Shown one piece after another: positions 1 to 64,000 of a stretch of 64,000 nucleotides of DNA (its first letter is position 1; every line of letters begins with the position of its first letter). Both the position numbers and the translations under genes were made by a program. The notes below the pieces were generated by a model, which saw nothing but the letters and a program-made list of their open reading frames with translations, was not told the origin of the DNA and did not search any database. Source of the stretch: Chrysogorgia sp. JL179-B06 (Eukaryota > Cnidaria > Anthozoa > Scleralcyonacea > Chrysogorgiidae); the NCBI GenBank assembly GCA_035772405.1, contig JAYKKM010000176.1, positions 124,001-188,000 of the forward strand, written 5' to 3'.

Positions 1-430
1 TTTAGTATCTCGGAGAGGTTGGTCGGACGTGCCTGTATGATGAAATGCATCATGGAACTGCTAACCCCAAAACAACTTAGTTCCTAACCCTAACCCCCGC
101 CTAATGGTTTTCTAATACTAAGCTTAATACTAATAAAAGGTGTGTGAAGTTAATCGTCCAGGTTGTTGTAGTCTTAAGAATGACCATTGTTTGTAACTGA
201 CGTTTCGACGGCCTCAGCTGGCGGTCATCTTTACTTGACTCTGAAGATGACCGCAGCTGAGGCCGTCGAAATGTCAGACACCAACAGTAGTCTTTCTCAA
301 GACTACAACAACCTGGACGATCAACTTCACACATCTAATGATACTCCTAGGTTCAAACCATTTACTTTACTAATAAAAGGATCGTCCAGAAGACGACTCA
401 GACCTAGTACCTCACGGTCATCTCAACTGC
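1..430. repeat. Decayed MITE interrupted by a foldback insertion
   Basis: This stretch shares its parts with the TIR element at 24171-24480: an outer CGGAGAGG-like end, CCTAACCC-rich central DNA (76-125) and the segment AATAAAAGGATCGTCCAGAAGACGACT (two parts, 370-397). Between these parts sits a near-perfect inverted repeat (about 195-236 against 240-288) whose arms carry CGTCGAAA. That insertion resembles the dispersed ...CGAAACGT... repeat ends found elsewhere in the window. No host exon was recognised here. Confidence 0.45.
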
Positions 431-707
431 GAGTAGCCACGACCATTAAAGTATCTCTTGAGTTTCTTTTTTGAGAAATTAACAACATCTGTATTGATTA
501 GTTAATAATTGAAAGGATACATCCAATCAAACAGCATCATATAGCTTGATTTACTCGTCAGTGCCAGAGCTAATCCTGTTAAATCTCGACAAATACCAAC
601 AAGAAGTCTCTAAAACCGAAAGAAGAAGTTCGTGAACAATCATCGGTGATTCATTTTCCACAGTGATGTATACCTGTATAGCATAAAGAGAATGTCAGAA
701 TTCATCT

Positions 708-1200
708 CACTGATCTCTAAATAAAGAATGGATCGAGCAACTATTGTTCAGAAAATGAAGCCGGAAGTCCGCCATTACTAAGGGACCAACTGAGGATCCA
801 TTTATGTGCTCTTACCATCGACAAAATAAAATAATTTTACTATAATGAGGACCAGAAGACATTTTTCAAATTACTGGGTAAAACGATTCATGGCCTACCT
901 ACATATTTACTGCGACTTTGGTCACTTTGTAATGGCCGCCGTTGGCTCTAATGATCCAGTGAGAGAAGCCTAATATGATACGTCAAATTAGCTTCAAGAT
1001 TTTATGCATTTATTGTTAACAAAGAAACTATATTGGCCAGACACTAAACCTATTTCGCGAGCGTCACAGTTTGATTTGCTTACAAACTCGGAGTTTCTAA
1101 TGATCTCTCGTCAATTTACATTATGCAAATATGCAAACTTCAAAATCAGCTCATCAGATACAATAGAAAGCTCAATCCAGTCCTATTTTTGAGATCAGTG
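708..1200. repeat. Mutator-like MITE, copy 1
   Basis: The terminal inverted repeats read CACTGATCTCTAAATAAAG on the left and the reverse complement, ending GAGATCAGTG, on the right. The interior matches the copy at 3874-4383 over nearly its whole length. The flanks are only loosely similar, so the target duplication has decayed. It carries no transposase and would be non-autonomous. Confidence 0.6.
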
Positions 1201-1925
1201 AATCATCCATTCTAGAACCTTGGTTTCATCCTCCTGAAATGCAATTGTGTTTCCTTTGATTAACCTTGATGCGACAGTAGTAAATGTTGCTAGATTGAAC
1301 AAGAAACAAAACTGAGTACACACATGCTGAGAAACTTGAAAACATAATTTAACTAAAACATAGTTTAAAGGGATACTCCTGCAGCCAAAATACAAATGTA
1401 GTTCATATGAAAAATCTTACTGACTTTAGTTTATTTCCAAAGTTTCAGCATTCCTATCTATTTAGTTAAGAAGATATGGCTAGTTGAAGTTGAATATTTG
1501 AGGACTTTGAGGCCATATTGGATTTGAAAATATGACGTCATTGAGTGATTCTTTATCGGCAGTGGAGTTTTTTTTATGGCGATCACATAGTGAGAGCTAT
1601 TGTGAATGCTCTTTGGACCAATATTAGTTGAAATAAACTATTTAGTTCCTCATGCAGGAAAGTAGAGGAGCTTCTTAGGCATAATACGAGATAGAAGCAC
1701 TCAGTGACGTCATATTTGAGAAACAAATATGGCGTCGGAATTGGACAAACTCTCCAATTTCATATCTTCTTAACTAAATTGATACTTAGATAGGAATACT
1801 GAAACTTTGGAAATAAACTAAAGTCAGTAAGATCTTTCATATGAACTTCATTTGTATTTTGGCTAGAGTATCTCTTTAACTAAAACATAGTTTAACTAAA
1901 ACATAGTTCTTTTCTTTAAACGTCT

Positions 1926-2000
1926 CACTCTCTGACGAAGGTCCTTCGCTCGAAACGTTAGACCTCCTACACACTATTTTGGCGGTACACCAACCTTTTA
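1926..2000. repeat. Dispersed CGAAACGTTAGAC element, copy 1
   Basis: The block begins CTCTCTGACGAAGG, contains a CGAAGG/CCTTCG hairpin, then CGAAACGTTAGAC, and ends with GGCGGTACACCAACCTTTT. Close copies lie at about 15287-15365 and 24069-24152, and a partial copy at about 37060-37116. The layout (GACGAAG, short hairpin, CGAAACGT) resembles the termini of Penelope-like elements, but no coding sequence is attached. Confidence 0.5.
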
Positions 2001-2365
2001 GAGTTTTTGATTTGTACACTCAGTATTTTAACACTCCCTATGCATTAAAACAGTTTTATAAAACTTTATTACAATCACTTTGACGGTAATCTCTTTGGTA
2101 TGGGAAAATTTAAATATCGATGTGGCCTTTCGTCATTTTCAACTCTATTTTTTCGTCATTTTCAAATTTAGATCTTCACTCATATACTTTCTTCATTTAG
2201 TTGCGAATTCCTTATCCAGTTATCTTTTACTGTCCATGCAGGTGTTATCAATTAAAATATAGATATCATATAATAACAGGCTAAAGAGTTAAAGTTAAAA
2301 CTAAAAAACGTTTGCGACTATAAAGATGGTTGTTCTCTCGGTTGTTTCTTGCAAATAAGCAATGT

Positions 2366-2839
2366 TTAAAGGACATTGGCAACACAAATTAAGTTTGTCT
2401 AATATGAAAGAACTCGTAAAATGATAATCTAGTAACACCTTTTACAACTTTTCCATATTTTACTTCATTTTTGAAATATTTCAGTTTTTTTATATGTAAA
2501 TGAGATGGTCTCTGACGTCAGGTAGAGAATTTTTACTCATTAAAAATGTCTTATATCAGTGATTGCTAAGTTTACAACGTTCATTATCACGAGGAGTTAT
2601 TATATGCATATTTGCAAGTAAATTTCTGGAACAAACTTGAAGATGTAACTAATATTTTAATGTGTGAAAATTCTCTGCCCTGCACCTGACGTCAGAGACC
2701 ATCTCATTTACATATCAAACAATCTGAAATATTTCCAAAATGAAGTAAAATATGGAAAAGTTGTTAAAAGTGTTACTCTATCATTTTACGAGTTCTTTCG
2801 TATTAGACAAACTTAATTTTTGATGCCAATGTCCTTTAA
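2366..2839. repeat. TTAA-flanked foldback MITE, family A, copy 1
   Basis: TTAA lies at both ends (2366-2369 and 2836-2839). The termini AGGACATTGGCAAC and its reverse complement extend into inverted arms of about 90 bp, with more inverted symmetry inside around TGACGTCAG. TTAA at both ends is what piggyBac-type integration leaves; the superfamily is inferred from that alone because no transposase is present. Confidence 0.7.
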
Positions 2840-3060
2840 ATATAGATATCTCCGAAACGAATGGACCAAATCAAAAACTGTAAAATAATCTATCTAAAAC
2901 TATCAGCTATTTTGGTGTCCGCTATGCCGAAATCTAAAAACTGTGGATTGTTTATATGCACTTTAACCTCACTATTATAGTCGTATTTAATTTTAGAGAA
3001 TTTTAGAACTCATATTGATATTTAGACAGAACAACATAAACATACAGTGGATGTCTTCTA

Positions 3061-3130
3061 CATGTTAAAGGCATCATAAACTACCTGTTAAAGGCATCAT
3101 AAACTACCTGTTAAAGGCATCATAAACTCC
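3061..3130 (-). repeat. 23-bp tandem triplication across an XPO7 splice donor
   Basis: On the minus strand the last codons of exon 23 plus its donor (TTTATGATGCCTTTAACAG then GTAG) occur three times in a row. The first copy keeps the exon in frame. The second offers an identical CAG/GTAGTT donor 23 nt downstream, and the third ends in CATG without a donor. Confidence 0.85.
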
Positions 3131-3261
3131 TCAAACCTCTCCTCATCTTCTCCCAAGTCAACGATCAACAACCTTCCCAAAGCAGTGTAGAATGTCGTCC
3201 GACATCTCATGTCAGAATATTGACCTCCCGTCTGCGCACCAAGGAAAGGGAAGTGCTCTGA
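3108..3261 (-). CDS. XPO7: XPO7 exon 23 (residues 644-694)
   Basis: Acceptor TTTTTTCAG, then SEHFPFLG through [13 protein letters not shown] and [13 protein letters not shown] to MMPLT, one of the most conserved stretches of the family. It ends in phase 1 at CAG/GTAGTT. That donor belongs to the 23-bp triplication at 3061-3130. Confidence 0.95.
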
Positions 3262-6200
3262 CTGAAAAAACCACAACAAACTAATACTGAGAATGTGTGT
3301 GTGCAGGTGATGTTCAAAAGCAATATAAATTGATAAAAACTATGGATATTTTTTTATCTTAAATTATAGTCCCCTCGCAAGCGAGAGTGATAATCTCGCC
3401 GCGGCAGGGATCCATTTCTCACGAAAAGTTTGTATATATATATATATAAGCCGTACATGGTAGCACCAAATCTCGTACACATGAGATTGGCTAAGACCAA
3501 GCGATAAGTTCCGAGAACGCCTTTTGCGTGATCCGTTTTAATCGGCCAATATTCGTTGGGGAGAAAAACGGCACAAACATGGCCGATCAATTTTTAAGTA
3601 CATAAACAGGTTTTTACGAAGGGTATACACCTTTGCGTAATATATGTTGTGTATTTAGACCTGGTAATTCCAAATCTGTTTTCAGAATTGAAAATGGTTA
3701 AATATTGATCGAGATAACATTCAAAATAATATACGACGAAGCGGTCTCCTGATTGCCGACAATAAAAGGTCTGGGTCTGGTCCCTGGGGACCATGGCTGG
3801 GGAAACGAAACTCTAGGGGGGGGGGGGGGGTAGAAAAGGAGGGCGAGGGGTTATTGCGTAACGTATTTCTAGTCACTGATCTCTAAATAAAGACTGGATC
3901 GAGCAACTATTATTCAGAAAATGTAGCCGGAAGTCCGCCATTACTAAGGGACCAACTGAGAATCCTATGAGGTTTTTTGATGGTTTATGTGCTCTTACCA
4001 TCGACAAAATAAAATAATATTACTATAAAGAGGACCAGAAAACATTTTTCAAATTACTGGGTAAAACGATTCATCGCCTACCTACAGATTTACTGCGACT
4101 TTGGTCCCTTAGCAATGGCCGCCGTTGGCTCTAATTATCCAGTGAGAGAAGCCTGATATGAGACGTCAAATTAGGTTCAAGATTTTATTCATTTAATGTT
4201 AACAAAGAAACTATATTGGCCAGACACTAAACCTATTTCGCAAGCGTCACAGTTTGATTTGCTTGCAAACTCGGAGTTTCTAATGATCTCTCGTCAATTT
4301 ACATTATGCAAATATGCAAGCTTCAAAATCAGCTCATCAGATACAATAGAAAGCTCAATCCGGTCTTTATTTAGAGATCAGTGATTTCTAGTATAACCTA
4401 ATTTTTTTATTGTTTGTATTGTAACACAAGCACACATGTGAGATGGTCATAATTTAAAGATTATAATTTCAAACAGAAACCTATCTAAATTTGGTCAATG
4501 TTGCAATTAGAACTTTTTATTGCTTTAGAATGGAATAGAATAGAATAAAATTTAAAAAAAACGCATATTAACTTACGGTATGGTTTCTGAGGATAAACTG
4601 GACAGCCTCGAGTTTCTGTAGCTTACGAACACTACTATATGTACAGAGAAGTTAAGGATAGTAACTTATGACGTAGGTGATGAACGGTGGAGGAAAGCGC
4701 GCCTTTTAGGTGCTCAGATTCAAGAAAATCTTAAAGGACATTGGCAACAAAAATTAAGTTTGTCTAATGTGAAAGAACTCGTAAAATGATAGGGTAACAC
4801 CTTTTACAACTTTCACTCATTAAATTTTCACTCATTAGAAATGTCTTATATCTCAGTGATTGCTAAGTTTACAACGTTCATTATCATGAGGAGTTATTAT
4901 ACGCACATTTTCAAGTAAATTTGTGGAACAAACTTGAAGATGTAACTAATATTTTAATGAGTGAAAATTCTCTACCCTGCACATGACGTCAGAGACCATC
5001 TCATTTACATATCAAACAAACTGAAACATTTCAAAAACGAAGTAAAATACAGAAACGTTGTAAAAGGTTTTACTCTATCATTTTACGAGTTCTTTCATAT
5101 TAGACAAACTTAATTTTTGTTGCCAATGTCCTTTTAATGTACGACAATTTTCGACATGTTAACAGTTACTTGGACAAAAAAAGAAAAGGATATCCCACAG
5201 AGAGATCACTGAGCAGCTGTAATGTCTTCGGGATGATATTTTCACTTCGCATCCAATATTTTATATTCGTAACGCTAGGGGAAAACATAAAAACCCTTTT
5301 TAATTAAAGTGCTTATCTCACGTTCGGGATTTTACATATTCGTAATATTTGGGTCTTTCTGAGCAAAATCATAATATATCTTGTCAGCCAAAAAATTCAT
5401 CTTCATGGACTTTTTTGCTGTTAAAGTTATTGGATGTGATGTCACAAGAGGCATTTTTGTGGCAAGTAACAAAAGAAAACTGGTTTAGAATGCCTCTTGT
5501 GACATCACATCCGATAACTTTAACAGCAAAAAAGTCCATAAAGATGAAATTGTCAGCTGACAAGATATATTATGATTTTGCTCAGGAAGACCCAAATATT
5601 ACGAATATGTAGAACGTGAGATACTTTAACACACTTATTATATGCATGACCACATTACTGCATTCTGATCTGTCAAGAGGAGTGTAATTATTATTATCCA
5701 GTGCAAATGTTTTTTCCAAAACAAACAAAATGGCTCAAAAACAGTCAACTTTGATACGACCATGAGCAGCACTCAAAAACTGGTTAAATAAAAACTGGGT
5801 TTCCGGAATAATTTTGTCATACATATAAGGGAGCGTTCAATATTTATGGCTGAAGGGGGGGGGGGGGGTTGGAAGAGAAACAAGTTGAAACTAAAAAGAA
5901 GGTCTTATCCAATCTTTCAAAGACTGAATTTTTCTTCCACCCATGAACCAACACTAGATGGATTGTTTTGATGCAACCATATACATGTTATACTACTTCC
6001 CTGTGTTTCATGTGTATATGTGCCCTGTAAATAGACTTCAATATTTAATATTTTATACATGTATATACAGTATCGTACAGTATAACATTTCAACGATACA
6101 TGTTACGTATTAATACACAATGTTGTAGTGAATGTAGGAGAGCTCGGAGTAGACAGACGATATGTGGACGATCGTCAAGCTCATATCCTCAGAAACATGT

Positions 6201-9200
6201 TATACCTTTAAAGAAATATTGAAGTTGCCAGTTGTAATTATAGACATTAAAGTGACAGTGTGTTACCCAATATTTATAATGCAAAAAATGTACTCAACCT
6301 TTTACCTCCAAAAATGTGTCTTACTCAACCCATTTCTCTTCGGTACCAACCCCCCCTGTCATAAATAATGAACACTCCCTAATAAACAATTCTTCATATG
6401 ATTTTGCTGGTGCAATTAAGGGTTTACACTACTCGTGATATTTGAAAATTGTGCAAAATGTCAAATATCAATCGTAGTTTAGATCCTTAATCGCACTCGT
6501 TATACAAATACGTCTGTTCTGATTTGTTACTAACAAATCCCAAAAAATATCGTATCGCTCATTCGCTCTATCACGGAAGACGGTCGTATCGTTGGCATCA
6601 CAAATGCACAAAACTGATATACATAACAATATTTTGGGGCTTACATTTTTGTGACAAAAACACTTAAGACCATTGATTCATCATGAAGACCAAGACGTTC
6701 TGAAAGCGTCCTGTACGCCTGCAAAAATAAACACATTGTAAACATTTGTACTATAAATGAACAAATAATTTATATTTCGTTTTGAATCTTGTTGGAACAC
6801 AACGTGAACTAAACTATTATTATTTTAAATGAAGAGAGGATTCCAAAAGTTCTTCCAAATAAGACAATAATTTTTTTGACGTTATAGACACTTTAATAGA
6901 AGAGTTAAGTACATTACAGCAGGGGGAGCTAACCTTGGACGTCTTTTGTGCTTGATCTCCTACGTAGATCTTGCGGAATTGATCAAAGAAACTGAGATAC
7001 GATGATTCCATTTTTTCACACCCGCGCTGGAAAATTAAAAAAAGTTGTTGTTGACTTGTTGTGTACAACAAATAGCGATTAACCTTGTTTGTTATTAAAT
7101 TTACAGCATGTTCAGAGGCGTAGAAACCGGGGGGCTTCAGCCCCCCCCCCCCAATTTTAAATCGGGGGCTAAAAATCAGGACAAGCGTTGTTAAATTTAA
7201 TTGTATTGGTATGACTATAGAGGGTAGGAGAGAAATTACTTAATGTAATCTACCTACGAGCTTCATCTACATGAGATTTTACAAACGGGTGTAGCCTGAA
7301 GTGTTAGTCAACAACTAAACCCTTGCCACGCGAGTGTTAGACATTACTAGGCTTAAAAAATGGCGGCACTTGGTAAGAGACAGCAGTCAAGCTTGGAATT
7401 ATATAGATGAAAAAGTTTGCTCAAATTGCTGCAAATTGTCTTTCCGAGCTTCTAGATTTCAAATTTTCCGGGAGAGGACCCCCGAATCCTGACGTGATCA
7501 AGTCGTAGTCATAGTCCATGTTCCTCATAACTCGTACTTAAATTTAACAAATATATTCCATTTTGCCATTGTCTGTTCAGTTATAAATACACAGATGACG
7601 TCAGAACGTGGTAAGAACAAAAAAGTGGCCCACGAGACGATAGTCGAGTGGGTCACTGATGTTCTTACCACGTTCTGACGTCTGTGCATCTATATTTATT
7701 TATTTATTTATTTCGTTTCGCCACAAATATTGGAATGTGTAGTGATTAAGATTCTATGGATTAATTAGTATAGTACATGTGGCAGGGTGGCCGCAACAGC
7801 AATCGCCAATTACTGCGGTCCCGAAGTGAGTTGAGAGAAAAAGGAATTAATAAATTAGGTCCGCGCGCGGAGCGAGACGCCCTGACCTGTGAGCTCTCGT
7901 GCGGAAGTAATTTTATTAAGAGCTCAAAAGACAAAGGAATCCCGCTCCGCGCGCAAAATTCTAAAAATTGTCAGCTACAACAACAGGTCGCACTCGTGAG
8001 ACCACGCGCTGTGTTACATCTGGTGCAGATAGATTTCCATGTCCATGGTTCTTCTGGGTCGTATAGCTGGTCTACTGCTGTTTGGTAGTAAATTTGGAGC
8101 TGGCTCTTGAACTTTTCAAGGGTGAGACCCTTCCTACGCATTTCGCACGGTAGAGTGTTCCATGTTCTACACGTTCTTGTAAAGAAAGAGCGTTCGAAGG
8201 TGACTGTTCTATTTTATATCTATAACTGAACAGACAACGGCAAAATGGAATCTATTTGTTTTATACAATCAAAAACAACCCCAAAGGTTTATCAAAGCTT
8301 TTGGGGCATGAAAAAAGAAAAACGCAACTACTGATGTGATTTTACGCCATCCATGTATCTGTCCTTTAATAGATCATGGGCAAGAACCAATGAAAATGCG
8401 TATATAAGTCACATGATTGTATAAACTAAAATAAACAATGACTACGACTTTTTTACGTCAGCACGAGATGACGTAAGCAACTGCCCCCAAAAATGCCGAA
8501 ACTCGTACTTGTAGTCAAACTATTGTGCAAACAACGTCCACACGAGGCCAAATGACAATGAAGTTTTTCATTAGGCTAATTATAACAGTTAGATTTCACT
8601 ATTTTGTAGTGTAAAAAAGAAAAATAGAAGATGACAAGTGCTAAGGAAGAACTCTACTAACAAAACCAACTTTGCTTTCACAGTATTTAGTTCAAACGTG
8701 AAGCTTAAACCAGGGACGCAATCAGGAATTTGAAAAGGAGGGGACGTTTTTTAGTGCAGAACTCCCCCAAACAAAAACAATGTAATATAAAGTAAATGTT
8801 TTGAATAAGGGCTGTTGTAGTCAGCTTAAGAAAGACTATGACCGCCGCTGAAGTCGACAAGCAGGTAATCAGTGACCGCATTTTTAGGGGGGTTAGGGGG
8901 GTCCTTCCCCGGAACATTTTGAAATCTAGAAGCTCGGAAAAACTATTTCCAGCAATTTGAGCAAACTTTTTCATCTAATTCTACAGCAAGCATAGTTCAA
9001 ATGACCTGCTGCCTCCATATTTTGCGCCTAGTACTGACAGAAGGGTATGGGAACCAATATAACACTCGCGTGGCAAGGGTTTAGGGGTTGGCTATCAGGC
9101 TACACCCGTTTGTAAAATCTCGTGTAGATGAAGCTCGTAGGTAGATTACCTTAAGTAGCTTCTCTCTTAGCCTCTATAGTCGTACAAATACAATTGGGAA

Positions 9201-12200
9201 AAAACATTAAATTTAGCAATGCTTGTCCTGATTTTTCGGGGGCTCAGCCCCCCATTTAAAATTTGGGGGGGGGGCTGAAGTCCTCCGTTTCCTACGCCTA
9301 TGGCCATGACCATGCATTTGTTTGAATATAAAACCATTAGTTTGAATATAAAACACAAGTAGTAAGTAGAAAAAGAAGATCATGACAATCACAAGCTCCA
9401 AATATACTATAAATTTGTAGCTTTATATTTTCAAAGTCAAGTTTAAAACAATTGACGTGAAAGACGGCAAGAAGATGGGAAGTAATCAGGGCACTGAAAC
9501 TGACCTCCAGAATTTCCCTCTTACTCAAAAAAGGAGGGGCCGATCCTAACTCTAACCAACCCTAACCATAACCTTAACCCTTAAACTCCTCAGTATTAAA
9601 CAATCATCGCCTACCTGCGATAGCTTGCTGTCTGTAAGGTTCATCAATTGTAATACCCTAAAATATCGAACCAACAGCAAGTTTTCATTTCAAAGTATAT
9701 AGGAGTTTGTTCCATACAAAAACTAGCATTATAATGGAGGTATACATACCTGCACACTAATTCTCCGTCTAATGCATCATACTCCTCAAACGTACTGTAA
9801 GTTGAACCACGACCACTAATTACTGCTCCAATTATATAAACTAACCAAGTTAAGCGACCTAAACAAGACAACAATCGCGTAATATGTTTTACACACCTTT
9901 CAACCACTCCTGCACTTCGTATGGAATATAACTTGGCTTGTACACGTCTACCCTTTGAAATCCTGCGCTCCGTCAACCTGTGTTTTAGAGGTTCACGTAT
10001 TCCGTTTAAGAAACACGATGAAGCAGACATTTTAGATTTAAAATAATTTTCAGCATGTATATTTTAATTTATATTTTATAATTTTTATTTTTTATTTTTA
10101 TTTTTAAAATTAGGTTTTTCTTGTTTAATATGTTATGTCAGTTCATTTCCACCCTAGAAACGGGAATAGAAACCGGGAAAGACCGAGATATTTAAGGTGG
10201 CTCGATAGTCTAAATCATGAGAAATTGCATTTTCCGCATAAAAATGTTTGTAATGCAGATCTGAGCTTCATCGTGGTTCATTGCATAGCTCTAGTGGTGG
10301 TCTAGTTTACTAAAATGTTTTATACCCTCAAAGTTTACCCGAGTGGAGAAATCGTGTTTGCAATAAATCCAGAAAACTAATATGCATACTGTAAAATCTA
10401 CCGCTTATCATAAACACAATTTCTCTAGATATACAAATGCTACAAGTGTGAAGCGTTTCAATAATCAAGACCACCGCTAGAGCTATGCAATGAACTAAAA
10501 TAAAGCTCAGATCTACATTACAAAACTTTGTAGGAAGATTTAGACTATCGAGCCACCTTAAATAAACAAAATAATCTCCGTAATTAAACGTCATACTTGT
10601 TTTCTTAAGTCTCCACGAGTTTTGGTATCCAGAACAATGGAGGTATTTTGAATAAACATGAAAAAACGTTACTCGACATCTTTGTGTATAAAACGTCATC
10701 TTACAGAAGCATAAACCCCTCTGTCGTAGAAATTAATCGGCCAGAAGAAATTGTTTTGGGGATCACTTTCCATGGGAAACCATCTGATTGGTTAACCCCG
10801 AAATAACATTTATCCTAAGCCTAACCTTAAATATCCCTAACCCCCCGCCCTAAACGGGGACTAACTCTAACCCCCAGCCTTACCGGAGGTTTCCCCAAAC
10901 CTCGCCCCCACGAAAAAAATTCTGAAATCGGCCATGATTGAATATTGACCGATTAAAACACATCACCCAAAAGGCGTACTTAGAACTTATAAAACAATAG
11001 GACCTCTGTGATAGGACCAACCGGCAAGTTCCGAGTACGCCTTTTGGGTGATGTGTTTAATATATAAACTTTTGGTGAGAGCCTGCCGGCGAGATTACCA
11101 CCCTCGCCATGCGCGCTAGACAAGGTGATTATTACCAAACGTGTGTACAAACCTTCATGAAGAGGTATACTTGAAGCGGAAGAAGAACCTGTTAGAATGG
11201 CCTCCCCGTACGCCTGTGCAGTTTGGTCAAATGTCGAAATCAAAAGGGTACACGTTTTTTCGTATTCAAATCGACCAATGGTGGATATCTAAAACAATAA
11301 TTGTAAACAGAAATAAAAATAAGTCATTAGTCAAACTCGCATATATCTCTTGAAACTATAAAGACTAACCATTTATAACTTTTTCATATTTCACTTCACT
11401 CTTGAGATATTAAGATTTGTTTAATATGTAAATGATCATCATACTTATGACATCACAATGCATAATGACTTATTGAAAAATTCTGCATATCTTTACCATT
11501 ATTACATGGAATCGTTTGATGATTTGCATATTTGATGTCATTGGATACATCCACGCACATGCACCTGCATTTCAAGTGATTTCATTACATAATCTCAAGG
11601 ATATATAAGCGTTTTCAATAAGTTATTATGCAGTGTGATGTCATAAGTATGATCATTTATATAAGAGTATTAGAGTAAAGAGTTAAGAGTAAAGTGAGAT
11701 ATGAAAAAGTTGCAAATGGTTAGTCTTTATAGTTTCAAGAGTTCTTTCAAACAAAAGAGTTATTTTACAACTGAATTTTTCATTGCATAGGCAGTTTAAA
11801 GAGGAACTGTAGCCAAAAAATAAATAAGATTTAAATCAAAGTCCTTCAATTAATAATTAATAATTTCATGATATCTTGTACTCGAGAAATAACGTTTATA
11901 AAATAACATGTATGCTACGCAGGCTCTGATTGGTCAATACCCGTGTTTGGATCAAGCCATTCAAACACGGAAATTTCCAACCAAAAATTTCCTTAAGTTT
12001 TGCTGCTCGTTCTCTTGTATTATTTTATAAAATAAATACCTAATGGTTTTTCCGTGTTTGGATATTGTGATCCAAACACTTGGGAAGTTGCTCGACTTTC
12101 GAAAAGCTAAAAATAACTCGCCTAGCGGCTCGTGTTTTTTACTCTTTTCTCCAGTCTCGCAACTTCCCGCGTGTTTGGATCACAGTATAAACACGGAAAT

Positions 12201-13646
12201 CATTAGGTGTTTCTTTAATTCCATTCGCATTTTCATTTCAAATACAGTACCGATTTTCTTTTCTATTTTGACGTACATGACGTCAAAATTGAAAAGAAAT
12301 TCCCGTTGTAACAAATGGCGGCGTCCAGAAGCGTAAAATACGAGAATGAAAATGTTATTTCTTGAGTACAAGAGCAGATATTGTAAAACAATTAACATTG
12401 CTGAACATTATACTTAAAGACATTTTATTTAAAATAAATTTAAAAGCTGCCCGCGCAAAATAGCGGCCGAAATTTGATTTCCGTGGCATATTTTACAAAC
12501 GTTCCAGTCTGGGACTTGAACTTTTCATACTTTATAAATAATTTATAGTGTTTATTTGTTATTTCTTGTACCTTACTTTATATTTATGCATGCTGTAACC
12601 GGATTTTAACATATCAAAAAGAATATGTTACTTGGCAAAATGAAAAATTTATAACACTCCATCACACGCCTAGATAGCTGAAGGGTGTAAATTATTGCAA
12701 CCCTATACTATTTTCTTCTTGTGATTGTCTATACCACATCATCCATTTCCACCCACCCCTATACCATTTTCATCCTGTGATTGTCTGTACCACATCATCC
12801 ATTTCCACCCACCCCTATACCATTTTCATCCTGTGATTGTCTGTACCACATCATCCATTTCCACCCACCCCTATACTATTTTCTTCTTGTGATTGTCTGT
12901 ACCACATCATCCATTTCCACCCACCCCTATACTATTTTCTTCTTGTGATTGTCTATACCCCATCATCCATTTCCATCCACCCCTATACCATTTTCATCCT
13001 GTGATTGTCTGTACCACATCATCCATTTCCATCCACGCCTATACTATTTTCTTCCTGTATTGTCTGTACCACATCATCCATTTCCATCCACCCCTATACT
13101 ACTTTCATCTTGTGATTGTCTATACCCCATCATCCATTTCCACCCACCCCTATACTATTTTCTTCTTGTGATTGTCTGTACCACATCATTCGTTTCTACC
13201 ACCCCTATATAATTTTCGTCCTGGGATTGTCTGCGCAACATCATCCATTTCTTGCACTCACCTGTTCCAGTTGCTGAGCAACTGTTCCAAGGTCATTCAA
13301 CGGATCTTCTGTATTATCCCTGAAGGAGATGGACAAAGATGATATAAAAACATGGAAAATATTTTCTATTTTTTAAACAAATAATGGTTTTAAAACCTTC
13401 ACCTTAAAACAATTTCAACACTTTCCAACCTCGACGTTATGTAGGCTTTTGTGATCTAAAATAATTAATAATATACATGAAATTCTTGTTCTGCGACAGA
13501 TTATCCATGATGAAGACATATTTTCCAAGTCATTGTACTTTCAAATTGTTGTATATTATATTATGTCGTGGTAACAAACTTAAATATATCTTTGAACAAC
13601 GTATATACCATGGTGATTGGTAATCTGAAACTGCTTATATATAAAA

Positions 13647-13678
<32 letters not shown>

Positions 13679-16600
13679 GTTTACTATTTATATAGCGCAA
13701 ATTAGCATGTGTATATATGATCAAATGCGCTTTACAACATCGACAATTTATTTAATCTATTACCTTCAGTACCCAGTACCCAGTACCCCAATCAATTAAC
13801 CTTAGCTATTTATTTTTACACATTAGTTTTCCTAACTATTTATCCTAACCCGCCCTGTCAACTGCCCTGTGGGAGGAAACCGGAGAACCCGGAGAAAACC
13901 CACGACTTTCGGCAGAGTGTTGACCAACTCTTTCCACGTGCGATCAAATGTCCGAACACAGGATTCGAACTCTTGACCTCAGAGGTGGGAGGCAGTGGCC
14001 CTGACCACTAGACCACTGAATATATTATATATATATATATATTATATATATCAAACAATGGCGTAATGTTGGAGCAAAGCAATAATTCGTCTCTTTTTTT
14101 CTTCCTTTTTTGACATTCGAAACATCAGTATTTCGTAGAACCTTATCTCAATCCCCAAGTATACTGCTAGTATGATTATAGAACTTTATATATTCATACA
14201 TGAATTGTATTTACAATTAATATTTATTATTTTTTAATTTCTAGTTAATTCACAGGTCCTTCATTGATAGCAGGTTTCTTGTACCTGACGAAGCAAACCT
14301 GTATAAAAATGTTGATTAATAATAATAATAATAATAAACTAAAAATCTTGTCAGTTCACCACCTTTTTACTTTGCTATATATCCAAACCACTGCCTATGC
14401 AGCACTCTTTTACTATTGCCATTAGAGTTAGGTTTAGGATTCTGTTGACCATTATCTCAAGCCTTCTTACCTCGGGTGTGTATGTTTCCAGTAAATGTGG
14501 CTCAGTTGATTTAACGTATGGTGTAGAACAGACCATCCTCTGCCAAAGACCTAGTAAATAGTGTATACTGTTGGGTGAGAAATGCCACATCTGTAAAAAA
14601 ACAAAGAGATTACAATACTGTGAGAAAAGTGACTTGCAACTCAATTACTCAAGCTTAAAGTGCCTATAACGTCAAAAAAAATTATTGTTTTATTTGGAAG
14701 AAGTTTTAAAATGATAAAGTAACTTCTTTTGAAGATTTTTGCTTCTTCACTTTGTTTTTGAAATATTTCAGTTTGTTTGTTTGTCTGGAATTTCGTCACA
14801 CATGCATAATGAGTTACCGGAGAAGTTTGTGTATCTCTTTCATCTCTTTTATCTCTTTTATCTCTTTCAAACGCACATGTTATTCACATTTTAGTGTTTT
14901 CATTTCATGAAGGCAAAGATATATAACATTCTCTGATAAGTCATTATGTATGACATTTGCATATCAAACAAACTGAAATATATCAAAAACAAAGCGAAGA
15001 AACGAAAATCGTCAAAAGAAGTTACTTTATCATTTTAAAAGTTCTTCAAAATAAGACAATAAAATATTTTGTGAAAGTTCTTTGTCGCCTTACATGAGAA
15101 TGGGTATTAGTCTTTTTCTAATCGTTTTAGTTTTAGAGAAATTGGGCTTTGTTTATCGTATTTTTGGTAAATTAAAGGCCGACATATTTGTTCTGATTGC
15201 GGGCGAATGCGGTCGCTCCTATTAATTTTTGACGTCATTGAGTGATAGAAACACTTTGGAAAAAATAAATAAATAGTTTCGTCACGTTTCACTCTCTGAT
15301 GAAGTGCCTTCGCTCGAAACGTTAGACTACTTACATGCTATTTTGGCAGTACACCAACCTTTTTAGATATTTGATTTGTATTTGTACACTGCCTACGCAG
15401 CACAACACGTTTTATCCTCAGCTAAGATTGACACATTACCTGCAAACTTGTCACAGTAAACTTAGCAATGGTTGCTATTAATGTTGGATATCCTTCGACT
15501 TTTACCAGTTCCGTTAGTTGATAATTGGATTTTAGTCGGGACAGAAGCCGACAAAACTCATGGTAGTTATTGTGTTCTGCCAATGACTACATAACACAAA
15601 GATAAAACAAGTAAACAAATATATAATATACAATATACAAATATACAAATAAACAATATACAAACAAACAAATAACAAAGACAATAATAAGAAATGAAAG
15701 AACTGGATATAATACTAAAAAAAGAGAAATAAGAGAACTTCTATATGTCGAAAAATATAGTTACAGTATGTATATTCTACATATTTCAGTTCTCTTATGT
15801 CTCTTTTTCATATTATATCAATGAATAAGAATGACGCTAGACAGACAGATGAACAAACGGACAGAATGACAGATGGACAGACAAATAGACAGATGGACAG
15901 ACAGCTTGACAGGCAGATGGACATACAGATGGACACACAAACAGACAGGTGGACAGACAAACAGACAGGTGGACAGACAAACATAGAGATGGACAAACAG
16001 ACAGCTTGACAGGCAGAGGGACATACAGATGGACAGACAAACATACAGATGGACAGACAAACAGACAGATGGACAGGCAGAGGGACATACAGATGGACAG
16101 GCAGATGGACAGACACACAGACAGCTTGACAGGCAGAGGGACATACAGATGGACATACAGATGGACAGACACACAGACAGCTTGACAGGCAGAGGGACAT
16201 ACAGATGGAGACAAACATACAGATGGAGAGACAAACATACAGATGGACAGACAAACAGACAGCTTGACAGGCAGAGGGACATACAGATGGACAGACAAAC
16301 AGACAGATGGACAGACACACAATATTTTGAATATTTAAAAGTGATTTTCACCTGGGGAGAATCAAGTATGCCTTTTATACCACCCACAACTTTTTCAAGA
16401 AATTTGGATCTCTCTGCATTACTAAACAATGATCGTCTCACAGAAGCTATTTGAACCAAACATGCCAAGGCCTAAAAGAAAAATATATATTTATGGGCTA
16501 CACTTCACATACATACATACATACTACATATTGTATTAGTTGCTCCCGAAAGGGGCTTTTCAGCACAATTTACATATTAATCGATATAGCGTATTTTAAT

Positions 16601-19600
16601 ACATTGATTATAAAACAGTTTAACAATAATATAAAAAGAATAACTATATAACAGGATATAAAAGGTATAATAAAATAATCTATTCATTTAAGAAGTTAAA
16701 AAGAAATTCTATTTTCAATACTCGTTTAAAACTGATAGTAATGTTTTCAAGTCTGTGCTTAAAGAATTCCAAATTGTTATATAAAAATATATAATAAAAT
16801 AGATATAAAAAGGACCGTTGACCTGTCGCTGTTCTATATTTTGGTGTCTGAAGGTTATCTGGTTACACGTTTACATATTTCCAATCTAGTTACAAACTTG
16901 TCACATAAAATACATAAATAGCTAGGTCCAATATTGTTGACGCGTTTATATGCCATATTAGTATAAATTGACAAGTTTATATCACAAATCCTCAATTTTG
17001 ATTGGCTATCGCAGGAGTTACTATCCGCTGATATAAACCTTTGGGGAAAAAGTCGCCTGATTTCGAAAGAATATTTACTTTTTTTCCATGAAAAATGCGA
17101 AATAAAAGTTATTTCTTGGGTTAGAAAGTTGTAAATTTATACTAAAACAATTACACAACTCGCCCTTGTTTTCTATGAGCGATAGTCAACTCGGCTCCGC
17201 CTCGTTGACTATCTGCTCATAGAAAACGCGGGCTCGTTGTCTAATTGTTAAATAGCATCGCGAATGAATAAAATTTGGTCAATAGGTAACTATCTTAACT
17301 CTTTCAGCGATGGAGTAATATGGTCGTAATTTCTCCAGCCAGTGAGAGTTCTTAAACTCACTACATAAAGGATGGTACCCAATAAATTTTGCACCAAACT
17401 TGCTAGAAAATTCCTGGGCAAAATTACATTTATCTGGCCAAACCATGTTTCTAGACATTTGCAGACTGCAAACAATGTTTGAGTTTTAACGCCATTAATA
17501 TACAAATCGATGAACTGAATATTTCAGTTGACTTTTGTGAAGGACAGTTATATACATCCGCTGTCAGAGGGTCGGCGTTAGATCAGTACACGTCGTACAG
17601 CCGCGTCTTTGGGACGATGTTTTTTAGTATAACCATAGCGCTACTTAACCATGCAAATAACCACTAACCCCCAAACCCCTGCCAAACCAGTTTTCTAACC
17701 CTAACCCCGCCTAATGAGTTTTCTAACCCTAACCCCCCGCCTAATGAGTTTTCTAACTCCCCGTCTTAAGTTTCTTCCGAACCCCCGGCTGTATTTTCTA
17801 TGGTTATACTAAAAAACATCGTCCCAAAGACGTGGACTGTACGTTAACTCTATAGTCTATATGATACAAACGCTTTCTCAAGGAGCACGATTTTCTCAGC
17901 ATTATGGTATATACAATAAATCGTTTTCATTAATACTATAGCATGAACCATTCTATTCTTTCAGTTCACTTCAGATACTTTTATTTAACAAAGTAGCAAC
18001 ATTTATAGCAGGATACAGTATAACAACAATATATAGGCGTTCGTTCCTTACCCGCGATTTCCGGTCGAGTTTGATAAAAATTAGTTTGCCTTTTCTGCAT
18101 AGTTTTTTGGTTAGGGTGGGATAAGACTATTTATAGAAAATGGGAAAGTCCTTGCCACCATTGAGACCCACCAGCTCAGTGTTTTCACCATGAGCCCAAG
18201 GGAAAATTGGATTTTGAAAAGATATTTAGAAAAAAGATATATGGGATTAAATTATCTTCCTTTTTTCCTTGCTGCCTTAAAAAGTCCGCGCTTACCGAGG
18301 ACTCCCGCTTACCGAGGACTTACCGAGGTCTTCATTGCCTCAGTTAGGCTGGCCCCCCTAGGTTTTTCCTGGCCCCCCTTGACAGAAAATCCTGGCTACG
18401 CCTCTGATTCTATAGGTATGAATATTAATTATTTAAAGACAGGTGGCTTTCTACGCGTGCGTATTAATCTTTCCTTTTCTTTGTTTTCCATTTCAATTCT
18501 CCATATAGACATATAGTACTATTCTTTACTCTTTAGAGTTAAAATCTGAATTAAGTAAATAAAGTAAACTTAAGGTGACCCTTTTCAAGATTTTGTCCCG
18601 CTGCGCTGAGTTACCTGCGGTGCCCCTGCTGGTATGTGTATGATAACTAAAGGTCCATTGAAGTAGTATGCTGGCAAAGCACCACAATATGTTTATACTT
18701 ACCAGAGGTGAAAGAGATGAAGGTAAGGCATGATAGAGATCAAAGAACAGCTGAAGAGAGCCAAAGTTAAGAAATGCTAGAAATAAAACAAGCTAGGTCA
18801 TGGTTTGGTTTGAGATGCAGCTCAATCCGGATTGAGTTCATTCCGGTTTTCATTCTGATTCTCATTCCGGATTGAGTTTCATTCCGGATTGAGTTTCATT
18901 GAAATTTCATTATGGTTCAAAATTTCATTGAAATTTCATTGCAATAGATGACGTTGCTTGTTTACTTGCGACCGCATCGATAATCGTTGCTAGTAATTCT
19001 TTCCCCGGTGTTTATGCTTCGCCAAATGATCAGTTTAAGGCACATGTTTAAATGTACAAGCGCAGAAATCGTTGAAAGAAACATACCCGCTATGTTATTG
19101 ATCGTCATCTTGAAATTTCAGATTTCGCGCGATTTTCGATCCAACAGGGATAGAATTCTATGATGTAAAAATGCGGTTTGAATTCACGTTCAATCTGGAA
19201 TGAAACTGAATCCAGATTCATGTAAACAGCCCCTTAGTTATGGTGTAATTCTCTTGTTTTCTCTTTTTAATTATGTATACTGAATAGCAGAATACTAATT
19301 GCGGCATTTTCTTTATCATGCCAATATATTTTAACTTCCAAAGAGAACAGAAAGACAATCAAAAACTCTAAAAGGTTGGGGTAATCCTAGACTTGGATCA
19401 AATCCATTTCTCCAAAGGGTTGGGAGATTTGGGAGCAGCTGATGGATTGGGGAAGAGTGCGATGGGAGGTGAGACGGACTTGGTTCACCTGCAGCGTTTT
19501 GAATCTAATTATCATAATTTATACATTTTGGTGGGAAAGATGATTGACGTTTATATGGGAGCGGCCATGACGATTTCATTTCCTAATAAAAACCATTGTA

Positions 19601-22600
19601 CTTTCTGCGATATGTTGGTATCTAAGAAAACCTAATCGATAACTAATACCATCGCTAAACAAATTCATCTTCGAATATATTAAAGAACGCAAATCACCGA
19701 ATGAAATGAAAACTGAACAGACACACCTTTGACACAAAAACAGGTCGGTAAATCTTGACTCGCTGCAGGTGAACCAAGAGCTCCCCTTGCTGTCTTTCCC
19801 AATCCATCAGTCGCTCCTGAAGCCATCAGTCGCTCCTGAATCCCCCCATCCCAGTATCAAACTGCCATACACCTAAATATTAAAAATTGTTTAAAGCCAC
19901 CTTAAAATGCCTATGAAATGAAAATTATGTTTGTCTCATTTAAACGAACTCCGAAAATGAATAGGAATGGAAATTTAGAGTTCTTTCATATCTCTCGTCG
20001 TTCTTGAAATATTTAGATAGAAATGAGATAATCTATGACGTCAAGATGTTTCTACATTTTTAGAAATTCAAGTATCTCTTGAAACTTCTCATAGTACGAC
20101 ACTTAGGCCACATAAAATAAATTACTTGATTTTCATCATTACATTTTGAAAACATTGAGGCGGCGGGCGGTTTATATTTTATATTTTATATCAAAATATA
20201 AAAAATATTCCTGAAAATTTTGAAATTGGTGCGGGAGGTGTGTTTATATTTTCTTGTTTTCCGAAATATTCTTAGTACAGTCCAAACGGCAAAAGTTGAA
20301 ACTTTCAAATTGAATGTCAGTTTAAATATTCTTTTAACTCCTCTTCCATGTGTAAATCCAAAGTGATCTTTAAATTTCCCTCGATTTAGATTTAAAGAAT
20401 ATTTTACAAAAAATATAAATACCAAAACTATCCTGTTTTATATATCAGATTTACGAATAAATAATCGTCAGATCATTGAAAAATTAAAGTAACTGCTAAT
20501 AGCTGTAAAATTCGGCTGTCTGCCTGCAGAAATAGCAGAAATTCTCCACTTGGAATATCAAAAATCGAATATAAAATATAAAAAATTAACTTTCTTTAGA
20601 TTTTCGGTCGGGCGGCACATTTATATTTTATATCAAAATAAAAATAAATTTGTACGCGGGCTTTTAAATAAGGTGGGGTGGTGATGAGAATCAAGTAATC
20701 TTTTTTATGTGGCCTTATTTACACCAAACATTATTACATCGGAATAGCGATCCCAAATTAATTTACTATTTCGAATTTCTTAATATTCTAAAAATGTGTA
20801 AAGCTCTTTACGTCATAGGCTACTTTATTTGCATATCAGACAAGTCTAAATATCTCAAGAACGACGTGAGATATGAAAGATCTCTAAATTACCATTCCTC
20901 GTTATTTTAGGAGTTCATTTAAATAAGACAAACTTAATTTTCATTTCATAGACACTTTAACTGGCCACAATTACCTTCCCTCCATGAAGTTGGTATTTGT
21001 ACAGCACCCAATTCATCAGCTGACTCGTCCGAGGCTGTACCAATAAAATCAAACGACAGACAGTTGCAGGTGAGCTGTAGTAACTCACTCATTAAAATAT
21101 GCTGCAAACAAAAATGGAAGGACATTGATGGGTTGATTGTAAACTGTATTTAAATGGCGTAGCAAAAGGGGCTGCAGCCACCCAATTATTTTCTATAGTC
21201 AACGTTCTACATCTTGTATATGTCTAAAGGCCCACAGTAATTGACTAACACGCTTTTGTGGATACCCTGCCATTGTTTAACTTATTGTTTATTATGTGTA
21301 TTATTTGTATGTACGTTACATATGACGAAGATAATAAACATTTTATTTTGATTGGTTAACTCTTTCCTGTCCGGCCCAGTCAAAATGGGTCGTAGAAGAC
21401 CCCAAAGTCGTCAATCGAAAAACACGGCACACGGTAACGCAAGATTAAAAATTGAAATTCGACAAGCGCCAGGCACATGAGATCCACTCACACGCCAAGT
21501 TTGATTTGATTTCATACACAACTCTGCGATTGGTTGCATTTTCAATTTTCATGATGCTACGCGGGCGTGCAAGATGGTCTTTTCTAGAAAAATGGAAGTT
21601 TTTCAACCTGATTTATGATAATTAATGCTAATTTATATTAACATAATGCGTCTTGTTCGGAAAATTCAAAAGCATTGGTAACAGCCGGTTTATTGGGCTT
21701 TCAGAAAAGGTATAGGTTTCGCAACAGTTATGGCTATTTCCCGAGATATCAAAAGAACAAAGAGGTAGTTCAATTTTGGATGTTTTTCAGCCAGACAGGA
21801 AAGAGTTAAAGTGCCTATGACACGAAAATAAAATGACAGAGTAACATCTTTTGTAGTTTTTCGTTTCCTTGCTTCGTTATTGAGATATTTCAGTTTGTAC
21901 TATATGCGAATGACAATGGTGTGACGTACACGTGCATAATGACTTATCGGAGAAGGTTATTTATCTTTGCTAATATAAAACCAAATTTAATTTGAATGAA
22001 GCATGTGCGCGAGTATTTCAAAAAACATGGAACTTGTAGAATTTCAAGTGTTTTGTGTGATAATAACAAATATATATAACTTCCTCCGATAAGTCATTAT
22101 GCACGTGTACGTCGCACCATTGTCATTTGCATATAATACAAACTGAAATATCTCAAGAACGAAGCAAGGAAACGAAAAACTACCGAAGATGTTACTCTGT
22201 CATTTTAAGTATTCTTTCAAATAAGGCAAACTTAATTTTCGTGTCATAGGTACTTTAATGAAACCGGAAACAAGTTTGAAACAAGTTTACACAACTTAGC
22301 AAGTGAAGCTGAACGGAACTTCAGTAAGCTACGTCGAATAAAGACGTGACTTAGGAGCACCATGACTGCTCCGAGGTTAAATGCCCTGGCTGTTTGTCAT
22401 GCTCATAAGGGGATACTTAATGCATTAGACATTGATGCAATTTGCAAGTCATTTGTATGCAACGAACAGCGACAAAAACATTTTGGTAACTATCTGTAAC
22501 TCTTTGTAAATTGTAAACTGTTCAGTATACTGTTCACAAAGAAAAGTTCTTGAAGTTACATTGTATGGTTTGTACCTTATAAATATAGTTATCTTAAATA

Positions 22601-25600
22601 TCTCTACATTCTCTCAAGGGTGTTGCATTCGGGACAGTGGGACACCCTCAACTGGATCGAGCAACCTATTGTCCTCCGATGCCAGAAAATGAAGCCCGAA
22701 AAATTTGACAGGCGCCATTACTAAGGGACCAAAGTTGTAGTAAATCTGTAGACAGGTCATGAATCGTTTTGCCCAGTAATTTGAAAAATGTCTTCTGGTC
22801 CTCTTTATAGTAAAATTATATTATTTTTTGGATGGTAAGAGCACATAAACCAACAAAAACCTCATAGGATCCTCAGTTGGTCCCTTAGTCATGGCGGACT
22901 TTCGGCTTCATTTTCTGAACAATAGTTGCTCGATCCAGTCTTCTTTCGAGATCAGTGGTGGGCCCACATAGCTACATAGCTATATCAGACACTACTGAAT
23001 ATTATACCATTGTTTAAATAAATAAATGGTTTATTAACATATTTTCGCACCAAAATGATGAATTACAATATGTTTACAAAAAGTTAAAACTATTTACAGA
23101 GTTAAAAATATTTTATAAAATATTAAGAATATTAACAGGTATTAAAAGTATTTAAAGCCAACAATTAAAAATGTAAGTATATTTATATTATAGCTATTAT
23201 GACTCATAGAACTAGAACACATTGCCGGTATGAAACTGGTTTTGTAACGGTCTGTCCGACATTTCGGTAACGAATAGTTCATGTTATTGCGTAAAACTCG
23301 TCCGTGCGTGTCCTCGCAGGTCGCGGGTAAAAGGTGACGAAGATGGGAACTAGGTTCTTGAATCTTCTTAAAAGTTTTATTGCATAGAACTTGTCGTTTA
23401 TCTTCCAGGCGAAGGCATTGTGCGATATTAAGGGCATCTTCGTAATGAATTCCAGGATGAATGATGCGTAGAGCTCTTTTTGAACAAGTTCAATTTTATC
23501 TGACAGATATTTTGGTAAATTAGTATGCCAGACTGGGCAAGCGTATTCAAGGATTGACCTCACGAAGAAAAGTAAATCACAAGGAGGTCAGACGGAGGAA
23601 CACCACTGCGATGTAAGACACGTATGATGTGTAATCGTTTAGAAGCCTTCTTCACCATTACTTCTACATTGTCTTTCCATTTAAGTTTGTTATTGAAAGT
23701 TACACCCAAAACTTTAAACGAGGAAACCATATTAAGCGGTTGTCCGTCTATACAAAGTCGAGGTATATCCGGTTGATTACGAAGAAAGCTGATTGTCATT
23801 TCCTTACACTTTTTACCATTTACCTTCATATGGTTTTGGGTTGCCCAAAATTGGATTGCATTAAGGTCGGATTGGAGAGTTGAGGGCTCATTTATGGTCA
23901 AAACCCAGATCCACATACACTCAAAGGCTGCGTCTTCGAGATCTGCTCTTCTTTTCGATGGTATGTCAGCAGAGACGAAAGCACAAAATTCAGCAATAAC
24001 TTAACGTAGCTATGTGGACCATCAGTTGCTGCATCAGCCACTTATAAGCGAAAAATAACCTTTTTTTCACTTTACGTTTCACTCTGTGATGAAGGGACTT
24101 CACTCGAAACGTTAGACTACTTACACGCTATTTCAGCAGTACACCAAACTTTTAGGGAAACGTTACACCACGGGCGGAGAGGGAGGGTTAGCACGCCATT
24201 TATCCGGTCAGTCTTCTGGACGATCTTTTTTAATATCCGCGAGAAATGCCTATATTACGATAATATAATATACATCATAGAACTGCATGCTAACCACAAA
24301 ACAACTTAGATCCTAACCCTAACCACCGCCCGATGGGTTCTCTAACCCTAACCCCTGCGACACAGGAAAGCTAAGTAAAAATCCAATGACTAACCTTAAT
24401 ACTAATAAAAGGATCGTCCAGAAGACGACTGCTTGCCGCTGACCAGGATAAATCGCGTGCTCACCCTCCCTCTCCGCCCGTCGAAACTTTTAGAAATATA
24501 ATTACCATAGCAAGTTGTGTAAACATCGCTTCCGATTTTGAAACATCGTTTTAAGTCTCCTTTCCAGTTCCCCTCCCTTCTGCTATAGTCTAAGTAGTTG
24601 TTTTTTTAGAAATGCTTATGTATCATGAACACCATAATGAGTTTTTTATTACGTGTATTATAACAAAAAAACTAACTCCTGATAAAGCCGTAATACGATC
24701 CTTGCCTGACATTTTAATAATAAGGAAATTTGCAACCAAAATGGCCAAAAATGCGATTTTTAGAAAACTAATTTGCATAAAATATGCCGCTTATCATAAA
24801 CACACTTTCTCTAAATATACAAATGCTACAAGTGTGAAACGTTTCAATAATCAAAACCACCAACTAGAGATAGCTCTAGCGGAGGTCTTGATTATTGGCA
24901 ATGAACCAAAATAAAGCTCAGATCTGCATTATAAAACTTTTTATGCGGAAAAATGCAATTTCTCGTGATTTAGACTATCGAGCCAAGGTGGCTTAGCCAC
25001 CTTAAAAAGGTTATTTACACATACCTGATTTTCCTCTTGAAGATTAATATGTTTCTCAAATGCCTCTTTTAACAAGGAACATGACAACATAAAAATATCA
25101 TACAAAGCAACATCTCGAAATGAGGAAGCAATCTGAAAATAATAATCAAACATTTTTTAATTGGAAACCATTAGCCAAGCTAGAATAAATATTTATTTAA
25201 CCGAGTACCGTCCAAAAAACCACGGGTAAACCGATTTTTCACATGTTTACAAACAACAGCTAGAAAACATGCAACTCATGCAAGACTTCGTGAATTTCAA
25301 ATTCAAAAGAATGTTTATGTTATAAACAATTTAAATACAATTATTTATAAAAATAGGTACGCTCAGGCGTACATGTATCTGCACTAAAATTTTTAAAACA
25401 GGAAGCGTATACATATAATATATCCCATCATGTTCTATCCGCCCCTAGAGTTTCCGATTTCCCCCATCCATGGTCCCCAGACCTCGCACGCCGTGTATTT
25501 GTAGCCCACAAATTGCAAAAGGCCGTTTGCCGTAAATTTTGAACGTTATCTCGGCCAATATTTAACCGATTTTAATTCCGAAAACAGATTTGGAATACAT

Positions 25601-28600
25601 AACATACGTGTCTATTATGTTACACAAATGTGCATACCCTTCGTAAAAAAACTGTTTATGTACTTAGAAATTAATCGGCAATCAGCGGCCGCTTCATCGT
25701 TTATTATTTTGAACGTTATCTCGGTCAATATTTAACCGTTTTCAATTCTGAAAACAGATTTGGAATTACCGAGTCTAAATACATAACATTCGCCTATTAT
25801 ATATATTACGTAAAGTACTTAGAAATTTATAATCGGCCATGTTTGTACCGTTTGTCTCGCCAAACAGACAAGGAAGGTTTGGGAGCTAAAAGTATACTTA
25901 GTCTACTACCAATTATACAATTATGTGGTCACATAAAGTGCCTATAACGTCAAAAAACTTTATTGTTTTATTTGGAAGAACTTTTAAAATGATAAAGTAA
26001 CTTCTTTTGAAGATTTTTTTTCTTCGCTTTGTTTTTTATATATTTCAGTTTGTTTGATATGCAAATGTCTGGAATTTTCGTCACACATGCATAATGACTT
26101 ATCAGAGAATGTTATATATATTTGCCTTCATGAAATGAAAACACTAAAGTGTGAATAACATGTGCGCGTGTTTCTCTCACAACACCAAGCTTCTTGATTT
26201 TAAAGGATTTCGTTTGAGAATAAAAGTGATACACAAACTTCTCCGGTAAGTCATTATGCATGTGTGACGAAATTCCTGACATTTGCATATCAAACTGAAT
26301 AAGAACTGAAATAAGTTACTTTATCATTTTAAAAGTTCTTCCAAATAAGACAATAAATTTTTTGATACTGAGCTACACCAAATACATAATATAAAGACCT
26401 GCTTATCTCAAACTCATTAATAATTCATGAGCCGAAAACAAAGGAAATCAGTACCGAGATGGACAACTGGATATCTGGTCTTAATTAGCATAGGATTTTG
26501 ACAATTTCCAATTTGTAGATCCAATTTTTTAAAAAACTAAAAAACTAAAAAAACATGATTTTTTTTGTGTAAAATAATTGGATCTACAGAAATTTTTTTA
26601 ATCTGCCTATTTATTAATTAAACTAAAAGAAATGTTTAAATGCAAAAAAAATCGGGGGTCACCGACTCGTTTGCGAAATAAATTAGATTAAATGTTCATT
26701 TTCGGCCATTTTGAAACGTCACTGTTGTCATAGCAACAGATGAAACACTTTAGCCATTAATAGTATTTGATGCCCTGAAAGTTATTATATGCATAGCTTT
26801 AGTTTCAATTTTTACCGAAATATCCATGGGCACTTTTCGAGATTGAAATTTGCATTTTTGCCACCTTTCAAGAAACAGTAGGGAGCCACCTTAAAATACT
26901 GATTCGTTCGAGATGTAATATCAAACACTCGAATGTTCCATCCTCTATCCAGTCACCTCGAATTTGGTTAAAAAACTCGGGTATCGCCTCGTTTTTCAAC
27001 CTAATACTTGGGGACTGGATATCGGATGAAACACTGTTTCTCGTGTTTGATCTATTACATCAAAGCTGAGGATAAACAACAAACCTTTCGATGTTTTGTT
27101 AGCGAACGACAGGAGCTTGCCTATCAAAAATAAAATTAGGAAGAAGTATCACAAAGATACAAGAAGTATGGCAAGAAGTATAAAATTAGCAAGACGTATC
27201 ACAAAGATACAATAATGTTTTATTGTTGTGGATTGCGATATATTGTACATTGAGTGGCAAGAAGTATAAAATTAGGAAGAAGTATCACAAAGATTTGTAC
27301 ATTAAGAGGCAAGAAGTATAAAATTAGCAAGACGTATCACAAAGATACAATGTTTTATTGTTGTGGATTACGATATATTGTACATGAGCAGCATACCTGA
27401 TTCATTTCACAAACAGTAGCAGATAAAATTTGAACACCAATAATCCAGTATTCGATTGAACCCTAAAGTCGTAACAGAAGATATGCATTCATGGACCAAA
27501 TATTTAGATTCCAATGAATGCCAAAAATAATGCACATATTCAGGGTACTAAAATTTACAGTATACCAACAAAAGTTGCAATACTAAGTTAACTTAAGGTG
27601 GCTCGATATTGCATTTTTCTGCATAAAAATGTTTGTAATGCAGATCTGAGCTTCATCGTGGTTCATTGCATAGCTCTAGTGGTGGTCTTGTTTACTGAAA
27701 ATATTTATACCCTCAAAGTTTACCTGAGTGGAGAAATCGTGTTTCCAATAAATACAGAAAACTAATTTGCATAACATCTGCCGCTTATCATAAACACAAT
27801 TTCTCTAGACATACAAATGCTACAAGTGTGAAATGTTTCAATAATCAAGACCACCGCTAAAGCTATGCAATGAACCAAAATAAAGCTCAGATCTTTTATG
27901 GGGAACAAATGTTTTATGGGGAAAAATGCAATTTCTCGTGATTTAGAATATCGAGCCACTTTAATAAAACAAAGTACCTTGAGAAACTCTTTAATCTCTT
28001 CAGTAATCTTTCGAAAAACAAAGTGATCTTTTCTGTTGTCAAACCAACTAAGCTTTGAAATCTTTGCCAATAGCTATACAAATGTTAAAAAAACGTGTAA
28101 ATGTAAAAAAATGTAAATTTTATTGCAACACAAGTTACATGAGAAATTGCATCATGTTCTGCAATCATCAAGTATCGTGTAATTTTTGTTCTACTTTTCT
28201 CAACAATGCTGCAGCAGATTTTTTAAGAAAACAAATCTGCATTTACCAGCCCTTGCCCGGAAAGGCACTCAATTCAGCGGTTATAACTTGCATATTATAC
28301 GCTTAACATTACGCGAACTTTAGAGACATTGCCCTATGTTATAAGATGTTACGCACAGTTTTGAAACATTGCGCTAAGTTATGAGACGTTATACGAATAG
28401 TTTGGAGACATTGCGTTAAGTTTGAAAACATTACGCTAACTTTGTAGATGTAGCAGTAGGCAATGCCTGTGTAACTGCCACACAAGATAAAAGAGGGACA
28501 CTGGACAATACGATTGGTACTATATTTTATTTATCACAAACGATGCACACTGCTGTATTCCCGCGCGTTCTTGTCAGTCGCTGCGGGCTTCCGGTGGCGC

Positions 28601-31600
28601 CACATGACGATTTACATTTCGGTCTGTCACTTCCGGTCTACTACACATGCCCCTCCTAGGGTGGAACTACGTCCCGAAGTTCTAAATTTTAATCTAGGGC
28701 AGCGTGGGACCAACACAACATACTAATATGAAAATGAGAGGATTAACCCTTAAACTACATTTTTGCAAAATGTTAAATTGTTCGATAACCAATTCTCAAG
28801 AACGCCCTTGATCAAATCATAATTAGTGGGTGTAACTAATGATAACAGGACAGACGCTTTCTGTGTCCAGATGGGGTCATGTCCAAGACGGGAGGGCGGC
28901 TTTGATAGACGTCCTGATCGTGTAGTCGTTGACATCTCTCGACGTGGAACATCAGCTTCTCTTTGCTGGTCGTCATTATGGCTTTCAAAGGTGTTATCAT
29001 TATCTGTCCCTTGTTCGGCAACTTCAGGTTGAGCCTCCGCTGGAGGTTGGATCTCTATTCCTCTGTGCTCACAAATCTCTGCGGCATCGTTGAGTTCTTC
29101 TCTGAGAAAGTAGTGCACGGGGTCTTCTTCCTCTAAGCAGTTATCTTCGCTATCGCTCGTAGGTGTGGGATATGACTGCAGGTTGGCGTCTCTGCGAGGA
29201 TGAGCTTGTCTTTGTTTGATTTGATCATGTTGTTTGGCAGGAAGATTATAAGGTAGGAGGAGGTTGCGATGAAGTGTGCGTCTTTTGTCACCACCTTCTT
29301 GCTGGACCACGTATACAGGAAGGTTTCCCGCTCGGCGAAGCACAATGTAGGGAACGTCCTCCCAGCGGTCCTGAAGCTTGTGTTTTCCTCTGTTGCTGAG
29401 GTTTCTAGCTAAGACTCGGTCACCGGGTAGTAAGGTGGCGTCCTGTATTCCAACGTCATATCTTTTTTTGTTAGACGCAGCTTTTCTGGCTGATCCTTTG
29501 GAGGCAAGATCGTAGGCATGTGTCAGACGTTCTTTCAGATTTTCGGCGTAGGCTGCATAGGGACGTACGTTGTCCGTCTTAGTCGGTATTCCAAGAGTGA
29601 TATCGATTGGCAGTCGTGGGCATCGGCCATACATTAGGAAATAAGGAGAGTATCCCGTTGAGGCGTGTTTCGAACAGTTGTAGGCGTGCACCAATGGTGC
29701 TATATAGTCTGGCCAATCTGATTTCTTGTCGCAATCGAGGGTGCCGAGCATGTTAAGCAGGGTCCGATTGAAACGTTCGGTCTGGCCGTTACCTTGAGGG
29801 TGGTAAGGCGTAGTTCGTGTCTTTTCTATCCCAGCTATCTTGCAGAGATCTTTGATCAGCTTCGACTCAAAATCGCGTCCTTGGTCAGAATGGAGTCTGC
29901 GAGGAAAACCAAAATTCGCCAGAACCTTTTCCCACAGGACCTTAGCGACAGTTGGTGCTTTCTGATTCCGAGTTGGGAATGCCCATGCATACTTAGTGAA
30001 GCTATCAGTTATGACGAGGACGTTCTCGAATCCACCTTTACCTCTCTCGAGTGTTAGATAATCGATAGCCAGGAGTTCCATAGGCTCCGTGGCTACGATG
30101 TGTACCAATGGCGAACGCGGTGGATCTGGAGACTTTCGCTTGATGCACCTCTCGCAATTCTTGATGTATGCTTCCACGGTTGAAGCTAAACCAGGCCAAT
30201 AGAAACGCTGCGATACCAATTCAACCGTCTTGTCTTTTCCGAGGTGGCCTACATCGTCATGTAGACCTTTTAAGGCTGTTTGGTGCAATGATTTTGGCAA
30301 CACTAACTGGAGGGTTTCTTCTTCGTCTATCACTCGCCGCCGGAACAGTACTCCTTGTTCAATGCGAAGTCGTTCTTTTTCCTGGTGTAGTCTTCGTACT
30401 GGGCGATCTTCATCCTTTACTTTATTGCTGCCCGACTTCAACAGCTCAAACACTCGTCCGATAACAGGATCATCTCGTTGCAGTTTCGCCCAGTCACTCG
30501 ACGTCGTTGTTGAAAGACTTGTTTGTGCTCGACAGTGTGGAGGCTGGGACAAATATTCGGGCACGGCATTCGCATACATCGAGACTGCTTCAATGACGGG
30601 AATGGACATCTTGCTTTCGAAGGGTTTATCAACCGAGTGGTAGTCGCAGATTGCTCGAAACTCCTCATCGGAACAGAAAGCTGTCGAGTCTGTTTCCAAC
30701 TTGTAGAGCTTTTCTAGGAGAGGTTTGATACAGTCAAGATCCGAGGCGATGTTCTCTTTCTGGCTTGGTATCTCTTGTGGCATCCTCGACAGGCCATCAG
30801 CATCACAGCTTACTTTCCCAGGTCGATACGTTATAGTGAAGTCGTAAGCAGATAAATCAGAGAGCCAGCGATGATCGGTTGCACTCAGTTTAGCGGATGA
30901 CAAAAGGTAAGTGAGGGGATTACTGTCCGTCACGATGTGGAACTTGTTTCCGTAGAGATATTGCTTGAACTTCTCAGTCACTGACCACTTCAAGGCGAGG
31001 AATTCCCGTCGGTAAGCCGAGTAACGTCCCTCCGCGACACTGAGGGAGCGGCTTCCATACGCTATGACTCTTGGTTTGCCGTCTTGTACTTGGTACAGTG
31101 CACCACCGAGTCCGTAGCCAGATGCATCCGTGTGAAGGATGAATGGGATGGTGAAGTCAGGAAAAGCCAAGATAGGGTACGATGACAATCTTTCGATTAA
31201 TGTTTCGAAAGCCACTTGACATTCTTTCGACCACTGGAACGGCTCTCTACGACTTTTCTGGGTACTCTTTACCGCCGGACCTTTGATCAGCTGGTGGAGA
31301 GGCGCAGCTATCTTCGCGAAACCTTTGATAAACGACCGGTAGTACCCTGCAAAACCCACGAAGGTTTGAAGATCTTTCACGGTTTGTGGTGGATGTTCTA
31401 ACCACTTCTGCAAGGAAGATATTTTGCTAGGGTCAGGTGCCACTCCATGCTCGGATACTACATGGCCAAGGTAAGCTAACTCCGTTTGGAAGAGGTTGCA
31501 CTTGGAAACCTTCAGTTTGAGTCCATAGTTGCCCAGTCTTTCTAGCACGATCTCTAAACGCTCTAGCATTTCGTCAAAGTTCTTTGCAAATACAATCACG

Positions 31601-34600
31601 TCATCCAAATACGCCAGGCAGATCTTTAGGTTCAGGCCATGCAGACACTGTTCCATCAAGCGCTGGAAAGTTGCCGGGGCGTTGGTGAGACCAAACGGCA
31701 TCCGGTTGTATTCATACAACCCAAATGGTGTTGTTACTGCTGTTTTGTGTCTATCTCGTTTTGCAACTTTCACTTGAAGATAGCCACTCTGTAAATCGAG
31801 GGAACAGAAACATCGGGCACCTTGCAAAGCTTCTAGGGTCTCTGTTATCCTAGGAATAGGGTAGGAGTCTCTGATTGTCTTTGCGTTAATTTTCCTGTAG
31901 TCGACACAGATTCTCAAACTGCATCGAAGGATTTAATGGCGCTTTAGTATCGATTGTTGTATTCGCTATCCAACTCTGTCTCAGTTAGGCCATCTGTGTT
32001 TTCTTCCAATACTTTTCTGATGCGGTTTTCTTCAATCGTGATCTTTTCTTCAACTGACAACTCCATGATTAATATGTATTGTTGCCTTGTCTTTAGTACT
32101 CGTATTTATCGCTATTCGTTAAACGGTCCCCTATCGGGCTCCAGAATATGTAGCAGTAGGCAATGCCTGTGTAACTGCCACACAAGATAAAAGAGGGACA
32201 CTGGACAATACGATTGGTACTATATTTTATTTATCACAAACGATGCACACTGCTGTATTCCCGCGCGTTCTTGTCAGTCGCTGCGGGCTTCCGGTGGCGC
32301 CACATGACGATTTACATTTCGGTCTGTCACTTCCGGTCTACTACATAGACATTGCGCTAAATTATGAGAGGTTACGCTAAGCAGTAGCTTGAAGACGTTA
32401 CGCTAAGTTTTGAGGCTTTCAAATTCAAATAACGCGATTATTATCTTGTCTTTTCAAGACGCTAGGTATTATTTACGGGAAAATATTTTATTATTTGAAT
32501 CTAACTAAATCTAAGGTTTGTAGACTACAAACTATAAATTATTCAGAGTTAAAACTTTCAGATTCACTCATTTCATTGTCTGTGATGTTCTGCCAAAGTT
32601 CAACTTCGGAGTTCAGCTCTTTTCATCACCTAAGGCTAAGCACGCATTGATAGTGGTTTCCTCCGCATCAACTCTCGGTGGACATGAGATCTTTCGGCGC
32701 TGCTTGCTTGCAAGATCTCGACGGCACGATTTATAATTCACGCTCTTTCTTCTGTGCTCGGTGCTCCATATAAGCGATAATTTCCATAAACAACCAAGGC
32801 GTCATTTATGGTGTTGTGGCTCATCAAAAGGCGTTTATATCCAACAGAATGTTTGTTACAACGCTGAAGGTTTGTTCGACGGAAGAGTTTGAGTCAGAAA
32901 TGCTCATAGTCAGGCTTGCCAATTTGCAGATATTTGGGAACTCATGGCGACAGTACGACAGGACTTTGCGTCGGGCAATTTCGAGAAGTGACTTTTCACG
33001 AAAATCTTGAAGCTTCTCCACTCCGTCAGGGGGCGGGAGGTCTCGAAAGATGCGAGTGATAGTGCAGGCTGTTGGAAATGAGTTGTTATCGCCTGGATAT
33101 CTTCAATTCCAAAATCTTTGGTCCAAAAGGCTGGGTAAAACCATTTCATTTTGGAGATATCGTCATCGCACGAAGCGATCTTTCAGGGTTCCGATCACTA
33201 TACGGGAATAACTTTTTTTAATCTTTCAGACTTTTTCTAACATTGATTCCTGTTGACGTCATCCAATTGGAACTCAACGGAGAGATATTCCTGGTTTTGT
33301 TTCTTTTTCATCATGTGTCCAGCTTTTATGAATTGCCATGTGGCAACACCTTCGTCGGAAACTTGGCATCGAGTAACCAAACTGTTGATGAACTCCCTGC
33401 ATTCGGTTCAGATCTCTTCTTCTTCTTTCTCGCGCAACAGAAAAATGGTTCTCGTCACAGCCGAGGAAATTTCGCCATAGCATAAGAATCTCAAATACCA
33501 TTGACGTTGGAGCTATATCATGTCCACAGTCGACACATATATCCATATATGTGTCGGCGGTGCACATAAAGGAATACGATTTAAATTTCTTCAACACCAC
33601 TGATTTTGGCGCAAACGCGTTTGTGGCGACTCATTGTTATAGGTAATATTTCTTAAATTGCCCATCCTGTTCACTTCATCAAGTAATATGCATGTTGAAT
33701 GAATCAGAATCAGACACATCTGATCAAAAAATATTCAATCTTGAAAGATTTCACTAATCTGCATCTAGATAAATTGACTAGAATTAACTCTACGACTTGC
33801 CTCATGAAGTTCATAAAATTATCTCTGGTCGCACCTTTAAAAACAGTAATTATTCCCATCCCTTTCCAGACCCAAATTGGGAAATTATAACAAGCATTGA
33901 GTAATCTCCCTCGCAGCCGTTGTTAGTCGCTGTGGGGCGGGAGGTTCTGAATGCCACTGACAGCGGCTGCAAGGGAGACTAAGAGGGTTTTTTTGGGGTT
34001 TTTTTTAAGCGTTGAGTAAAAGAAAATGATCATGTTTTTAAAACAAATTCTCCCAATAACTACAGTGGAGCCTCGCTATAGGGAGCATCGTTATAACGCA
34101 CAACTTGGTATAACATGGTTTATCCTTGGACCCCAAAAATTTCACTTTGGCAATGCGGCAGTGCGACTAGTCTTTAGCGGACTTCTAACTTCAAGCTTCT
34201 TCAGTCTTGTATTAATTTGCGATCATCTGTAGCAAATCAACTCTTGAATTAAGAACCAATCATCGCTTGAGGTTTCTACATACATATACTGGTCTCCACT
34301 ATGGACCCCAACTACTGCGCTATAGCGAGGCTCCACTGTATTACTATAAGAAATGTTTGGAGACCAATAAGGAGAATTTATATGTTGATACTGGGACTTA
34401 AAATGCCCCTGCGAACCTTTCCTGTAGCCTGCGAAGCAGACGTTTAGGGATTGGGGGAGGGGGCCCAGGGACTGGGGTGAGGGCGGATGGAATGCCTGCA
34501 CGAAAGACCCATGTTTTTGGATTTCTACGTCCACCAAAAGACGCTAAATTCTGATTGGATAACTCAACTCATTAGTATTCAGGGTTTCCTGTCAGGAAAT

Positions 34601-37600
34601 GGTGACTTTTGAAATCCGTGTTGGTAGATTATTTTCTTTCGAAAGCTTTAACCAATCTTCAGTTCATTGCTGGTCGTAGCTTTAAATTAAAACAGGAACA
34701 AAAAGTTGCAACGAGGGAGCTCCTGGCAGGAAAAGATGTTTTGATGGTATTACCAACGAGATTTGGCAAGAGTTTGATTATGGATATCAGTCGGCAGGGG
34801 AAGCAGCTATTATTGTGATTTCGCCCTCGTCCTTGTCATCAGGTGTTTCAACAGTGCTCTCTGGGTCTTCGAAGAATTCCTTCGACGTTTCAGAATAAAG
34901 AGACTTACAGCTAGATTTATAAGTGATGGTTTCTACGTTGTCTTGCATATGAAATTTCTTGGCCAAATCCCATTCTGGAGTTACGGTGTTCGGTAGTGAG
35001 ATGTTGCTTCATTCTATCAGAGCTATTAATGTTATCGGTTGGTGGAACATTGCTGTCTCCTTCTTTCGCATTTATTAATACTGATTTAATAAAGTTATAA
35101 AGTTCAAAAGCATTTCTTATTTTTCTGCCGCAAGATCTACAAACCCGCTCGGAGAAAGTTTCACTGCGTAGTAATGCAAAGCCGATTGATTCACATACCT
35201 CAGCCAGAACTATGATCAGAATCAACTCTGTACTTCCATGTCTACACGATTGCTTGAATAAATTTTCAAAATAAATCTTGTTTCCACCAGAAGCAGTCAA
35301 GCTTTTTACGGAGTTTCAGACATGGATATTTCACGATTCGGCCCGAAGTGAAATGTTTTAATCATTGAGGAAAGCCCGCTAGTCGCTGATTGGTTGTTTT
35401 TGACAGTTCTTCATGTGGGCGGAAATCCAAAAACATGGGTCTTTCGTGCAGGCGTTCCCTCCTCCTCCCCACTTTGCCTTTCCGCTTTCCCCTCCCCCTA
35501 ACGCAGGCTACCTTTCCTGGCATTTTTTACAAAACATTTGTTACAGAACATCATTTTAGGTTAATAAATGTTCGCATTTGACAAAAAAATCAAAAGAATT
35601 GCCAAAAGAATGTTTGTACATTCTATCACAAGAAATTTAACCTCCAAAGTCAATGTCTGCCATTGCTCAAAACTTGTTCCAGACGACAGAGTATGTGATT
35701 GTAACATTAGAGACTCAACATGTGACAAAACTTTATAGAAATTATATGACAAGTTACAATAACTAGCCATGTGTTGAGTATTTGACAACATTTCCTCTAA
35801 TCGCAATTACCTAAGCGTCCGGAACATGTTCGAGTAATGGTGGCCATATAATCTTGTATAAAAACAGTCGGAAAAGTAGGAATGTTCGGTATACCGATAT
35901 ACCGAAAATACCGGTATTGAATCCAATATCGGTATACCGGTATGACTTTTCCGGTAATACCGATATATCGAAATTTCCGGTATACCTAAATTTTTTCGGT
36001 ATAGCGAAATTTTATATAGCAAAGCACATGCCTAAATCTTAAATTTATATTCTAATACTTCTTGTTTCGCTCAATCGCGTCCTGTGTAAGCACGTTGCTT
36101 TGCGAAAGAGTCACAAACGAACAATATTATACCTTACTTTTTTTGAGGTCCGTAACTCAGGTCCGTAACTAAAATAGAGCCTTTTGATTGGATGAGTACG
36201 AGGTCCGTATCACACCAGTACGGACCTCTCGCAACTTTTCGCACCAAAAAATTGCAATTTTTTGACTTTGCTCGAAAAAAATAAACACGTTATTTACCGT
36301 TTTGGTTGGTCCGTACTGGAAAAATACTTTTCTCAGTCTCAGAAGACCTCAGAAGCGGCCCGAGACCGTCGGGAAAAATTTTTTCCAGTACGGACCTCCC
36401 AGCCGGTAAATAACATATATGTATTTTAACTACATTTTGATATTCACAGAGATTAGAATTTATCAAGAGTTTTAAGGTGTCATGTTTTGAACTATTAGTT
36501 CAATAGTTTGGGGTTTTTTCATGGTTCTGTTAGATGCAATAAAACATAACTTTACACAAGGCCCAAAAACCGGCATACCGGAAATACCGGTACAATTTGA
36601 CCGGTATACCGATACCGGAAATTTCTCATACCGAACATCCCTACTGAAAAGGCGACTTCCCATGCTCTCAATTGCTTGAAATTTGGCAAGTTAAGTAAGA
36701 ACACCATGCTCTTATACAAATACTGTATGTAAAAATTCAGGATTCCAAAATTTGATCACAGGGGCACTTTAAAGGGTTATGTAATGTATACCATACCTGT
36801 ATCAAGGCCTGTTTAACATAGCTAACAAGTTTTGGTCTTGATCCTAAATAGTTCAATACATAATTCCCTGGAAAAAATAAGAAAAATGTTTTAGTTTCAA
36901 AGGCATTTGGTGATTAAATACTGTAGTAGTGATGTTAAAATATCAACATAACTTATAGTATTGTTTGATACTCAAGCTATAATGTGGTTGGTCTATAATG
37001 TTTCAAGCGAAGGCCATTGGTCACCGAGTGAAACGTACTGTAATATGCATATTGACAAAGGACATCACTTGAAACATTTACCGGTTGACCTCCTACACAC
37101 AATTTTAGCAGTACACTAGCCTGCGAAGCAGGCGTTTAGAGATTGGGGGATGGGGCCACTGACTGGGATGAGTGCAGATGGAACGCCTGCACGAAAGACC
37201 CATGTTTTTGGATTTCTACGTCCACCAGAGGATGCTAAATTCTGATTGGCTAACTCAACTCATTAGTATTCAGGGGGGTTTCCTGTCAGGAAATAAACAT
37301 TTAAAAATGGCGACTTTAGAAAAACCGTGTTGGTAGATTATTTTCTTTCAAAAGCTTTAACCGATCCTCAGTTAGTTGCTGGTCGTAGCTTTAAATTAAA
37401 ACAGGAACAAAAAGTTGCTACGAGGGAGCTGCTGGCAGGAAAATACGTTTTGATGGTATTAGCAATGGGATTTGGCAAGAGTTTGATAATGGGTTTGGTA
37501 GATTTACCAGACGTTCGTGCGAGCGCGTGATTATCAGTCAGCAGGGGAAGCAGCTATTGTTGTGATTTCTACCTTGTCCTTGTCTTCAGGTGTTTCAACA

Positions 37601-40600
37601 ATGCTCTCTTACTCTGGCCCTTCGGAGAATTCCTTCGACGTTTCAGAATAAAGAGACTTACGGCTAGACGTATATAAGTGATGGTTTCTACGTTGTCTTG
37701 CATATGAAATTTCTTGGCCATGAATCCCATTCTGGAGTTACAGTTTTCGGTAGTCAGATGTCGCTTCATTCTATCAGGGCTATATATTAATGTTATCCGT
37801 TGGTGGAAGTCGAACATTGCTGTCTCCTTTCGCATGTGTAATAATACTGATTTCGTAAAGTTAGAAAATTCAAAAGCATTTCTTATTTTTTCTGCCGCAA
37901 GACCTACAAACCCGCTCGGAGAAAGTTTCACTGCGTAGTAATGCAAAGCCGATTGATTCACAAGTCTCAGCCAAAATCAACTTTGTGCTTCCATGTCTAC
38001 ACGATTGCTTGAATAAATTTTCAAAATAAATCTTGTTTCCACCAGATGCAGCCAAGCTGTTTACGGAGTTTCAGACATGGATATTTCACGATTCGGCCTG
38101 AAGTGAAATGTTTTAATCATTGAGGAAAGCCAGCTAGTCGCTGATTGGTTGTTTTTGACAGTTTTTCATGTGGGCGGAAATCCAAAAACATGGGTCTTTC
38201 GGGCAGGCGTTCCCTCACCCCCCCCCCCCCCCCCCCTCCCCACTTCGCATTTCACTAGCACCACACCGACATTCTAGATCAGTTATAGATTTGTATTTAT
38301 TTGTTTGTTTGTTTGTTAACATGTTAACCTGACTCAAAAAGACTAATTGTCAGGGCTCGAGTCAGAATGAGCAGTTGTCTGGTCAAACTCTTGCCTTGAC
38401 AGTCATGTTGACTGCAGTCAAGTGCCATTACGTTCAATTCAGTTGCTATAGAAAATAAAATGCAAAAGAACAAACTATTCTTGTGCTTTTTCTCATAGTT
38501 CTGAGCTATTACAAGGAATATTTATGTTTTTCAAAGATAATAAATTTGTTTTAAGAGTTAACATTTAAGCATTTACTTTAGGTGAATTATTTGACCAACC
38601 AGAAAAGCAACATGTCTGATCTAAAATGGATTTGGCTGGTCATTTTGACCAGCAACCAGCCAGCCTTTATTGGAAGCGCTGATTGTAGATGAAGGTATGA
38701 CAGCTTGGCTCGTAAGAGGCCTTTAACATAGCTTTTCTGCAATCTGATTGGTTGCTGAACAGACTGTACAAACCCGTAAAGACTGGTCATTACAAAACAA
38801 CTGAAAAGTTTTAAAAAATTACAGGGCAAAATGAGACCTTTAAAAGAGTCATATAATAAAACCTTATTAACCTTGTTTGGTTGGTCAAATTTCAGCACAA
38901 TTATCCTGCCCTTGGTCTCTTCGCACAGACCTCACTCCTTCATCGCTCTTTACTAAAACACCACAGGTAGGATAATGTTGCCATAAAGTCCTCCCACTTT
39001 GGTCAATAAGTCTTTAATACTCTGCCTTCGCAATTAGTTTTAATTTTCCTAACACTGAGGAAGACTGGTGGTAAGGTCATTAAAATGTCAATTACCAACA
39101 ACCACCATTACTCATTAATAATTTACTTTTGAAAACGTCATTAAACTTACGTATGTCTAATTTTTGTTCAACTGTTAAAACACCAGAATTTCTAGAAATG
39201 AGTTTGGATAATGATGATGCTGCTAGAAGTTGGGAATAAGGAGACTAAAAAATACAAAATATAATTAATTAATTGAGTGATTTAAAAATGTTGTGCTGCA
39301 TAGGTAGTGTAGAAATACAAATTGGAAACTATAAAAAGCTATGGTACATGTAATTCCAAAATAGCATAAACTAACTCAAAACATTATGGGCCGGACATTA
39401 TTTATGGTAATATAATGTTTGCGGGTATTTCTTTTGTTCTCACAGGGCCATTAACAACTAATATACCTCATTATATCCATTTTTGCTAATTGTACCTCCG
39501 TTGATGGCAAACCTGATTAGAACTAATCATACCCGGTTTGACGCCAACGGAGGTACGATTACGAAAGAACAAAATAAATACCCGCAAACATTATATTACA
39601 AAGGAATAGCATAAAGAGAGGTGCATTAACCATTAAACGTCCCGCTCGATTCGGGTCATTTGGCCCGAGGGAATTTTACTAAATGACCCTCATCGAGCGG
39701 GACGTTTAATAGCTAATGCACCTCTTTTTATGCTATTACTTATAAATATACCTGTACCACTACAGTATGTCAGGTAAAATTACTCCTGGGTCATGAAATA
39801 TTTTGCCCTCTTTTCTACAAGCTATGAATTTTTTTGTTCATCAAAAACAAAAGTATAACACAGTGGCACAATAAGATGAGCACAAGCACACATAAAAAGC
39901 ACAAAGTTTTAGTGAGACAGAAATTAGAAAAAACACAAAACCATATTTTCTTCTTATAGTATTTCTGTTCATGTGTGAAACAGGATTTTAAAAGTTCTGA
40001 GACAAGACTATCTCATCAGTTTAGAAATTAATGCACCAGTCATGCAACATTCAAAACAACAACATGCATTTCCATATTTCATTTCGGATGTGCCCATGAT
40101 CTCAACCATGCAGGTTTTAAATTCACCAATTATGCTTGTTTGGACGGGTTTCAAAAATTTTATTCCTGATCATGAAAATATTTGAATTTAGTTTTAAAAT
40201 ATTCCCGACCCAGTAAACCCGATAAATAATGACTAGTTCCTTAGACCTTTTTCATATGTATTCTTTCAGCAAAGCTCCAAGAGAATTCCACAAATCCTCC
40301 CCGAGGCTTGAGAGTTGAGGGGCATTTAATCACTAATTTCCCAACATGTCATGGTATTACCGTAATTTGTAATATACCATGACTGACGAGGTAAATTTGT
40401 AACGCACACTGAGTTAGAAGTGTTGATATGTAACAATTGTTTAATGTACTATTTAAAACACGAGCAGCAGTGTTTTATCAGATATAAAACACGAGGGCGT
40501 AGCCCGAGTGTTTTATATCTGATAAAACATGTGATGCGAGTGTTTTGAATGGCTTCAAAAACTGTGAATGAGAAACATGGATTTTAAATAGAAACTAAAA

Positions 40601-43313
40601 TCTCTAGGGAATAGCAACTTGGTTGTCCTCTACCAAAAATTTGAATATGAATTTTAAATGCCGAGGCGTGGATAATGGGCAATTCCATGTAACGGACATT
40701 ACACAGTTTGTCAAATGTTGAAAACTAATTTGATATATTTCTTCCACTTTTACCATTGTTCATTTTGAATTAGAAATTCTGATAAGTGAACAACAATTGA
40801 TGTTCAACTAACTAATTTTTCAGAATGTTTTGGAAAATGTCATATATTTACAATCACAATATTTTGCGTAACGGACATTACTCCAGAAAAGACATGCCTA
40901 TTTTAGTACTTTTTCAAACAACATATCTTCTCAATTACAATGATTGTTACAACAAAACACCTAAATTATGAATCCATTTGTACATACTTTAAAATTATTT
41001 GTACATGTTGGAAAAATTTTTACCTTTTTTTTGAAATAAATAACAAATTTGTGTGTAACGGACATTACACAGAAGCCGTAACGGACATTACACTTTTGTC
41101 TCATGCTTCTTCTTTATTAATATTTGGTCCCAAAGTTACCAAATTTGATAGGGGATTGGATTTAAAACAAATTTAATCCATTGTAATATTTTCAACAATC
41201 AACAAAAATGGCTTTTTGCTTGTTTAAGCATAGTATGCACACATTGTAAATGTTGTGTAAAAACCTTAATTACATGTAAAATTGTAACTATGTAGAGGTA
41301 AATTTGAAGAATTACAACACTGTATTTGGATGTTGGCAATATAGTTAGACGTTTTTATAGCTAAAAAGCATAAAGAGGATAAAATTTCCTTAGCCACTAA
41401 GGGCTCTTGCTTAATTTAAGAAATCACAAAAAGTGCATTTAAACATGGAATTGCCCTAATGCAGAAGCCTACATTCTCGGCAGCGTTTGTCTTTGATATG
41501 CCTCCAAAGCGAAGATTTCGATAACCAAAAAACGAAGAGCAAGAAAAGCGTGTGAGTACTATTTTAGGACCTCCAAGGAATATAACAGAGAGGGCGAACA
41601 GTGATTTGAAAGAAGAATGTAAGGATTTAATAGACTTCAGTTTGGCTGATTTTAGATTTGACGTTCCCGACGAAATGTTGAGTAATTTCCCGATGCGTGC
41701 GAGTGAAGGTGAGAGGGTATCAAATGTTAACACGAACATGTCGAGTTGTGTGTTCAATAATTGTACTTTCAATTTTGCTGAAAAGTGATTCTTGTAAAGA
41801 GCTAGATCGTGGTAGTTCTTAAATTTGAATGTTGTTGTGCGAGAATTATCATTATGAGTTGAAACTATAATTATGTTAATGTAAAATACGATCTTTATAC
41901 AAAAAATCTTTATATAAATATCTTTATATAAAAATCTTTATATAAAAATCTTTATATAAAAATCTTTACGGTATATAAAAATCTTTATATAAAAATCTTT
42001 ATCTAATTTAAATAACAAAAGTCTATTGTGTGCAGAAGCATGACCAAGTGTGCTTTGGCTAGTATAAAGACACATGCACGTGACTAAATTTGTGCGCAAG
42101 ATTGGATTATTGGTTTATGAATTATTAATGAGTTTTTGAAGTTGAGAGAAAATGTAAAAGTGAATATTAATGTTTGCATAATTATTGTAATTGTGTTGAT
42201 TACTTAATGTATTTCTTTGTTGTGTAAAACAGTATTGTTTGGATGTTTACTCAATACTCATGCATGTTAATGCTTGAAAAATTAGAAATTTGCCAGGTTA
42301 GAGGGAGAATTAGAGATTAAATTGCCCAGTGAGAACAAAAGAAACCGAGGCAATCATGGTATTATATGGAACAAGATGCCCGATAGGCGTTAACTCGGGC
42401 TACTTAGGCTAGTGGCTTGTTGAAAGACATTGTATGCAAATTCAGCAATTTGAACGCAATATACATAAATATATAGTTGTAATTGATAATGATACAGCTC
42501 TGTCAATGCAGGGGTGGTTAAATTTTCCACTGAAATTTTGAACATCACCAAACTGCACACCTGTAACAAAGCCATCACAGAGTGTTTGCCAATGGCTTTG
42601 ATTACTGTACATGGAGGTGAGTTGGCTCAGTATCAGAGCTTGCTTACTGAGAGTTCTAGCCAACGGGGTCAGCCTGGCAAGCAAGCCGGCCTTTGTTCAT
42701 GCAATAACAATTCATCTGGCCAGTCCGGCAAACATATCCAGATTTATAGCAACAGTGTTTATAGTTGAAATGATCTAACAGTATATTATAACGATTGGTT
42801 CAAAAAAAGAGTTTATTATATATTGACTTTTAGATTTTTATACTCATATTTTATTTAGCTATTATTATTTATTCTAAGACCGCGTGTAAAACTAGCATTA
42901 TCTAACTGTGGATCTTATCAAATACAAATACAAAATATACAAATATGAATACATTGATAATAATCACATTTCATGCAAACTAAAACCAAGAATCATAACA
43001 GTTCAACGTTTATCACAAATGCATTATTATGCAATACAATACTCACGGTTCCTCGTTCCAAGACATATTGACATTTCTGCAGACAATCAGGAGACTCTGT
43101 AAAACTTACTAAAGCCTTTTCAGCTTGACCCCTAAGACCAGCGTCCGTACTTTCATACAATTGCTTGCAAAGTATTTCCAACTGAGAAAGTTCCTGTTGA
43201 TTTTGTAAAAAGGTGAACGTGAGTAGCTGAAAATGAGAGAATGCAACAACAAAAAAACAAAGTTTATCACACTTGTGCACTTGATGATAAACTTTACCAA
43301 CCTGGTCATCCAT
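3108..43313 (-). CDS. XPO7: Exportin-7 gene, 23 N-terminal coding exons (3' part off window)
   Basis: Exportin-7 (RanBP16) is a RanGTP-binding importin-beta/CRM1-family receptor that carries cargo across the nuclear pore; it is built of HEAT-type helical repeats. Twenty-three minus-strand exons were placed one by one. Their phases agree at all 22 junctions and give 2083 nt, that is 694 codons plus one base. The order and wording follow vertebrate XPO7 closely (for example [51 protein letters not shown]). The family is near 1,090 residues, so about a third is left of the window. XPO7 is preferred over its paralogue RANBP17 because invertebrates usually have one gene; the call fits either. No coding damage was seen, so the gene looks functional. 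Confidence 0.95.
3874..4383. repeat. Mutator-like MITE, copy 2, with 9-bp target duplication
   Basis: The termini CACTGATCTC...GAGATCAGTG are flanked on both sides by the 9-bp direct repeat ATTTCTAGT (3865-3873 and 4384-4392). A 9-bp duplication is typical of Mutator-like transposons. The body is about 90 percent alike to copy 1 by eye. It contains no credible open frame and is non-autonomous. Confidence 0.7.
4577..4640 (-). CDS. XPO7: XPO7 exon 22 (residues 622-643), follows the AT-AC intron
   Basis: The exon begins directly after CTCTGTAC, giving ATATAGTAGTGTTCG and the residues [20 protein letters not shown]. An AG acceptor at TACATATAG would leave the wrong number of bases, whereas AC restores the GGA glycine codon split with exon 21. 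The donor is ACC/GTAAGT. Confidence 0.93.
4641..5193 (-). other. XPO7: Minor-spliceosome (U12-type) AT-AC intron in XPO7
   Basis: The intron starts ATATCCTTTTC, the canonical U12-type 5' splice site, and ends in AC. A branch-point match TATCCTTAACT lies about 11 nt before that end (on the minus strand near 4650-4660), a usual distance for U12 introns. Splicing at AT and AC is the only choice that keeps the reading frame and the conserved protein. A family A MITE (4731-5137) fills most of it. Confidence 0.92.
4731..5137. repeat. TTAA-flanked foldback MITE, family A, copy 2
   Basis: TTAA lies at 4731-4734 and 5134-5137, with AGGACATTGGCAAC termini and arms alike to those at 2366-2839. It sits wholly inside the AT-AC intron, leaving about 56 bp to the 5' splice site and 90 bp to the 3' splice site, so the branch-point region is untouched. 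Confidence 0.7.
5194..5274 (-). CDS. XPO7: XPO7 exon 21 (residues 595-622), precedes the AT-AC intron
   Basis: Acceptor CCCTAG, then a split isoleucine and [20 protein letters not shown] to SDLSVG. The 3' boundary has no GT; it reads GTGGG followed by ATATCCTTTT. The exon is 81 nt, starts in phase 2 and ends in phase 2, matching both neighbours. Confidence 0.93.
5303..5632. repeat. TTAA-flanked palindromic MITE
   Basis: The two halves (about 5303-5450 and 5478-5632) are near-perfect reverse complements: TTAAAGTGCTTATCTCACGTTC on one side (in two parts) and GAACGTGAGATACTTTAA on the other. The open frame across 5349-5612 is a product of this palindrome, not a gene. Confidence 0.65.
6645..6718 (-). 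CDS. XPO7: XPO7 exon 20 (residues 571-595)
   Basis: Acceptor TTTTTGCAG, then [20 protein letters not shown] to VTK and two bases (AT) of an isoleucine codon completed by exon 21. The donor is AT/GTAAGC. Confidence 0.93.
6934..7026 (-). CDS. XPO7: XPO7 exon 19 (residues 540-570)
   Basis: Acceptor TTTTCCAG, then [20 protein letters not shown] and [11 protein letters not shown] to AAG/GTTAGC. The segment [13 protein letters not shown] is strongly conserved in the family. Confidence 0.93.
7115..7485 (+). repeat. Dispersed repeat with poly-C run, copy 1 (inverted partner at 8885-9297)
   Basis: Shared marks are an AGGCGTAG start, a G/C homopolymer block (7141-7152), the TACGAGCTTCATCTAC segment and GAGCTTCTAGATTTC near the end. 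The second copy, in the opposite direction, carries the same blocks in reverse order. It is of unknown class and has no coding potential. Confidence 0.5.
7552..8256. repeat. Non-autonomous TIR element, about 0.7 kb
   Basis: The terminal inverted repeats are about 40 bp: ATTCCATTTTGCCATTGTCT on the left and its reverse complement at 8218-8256. Within it, 7590-7690 is a separate hairpin whose arms carry GACGTCAGAACGTGGTAAGA. The open frame at 7777-8088 has no recognisable protein features and is not called. Confidence 0.5.
8885..9297 (-). repeat. Dispersed repeat with poly-C run, copy 2
   Basis: Inverted copy of the repeat at 7115-7485, ending in the G/C-rich block GGGGGGGGGCTGAAG near 9266-9280. 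Together the two make a large inverted repeat in the intron between XPO7 exons 18 and 19. Confidence 0.5.
9615..9657 (-). CDS. XPO7: XPO7 exon 18 (residues 525-539)
   Basis: A 43-nt exon: acceptor ATTTTAG, one base completing an arginine, then [14 protein letters not shown] and the donor CAG/GTAGGC. It is too short to stand out as an open frame but is fixed by phase and by the conserved [10 protein letters not shown]. Confidence 0.93.
9750..9858 (-). CDS. XPO7: XPO7 exon 17 (residues 489-525)
   Basis: Acceptor TTGTTTAG, then [20 protein letters not shown] and [13 protein letters not shown] to AG/GTATGT. The motif [11 protein letters not shown] is diagnostic of XPO7/RANBP17. Confidence 0.95.
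10192..10561. repeat. TTAA-flanked foldback MITE, family C, copy 1
   Basis: TTAAGGTGGCTCGATAGTCT on the left and its reverse complement on the right, with TTAA at both ends. Long inner arms include GCAGATCTGAGCTT and AAGCTCAGATCT. A full copy lies at 27593-27964 and a partial one at about 24765-25005. Confidence 0.7.
11153..11288 (-). CDS. XPO7: XPO7 exon 16 (residues 444-489)
   Basis: Acceptor GTTTTAG, then [31 protein letters not shown] and SIPLHE to AAG/GTTTGT. The motif GRFEYEKTC matches the family. The exon ends in phase 1. Confidence 0.94.
11345..11762. repeat. Foldback MITE near XPO7 exon 16
   Basis: Inverted arms run from about 11348 (CTCTTGAAACTATAAAGACT) and up to about 11757 (AGTCTTTATAGTTTCAAGAG), with inner symmetry around ATGATCA. 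It starts about 57 bp upstream of the exon 16 acceptor. No coding content was seen. Confidence 0.55.
11930..12420. repeat. Foldback DNA rich in CCGTGTTTGGAT
   Basis: The motif GTGTTTGGATC and its complement recur at about 11940-11970, 12048-12080 and 12170-12195, making several hairpins. A second inverted pair frames the block (TTTCTTGTATT at 12008 and TACAAGAG at 12367). The open frames here are by-products of the symmetry. Confidence 0.4.
12715..13240. repeat. Minisatellite, about 56-bp unit, roughly nine copies
   Basis: The unit runs from TTGTGATTGTCTGTACCACA through CATCATCCATTTCCACCCA to CCCCTATACTATTTTC. Copies differ by a few substitutions and one short copy near 13055. The array ends only about 20 bp before the donor of XPO7 exon 15. 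The proline/histidine-rich open frames here come from the repeat. Confidence 0.85.
13262..13319 (-). CDS. XPO7: XPO7 exon 15 (residues 424-443)
   Basis: Acceptor CTCCTTCAG, one base completing arginine, then [19 protein letters not shown] and the donor CAG/GTGAGT. It is short but fixed by phase with exons 14 and 16. Confidence 0.93.
13403..13455 (-). CDS. XPO7: XPO7 exon 14 (residues 407-424)
   Basis: Acceptor TTATTTTAG, then [17 protein letters not shown] and two bases of arginine, donor [20 protein letters not shown] is conserved in the family. Confidence 0.93.
13660..14019 (-). repeat. tRNA-derived SINE
   Basis: Read on the minus strand, the head at about 14019-13955 has an A-box-like TAGTGGTCAGGG and a B-box GTTCGAATCCT, the internal RNA polymerase III promoter of a tRNA gene. 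A conserved-looking middle part follows (GTGGGTTTTCTCCGG and related sequence), then GCGCTATATAAATAG and an (ATT)n tail at 13660-13678. The tRNA part does not fold as a complete tRNA, so it is a SINE and not a tRNA gene. Confidence 0.75.
14471..14590 (-). CDS. XPO7: XPO7 exon 13 (residues 367-406)
   Basis: Acceptor TTTTTTACAG, then [20 protein letters not shown] and [15 protein letters not shown] to GAG/GTAAGA. PNSVHYLL-type and [11 protein letters not shown] motifs match the family closely. Confidence 0.95.
14655..15073. repeat. TTAA foldback MITE, family B, copy 1
   Basis: It starts TTAAAGTGCCTATAACG, with inverted arms carrying AACTTTTAAAATGATAAAGT and the reverse complement near 15020-15050. 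The right terminus has decayed. A close copy lies at 25933-26366. Confidence 0.6.
15287..15365. repeat. Dispersed CGAAACGTTAGAC element, copy 2
   Basis: CACTCTCTGATGAAGTGCCT then TCGCTCGAAACGTTAGAC and the GCAGTACACCAACCTTTT tail, over 85 percent identical to 1926-2000. It lies in the intron between exons 12 and 13. Confidence 0.5.
15440..15586 (-). CDS. XPO7: XPO7 exon 12 (residues 318-366)
   Basis: Acceptor TTATGTAG, then [34 protein letters not shown] and KFTVTSLQ to [25 protein letters not shown] is one of the clearest XPO7 signatures. Confidence 0.96.
15838..16325. repeat. Degenerate GACAGACA/GATGGACA tandem array
   Basis: About 490 bp built from 4-bp steps (GACA, GATG, GACA, TACA), arranged in 12- to 16-bp and longer higher-order units such as GCTTGACAGGCAGAGGGACA. 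It has long open frames in five readings, all with low-complexity Cys/Ser/Val or Asp/Arg/Gln composition, and none is a gene. It ends 26 bp from the donor of XPO7 exon 11. Confidence 0.85.
16352..16471 (-). CDS. XPO7: XPO7 exon 11 (residues 278-317)
   Basis: Acceptor TTCTTTTAG, then [20 protein letters not shown] and [16 protein letters not shown] to [22 protein letters not shown] matches the family. Confidence 0.96.
16472..18702. other. XPO7 intron 10, mixed repeats
   Basis: The main content is a hairpin element at 17600-17842, a foldback at about 16950-17290 (TTGTATAAATT-type arms around GCGATAGTCAACGAGGC), and an AT-rich stretch. No further exon was found; exons 10 and 11 join in phase across it. 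Confidence 0.5.
17600..17842. repeat. Hairpin MITE with telomere-like core
   Basis: Inverted arms CGTCTTTGGGACGATGTTTT at 17606 and its reverse complement ending near 17838, each about 42 bp. The core holds three imperfect copies of TTTTCTAACCCTAACCCC with CGCCTAATGAG. Similar CCTAACCC-rich cores occur at 80-125 and 24310-24355. Confidence 0.55.
18703..18776 (-). CDS. XPO7: XPO7 exon 10 (residues 253-277)
   Basis: Acceptor ATTTCTAG, two bases completing alanine, then [20 protein letters not shown] and LSPL to [18 protein letters not shown] is conserved in the family. Confidence 0.95.
19380..19870. repeat. Foldback element in XPO7 intron 9
   Basis: Inverted segments CTTGGTTCACCTGCAGCG (19479-19497) and CGCTGCAGGTGAACCAAG (about 19763-19780), plus further partial symmetry around CAATCCATCAG. 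The 80-residue open frame at 19393-19635 lies across one arm and has no protein features. Confidence 0.4.
19902..20960. repeat. TTAA foldback MITE, family B, with a second MITE nested inside
   Basis: The outer ends are TTAAAATGCCTATGAAATG and CATTTCATAGACACTTTAA, with TTAA at both. The nested element runs from about 20104 to 20727: ends TTAGGCCACATAAAATAAAT and the reverse complement ending near GTGGCCTTA, with a core rich in TTTATATTTTATATC. The outer right end lies 14 bp from the exon 9 splice donor. Confidence 0.6.
20975..21101 (-). CDS. XPO7: XPO7 exon 9 (residues 211-253)
   Basis: Acceptor TGTTTGCAG, then [32 protein letters not shown] and VQIPTSWRE to AAG/GTAATT. FDFIGTxxDES and VQIPTSWR are family signatures. 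Confidence 0.96.
21806..22258. repeat. TTAA foldback MITE, family B, intact copy
   Basis: Ends TTAAAGTGCCTATGACACG and the reverse complement CGTGTCATAGGTACTTTAA, with TTAA at 21806-21809 and 22255-22258. Inner arms carry ACATCTTTTGTAGTTTTTCG. This is the best-preserved member of the family here. Confidence 0.7.
22640..22965. repeat. Mutator-like MITE, partial copy 3
   Basis: It holds the same GGATCGAGCAAC and GAGATCAGTG parts as the elements at 708-1200 and 3874-4383, but arranged as a shorter inverted form with TGGATCGAGCAAC at both ends. Confidence 0.5.
22990..23925 (-). pseudogene. 5'-truncated LINE reverse transcriptase fragment
   Basis: Non-LTR retrotransposons of the CR1/L2/Jockey type encode an endonuclease and reverse transcriptase. 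Here only the C-terminal RT part survives, on the minus strand. It reads [33 protein letters not shown], then [20 protein letters not shown], the usual post-palm order of such RTs, with a final thumb-like segment in a shifted frame (HTxGRVLRN-like wording near 23290-23330). Two frame changes (near 23563 and 23490) break it. The catalytic FADD-type motif would lie upstream and is absent. The AT-rich 3' tail is at about 22995-23040. The assignment to a clade is uncertain. Confidence 0.8.
24069..24152. repeat. Dispersed CGAAACGTTAGAC element, copy 3
   Basis: CACTCTGTGATGAAGGGACT then TCACTCGAAACGTTAGAC and GCAGTACACCAAACTTTTA, matching 1926-2000 and 15287-15365. It directly precedes the MITE at 24171-24480. 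Confidence 0.5.
24171..24480. repeat. TIR MITE with CGGGCGGAGAGGGAGGGT ends
   Basis: The left end CGGGCGGAGAGGGAGGGTTA and the right end reverse complement (CCCTCCCTCTCCGCCCG) make arms of about 75 bp, including GTCTTCTGGACGATC. The core has CCTAACCC repeats. The decayed relative at 1-430 shows the same parts. Confidence 0.65.
24765..25005. repeat. Foldback MITE, family C, partial
   Basis: Right half of the family seen whole at 10192-10561 and 27593-27964 (TTATCATAAACACACTTTCT, AAGCTCAGATCTGCATTA, then TAGACTATCGAGCC and CACCTTAA). It ends 19 bp from the donor of XPO7 exon 8. Confidence 0.55.
25025..25132 (-). CDS. XPO7: XPO7 exon 8 (residues 175-210)
   Basis: Acceptor TATTTTCAG, then [36 protein letters not shown] and the donor CAG/GTATGT. 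IASSFRD-xLxDIF-LSC is a strong family match. Confidence 0.96.
25933..26366. repeat. Foldback MITE, family B, copy near 26 kb
   Basis: It begins AAAGTGCCTATAACGTCAAA, with inverted arms AACTTTTAAAATGATAAAGT and its complement near 26316-26340. It is nearly identical to 14655-15073 over the arms. Confidence 0.6.
27085..27120 (-). CDS. XPO7: XPO7 exon 7, 36-nt microexon (residues 163-174)
   Basis: Acceptor TTTTTGATAG, then [12 protein letters not shown], then AAG/GTTTGT. The 12 residues fill exactly the gap between exons 6 and 8, and LTKHRK is conserved in the family. The exon is phase 0 at both ends, so skipping it would not shift the frame. Confidence 0.92.
27130..27385. repeat. Local repeats AGGCAAGAAGTATAAAATTAG / TATCACAAAGATAC
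   Basis: A block holding AGAAGTATAAAATTAG(C/G)AAG and CGTATCACAAAGATACAA recurs three to four times between 27130 and 27370, together with a repeated TTTTATTGTTGTGGATT segment (27219 and 27352). It is an irregular tandem duplication in intron 6, with no coding content. Confidence 0.55.
27397..27462 (-). CDS. XPO7: XPO7 exon 6 (residues 141-162)
   Basis: Acceptor GACTTTAG, then [20 protein letters not shown] and NQ, donor CAG/GTATGC. EYxIIGVxILS matches the family. Confidence 0.95.
27593..27964. repeat. TTAA foldback MITE, family C, copy 2
   Basis: TTAAGGTGGCTCGATATTGC on the left and the complement ending ATATCGAGCCACTTTAA on the right, TTAA at both ends. The right end lies 13 bp inside the intron from the donor of exon 5. 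Confidence 0.7.
27978..28073 (-). CDS. XPO7: XPO7 exon 5 (residues 109-140)
   Basis: Acceptor TTTGTATAG, then [32 protein letters not shown] and the donor AAG/GTACTT. KLxWFDxxKDxxVFR is a family signature. Confidence 0.95.
28306..28448. repeat. Degenerate ACATTGCGCTAAGTT repeats, left of the LTR element
   Basis: Imperfect units of about 40 bp (GAGACATTGCGCTAAGTTAT then GAGACGTTACGCTAA) run up to the LTR at 28449 and resume at 32346 after the other LTR, up to about 32415. The retroelement therefore inserted into a pre-existing tandem array. Confidence 0.7.
28449..28645 (-). repeat. 3' LTR of the gypsy element
   Basis: 197 bp, identical by eye to the 5' LTR. On the minus strand it starts TGTAGTAGACCGGAAGTGAC and ends in GCTACA. 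A TATTTTATTTATCAC segment is the most AT-rich part. Confidence 0.9.
28750..31917 (-). CDS. pol: Gypsy pol: RT (truncated), RNase H, integrase
   Basis: An uninterrupted frame of 1,055 codons. RT begins at the [11 protein letters not shown] motif and has D41 (SLDLQSGY) and the catalytic YLDD at residues 103-106. RNase H follows with D264 (HTDASG), E305, D331 and D372. The integrase has an HHCC zinc module (H553, H558, C588, C591) and the D619, D678, E714 triad (AIDYLT, HSDQG, TERFNR). A charged C-terminal tail follows and no chromodomain was recognised. No ATG is seen at the start; the listed first codon is TTG, and the frame is open only a few codons upstream of it. That agrees with a deletion that removed gag, protease and the RT N-terminus. 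Catalytic residues are all kept. Confidence 0.93.
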   Translation of the reverse strand: MRICVDYRKINAKTIRDSYPIPRITETLEALQGARCFCSLDLQSGYLQVKVAKRDRHKTAVTTPFGLYEYNRMPFGLTNAPATFQRLMEQCLHGLNLKICLAYLDDVIVFAKNFDEMLERLEIVLERLGNYGLKLKVSKCNLFQTELAYLGHVVSEHGVAPDPSKISSLQKWLEHPPQTVKDLQTFVGFAGYYRSFIKGFAKIAAPLHQLIKGPAVKSTQKSRREPFQWSKECQVAFETLIERLSSYPILAFPDFTIPFILHTDASGYGLGGALYQVQDGKPRVIAYGSRSLSVAEGRYSAYRREFLALKWSVTEKFKQYLYGNKFHIVTDSNPLTYLLSSAKLSATDHRWLSDLSAYDFTITYRPGKVSCDADGLSRMPQEIPSQKENIASDLDCIKPLLEKLYKLETDSTAFCSDEEFRAICDYHSVDKPFESKMSIPVIEAVSMYANAVPEYLSQPPHCRAQTSLSTTTSSDWAKLQRDDPVIGRVFELLKSGSNKVKDEDRPVRRLHQEKERLRIEQGVLFRRRVIDEEETLQLVLPKSLHQTALKGLHDDVGHLGKDKTVELVSQRFYWPGLASTVEAYIKNCERCIKRKSPDPPRSPLVHIVATEPMELLAIDYLTLERGKGGFENVLVITDSFTKYAWAFPTRNQKAPTVAKVLWEKVLANFGFPRRLHSDQGRDFESKLIKDLCKIAGIEKTRTTPYHPQGNGQTERFNRTLLNMLGTLDCDKKSDWPDYIAPLVHAYNCSKHASTGYSPYFLMYGRCPRLPIDITLGIPTKTDNVRPYAAYAENLKERLTHAYDLASKGSARKAASNKKRYDVGIQDATLLPGDRVLARNLSNRGKHKLQDRWEDVPYIVLRRAGNLPVYVVQQEGGDKRRTLHRNLLLPYNLPAKQHDQIKQRQAHPRRDANLQSYPTPTSDSEDNCLEEEDPVHYFLREELNDAAEICEHRGIEIQPPAEAQPEVAEQGTDNDNTFESHNDDQQREADVPRREMSTTTRSGRLSKPPSRLGHDPIWTQKASVLLSLVTPTNYDLIKGVLENWLSNNLTFCKNVV
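31945..32067 (-). CDS. Short leader frame of the gypsy element (gag remnant?)
   Basis: From the ATG near 32067, forty codons run [20 protein letters not shown] and on to a TAA near 31945, just before the deletion junction with pol. It could be the first codons of the lost gag. It is short, acidic and has no recognisable domain, so the gag reading is an inference from position. Confidence 0.45.
32126..32143 (-). other. Primer-binding site candidate
   Basis: On the minus strand TGGAGCCCGATAGGGGAC starts 5 bp after the 5' LTR. Its complement ends in CCA, as expected of a tRNA 3' end. The tRNA was not identified. Confidence 0.6.
32149..32345 (-). repeat. 5' LTR of the gypsy element
   Basis: 197 bp with TG...CA ends. 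It would hold the promoter of the element. It is followed on the minus strand by the primer-binding site and preceded by the duplicated TAGA. Confidence 0.9.
32820..33600 (-). pseudogene. hAT transposase C-terminal remnant
   Basis: Overlapping minus-strand frames (33149 down to 32910 and 33021 down to 32824) read as one protein broken by a frame change. The last part, [20 protein letters not shown] followed by VEQTFSVV, fits the C-terminal dimerisation region of hAT transposases (pattern A/SxxxLxIPxSxxxxERxFS). An upstream part in a third frame (33600-33274) has CVDCGHD and may belong to the same gene. No terminal repeats were assigned, so this is decayed coding sequence only. Confidence 0.6.
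34061..34340. repeat. Tigger/pogo-like MITE
   Basis: Ends TACAGTGGAGCCTCGCTATA and its reverse complement TATAGCGAGGCTCCACTGTA, with TA at each end. The start CAGTGGAxCCTCG is the familiar pogo/Tigger terminus. 280 bp, no coding content. Confidence 0.75.
34609..34818 (+). pseudogene. RecQ-like helicase N-terminal fragment (copy A)
   Basis: The 69-codon frame contains [20 protein letters not shown] then [12 protein letters not shown]. That is the Q-motif-like FxxKxxQ followed by the Walker A region of DExH helicases (usual TGxGKS), as in RecQ-type proteins. Here the Walker A reads TRFGKS, so the second glycine-like position is changed. It stops shortly after and all later helicase motifs are absent. 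The sister copy at 37327-37530 has AMGFGKS. Confidence 0.6.
34990..35300 (-). pseudogene. Cysteine-bearing (CxxC) fragment, copy A
   Basis: Minus-strand frame with [20 protein letters not shown], then [20 protein letters not shown] and [15 protein letters not shown]. The C...CxxCGxKIRNA layout is reminiscent of the ZAD-type zinc-associated domain of some zinc-finger proteins, but only part is present and the match is weak. A related frame is split by a frame change in copy B (38055-37569). Confidence 0.45.
35875..36648. repeat. hAT-like MITE with CGGTATACCG arrays
   Basis: Ends TAGGAATGTTCGGTATACCG and the complement CGGTATxxx...CATCCCTA, with near-identical 8-bp flanks CGGAAAAG and CTGAAAAG (7 of 8), as expected for hAT insertion. 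Both sub-terminal parts are built of ATACCGGTA-type repeats. A smaller inverted element with GAGGTCCGTA/TACGGACCTC arms sits inside (about 36140-36412). Confidence 0.65.
36797..36867 (-). CDS. XPO7: XPO7 exon 4 (residues 85-108)
   Basis: Acceptor TTTTTTCCAG, two bases completing arginine, then [20 protein letters not shown] and LIQ to CAG/GTATGG. YVLNYLxxRPKL is a family signature. Confidence 0.96.
37327..37530 (+). pseudogene. RecQ-like helicase N-terminal fragment (copy B)
   Basis: 67 codons alike to copy A ([20 protein letters not shown], then [10 protein letters not shown]), here with a more regular Walker A. It goes on for [11 protein letters not shown] before a stop, a part that is missing or altered in copy A. 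Confidence 0.55.
37569..38055 (-). pseudogene. Cysteine-bearing (CxxC) fragment, copy B
   Basis: Two overlapping frames (38055-37870 and 37961-37569) hold the same protein as copy A, split by a frame change near 37890. [14 protein letters not shown] and [10 protein letters not shown] are shared. Confidence 0.4.
39151..39244 (-). CDS. XPO7: XPO7 exon 3 (residues 54-85)
   Basis: Acceptor TTTTTTAG, then [31 protein letters not shown] and one base, donor TAC/GTAAGT. YSQLLAAxxLxKLxSR is a family signature. Confidence 0.95.
39410..39740. repeat. Two adjoining foldback elements
   Basis: First: TATAATGTTTGCGGGTATTT (39411) pairs with its complement ending at about 39598. Second: AATAGCATAAAGAGAGGTGC (39606) pairs with its complement ending at 39738, with CCCGCTCGAT arms around a GAATTTTACTAAAT loop. 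Neither has coding content. Confidence 0.6.
40680..41090. repeat. Scattered TAACGGACATTAC repeats
   Basis: The 13-mer TAACGGACATTAC occurs at about 40691, 40868, 41056 and 41080, mostly as GTAACGGACATTACAC, a GTAA/TTAC partial palindrome. The first three are spaced by roughly 180 bp and the last two are close together. They lead up to the unknown frame at 41552-41788. Confidence 0.6.
41495..41788 (+). pseudogene. Unknown short coding-like fragment
   Basis: The frame at 41552-41788 (78 codons) has a mixed, protein-like composition: [20 protein letters not shown], then [13 protein letters not shown] and [13 protein letters not shown]. Directly upstream, another frame opens ATG CCT CCA AAG CGA AGA, so a basic MPPKRR start may be split from it by a frame change near 41512. 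The family was not recognised. A mobile element is suspected from the repeats just upstream. Confidence 0.35.
41895..42010. repeat. AAAATCTTTATAT tandem repeats
   Basis: Seven or so units of about 16 bp (ATATAAAAATCTTT) in a row, with one CGGT interruption at 41968. Confidence 0.75.
43047..43193 (-). CDS. XPO7: XPO7 exon 2 (residues 5-53)
   Basis: Acceptor AAAATCAACAG, then [31 protein letters not shown] and [14 protein letters not shown] to ACC/GTGAGT. LCKQLYExTD and AEKALVxFxxSPDCLxKCQ are family signatures. An earlier AG at TTTTCAG would add 13 residues without homology, so the later one was chosen. Confidence 0.95.
43302..43313 (-). CDS. XPO7: XPO7 exon 1, coding part (MDDQ)
   Basis: ATG GAT GAC CAG followed by the donor GTTGGT. 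Vertebrate exportin-7 likewise starts with a few residues (MADH-like) before the conserved QLExLCKQLYE, so the start fits in length. The 108-bp intron to exon 2 is the shortest in the gene. The upstream 5' UTR and promoter were not delimited. Confidence 0.85.
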
Positions 43314-43617
43314 ATTTGTCCTCGCCTTGCTGGGTAACCGCTCCATGGTAGGAACCGGGGGGACTGCCCCCCCCAAGGAGAGAATAGCGGGGGCGGGAGC
43401 GGATATAAGGCCCTGGGAACGAGGTTGAGAATAGCGTAGAGTCAGCCATGCTATTAATAGCTCAAAAAGCGGACAAACAATTAACCAAATTTGACTCACA
43501 AATGATTGCAAATGAGCTATTTTCTTTTGTTATGGCCGCAAGAATTATGGGTAAAAGCGGACAAACATCGATGCTGAGGTCATCTCGACGGAGCGCTATT
43601 GAATGCATATTGCATAG

Positions 43618-43807
43618 GCTGGTTTCCATTTGGTCGCCACGATCACGGTGTCATAGTGGTCGATGTAATAGAGTGTCGATCTATCTTGTCTTTTGTCTGC
43701 TGTATGTAAAGCAGTCTTTACTGATTGCAGATATATAGATGGACACTCTATTACATCGTCCACTATGACACCATTGCGATTGTGGCGACCAAATGGAAAC
43801 CAGGCTT
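43618..43807. repeat. Hairpin MITE
   Basis: The left arm CTGGTTTCCATTTGGTCGCC (43619) and its complement ending at about 43803 extend about 70 bp inward with few mismatches (ACTCTATTACATCG), around a loop at about 43688-43735. Confidence 0.65.
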
Positions 43808-44031
43808 AAATAGTAGAGGAAATAAGCTATAAAGAGACACGAGACGCTCATTAGCGCTACATGGAGGCTTCCAATACGGTAGGGGGGGGGGTAATGGTTG
43901 GGATGGATGCGGTCTTATTCCATTACCCCCTCTACTGCATTCCTTACCGCATGCAAAATATTATTTTGGGCTCGTATTTTGAGTTCCCCTAAGTAACCAG
44001 GCCTTATTCAAAATGGCAGCCAATATTGGGG

Positions 44032-44818
44032 TTAAAGTGCACCTAACCCCAAAAATTATAATGCTGTTTGAAAGGGCACTTAAAATGACGAAGAATGACA
44101 CTAACAGTTCTTCGATATCTATTTTCGTTCTTGAGGTATTCAGTTATATGTAATATGTTAATGAGGCATAGGATGACGTCATAACAGGCAAACAACGTTG
44201 TTGCAATTCTAAAATGTGTGTATATCGTCAAAGTTATCCAACGAAATTACTTGAAACTTTGCACATGGATACATGCAACCAAATTAAAGAACATGGTTCA
44301 AGTTATGTTGTCACCATAGTAACAGATTAACTTTCAAACCTCTCCGTTCCCATACAGAAATCTTCATTTTCTGTCGTCGCAAGCAACGTTTTCGATTTCA
44401 AACTTGGGTATTGCATTAGAAAAGTTATTGCAAAAGTTATTGAGAACTGCCAATCTCAACATGTTCTGCATTTGAGAGAAAACACATTATTTTGTTTTAG
44501 AGACTAGGAGGTCTGGAAGCTAATCTGTTACTATGGTGACAACATTGAACCATATGTTCTTTAGTTTGATGCATGAATCCACGTGCAAAGTTTTAAGTAA
44601 TTTCGTTGGATAACTTTGAAGATATACACAAATTTTCGAATGGCAACAACTTGTTTACCTGCTATGACGTCATCATGTGCCTCATTAACATATCACATAT
44701 AACTCAATACCTCAAGAATATCTGAATATCTCGAAGAACTGTTAGTGCCATTCTCCATTATTTTAAGTGCCCTTTCAAACATAGCATTATCATTTTTGGG
44801 GTAGGCGGGTTAGGGTTA
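44032..44818. repeat. TTAA foldback element, family B relative, long
   Basis: It starts TTAAAGTGCACCTAACCCCA, with inverted arms GAAAGGGCACTTAAAATGA near 44069 and complement parts at 44755-44780. Inner arms carry AAATTACTTGAAACTTTG and CAAAGTTTTAAGTAATTT. Confidence 0.5.
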
Positions 44819-44826
44819 TTTACATG

Positions 44827-45360
44827 GTTAAGCACAGGCTTCCCAAGCTTGCGACACATTTATTATTATTGACTCTTTATTTACGATGTATTTTAATGGA
44901 CTTACAACGGGAATTCATTCGACTTCGTTAAATCTGTGTAATTTAGTGTGAAATCTGGCGCAATTGAGGCAGGTATATGGCCATATACCGAACTCGCTGT
45001 CAATGCCTCAATTGCGCCAGATTTCACACCAAATTACACAGAAACGACAACTACGATTTCATAAGAAATAAAGTGAACTTTATTTCTTAATTTATGGCAA
45101 TATTCTAGCATTTTAACGAAATCGAATGATTCCCGTTGCAAGTCCATTAGGATAGATCGTACATAAAGTACTCAAATATCATAATAATAAAAGTGCCGCA
45201 ACCGATCGCTGTAAATGCCTCAACTGCGCCAGATTTCACACTAAATTACACAGATTTAACGAAGTCGAACGAATTCCCGTTGTAAGTCCATTAAAATACA
45301 TCGTAAATAAAGAGTCAATAATAATAAATGTGTCGCAAGCTTGGGAAGCCTGTGGGTTAA
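44827..45360. repeat. Large inverted repeat, arms about 140 bp
   Basis: The left arm (44827-44973) and right arm (45216-45360) are nearly identical in reverse complement, from CACAGGCTTCCCAAGCTTGC to GTGTGAAATCTGGCGCA. The middle (45000-45150) contains a third, partial copy of the arm, so the unit has been duplicated. Confidence 0.7.
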
Positions 45361-46734
45361 GTGACAAAATTCTGACGATTATACTAGCAGCTAATAAGAG
45401 GAATTTCACATTGGCCGCCATATTGAATTTTACCGCGTAGGGACCTGGGAACTAGTAATTTCACTTCCGGCATTTTCACAGGACTCTGGCGCCTATGCCT
45501 ATTTTACTTTATTTCTGTTGGAACTTATCAATGAGTCTATAGTTCGGAGAATTCAGAGGTTCGGCTTTTCAACCCTATTTGGTCTTTCGACCCAGTTTGA
45601 ACGTTTTGAACTTTCACACTGGTTTCAACCACCCGAGATCCGCAAATTTTGGCGACATATGAAACCGACATACAAACCAATCCCTAACGGCTAATCCTAA
45701 CCCAACGCTAATCCTAACCCAAATCCTAACCCTAAAACTGACTTGGGATGATGCTATAATAATTTAACATTTCGGTTGCTCATATATCGAGAAAAGGCCC
45801 ACATTTTAGCTTCCACGCGTTCTTTTACCGCGTTGTAACGGTTGTATCATACAAGGTATATTCCTCTGCCGTTAGTAAAATCACAGCACATTTTGCGTCT
45901 TATCCACCTCTGGATTACAATCTTTTTTAAGAAAACACGGAAAGAGTAATCTAAAGTTTCAATATGATGTGGAAAAGTGAAACAAGGGTAATTTATGTTT
46001 GTTTTGATCGTGTGGACTTTTCTCGCAGAGAAAAAAATTTCTAAGAATGCAGAGAAAAAAATTTCTAAGAATGCGCTCAATAAATTTCAGCCTTGAAATC
46101 AGTGATAAACGCTATTGATAAACTCGATTGTAATGATTATAAATAATAGATAAGAATAGAAATGCCGAATATAAGGCTTATATATAATATAGTATCAGTA
46201 TTCTGATTGCTTGCAAAAGCATTTTCAAGATTGTTTATATGCCGACCAACATAGTATTCCCGTTAAATATTTACTAGTTCCCAGGTCTCTACTTGGTAAA
46301 ATTCAATATGGCGGCCAATGTGAAATTCCTCTTATTAGCTGCTAGTGACGATTATACTGGCGGCCATTTTGAATAAGGCCTGGTTACACAGGAAATTTCA
46401 AAAAACGAGCCCAAAATATTATTCTGCCTACCGCATTGGAAGACTCTGCGAAAATAACATTTTGAAAAGATATCTTCTGATTGGTTAAAAGCCGCGTCTC
46501 TATAACTGTTTATAAAATAATTTTACTCTACGCATGCTGTGATTGGTGAGCTTGTCGGTCGATCAGCCACAGAATAAATACTCAACTTTAACGTTGAGTA
46601 TATTTTATTCTATGATCAGGCTACGGAGACGAAATGACGTCAGTAACTAATGAGAATTTGCATTGAATCAAAATGAAAAGAGTTATATATCGTAATTATC
46701 CAAAGTATAAGAAATTGTTTCTAAATTATTTTAT

Positions 46735-47010
46735 AAAAATGATAGAATACGTTTGCTTGGGTCTCTATAACGTGATCGAAACCCTCGTGAAGTAATAAAA
46801 ACACTCGAGAAGTTGGGAAAGCACTCGTGCTTCTCCCTACACTTCTCTCGTGTTTTTATGACGTTACTCGGGTTTCGGACACACGAGGAAAAGGAAAATA
46901 AAATAACGTCCTTTGATTGGTTTATTTTAATTTTATTGCTGTGGTTTATTAAAATTTTGTCCCCGAGACCTGTAGAGACCCGGGGCAAACGTATTCTATT
47001 TTTTAAATAC
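46735..47010. repeat. Foldback element
   Basis: ATAGAATACGTTTGC near 46741 pairs with GCAAACGTATTCTAT near 46986. Inner arms carry GAGAAGTTGGGAAAGCACTC and CTTCTCCCTACACTTCTC. A similar structure lies at about 47225-47460 (GAAATAGAAAACATTTT and its complement). Confidence 0.5.
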
Positions 47011-47869
47011 AGAAATACAGAAACACAGAAATTTTCCCACCATTTTTTAGTTCACAGGAAAGGGTCGAAAAGGGTCGTCGAAAGGGTCGTCGTTGCTTAA
47101 AATTTTTAAAAAGTTTCAAAATGTAAAATATTTCCTACAACATTGATGTATTTCTTATCGCCCAATTGCTTTTGCTCGAAAAATGCAGTCGCATTCACAG
47201 CTGAGTGTGATATTTTTTGCGTAACTAAGGAAAAGTACCTATTTTCAAAATGTTATTTTATAAAAGAAATAGAAAACATTTTTCCGTGTTCCCACACAGT
47301 GAAACACTCGTGAAAGTTTGGGAGAACTTAAAATAGCAGTGAAAACACTCGCCCTTCGCACCTCGTGTTTCAGGCGACAATTTCTCGTCCTCCCAAACTT
47401 CAACACGTGTTTCTATAACTGTATGGAGACACAGAAAATGTTTTCTATTTCTTAAACATAACCTATTTCTGTTAATTTTTTTAATATTGCTCATGATCAC
47501 CATCGAAAAAGAGCGCCAAATAGTCAATAAGTAAAGCAATAACATTACTTTTGAAGGACATGTTGTCCAACTTACGTTTCCTACCGGTATTGACGATAAT
47601 GGTATTAACTATATGATATGGTATTGAGTATTGTATTAACTGTGGAATTCATTACCACAGGAAATTAGAAGCTTTGATATGTTGGGTAATTTTAAGTCAG
47701 CAGTTAAGACTTTTCTTTTTTAAAATTAATAGTTTTTTGTTTATAGTGGTAATATATGTAGTAGGCTTTATCTTATAATGAAACTGTAATAAGTTTTATC
47801 AGTATATTTAAGAATATATTGTTGTAAGAGCATTGAGACTATTGTATAATGCTCCTAATACGTCTATTA

Positions 47870-48475
47870 TTATTATTATTATTATTATTGACGATAATGG
47901 TACGAGTATTGACGATAATGGTACGAGTATTGACGATAATGGTACGAGTATTGACGATAATGGTACGAGTATTGACGATAATGGCACGAGTATTGATGAT
48001 AATGGCACGAATATTGACGATAATGGTACGAGTATTGACGATAATGGTACGAGTATTGACGATAATGGTACGAGTATTGACGATAATGGTACGAGTATTG
48101 ACGATAATGGTACGAGTATTGACGGTAATGGCACGAGTATTGACGACAATGGTACGAGTATTGACGATAATGGTACGAGTATTGACGATAATGATGCGAG
48201 TATTGACGATAATGGTACGAGTATTGACGATAGTGGTACGAGTATTGACGATAATGGTACGAGTATTGACGATAATGATGCGAGTATTGACGATAATGGC
48301 ACGAGTATTGACGATAATGGTACGAGTATTGACGATAATGGTACGAGTATTGACGATAATGGTACGAGTATTGACGATAATGGTACGAGTATTGACGATA
48401 ATGGTACGAGTATTGACGATAATGGTGCGAGTATTGACGATAATGGTACGAGTATTGACGATAATGGTACGAAAT
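47870..48475. repeat. 21-bp minisatellite, about 28 copies
   Basis: The unit is ATTGACGATAATGGTACG plus AGT, with scattered single-base changes and a short (ATT)n lead-in at 47862-47888. Because 21 is a multiple of three and the unit has no stop in several frames, it creates long heptapeptide-repeat open frames on both strands (IDDNGTS on one, VPLSSIL on the other). No start context or flanking coding sequence supports a gene. Confidence 0.9.
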
Positions 48476-49680
48476 TTTATATAATTTTAAAAGGTTTTAG
48501 CAAATTATTTAATCTACTATTTTTGCATTTTATTGCAATATTGTAATGTTGTACATGTAATCCAGTCTATGACTGCAATTTGTATAACTTTAATAAACGA
48601 TTTCTCTCTATTTATCTATCTTTCTTACATGCATTGAGGTCAATTTGGATTGTTTGAAATATATTATCATATCATCATTTCTTGATTTACTTATCAAGCG
48701 TTGACAAGAAGAAATGAAATAACGCATTTGCTTATTTAATGATTCGTACATAACGCACATGTTCCGTGCGTCCTTGACAATTTAAAACCGGATATAGCAA
48801 AATAACATCACTAAAGTTTCTTCTAAAACACCGGTCGACACTAAAATATCTGCAAAGGAGGTTGAGGCACCACTATCAGAAGAATTGTTCCTGTCTTTGT
48901 TTGATTTATAACACTGAAATATCTTGGAGCTGTAATTATTTCCATGGACTGATTTTACTTGTGTGGTAGACTGTCCAAAATTCCATTCCCGGGCGATGGC
49001 CACCGGCCGCGTAATATTGGGTTCTCTGTGGAAAGAACTTCATGGTTTTTATTTACCGGTGACTGGATGTATCAATTATCCAAATTCGTGCACGTCGTTA
49101 GAGAAAGGCGCGCGACACAAAAGAAGAGCCTGCGGAGGAGGCAGAGCAAAGTGTCTGTAAAACTGATACAGAACTGATTAATAAACATCAATGTCTGTAA
49201 ATATGATACAGAACTGATGTTTTATTAGTCAGTTCTGTATCTTCTTTTGAATTTTGTTCATGAATTATTAATGATTTTTAGAATTAGATTTAAATTTCAG
49301 CCAATGAAACAAGTTGCTTACAGTATGCGAGGTCGACTTGAGGCAAGTCTACTTAATATGTGGTTACAACCTCGTAACCCAGGAGGTAAGACTCTGGGTA
49401 CGAGGTTGGGGCAGTCACTTAGTCCCCTGGGGACTATTCACATGGCATATAACGTCAAAAAATTAAAAATCTTGAGTGTTTTGATTAATGCTTTATTACT
49501 TCTTTAAAACTTCATGCGTTAAACATTTTATTTCCAATCTTCTCTGAGGGGATTCTCTCTGACAGTATTTTGAAATCTATAAAAATTAACGTAAAGATTC
49601 AAAGGCTTAAAAAACGTTCTCAAGATGCTGAAGAAACAACTTCTTCTAATCAAGGTTGGAGAACTAAAATAAACCATTAA

Positions 49681-50150
49681 ATAGAACTAAAATACATAAA
49701 ATATAACAACACTATCCATATAACATACCAGTCCGTACCATACCACACGACACCGTATAATCCCATCCCATCCCATACCATAGAATACCATCCCATAGCA
49801 TAGCATAGCAAAGCATATCATCGCATCGCATCCTATCCCATACCATCCTATCCCATACCATAACATACCATACCATATCACACCATCCCCATCACATCAC
49901 ATCACATACCACACCACACCACACCACACCACACCACACCATACCATACCATACCATACCATACCATACCATACCATACCATAGCATCGCATCCCATACC
50001 GTACCGTACCGTACGATACCATACCAAACCATACCATACCACACACCATACCACACACCATACCATACCATACCATACAACACCATACAACACCATACAA
50101 CACCATACAACACCACACAACACATACAACACCATACCATACACTCACCG
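49681..50150. repeat. TACCA/CCACA pentamer array
   Basis: Repeats of ACCAT and ACCAC with local variants (GCATC, CACAA) run for about 470 bp and stop within about 10 bp of the cysteine-rich exon at 50153. The Tyr/Gly/Met/Val-rich open frames on the minus strand are repeat products. Confidence 0.85.
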
Positions 50151-50152
50151 AT

Positions 50153-50322
50153 TCACTCGCAATCATGTTCTGACGCCGCACCCAGAACTTTAGTGGTTTT
50201 ACCATTCATACATTTCTTGCAACTTGATTGGCGGAAATTGGGTTGGTATGTACCAAGAGGACACGCCAGACAATTGGCCAATCCATTACCTTGTTGAGAG
50301 TATTCACCAGGCTCACATATAT
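50153..50322 (-). CDS. Cysteine-rich extracellular protein, exon C
   Basis: Acceptor ATTATAAAG, then (D)ICEPGEYSQQGNGLANCLAC, PLGTYQPNFRQSSCKKC and TTKVLGAASEHDCE. The spacing CxPGxY...CxxCPxGTYQ...CxxC is that of ephrin-receptor-like (GCC2/GCC3) repeats, which occur in SVEP1, SCUBE and related secreted proteins. It joins exon B in phase 1. After DCE the frame reads TGA, although a strong donor GGTGAGT follows 5 bases later and a weaker one, GA/GTGAAT, overlaps the last codons. It is therefore either the last exon, an alternatively ended one, or one broken by a stop. Confidence 0.8.
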
Positions 50323-50444
50323 CTTTATAATTAGTAAAATAACAGAAAGAAATAATAGGTGAATGTACGATCCAAAAAAGTGAATTGAATAGTTCGTAAA
50401 TGGATGCCACATAAATCCGTCGCGTAGTTAAATCATAGTTAAAC

Positions 50445-50953
50445 TTAAAGGACATTGGCAACAAAAACTAAGTTTGTCTAATATGAAAGAACTCGTAAAA
50501 TGATAGAGTAACACCTTTTACAACTTTTCCGTATTTTACTTCGTTTTTGAAATATTTCAGTTTGTTTGATATGTAAATGAGATGGTCTCTAACGTCAGGT
50601 GCAGGGTAGAGAATTTTCACTCATTAAAATATTAGTTACATACTTACATCTTCAAGTTTGTTCCACAAATTTACTTGAAAATGTGCGTATAATAACTCTT
50701 CATGATAGTAATGAACGTTATAAACTTATAAGCAATCACTGAGATATAAGACATTTTTTAATGTGTGAAAATTCTCTACCCTGCACCTGACGTCAGAGAC
50801 CATCTCATTTACATATCAAACAAACTGAAATATTTAAAAAACGCAGTAAAATTTGTAAAAAAACGGAGTAAAAGTTGTAAAAGGTGTTACTCTATCATTT
50901 TACGAATTCTTTCATATTAGACAAACTTAATTTGTGTTGCCAATGTTCTTTAA
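50445..50953. repeat. TTAA-flanked foldback MITE, family A, copy 3
   Basis: TTAAAGGACATTGGCAACAA on the left and the complement ending GTTCTTTAA on the right, with long inner arms (AGATGGTCTCTAACGTCAGG and its complement). It lies in the intron between exons B and C. Confidence 0.7.
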
Positions 50954-51103
50954 CTACATAGTTGTATAAGTTGTATAAAACATGAATTGTCATCAATTAA
51001 CTATGTAGTTAACTAACCATAGTTAAGAAGTTAATCAAGTAGTCAATTGTAGTTAATCTTAATCACTTTTCAATGTTAATCAATTTTAGCCGAAAGCCAT
51101 TAC

Positions 51104-51265
51104 CCATGCATTCAGTTCGATTGCCAGCTTGGGATCCAATGGTCCAAGTCCTCTCGGGACACTTCTTACACGATGTTTCACCCTCTTGATCCTGGAATGT
51201 CCCAGCAGCACATGGAAGACAATCTTCTTCCTCTACGTCATAATATGTTCCTTCAGCACATTTAA
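51104..51265 (-). CDS. Cysteine-rich extracellular protein, exon B
   Basis: Acceptor AATTCTAG, then (V)KCAEGTYYDVEEEDCLPCAA, GTFQDQEGETSCKKCP and GSQAGNRTECM to ATGG/GTAATG. It is a symmetric phase 1-1 exon of 54 codons holding one full GCC2/GCC3-type repeat, as is usual for shuffled extracellular modules. The product would be secreted or on the cell surface. The SVEP1-like reading is preferred because a non-cysteine-rich domain precedes the repeats in exon A. Confidence 0.85.
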
Positions 51266-51344
51266 CTAGAATTACAAACAGTTTTTAATTACAAACCGTA
51301 ACATTCTGCTTCGTATGCGCACCATACCATATCATATCATTATG

Positions 51345-51480
51345 TTATGCCATGCCATATCATTATGTTATGCCATGCCATATGCCATGCCATATGCCAT
51401 GCCATATGCCATGCCATATGCCATGCCATATGCCATGCCATATGCCATGCCATATGCCATGCCATATGCATATCCATATG
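51345..51480. repeat. 12-bp array CATATGCCATGC
   Basis: About ten copies of CATATGCCATGC lead into the decamer array that follows. Both lie in the intron between exons A and B. Confidence 0.85.
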
Positions 51481-52757
51481 CTGCGCTGTGCTGCGCTGTG
51501 CTGCGCTGTGCTGCGCTGTGCTGCGCTGTGCTGCGCTGTGCTGCGCTGTGCTGCGCTGTGCTGCGCTGTGCTGCGCTGTGCTGCGCTGTGCTGCGCTGTG
51601 CTGCGCTGTGCTGCGCTGTGCTGCGCTGTGCTGCGCTGTGCTGCGCTGTGCTGCGCTGTGCTGCGCTGCGCTGTGCTGCGCTGTGCTGCGCTGTGCTGCG
51701 CTGTGCTGCGCTGTGCTGCGCTGTGCTGCGCTGTGCTGCGCTGTGCTGCGCTGTGCTGCGCTGCGCTGCGCTGCGCTGCGCTGCGCTGTGCTGCGCTGTG
51801 CTGCGCTGTGCTGCGCTGTGCTGCGCTGTGCTGCGCTGTGCTGCGCTGTGCTGCGCTGTGCTGCGCTGTGCTGCGCTGTGCTGCGCTGTGCTGCGCTGTG
51901 CTGCGCTGTGCTGCGCTGTGCTGCGCTGTGCTGCGCTGTGCTGCGCTGTGCTGCGCTGTGCTGCGCTGTGCTGCGCTGTGCTGCGCTGTGCTGCGCTGTG
52001 CTGCGCTGTGCTGCGCTGTGCTGCGCTGTGCTGCGCTGTGCTGCGCTGTGCTGCGCTGTGCTGCGCTGTGCTGCGCTGTGCTGCGCTGTGCTGCGCTGTG
52101 CTGCGCTGTGCTGCGCTGTGCTGCGCTGTGCTGCGCTGTGCTGCGCTGTGCTGCGCTGTGCTGTGATGCGCTGTGCTGTGCTGTGCTGTGCTGTGCTGCG
52201 CTGTGCTGTGATGCGCTGTGCTGTGCTGTGCTGTGCTGTGCTGTGATGTACTGTGCTGTGCTGTGCTGTGCTGCGATGAGCTGTGCCGCGATGCGCTGTG
52301 CTGCGATGCGCTGTGCTGTGCTGCGATGCGCTGTGCTGCGCTGCGATGCGCTGTGCTGCGCTGCGCTGCGCTGTGCTGTGCTGTGCTATGCTGTGCTATG
52401 CTATATGCTATGCTATGCTGTGTTGTGTTGTGTTGTGCTGTGCTGTGCTATGCTATATGCTATGCTATGCTATATGCTATGCTATGCTGTGCTGTGCTGT
52501 GCTGTGCTGTGCTGTGCTGTGCTGTGCTGTGCTGTGCTGTGCTGTGCTGTGCTGTGCTGTGCTGTGCTGTGCTGTGCTGTGCTGTGCTGTGTTATGTTGT
52601 GCTGTGCTGTGCTGTGCTGTGCTGTGCTGTGATGTGCTGTGCTGTGCTGTGCTGTGATGTGATGTGCTGTGATGTGATGATGTGCTGCGCTGTGCTGTGC
52701 TGTGCTGCGCTGTGATGTGATGTGATGTGCTGTGCTGTGATGTGCTGTGCTGTGCTT
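51481..52757. repeat. Decamer array CTGCGCTGTG, decaying to CTGTG
   Basis: About 68 almost perfect head-to-tail copies of CTGCGCTGTG fill 51481-52160. The array then becomes a mosaic of CTGTG, CTGCG, ATGTG and CTATG pentamers up to 52757. The 10-mer is two variant 5-mers, so it is a higher-order form of the pentamer. It gives long Cys/Ala/Val/Leu open frames in all three plus frames; none is a gene. It ends about 11 bp from the donor of exon A. Confidence 0.95.
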
Positions 52758-52768
52758 GTGCTACTCAC

Positions 52769-53340
52769 CACAAAAAGATCTTGCTAGTTGATCGCCATCT
52801 CCTTCTTTAACGTGTACAATCTCCCCAACTTTACAAGCAAGTTTTGAATTGTATCCCTCGATATGCATGCCATTAATACCCATAGCAGTAACAATATGTT
52901 TACTCTCTGCAATCTCAGTCGCATCCAGATCCATTCTCATCATTTCGTGCTTTTTCAACGCTTTGACTTTATCAGTGAAACTACTTTTATCTCGTATCAC
53001 AATTTCAACAGAGATCACCTGTTTGCTCGCACCACCCGCCGCGCTCCTCTTGCTCTTGCCACAGTAAACTTTGACGTTAGTTATGTGGCAGTTGCTTTCG
53101 TGTCTAAGACAGAACAATAGTTTGGAGATAATAAAGTTGTTCACAGCACTTAGGAATTCTTGTTTTATTCTCAATAATGTATCTGGGTCGTTCTCGTTGC
53201 ATTCACCCACATAGGCATTAATGATTTTCTTCACTCCCTCTGCACTGTCTTCCTCTATAGAAACATCGAGAACAAGAATAAAGTTTAACAAATAATTTCC
53301 CAACGCAACCAGGTGATATATCAGCCATAGTTTGACGCTA
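52769..53340 (-). CDS. Cysteine-rich extracellular protein, exon A (5' edge approximate)
   Basis: The frame reads LLNFILVLDVSIEEDSAEGV, KKIINAYVGECNENDP, then RIKQEFLSAVNNFI and so on to QLARSFC, with the donor TGTG/GTGAGT (phase 1), which joins exon B in frame as C-V-K-C. About 180 residues of mixed alpha/beta character precede the first cysteine-rich repeat. I do not recognise the domain. In SVEP1 a comparable non-repeat region also precedes these repeats, so the assignment is by architecture. The frame stays open to about 53345 with no clear acceptor, and the Penelope-like insertion starts just beyond. Confidence 0.7.
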
Positions 53341-53380
53341 CTCTGGCTTTAAAAAGTATTTTGAACGCAAAGTTACTGTC

Positions 53381-53443
53381 CATGACCCAACGTTTCGACA
53401 CTCCAATCTAGTGTCTTCATCAGGGGTGATCGTTGTAAAGTTA
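53381..53443 (-). ncRNA. Hammerhead-like motif, arm 1
   Basis: On the minus strand: CTGATGA, one A, a perfect 6-bp stem (GACACT/AGTGTC, loop AGATTGG), GAAAC, then GTTGGGTC. The conserved core boxes CUGANGA and GAAA and a GUC triplet are present in the right order. The extra A after the first box and the lack of a good stem I leave activity in doubt. Confidence 0.35.
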
Positions 53444-53483
53444 TAGGATCCCTATTTATACCCTCATAGAACTGATGATGACG

Positions 53484-53835
53484 TTATCTATTAACAAGAT
53501 GCAAATAAGCTTCTGGTAATAAACCACCGTCATCGCGATTCAAAGGGGCGTGGGCGCTATTGATATGCCAAGCCTCCAGACAACGTCGCTGATGGTACCG
53601 CGGACTAGTGGTAATAATTTTTGAATTTTCCCACGCAATCTCATGGCAGGTTACGCACGCGTTGTCCGACAAAGCAGAATTTTCCTTTTTTTGAAAAGAA
53701 AACAGCCTTTTGGTGTTCTTTTAAACGCGTACGAAACTGACGTTTAGTCGGACCGATGTACTCCTGATCACAGTCATTGCACCGAATGGAATAAATAGCG
53801 TCTTTCCTCTGTTCCTTCGCAATACGATCCTTAGG
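53484..53835 (-). pseudogene. GIY-YIG endonuclease domain, Penelope-type, frameshifted
   Basis: Minus-strand reading from about 53830: AIYSIRCNDCDQEYIGPTKR followed by QFRTRLKEHQKAV, the GIY-YIG core (here AIYSI...EYIG, then R and E/H positions as in the family). In a second frame after an A-run near 53690, it goes on as SDNACVTCHEIAWENSKIIT to LEAWHINSAHAPLNRDDGGL and LPEAYLHLVNR. This is the usual C-terminal end of Penelope-like proteins. The frame change marks it as dead. Confidence 0.8.
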
Positions 53836-53839
53836 ATCC

Positions 53840-53902
53840 TAACTTTACAACGATCACCCCTGATGAAGGCACTAGATTGGAGCGTCGAAACGTTGGGTCA
53901 TG
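53840..53902 (+). ncRNA. Hammerhead-like motif, arm 2
   Basis: Inverted copy of arm 1. The stem here is GGCACT/AGCGTC, one mismatch and one wobble weaker than in arm 1, so it is the less likely of the two to be active. Confidence 0.3.
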
Positions 53903-53908
53903 GATAGT

Positions 53909-54010
53909 AGTAGTATAGAAAGTGGGGCTACCAGCACACTTTTCCATTTTTTCATGCTTCGCAATCAAAATGTTAAAAAGTTTGCTGTTAACCCCACTTT
54001 CGAGACTACT
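53909..54010. repeat. Left terminus of the Polinton-type element, internally palindromic
   Basis: AGTAGTATAGAAAGTGGGGC at 53909 recurs in reverse complement at 53984-54010 (AGTAGTCTCGAAAGTGGGG on the minus strand), 23 of 27 positions alike, around a spacer of about 48 bp. The terminal repeat can therefore fold on itself. The matching right terminus lies outside the window. Confidence 0.65.
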
Positions 54011-54034
54011 AAAACGAGACTAAATAAATTATAC

Positions 54035-54307
54035 TCAAAAATCGTCACACACGTTTCCCAAAATATTTTTTCGAGTATTAGTACGTAGAAGCCGCAACTC
54101 TCTTTTACGACTGGTCATCCTTTTCCCGAGTACAGTATGTTTAAACCTCTCGTCTAGTTTCTTCCACTCTAGATTACTGTTAGTGAATAGTTGTCGTTTC
54201 ATCTCTCTTACCTGGTAGATAAATAGGAGGTCTTCGTTTAGTCTCACTGTCTTTTCCTCCACTGACTCCCGACGTTCTACACTACTATTCATGGCTACAG
54301 TACTCAT
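54035..54307 (-). CDS. Unknown 90-residue protein of the Polinton-type element
   Basis: I do not recognise it. It is strongly charged, with RRESVEEKTVRLNEDLLFIY, then EWKKLDERFKHTVLGKR and a basic RELRLLRTNTRK end; it is probably all helical. It is the last gene of the minus block and ends about 25 bp from the internal palindrome of the terminus. Its ATG is preceded by an AT-rich leader, and a second ATG 5 codons in is possible. Confidence 0.55.
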   Translation of the reverse strand: MSTVAMNSSVERRESVEEKTVRLNEDLLFIYQVREMKRQLFTNSNLEWKKLDERFKHTVLGKRMTSRKRELRLLRTNTRKNILGNVCDDF

Positions 54308-54356
54308 TAAGTTAGTGTATACTCATGTATTTAGGTCGTTTTGTAAATTATTGTAA

Positions 54357-54905
54357 TTAGATAGTACTGTCTCCTTCATTCGGTGGTTTCCCCTCAGGGG
54401 TTTCCCCTCTTGCCATGTGACTAAGTACGTGTTTACTAGTTGTCAGTCCACCTGATAACAACCCTAGATAAGGGAGGTAGGGGGATATATATGATATAAT
54501 CTTCTCTACATCTCTTTTAAGTAGTTGGTCAGTAATCAACTCTTTTTCGAGCTTTTCAGGTGATTCAATAGCGTTGAACCCTCCTAACGCGTGGGCGAAC
54601 TTACTTATTAAAAGATCACATAGGAACGCGTTCGCTTTCTCCATTCTTTTTACCTCCCATTCTTCATAGATCTTGTTGATAACTTTAGATGAGGCCTTTT
54701 TGATATAGGCGACGGATTGGTCTATCTCACCGTCTTCTGAGAGTCTTTTTAGTTCGTTTCGTTTTTTGTCTACATCAGTTTGCGGAGTGTCGTCAACTTG
54801 TGGTGTATCGATTTGTGGTTCGTCGATCACTTCCTGTTCTGCTTCTTGTATGTCTTCGATGAGTTCGTCAATTGTCTCAGGATTTTTTGTCTTACGTCTT
54901 GGCAT
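54357..54905 (-). CDS. Unknown 182-residue acidic protein of the Polinton-type element
   Basis: It opens with basic MPRRKTKNPE, then a long acidic stretch (ELIEDIQEAEQEVIDEPQID), a helical middle, and a hydrophobic ISPYLPYLGLLSGGLTTSK segment near residues 138-157. Its start overlaps the end of the ATPase frame by 14 nt. TATAGTATA lies just upstream of the ATG (54910-54919 on the plus strand). The gene position beside ATPase and capsid suggests a virion or assembly role; the family is unknown. Confidence 0.6.
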   Translation of the reverse strand: MPRRKTKNPETIDELIEDIQEAEQEVIDEPQIDTPQVDDTPQTDVDKKRNELKRLSEDGEIDQSVAYIKKASSKVINKIYEEWEVKRMEKANAFLCDLLISKFAHALGGFNAIESPEKLEKELITDQLLKRDVEKIISYISPYLPYLGLLSGGLTTSKHVLSHMARGETPEGKPPNEGDSTI

Positions 54906-55360
54906 GTCCTATACTATACGACGTGTTTTGTTTTCGCGGAATAACTAATTCATACGAGTATGGATGTCTTAGAAGTATCTCCAATCTTGCGTACTCGTTG
55001 TCTTTCAACTGTTTTATTATTTTCTGAATTTCCGCTTTATCAACTCCATTGAGATAATCGTCTACGATAATTTTCATATCGTTTCTATTAGGGTTGTAGA
55101 ATGTTACTAACTTTGAGATGTTCTCACGGTATGGTTTACTAATTGAGGTTAGTTGTTGTGTTATGACTATTGTGGATAGGTTGTAGTGTCTAGCACTAAA
55201 GGCTAGTTTAACTAGTTCGCTTGTTCTGTTTTTAACATCCTGTCCACCAGCACAATCATCTAATATTATTAGTGAGTTGGTACCTTTATAAGTGTTAGTC
55301 ACATGTTTGAGGACTACGTTGACCTTGTCTTGCTCACACTGAATAGCGATAAAGTCTGGG
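54892..55360 (-). pseudogene. Packaging ATPase, C-terminal part (frame-shifted)
   Basis: A32-type (FtsK/HerA-like) ATPases drive DNA into the capsid. This frame, open from about 55360, holds the Walker B strand SLIILDDCAGG and a following ITQQLTS segment (the sensor-like Q common in this family), then FYNPNRNDMKIIVDDYLNG and a basic tail. It is in a different frame from the Walker A part; the shift falls within about 15 bp of 55360. Both halves are otherwise well kept, so the break is recent or a sequence error. Confidence 0.8.
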
Positions 55361-55528
55361 TCTCAAGTATTTCCACTCTATGTACGTCTTATTCCATTCG
55401 AACGTTGGGCATATAAGAATGATGAAATCGAAGTGATTCATGTAGTATTTCTCTATCATATCCAAGAGGTAGTACGTTTTACCGCAGGCTGTCATGCCAA
55501 CAATCAGCATGTTAAAAGGTGTTTTCAT
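55334..55528 (-). pseudogene. Packaging ATPase, N-terminal part (frame-shifted)
   Basis: From MKTPFNMLIVGMTACGKTYY: the Walker A GMTACGKT is at residues 11-18, followed by FDFIILICPTFEWNKTYIEW. GMTxxGKT near the N-terminus is the form seen in Polinton and related virus ATPases. The frame ends in a stop after 64 codons. The start has TATAGTATTC upstream and lies 16 bp after the stop of the capsid frame. Confidence 0.85.
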
Positions 55529-55544
55529 ATAGAATACTATATGT

Positions 55545-56146
55545 TTAGTACTGGATTGATTGTAGATCGTTGTTGATGAAGTTTACGAGACCATCGGAGA
55601 GTACGAATATTCTACACATAACGTTCGCTGTTGTGGCTTCTTTATTGATTTCCATCAATATTCCTGACTGGGTGTTCACGATCCTTTTTCCAGTTGCAAC
55701 TTTCACGTTATCTTCGATAGATCTAAGGTCAACAACCAAAGCGAAACCGTCTTTGTAAAACTTTTGAACAGTCATATGCTGGTCGGAGTCTAGTCCTTGT
55801 CCGAATAGTCTTTTCGCTTCTCCCCAGAGTCTTGATTTCGGTATTCCTTGACTGTAGACCATGTTTGGTACACCTTCAATAGTGAGTTTCACCGACTCTA
55901 TGTTTGGGTAGACGAACTCCTCACTGTCAGTTCTTGTCTTATTTGTGAAGAGTAGAACGACGGCTTTCATCGATTTTCTTGGTAGGTTAATGTTCTCGTT
56001 TACGAGTGTGATTCCCTTATCCCACTCCACAGTCTTCATTAGTGTGATGTGTTCGTATGATAGAGACCTTCCAGACGCGTATAGAGATGATACTTCGTCA
56101 GCAATCTCTTGATTCTCGATAGTTTCGTACTCCAACTCAAGGTTCT
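55545..56146 (-). pseudogene. Major capsid protein, C-terminal half (frame-shifted)
   Basis: The second jelly-roll half: LEYETIENQEIADEVSSLYA, then SLSYEHITLMKTVEWDKG, NLPRKSMKAVVLLFTN, YPNIESVKLTIEGVPNMVYS and ATTANVMCRIFVLSDGL to NDLQSIQY. I recognise the pair of frames as the double-jelly-roll capsid type of animal Polinton-like elements. It sits one frame away from the N-terminal half. No credible independent start is seen, so a single ancestral gene of about 410 codons is inferred. Confidence 0.78.
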
Positions 56147-56785
56147 CTAACGTATAGCTATAGCCACAGCTGATCCAGATTGAGCCACCATAATATCAGA
56201 CGCTTTTGGGAGTGTGATTATATACCTGAAATTGTTGTTCATGTTGTATGGTGCGTATAGACCATGATCTTCTAGAATCTTGTCGATTTGAACCTTTTGT
56301 TTAGTGTTATGGATGGAGAACATCAGACCATCACTAACTTTTTGCACGTCTCCACTGGTCGCACCACTGTCATCCTTTGAGATTAGCTTTCGAAGGTTCT
56401 CGTTTGCTATACCGTATTCGACCATCTGGTCTCGCTCACTGTTAGGTTTCCAGAGGTCTTTGTACGTACCGATGACGCTTTCACCACTATTGTCGTACAC
56501 GGACTCACCAGCTAGTTTTACCACCAGTCTCTCAAATAGTAGTTTCGAAAGGTTGTTAAGAAACCATGATTTCGCATTCGAACTCTTAAAGTCGAATAGA
56601 ATATGGAGACTAGAGGGTACCAAACAAGTGTTACCCTTTGTTTTCGGGATATCGATGTATAACTCTTCTCCTGGATTGGCTTTGTTGGGGTTTAGCGTTA
56701 CAACGTTACGGGCTCTTACGCCTTTGATAGTAGAAATTTCGCGGCGTCTATATCCAGGAAGCAACTCTTTCTCGTTAGTATTCAT
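56147..56785 (-). pseudogene. Major capsid protein, N-terminal half (frame-shifted)
   Basis: It starts MNTNEKELLPGYRRREISTI, then TLNPNKANPGEELYIDIPK, SSLHILFDFKSSNAKSWFLN, LFERLVVKLAGESVYDN and DHGLYAPYNMNNNFRYIITL. The mature shell protein would form hexon-like trimers. The frame ends SGSAVAIAIR and a stop at 56147. The C-terminal half begins within a few bases in another frame, near a GCTATAGCTATA direct repeat that may be the site of the indel. The start is supported by TATAATATATAGT just upstream of the ATG. Confidence 0.8.
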
Positions 56786-56807
56786 ACTATATATTATAAC
56801 ACATGTT

Positions 56808-58238
56808 TTATTTCCTCTGTTTGTACTGGTCGTAGACGAACCAAGCTAGTGCTATCGCTAGGATCCATAAATTAGACGCTAACCAAGATATGCCTGCAGC
56901 TCCCCACTTTAGCGCAGTTGCCACCACGTTTAGCAGTCCAGCCAGTAGAGGACCAGCCTTTGTGGCTAGGTTAGCTATAGCTTTTCCTAATTTTCCAAGT
57001 GCTTGACCACCTTTGAAGACAACACTTCTAGCTGATATTATGATTGTGGTGATAAAAGAGGCTATGGTTATTCCTAGAGCTGAGGCGCCTAACCAATTTT
57101 CTCTAAACCACTCCTTTATTTTTTGTAACCGAGTGATGTCCTCTTCCTGTTGTTCTCTAACCTCCTCACGTTCCAATTGATTTAAGGTTCGATCCTTAGC
57201 TATCTCGAGACCTGTCAATCGCTCAAACAATTCTCTCCTCTCTATGGAACCGTGTTCCTCTCTTTTCATGTCGTCTGTAGTCTTGTCAATAGCGTCCTGA
57301 AAATGGTCGGCTTGTGCTTTTAGAAATAGTGGTCTAGTGCGTGGGTCGATTGTATCACTTGGGTTTAGGACACCTATTAACTCACGATTCTCTTCTTCTG
57401 TTAACCCAAATACGTTATTATAGTTCACTTCTGTTTCAATTACTGGGAAGTCCTCACTTGAAACTGTGGTGTCTTCTGTTCTATCGTCAGTTGTTGGGGT
57501 GTCTACTGTTATAACGTCAGTTGTTGTTGTGTCGGGGATTTGTCCAACTAACTTCTTAAACTGCTCAATCGCACTTTTACTTCTACTGTCTGTACTGTAT
57601 ATTAAACCATTTTTTCCAGGTTTTAGTATTAGTTTAGGTCTCAAATATCCACCGTCTTCTCCTACCGGTTTGAAAAGAATAGAACCTGAGGGTGTCACAT
57701 ATGACCTATTGACTATATTCCTTGACACGTCGTCATTACTGAGTCTTTTTTTATACAACCTATGTATTTTCTTATCTATTAGATTGGTTCTTTTTACACC
57801 ATTTACTATTAACTTTTTATTGTCTCCTTTTAGTTCTTTCAGTCTTCTTTCGATTTCATTCGCCTCTTCGAAAGCTAAATTGAAGCTCTCATCGTGGACG
57901 TCACCATATGTTGCCGGTTCAGGAAACACTACTGTTGGAGCCTCAGCGGTGACATTACTACCCTTACTAGTGATTAACACTGTTTTCCCATCTTTTCCGT
58001 CTGTGAATAATGTCTCCATATATTTTATTCTGTCTTGTACTCTGTGTGATATGTCTCTCTTCTCCATCTCTCGTTCTACCCTAGTGATTCTGTCGAATGT
58101 ACCACTATATTCTGGTCTTGTCTCGTCTCCCGTGAGTGTGTTATTGAGCATGTTAAACTCTTCTTCTAACTGTTTGTCTGTATATTTCTCGAACTTGTCA
58201 CGGTCTTGCATTTCGATTTCATCGAGTCCTTCAGCCAT
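56808..58238 (-). CDS. 476-residue coiled-coil and membrane protein of the Polinton-type element
   Basis: The N-terminal 340 residues are charged and likely helical (MAEGLDEIEMQDRDKFEKYT, then RVEREMEKRDISHRVQDRIK), with a Thr-rich linker (TTTDVITVDTPTTDDRTEDT). The C-terminal 100 residues carry hydrophobic segments: ASALGITIASFITTIIISA, a Gly/Ala-rich amphipathic stretch (GPLLAGLLNVVATALKWGAA) and SNLWILAIALAWFVYDQYK. It lies between integrase and capsid genes, 22 bp before the capsid start. A membrane-active minor virion protein is plausible by position and shape; no family is recognised. AGTAGTATATA precedes the ATG. Confidence 0.7.
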   Translation of the reverse strand: MAEGLDEIEMQDRDKFEKYTDKQLEEEFNMLNNTLTGDETRPEYSGTFDRITRVEREMEKRDISHRVQDRIKYMETLFTDGKDGKTVLITSKGSNVTAEAPTVVFPEPATYGDVHDESFNLAFEEANEIERRLKELKGDNKKLIVNGVKRTNLIDKKIHRLYKKRLSNDDVSRNIVNRSYVTPSGSILFKPVGEDGGYLRPKLILKPGKNGLIYSTDSRSKSAIEQFKKLVGQIPDTTTTDVITVDTPTTDDRTEDTTVSSEDFPVIETEVNYNNVFGLTEEENRELIGVLNPSDTIDPRTRPLFLKAQADHFQDAIDKTTDDMKREEHGSIERRELFERLTGLEIAKDRTLNQLEREEVREQQEEDITRLQKIKEWFRENWLGASALGITIASFITTIIISARSVVFKGGQALGKLGKAIANLATKAGPLLAGLLNVVATALKWGAAGISWLASNLWILAIALAWFVYDQYKQRK

Positions 58239-58244
58239 TATATA

Positions 58245-59324
58245 CTACTCGATGTTTTGAATATCACTCTCTAGTATCCATGAGTTGTGTTTGCTGTCGT
58301 AGCCAAGCCACTTGACTAAGACCATTTTCTTACCTCCCACCTTCTTTCTCTTCACTATCCTCTCAACTTTATATACATCGTCTTTTTTATCGACGACCGA
58401 CAACTCTTCCTCGTAGAACTTACCAGTGATGGATTCCCCTTCATGGTCTTCTATCTCATACACGGTAGGGTCACCACGCATAACCTTTGATACTTTGAAT
58501 AGCTCCTCAGTGAAGTTAGCCTCATACCCTTTTGCGAATATGCTTTTGTACTTTGATATCCTGACAGTCTCACCTACTTTGAACTTTGGCAGTGGGTAGT
58601 CACCGAAATGGTGTCCAAACAATGTCGTCCATACTTCGTTTTCGTTTTTCTTACTAACGTCTTTAGGTTTCATTAGAATAGTACTGTGTTTGGTATTATT
58701 GTAATTTTCAACGAGTTGGTCTAAAATGTCAATCCACTTGTACGTTCCTTTACTGTAGAAGTACTTCCACATAGACGTCTTGAGTGTTCTGTTAAACCTT
58801 TCCACGACTGCTGCCTTTTTATCAGAGTTCGTGCTGAAGTACTTCACATTGTGTTTATCCAATAGATCCTTCACACCAACGTTATAGAATTCCTTACCGT
58901 CGTCAAACTGAACCAGCTTTGGATACTCGCCAAATCTAACCTTAGCCTTCTCTAGTAACTCTGTTACAGCCTTAGTCATGTTTTTCGTATCTTTCCTATA
59001 GACAGGTATTGCGAAAGCATACCTACTAAGGATCTCAGTGGCTGTTAGTATCCAGTAGTACCTGTTGTTCTTATGCTTGTACTTGCCCATGTCAACCAAG
59101 TCCATCTGTATCTGCTCACCCAGATAGTCAACAAATGTTTGTCTAAACTTATGTTTCTTAACAACTGGTTTGTACCTGGTGTACGTGTCTTGAGATTTTA
59201 GCCAATCCTTTATCTTTGTCCTACTAACGTTTAGACCGTCTTCTTGTGCCTTTTGGTACAGCCTCTCAGCAGACTGGTAACCAGTTGATGGGTTGTAGTA
59301 AATATCTCTTAGTTCTTGCTCCAT
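58245..59324 (-). CDS. Polinton-type integrase with C-terminal chromodomain
   Basis: A retroviral-type DDE recombinase that joins element ends to host DNA. In the numbering from 59330, an N-terminal helical module (DIYYNPSTGYQSAERLYQKA, then SRTKIKDWLKSQDTYT) precedes the rve core with D77 (QMDLVDM), D143 (QFDDGKEF) and E177 (VVERFNRT). An SH3-like part follows (FKVGETVRISKYKSIFAKGY) and a chromodomain at about 318-360 (VYKVERIVKRKK...VLVKWLGYDSKHNSWI). All three catalytic acids are present and the frame is intact. The ATG at 59324 is preferred over the GTG at 59330, as it is the first ATG and starts 5 bp after the stop of the gene before. Confidence 0.92.
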   Translation of the reverse strand: MEQELRDIYYNPSTGYQSAERLYQKAQEDGLNVSRTKIKDWLKSQDTYTRYKPVVKKHKFRQTFVDYLGEQIQMDLVDMGKYKHKNNRYYWILTATEILSRYAFAIPVYRKDTKNMTKAVTELLEKAKVRFGEYPKLVQFDDGKEFYNVGVKDLLDKHNVKYFSTNSDKKAAVVERFNRTLKTSMWKYFYSKGTYKWIDILDQLVENYNNTKHSTILMKPKDVSKKNENEVWTTLFGHHFGDYPLPKFKVGETVRISKYKSIFAKGYEANFTEELFKVSKVMRGDPTVYEIEDHEGESITGKFYEEELSVVDKKDDVYKVERIVKRKKVGGKKMVLVKWLGYDSKHNSWILESDIQNIE

Positions 59325-59329
59325 ATACA

Positions 59330-59974
59330 CTACGTGATGTGTAAATCTAGCAGCACCTCACCAACGTTAACACTGTTATCGTCCTGATCTGTTATCTTGA
59401 ACTCTAGTTGGTTGATAACTCCTTTGTTTATTGGGATTTTCGACCCAACACCAAAATGTTGTACAGAGTCCTTTAATGTCTGTGTGCTAGTTATTGGCAG
59501 TACTGCGATACAACCACTTTTGCTACCATTAACTATGTTCTTAGACCTGTCCACGATACTAGACGTTACTTGTACGTATTTCAGTCCTCTGTTAACGTTC
59601 ACAACGTTAGGACTGGTTTTTGTGGTGGCTATTGTAGTGTTTTCGTCCAACCCTAAAAGTTGTCCAAATTTAAACAGTTCTATTCGTTGATCAGTTGTTA
59701 TCGTACACGTCGAGTCATGTCTGTTAGCCACTAGCTTCACGTCTCCTAACTCTTTCAAGTCGTCGGCGATCATTTTAAAGGTGTGGTACCCAGGACTAAA
59801 AACGTGGTCACTACTGTTGTAAGTTATCTTGTTGTTAGCTGTGGTTACGTTAACATAGTCCCAAAAGATGGTTGCCTCCTTCACTAGTAAGTGAGGGTCT
59901 AAGTTAGTTGCTAGAGTTGACTCTGGTAGGTCTACAGTTTTAGTTGAGCCACTAATCAATACTACCACTCTCAT
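59330..59974 (-). CDS. Candidate minor capsid (penton-like) protein
   Basis: 214 residues, rich in beta-prone stretches: VVVLISGSTKTVDLPES, FSPGYHTFKMIADDLKELGD, LKYVQVTSSIVDRSKNIVNG and a terminal INQLEFKITDQDDNSVNVGE. Length and beta content fit the single-jelly-roll minor capsid protein of Polintons, and it heads the block that includes the capsid protein and ATPase. The assignment is an inference from size, composition and context. Its start lies only 17 bp from the start of the divergent plus-strand gene. Confidence 0.5.
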   Translation of the reverse strand: MRVVVLISGSTKTVDLPESTLATNLDPHLLVKEATIFWDYVNVTTANNKITYNSSDHVFSPGYHTFKMIADDLKELGDVKLVANRHDSTCTITTDQRIELFKFGQLLGLDENTTIATTKTSPNVVNVNRGLKYVQVTSSIVDRSKNIVNGSKSGCIAVLPITSTQTLKDSVQHFGVGSKIPINKGVINQLEFKITDQDDNSVNVGEVLLDLHIT

Positions 59975-59991
59975 ATAACGTACGGTATATT
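59975..59991. promoter_or_regulatory. 17-bp divergent start region
   Basis: ATAACGTACGGTATATT separates the ATGs of two divergent genes. It contains the palindrome AACGTACGGT/ACCGTACGTT in part, and TATA-like steps on both strands. Leaders must be extremely short or the promoters must overlap the opposing coding regions. Confidence 0.55.
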
Positions 59992-61620
59992 ATGATGGAT
60001 GCTTTCAAAAGAAAGTATCCTTATGCTGACAAGAATAGGTTTTTTCTTGACGTCGACGACAATATGCATATACATATATTCTTCGTGACGAAAACTAATA
60101 TTGGTGACGTTAGTGTAGACTCGAGTAGGTTTAAGAGTAATCCGGAGTATACTAAGTATCTAACGATAAACAAACCAATGATAGTTAACCAGAAAGAGAT
60201 AGCTAACGCCGTACGTGTGGCTAAGCTGAATCTAGTCAAAAAGTACCCTCACATCACTTTGAGTAAGTTTGAGTTCGATCCAACTGTCTCACAAGATGGT
60301 GAGGTTAATGGCGTTGACATATATTTTAGAAACAACGACATCATAAGCACGAACATAACTAGTGATACCTTCAAAAACGACAAGAGTATGTGGGTTTGGT
60401 TACACAACAACAAATCTCCAAAAGGTAACGACAAGTTTCCAGAAATATGGTTATCTGGTGGAACTATCCAACCACTATCAAAAGGTCGCAAGAATCACTG
60501 GGGACTTTGGGATGGCTATCCAACGAAAAACGTGTTGAACTACCCAGTGAATAACTTTAGAGTCTTCGTTAATCGAAAGAGCTACTTTCTCTCAAAGCTA
60601 CCAATATTACAAATCACCACTTCAAAGACAAAGTCAAAGTGGGACGACAACGAGAGCTACTATAGAGTAGTGTTTGCAACATATTGTGCAAGTTTCTGTT
60701 GTGGAGTGTCGTTACAACACTTATCACCGTCGCAAGAAGTCCACCCTGTTATCACAAGTGTGATGAGGTTCCATCTGTACTTTACTGTTAGAAGACTTCT
60801 AAGAAGGATGGAAGGTGGTGAGAGTATGAGATCGATAAGTAGAGAGTTTGATGCTGGAGAATTGTATGGTAAGACAGACAAGATTCCTAAAAAGCATTAC
60901 TATCAGGGTAAAGTCCTTGCTGACGGTACAACAGGTGAGGAGAGAGTCTTCACGATTAATGACGTTAAGAACGACTACAAACGATACGTTCCTCTGGTGT
61001 CGAATGGTTTCACCAACATTGGGAGACAATACCTAAACCAGTCTATAGAAGCCTTTGTTTACTCTACACTTGGTGCACAAGCGAGGACACGTGTGTCAGT
61101 CGTTGGTGATTCAGCAGGTAGTCTAGAGACTCAACAAGAGTTCCGAAAGTTGGTGGAGGATAGTGTTATAAACTACGACGTTTCAACATGGATTCTCAAC
61201 ATGAACAAGTCGATTAAAGACACTAACGTTGTCCAAAACCTTGCACTGTCACCGTCTACGTGGTTAATGCCAAGTAACGTTGTAATCCTCAAGAACAAAA
61301 TCGCTGGGTACAACAACCTATTGAAGACTGCCACACAGAGTATGAAGTTTGGAGTAAACAGTGGGTTAAACTACACAGAAACGACGGAGGTTAAGAAAGT
61401 ACACCAAGAAGGTGGAGAGCATCTGGAGACACTTGATAAACCAAAGGTGACGAATCGTCTGACACCAAACGTGACACATCAGGAGACACTTGATAAACCA
61501 AAGGTGACACACCGTCTGGAGGTATCAAAGGCGACACCAGGTGACAACACGACAGAGTTGGGGCTAATTCTAGTGGTTTCGGCTGTGTCTGGCTATTTAG
61601 TGAGCAAATATGTGTTATAA
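59992..61620 (+). CDS. 542-residue tail-anchored protein of the Polinton-type element
   Basis: Family not recognised. The N-terminal 250 residues look like a folded alpha/beta domain (KRKYPYADKNRFFLDVDDNM, KFPEIWLSGGTIQPLSKG). The middle has a Cys-bearing YCASFCCGVSLQHL and a basic RFHLYFTVRRLLRRMEGGES. Near the C-terminus are two copies of ETLDKPKVT-RL (about residues 482-512), then a single hydrophobic segment LGLILVVSAVSGYLVSKYVL at the very end, giving a tail anchor with no signal peptide. It is first in the plus-strand block with the fibre-like gene, so a virion surface or membrane role is plausible. Confidence 0.65.
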   Translation: MMDAFKRKYPYADKNRFFLDVDDNMHIHIFFVTKTNIGDVSVDSSRFKSNPEYTKYLTINKPMIVNQKEIANAVRVAKLNLVKKYPHITLSKFEFDPTVSQDGEVNGVDIYFRNNDIISTNITSDTFKNDKSMWVWLHNNKSPKGNDKFPEIWLSGGTIQPLSKGRKNHWGLWDGYPTKNVLNYPVNNFRVFVNRKSYFLSKLPILQITTSKTKSKWDDNESYYRVVFATYCASFCCGVSLQHLSPSQEVHPVITSVMRFHLYFTVRRLLRRMEGGESMRSISREFDAGELYGKTDKIPKKHYYQGKVLADGTTGEERVFTINDVKNDYKRYVPLVSNGFTNIGRQYLNQSIEAFVYSTLGAQARTRVSVVGDSAGSLETQQEFRKLVEDSVINYDVSTWILNMNKSIKDTNVVQNLALSPSTWLMPSNVVILKNKIAGYNNLLKTATQSMKFGVNSGLNYTETTEVKKVHQEGGEHLETLDKPKVTNRLTPNVTHQETLDKPKVTHRLEVSKATPGDNTTELGLILVVSAVSGYLVSKYVL

Positions 61621-61624
61621 CATA

Positions 61625-62572
61625 ATGAGTCTAAGTTATGGATTTGAGGACAGAGACTACGAGAGTGACAAAATACTAAGAAGAGCGAAGAGACATCTAG
61701 ACAGTGACCCTAAGTTAAGCGTGAGCGGTGGGAGGATGTCTGGAGACATAGATATGGCGTTCAGGACACTCAAAAACATAGCAGATCCAGAAGATGATTG
61801 GGATGCTATCAATAAAAAAGTGTTGGAGTCCGTATACTTATCGCAATACTTTAGAACGCAATCCCACAACGTTCTATTTGATTTTAACGTCACAAACCAT
61901 GCTGTGAGTATGGTGGAATACCATAGTGGAACAAATAAAGTGAAAACCATTAGAGATAAAACGAATATGTTAGTACAATACGATCCAACGTATGGTCCTA
62001 TTATTGGTGTTAACAACGGTCATAGCTTCCTATCCCCCGAAATAACTCCAATTCCGTTTGAAGTTGGAGTACATTTTAACTGTCCACGTATGCAATACTG
62101 TGACATATCCGTTTTCGTGGTAGTTAGGTTAGCCATGAGGGTAACTACTAAAGATTGGGAGGCGATTATCTCAAACGATGACGGATCGTGGGACAAATAC
62201 ATAGGATACAAAGGAGGTGATAAATTATCATATGGTGGTGGCTCTCCAGCAAAGGAGTACACGTGTACAATCCCAAACAACATCGACACCACCAAGAAAC
62301 ATATGATATCAATACATTGGCGGATGGGTAACTCCTACGTTAAGGTGAACAACATAAGATCAACAGACTCAGACTTCACAGCTAATTACGAAGAGATAGG
62401 GTCTCCTTACGTAACGATCTTTGGAGTTCATCGACCAAGAGTACCACTAGCACCCTACAAGTACCCGTCTATGATAGAGTTCTACGGTGTTAGGATTGTC
62501 TCTGGCTACATGACGAGCCGAGACATAATATTAGTTGGTAGAGATATGATGAAGGAATATGATGTGAGCTAA
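61625..62572 (+). CDS. Fibre-like protein with phage-tail-fibre-type N-terminus
   Basis: 315 residues from the ATG at 61625. The N-terminal SGGRMSGDIDMAFRTLKNIA followed by DPEDDWDAINKKV has the layout GGxMSGDIDM...xxNxxDPxxxxDAxxKK found at the shaft of many phage tail fibres. The rest (about 90-315) is beta-rich and jelly-roll-like (VLFDFNVTNHAVSMVEYHSG, ISIHWRMGNSYVKVNNIRST), as in LamG/concanavalin-type lectin folds. An attachment fibre is inferred. An upstream ATG at 61610 overlaps the gene before; the ATG at 61625 is chosen because GTTATAACATA lies directly before it, as before other genes here. Confidence 0.65.
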   Translation: MSLSYGFEDRDYESDKILRRAKRHLDSDPKLSVSGGRMSGDIDMAFRTLKNIADPEDDWDAINKKVLESVYLSQYFRTQSHNVLFDFNVTNHAVSMVEYHSGTNKVKTIRDKTNMLVQYDPTYGPIIGVNNGHSFLSPEITPIPFEVGVHFNCPRMQYCDISVFVVVRLAMRVTTKDWEAIISNDDGSWDKYIGYKGGDKLSYGGGSPAKEYTCTIPNNIDTTKKHMISIHWRMGNSYVKVNNIRSTDSDFTANYEEIGSPYVTIFGVHRPRVPLAPYKYPSMIEFYGVRIVSGYMTSRDIILVGRDMMKEYDVS

Positions 62573-62577
62573 GATAT

Positions 62578-63147
62578 ATGAGGAAGAAGTCAGTTGTTGT
62601 TTTCAATCACATATCAAAAGATATGTCAGAGGAAGAGGTGCTAGAGCTCAAACGATTGTACGCGTACTACCACAAACTAGAAGCCTGTTACAAATGGAAA
62701 TACAAGAGGTTGAAGAAAGTTAAACTATCGTTAAACATGATTAGCATAGGGTTAACGACAGTGGGGATTGTAGCTGGATCGATAACCGCTAACCCTCTAA
62801 TCATTGCTTGTATTAGTGGTCCTGGTGTGATCATCCAAGGCTACTTGGCTAAATCCAATCTGACGAGTAGAGTGGAGCATTGCAAGTTTGCTCACACTAG
62901 CTACAAAAAGATACTGACACAACTAAGATCGTATCTTAGAGGTCTTCCTTACAACGAGTCAATGTTCCTCTCAGACGTTAAAGTGTTGGACGATAATGTG
63001 ACTGACTTATGTCCACCAATCAATGGAATGGTGAAAAGGTACAACAAAGTATACGAGACACAAGGGGGGCGCGATTCACGCCCCCCTTTAAACGCGGGTC
63101 TACACGTAATAACCAGTGATGTGTCAGTCGACAAGTTCCAAGAGTAG
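62578..63147 (+). CDS. 189-residue protein with two membrane helices
   Basis: A charged helical start (SEEEVLELKRLYAYYHKLEA, then CYKWKYKRLKKVKLS) is followed by two hydrophobic helices: LNMISIGLTTVGIVAGSI and PLIIACISGPGVIIQGYLA. A further helical part follows (CKFAHTSYKKILTQLRSYLR). The helix, hairpin of two membrane segments, helix layout is reminiscent of SLATT-type domains, but I would not assign it on this alone. The C-terminal 35 codons span a G6/C6 hairpin (63062-63088). Starts 5 bp after the fibre-like gene; AAGATAT precedes the ATG. Confidence 0.6.
   Translation: MRKKSVVVFNHISKDMSEEEVLELKRLYAYYHKLEACYKWKYKRLKKVKLSLNMISIGLTTVGIVAGSITANPLIIACISGPGVIIQGYLAKSNLTSRVEHCKFAHTSYKKILTQLRSYLRGLPYNESMFLSDVKVLDDNVTDLCPPINGMVKRYNKVYETQGGRDSRPPLNAGLHVITSDVSVDKFQE
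63062..63088. repeat. G6/C6 hairpin inside the two-helix gene
   Basis: AAGGGGGGCG (63062-63071), loop CGATTCA, CGCCCCCCTT (63079-63088): a perfect 10-bp stem within coding sequence (GGRDSRPPL). Confidence 0.85.
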
Positions 63148-63177
63148 GTGCTTAGAATTATTACCATCAATTAGCTC

Positions 63178-63216
63178 ATTTTGACCAACCCCCCAAAACG
63201 GGGGGTTGGTCAAAAT
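63178..63216. repeat. Perfect 17-bp hairpin, copy 1
   Basis: ATTTTGACCAACCCCCC, loop AAAAC, GGGGGGTTGGTCAAAAT. It begins 30 bp after the stop of the two-helix gene. It could act as a transcript end, a protein-binding site or a recombination remnant. Confidence 0.9.
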
Positions 63217-63371
63217 AGTCCTAAAACAGGACCTCAGCTATTCTTAAAAATAACTGCTACTTTGAAGACTACAATTAAGATGTCCTAATAGCGTGTAAAT
63301 AGTAGTAAAATATTAAGACACTACATGTGGTCCCCTACTGATAGTATGTTTGTGATCGATAGAAGGGTCAC
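63217..63371. other. AT-rich spacer between the two hairpins
   Basis: No coding sequence is seen. The block CTACATGTGGTCCCCTACTG (63321) partly resembles the sequence before the BRO-N gene (AACATGTGGTATAGTATAG, 63472-63490). Confidence 0.5.
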
Positions 63372-63406
63372 TTTGACCAACCCCCCAAAACGGGGGGTTG
63401 GTCAAA
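63372..63406. repeat. Perfect 15-bp hairpin, copy 2
   Basis: TTTGACCAACCCCCC, loop AAAAC, GGGGGGTTGGTCAAA, the same sequence as copy 1 over its whole length. It lies 88 bp before the BRO-N start. Confidence 0.9.
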
Positions 63407-63471
63407 TCACACGTTTGCGCTACTAAGTGGTTTACTTTCTTAAGATGACTACTACTTAAACACAAAAATAA

Positions 63472-63493
63472 AACATGTGGTATAGTATAGGTG
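63472..63493 (+). promoter_or_regulatory. Start-proximal TATAGTATA motif of the BRO-N gene
   Basis: ATGTGGTATAGTATAGGTG directly precedes the ATG. GTATAGTATA or close forms also precede the 182-residue gene, the ATPase, the capsid gene and the membrane protein gene, so a shared promoter element is proposed. Confidence 0.5.
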
Positions 63494-64000
63494 ATGAGTC
63501 TCACTAAAATATTTAGAAATAACGACATGTCTGTCACTGCTACAAAAGATGGAGATAATATTTGGTTCTATGGAAAAGAGGTAGCTGAAATCTTAGGGTA
63601 TAAGAGATCATATAAGGCTATAACAGACCACGTGGCAGACGACGAGAAAATAAAGGTCCAAGTATCAAGGTCCCAAAACGGGGTGTTGGTCAAAAGTATG
63701 GTTTGGCAAGTAAATGAGAGTGGTTTGTATAGACTAATATTCTCATCTAAGTTAGAATCAGCCGAGACTTTTAGGAAGTGGGTGTTCTCAGAAGTCCTAC
63801 CGTCTATTAGAAAAACAGGTGTTTACATACAATGCAATCAGTTATCAATAATGAATGAGACAGACTTGCATTACGATATAGTTAAATATATTAGAGAGTA
63901 CTATCCAACAATAGTCATCCCAGGGTTGGGTGAGTACCAAGACACATCTACTAAAAGAATAGATGGATGGAAGAAAGGTTACAGTGGTGGACAACCAGAT
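63494..64000 (+). CDS. BRO-N domain protein, C-terminus off window
   Basis: BRO-N is a DNA-binding domain common in large DNA viruses, phages and mobile elements, often next to KilA-N-type or nuclease domains. From MSLTKIFRNNDMSVTATKDG, the N-domain reads WFYGKEVAEILGYKRSYKAI, MVWQVNESGLYRLIFSSKLE and FRKWVFSEVLPSIRKTGVY (residues about 10-115), all hallmarks of the family. After a linker it goes on YPTIVIPGLGEYQDTSTKRI then DGWKKGYSGGQPD at the window edge. The GGQPD ending recalls the start of VRR-NUC-like nuclease cores (xGxPDL), but only the first part is visible. Codons 61-67 lie in a copy of the hairpin half (QNGVLVK). Confidence 0.85.
   Translation, partial: MSLTKIFRNNDMSVTATKDGDNIWFYGKEVAEILGYKRSYKAITDHVADDEKIKVQVSRSQNGVLVKSMVWQVNESGLYRLIFSSKLESAETFRKWVFSEVLPSIRKTGVYIQCNQLSIMNETDLHYDIVKYIREYYPTIVIPGLGEYQDTSTKRIDGWKKGYSGGQPD

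Follow-up and report, generated by a model that had tools for sequence, protein, structure and literature searches.

The right-hand end of the window (the whole stretch of 64,000 nt of Chrysogorgia sp. JL179-B06 DNA that was analysed) is occupied by an endogenous Polinton/adintovirus-type element, one of many copies in this genome. The family is already known; what appears to be new is the palindrome system of this element, located in and around a gene coding for a BRO-N-VRR-NUC-C2H2 protein, and the encoded nuclease may act on these palindromes. Taken as one whole, the best explanation would be a virus-like element with a plus-strand block for cell contact, a BRO nuclease acting on palindromes and promoters of its own, to which we assign a probability of roughly 0.72.

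The element begins at position 53909, runs beyond the right edge of the window (64000) and is ∼16.7 kb long. Its terminal 27-mer, with one mismatch at most, has 506 + 500 matches (∼1,006 termini) in the 781-Mb genome, the reversed control having 0. Hereafter, L009 is the DNA continuing rightwards from the window edge, and L002-L008 are the other copies compared. Five of the seven other copies in which the left region was compared start matching at 53905-53909 and show no match outside, while one matches only farther inside and one has no match. The termini are inverted and palindromic, and a 6-bp target duplication, which is characteristic of Polintons, flanks all five copies with both ends read, one of them after a 1-base shift of the end. 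No flipping of the terminal-hairpin loops was detected among the six left ends read. The sequence of the right terminus comes from other copies, that of the window copy sitting past a nested element. The left flank (53374-53909) contains an inverted-repeat pair, presumably a Penelope-like remnant, and the host gene which the first-pass annotation had placed next to the element was not confirmed, the frame at 52761-53303 being without a Pfam family match.

Table 1. Features of the element in the window (window positions).
Start	End	Strand	Feature	Basis or remark
53909	54011	.	left terminus	inverted end AGTAGTATAGAAAGTGGGG..., self-folding hairpin of ∼100 nt, z -7.6
54035	54307	-	90-aa frame, no assigned function	open reading frame
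54357	54905	-	182-aa frame	51% identity in second element
54892	55528	-	A32-type packaging ATPase, broken in window copy	Pox_A32 5.7e-9 at 54892-55302
55545	56785	-	capsid-type gene, split into two frames	pieces 55545-56135 and 56147-56785
56808	58238	-	476-aa protein, hydrophobic C-terminal part	conserved in second element
58245	59330	-	rve integrase with C-terminal chromodomain, open	rve 7.9e-9, Chromo 2.4e-11
59330	59974	-	214-aa protein	compared with second element
59992	61620	+	542-aa tail-anchored protein	confident core
61625	62572	+	fibre	phage tail-fibre-type segment, PHROG 2710 tail fibre 0.0034
62578	63147	+	SLATT-like two-helix membrane protein, 189 aa	profile matches, helical model, selection
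63062	63088	.	palindrome within SLATT coding frame	in C-terminal extension
63178	63216	.	perfect palindrome, arms of 17	between SLATT and BRO
63372	63406	.	perfect palindrome, arms of 15	arms shared with palindrome 63178..63216
63467	63489	+	start-proximal motif before BRO	AATAAAACATGTGGTATAGTATA
63494	64000	+	BRO-N domain of BRO-N-VRR-NUC-C2H2 protein	BRO-N 1.8e-24; rest in L009:1-285
63672	63694	.	stretch in BRO-N variable region	22/23 bases match palindrome loop and arm

The assignment to the Polinton/adintovirus type holds, being borne out by the integrase with chromodomain, the A32 ATPase, the inverted ends and the 6-bp duplications; the additional block on the plus strand is likewise upheld. 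The integrase was confirmed as annotated. The ATPase was also recognised by its profile, but its frame is broken in the window copy because the Walker-A part (from 55528) lies in a frame different from that of the Pox_A32 match; an open homologue is encoded in L009 (Pox_A32 4.2e-16). The capsid-type frames proved to be two pieces of one broken gene conserved in a second, related element (within L009), where a single 412-aa frame shares 66% identity with 56147-56785 and 79% with 55545-56135. No library named 55545..56785 a capsid protein; we take it to be the probable major capsid protein from its motifs, position and size. The 214-aa protein is presumably a minor capsid/penton protein. Neither the capsid-type nor the penton frame had a match in Pfam, PHROGs, NCBIfam or PDB sequences, and a profile search of PDB sequences with the 214-aa protein returned nothing notable. 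No adenain-type protease was recognised among the frames scanned, though a diverged one is conceivable.

The lack of a polymerase or right terminus within about 12 kb was to count against the assignment, but a polymerase-type frame was found 2.4-4.5 kb past the window edge; among right-end loci, a frame of this type, 1391-1426 aa long, is open in three of seven. Pfam and PHROGs named only an endonuclease VII-type stretch in this frame and gave no polymerase match; we assume a polymerase from motifs A, B and C, picked out by eye, and from position and size. In the window copy this polymerase-type gene harbours the second element: all seven other copies match L009 as far as base 4477, the insertion point. 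The nested element is flanked by the 6-bp duplication TCTACG, behind which the sequence of the first element continues from L025:4338.

All four frames of the plus-strand block proved genuine and under constraint. Comparison of eight copies (window, L002-L007 and L008; 28 pairs) revealed purifying selection, with pN/pS ranging from 0.08 for the C-part of the 542-aa protein through 0.11 for the fibre and 0.29 for the 189-aa SLATT-like protein to 0.35 for the BRO part within the window. The idea that the block is an add-on private to one element has to be abandoned, since the second element also has the 542-aa protein, the fibre and BRO, in unchanged order (72%, 61% and 43% identity, respectively); unlike these three, SLATT has no match there. 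A large protein collection, which did not display source species, contains 34 homologues of the 542-aa protein, for which no known fold was found. The fibre copy of the second element matches the PHROG 2710 tail fibre better (8.5e-5), and the region following the tail-fibre segment is presumably a lectin-like part. The block is more than the proposed entry or attachment module, as it includes the SLATT-like predicted membrane pore and the BRO-N-VRR-NUC-C2H2 protein.

The 189-aa protein, annotated as a two-helix protein, is likely SLATT-like, i.e. a predicted membrane pore former. SLATT_4 is the sole recurring NCBIfam family, matched by 31 of 38 members (best 2.9e-5), with the window protein itself scoring 17.4 bits, below the curated cut-off of 55 bits. 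Its helical model retrieved nine structures named SLATT or SMODS/SLOG-associating 2TM among the 50 viral structures listed (Foldseek probability 0.96-1.00), none of the BFVD matches listed reaching E 0.001; helical bundles match readily, as arfaptin and NINJ1 were also returned. The SLATT frame is free of stops in 141 of the best-scoring 150 copies.

BRO-N is related to phage antirepressors, and a phage antirepressor match to BRO was obtained at 3.1e-35. The window BRO is a 263-aa contiguous frame spanning the window edge, with a tail that matches VRR_NUC below the cut-off (0.0072); in the second element, one frame carries both BRO-N (5.3e-20) and VRR_NUC (1.1e-5, above its cut-off). According to PMC4103454, VRR-NUC proteins cut four-way junctions.

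Between copies, the palindromes near this gene differ in their sequence, in where they lie and in the orientation of the loop; three arm types occur among the copies and one site was seen in two loop orientations. The SLATT C-terminal extension bearing one of them is absent from L002 and from 37 aligned homologues, and in 12 of 39 copies the BRO coding region contains hairpins with arms of at least 8, the frame being at least 247 aa long in 11 of the 12. As for the stretch in the BRO-N variable region that resembles palindrome loop and arm, the best of 60 resamples matched 16/23 bases. The arms of the intergenic palindromes (17 and 15) exceed the longest (13) among 17 hairpins in the 50-kb flank. 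With 17 in 50 kb of flank and 3 in 10 kb of element, hairpins with arms of at least 9 are equally frequent in both; the element palindromes are distinctive only by length, relatedness and variation.

The palindromes may serve as targets for the junction-type nuclease that the element itself encodes. It is also possible, though rather unlikely, that they are independent mobile repeats hitch-hiking in the element, tolerated in frame and without any role for BRO, as in Rickettsia, where short palindromes are found within open coding frames. Their presence within two different open frames, the several arm families and the SLATT of L002, which ends ahead of the palindrome, would fit, yet in L002 the sequence beyond also differs. 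Moreover, the palindromes are found around one nuclease gene, and one type, a 31-mer with 52 genomic places, lay inside element DNA in all 20 places sampled, so that no dispersal over unrelated host genes was seen in this sample. Neither a target duplication nor a clean boundary or empty site was seen in the copies compared, and insertion alone leaves the inversion of loops at fixed sites unexplained.

Perfect dyad symmetry upstream of BRO, the antirepressor match and the variability of both BRO sequences and palindrome types would suit intergenic operators bound by dimeric BRO, which would control its own gene in an allele-specific manner comparable to a phage immunity region. We consider this improbable, as it leaves the palindromes inside coding frames unexplained, several copies have no palindrome of that type upstream of BRO, and the palindromes of L005 and L006 correspond to the BRO stretch found in the window and in L003, not to the one at the aligned place in their own copies. 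Hairpins acting at transcript ends, for which mimiviruses have a hairpin rule, in RNA processing, or as RNAs directed against BRO messages seem least probable of all: one palindrome directly follows the SLATT stop, RNA folding is strong (z -7.5) and, in the window copy, one arm has complementarity to the BRO message, but the stems are short, presence and position are polymorphic and some palindromes lie inside reading frames.

A shared AT-rich motif adjoins many start codons on both strands. It scored 144.3 against 114.6 ± 4.2 in controls (maximum 128.5, n=60) and was enriched before 16 held-out genes (p 1.3e-5), nine of which did not exceed the 95th percentile; GTATA occurs within the last 30 nt before the start in 12 of 27 genes (a set that includes the 11 from which the motif was derived), compared with 3.6%. 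AT-rich sequence ahead of start codons is common, and many of the sites extend over the end of the gene before them, which together with the nine held-out genes would favour start-codon context and coding constraint over promoters. Such a reading is doubtful, given that the motifs before BRO and before the capsid-type gene, on opposite strands, have 22 of 24 bases in common, and given the held-out enrichment and the GTATA excess.

In the favoured reading, the element would spread, or would have spread until recently, like a virus, by protein-primed replication, packaging by the ATPase and integration by the integrase. The plus-strand block would serve cell contact: the fibre would bind the surface, SLATT could open an endosomal or host membrane, and the tail-anchored 542-aa protein would sit in a membrane. 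The BRO-N-VRR-NUC-C2H2 protein would bind DNA and cut four-way junctions extruded by the short palindromes in and near its gene, and cutting followed by repair might flip palindrome loops, relocate palindromes from site to site and trade them among copies; the proposed cutting and exchange would explain why, within the stretch compared, no other coding part has diverged as much as that of BRO. The short AT-rich motifs would be the element's own promoters, giving very short leaders. More speculative, and in our estimation unlikely, is a virus lineage with its own sequence-shuffling system, in which the nuclease would flip and swap, between co-resident elements, interchangeable palindromes located upstream of and within the gene for its own DNA-binding domain and a neighbouring pore gene, creating recognition types comparable to phage immunity types, along with start-proximal promoters of its own.

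With Polintons/Mavericks and adintoviruses (the latter as defined in PMC11071296) the element shares an rve integrase with a C-terminal chromodomain, an A32 ATPase, a capsid-type gene set, a long polymerase-type frame, inverted ends and 6-bp duplications; it adds hairpin termini, the 542-aa tail-anchored protein, SLATT, BRO-N-VRR-NUC-C2H2 and the palindrome locus, whereas a protease was not recognised. SLATT genes and phage-type fibres also occur in Polinton-like viruses of cryptophytes, which are algal elements (PMC12220804), but here SLATT travels with an rve integrase, the 542-aa protein and BRO-VRR-NUC. In the dinoflagellate Oxyrrhis marina, the element OmPLV likewise has BRO-N fused to VRR-NUC; its recombinase is of the tyrosine type and its polymerase is fused to a helicase, in contrast to the rve integrase and extra C2H2 finger found here, and its description, in the sections of PMC12721341 covered, mentions no palindromes. 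The likeness to virophages with giant-virus-linked promoters (PMC8547959) rests on a repeated motif upstream of many genes, though no helper virus is known for the present element. Rickettsia palindromic elements resemble the present palindromes in lying inside open frames (here the SLATT end and BRO); the present ones differ in residing in a virus-like element, around a nuclease gene, and in that a single site shows either orientation of the loop.

Polintons are commonly placed close to the origin of many DNA viruses of eukaryotes, and, to our knowledge, little is known of entry, gene switching and competition in those of animals. With ∼1,000 termini in one genome, natural variation becomes measurable, offering a natural setting in which to test how these elements change and how they compete, and the SLATT-like pore, the conserved 542-aa protein of no familiar fold and the start-proximal motifs offer concrete hypotheses on entry and transcription. 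If true, variable palindromes that extend into coding frames and lie next to a nuclease of the junction type would represent a new way to diversify a viral protein.

The virion-type element in the right part of the window, which the first-pass annotation had described as Polinton/adintovirus-like, belongs to a class that is already known. The window covers positions 124001-188000 of contig C176, and the remainder of the element was followed past the window edge into the adjoining locus L009 and, further right, into L025. The polymerase-type frame found there is, by its motifs, a putative protein-primed polymerase B; in searches against Pfam and PHROGs, an endonuclease VII-type stretch was the only part of it to be recognised. 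The capsid-type gene and the 214-aa protein may correspond to the "major capsid" and the "penton". A further conserved protein with two CxxC pairs, sharing 32% identity between this element and a second one nested within it, possibly represents a zinc ribbon, and family searches gave no convincing match for it.

Positions of the features in the window (plain numbers), in loci L009 and L025, and in L024, a stretch of the second element
Feature	Position	Strand
Frame of 1055 aa	28750-31917	
Simple-repeat tract	51315-52750	
Inverted arms of 70 nt	53374-53443 and 53840-53909	
Left 10 kb of the first element	53909 to window end	
90-aa frame, 182-aa frame, A32-type ATPase, capsid-type gene, 476-aa protein, integrase, 214-aa protein	window	-
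542-aa tail-anchored protein, fibre, 189-aa membrane protein, BRO gene	window	+
42-nt direct repeat in the linker ahead of the membrane anchor of the 542-aa protein	61420-61518	
BRO tail with VRR-NUC and C2H2; frames of 106, 138 and 229 aa	L009, past window edge	
Polymerase-type frame	L009, past window edge	-
Two-CxxC protein	L009:1571-2260 and L024:9116-9679	
Second element (~19.7 kb)	L009:4478 to L025:4331	
First element resumes	L025:4338	

The match to the window begins at 53905-53909 in five of the seven other copies (those with the left region fetched), and all five copies read at both ends are surrounded by 6-bp duplications (CTAGTA, TTATTT, CGCTTA, TGGGTA and, after a one-base shift of that copy's end, AATCGA). 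Both ends of the element are palindromic, with folds (DNA parameters) of -24 to -35 kcal/mol over ~100 nt on the left (window and 5 copies) and -82 to -101 kcal/mol over ~220 nt on the right (5 copies). At the right end of one copy, L015, the outermost bases show the terminal palindrome in its inner-arm version, as if the arms had exchanged. With at most one mismatch allowed, 506 + 500 occurrences of the terminal 27-mer were counted (reversed control, 0), so that the genome (781 Mb, 522 contigs) likely carries several hundred copies of the element, the length of which amounts to ~16.7 kb when coordinates from different copies are summed.

On the left, the inverted arms are 96% complementary and enclose what looks like a Penelope-type remnant with GIY-YIG; the arrangement at 53374-53909 reads as though the virus-like element went into or beside this remnant. 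The long simple-repeat tract left of the element is open in several reading frames, and the 1055-aa frame resembles a gypsy-type retroelement polyprotein.

All seven other copies match L009 up to base 4477 and continue, whereas the window copy stops there, its polymerase-type gene being interrupted by the second element, which has TCTACG on both sides and inverted ends of 971 bp (99.3% identity). Both elements have the gene order 182, ATPase, capsid-type, 476, integrase, 214, 542, fibre, BRO-VRR, 106, 138, 229 in common, with 32-79% identity between shared genes. The polymerase of the second element lies on the opposite strand relative to that of the first, comparison with the second element gave no match for SLATT, and this element additionally harbours a thymidine kinase (4.1e-28), an extra 476-type piece and a second 214-type gene.

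Among 6,087 candidates, 34 homologues of the 542-aa protein were found at E ≤0.01, some of which may stem from the same or a near genome. One of them (P0025) runs on into a BRO-N-VRR-NUC part, and another protein (P0036) joins the end of a 542-type protein to the beginning of a fibre; this order of genes therefore also exists outside the window copy. The structure model, for which 25 of the 34 homologues were aligned, has a pLDDT of 77 and a confident core, and fold comparison gave no match to any known fold. For the 189-aa protein, 107 homologues were identified among 134 candidates. When it was aligned with 37 of them, SLATT_4 was matched by 31 of the 38 members (best 2.9e-5) and every other NCBIfam family by at most 2; a Pfam search gave no SLATT match. 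The structure model of the protein is also similar to proteins of giant viruses that bear the name SLATT (9 among the 50 matches listed, none at E 0.001). According to passages of a published report, SLATT is already present in cryptophyte Polinton-like viruses, with a proposed role in endosomal escape (PMC12220804).

The frame of this SLATT-like protein (SLATT for short) is free of stops in 141 of the 150 best-scoring of 1,117 candidate genomic copies. Across 8 copies (28 pairs, uncorrected for multiple hits), pN/pS was 0.08 for the C-part of the 542-aa protein, 0.11 for the fibre, 0.29 for SLATT and 0.35 for the BRO part, with pS of 0.08-0.11 in the first three and 0.37 in the last.

A motif like AAAACATGTGGTATAGTATA adjoins many start codons on both strands. 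A search of 11 upstream stretches scored 144.3, as compared with 114.6 ± 4.2 (maximum 128.5) in 60 control sets from the element. Matrix scores of 16 held-out genes of both elements exceeded those of 3,000 controls (p 1.3e-5; the 95th percentile was exceeded by 7 genes and not by 9), and the 12 second-element genes alone gave p 3.2e-4. If this TATA-like box works as in large DNA viruses, its proximity to the start codon would lead to very short leaders.

Between SLATT and BRO are two palindromes, both perfect, with arms of 17 and 15, and a third (arms 10) lies within the SLATT coding end. These are all the hairpins with arms of at least 9 in 54041-64000 (shuffles, 0.3 each, at most 1, n=20); however, their number by itself is unremarkable, because 17 hairpins of this kind occur in the flank (1-50000), only one of them reaching 13. 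Within the variable region of BRO, one stretch agrees with the palindrome at 22 of 23 bases (best of 60 resamples, 16). In the window and 40 further copies (ranks 2-41 of the best-scoring SLATT copies, hence high-scoring ones), the palindromes are of at least three arm types, occupy one, both or neither intergenic site, and have the loop in either orientation at one and the same site. The BRO start was located via its motif in 39 of the 41, and the variable region takes 21 distinct forms, of which one is empty and some differ by one residue or shift. Twelve of these 39 copies bear a hairpin with arms of at least 8 inside the coding variable part, and the BRO frame is at least 247 aa long in 11 of them and broken at 85 aa in one. 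In the latter copy, L039, another BRO frame, 268 aa long, follows downstream.

The SLATT palindrome, intact or imperfect, is carried by 7 of 8 copies. In copy L002, as in the homologue P0037, SLATT stops ahead of it; as its surroundings also differ, L002 yields no clean empty site. One palindrome 31-mer occurs at 52 genomic places (reversed control, 0), and all 20 sampled, chosen as unmatched by eye to known copies, fall within DNA of the element: fibre, SLATT and BRO are matched at 17 of them, a SLATT end at 1, and just the intergenic stretch at 2. In the literature covered (titles, abstract starts and passages), neither the combination of an rve integrase, the 542-aa protein, SLATT and BRO-VRR-NUC, nor the start-proximal motif, nor, above all, the palindrome system was found. 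Passages on free-standing VRR-NUC proteins describe dimers that cleave four-way junctions (PMC4103454). Once extruded, a palindrome can form such a junction and would be a candidate VRR-NUC substrate, by which VRR-NUC junction cleavage may be tied to the palindromes of the element.
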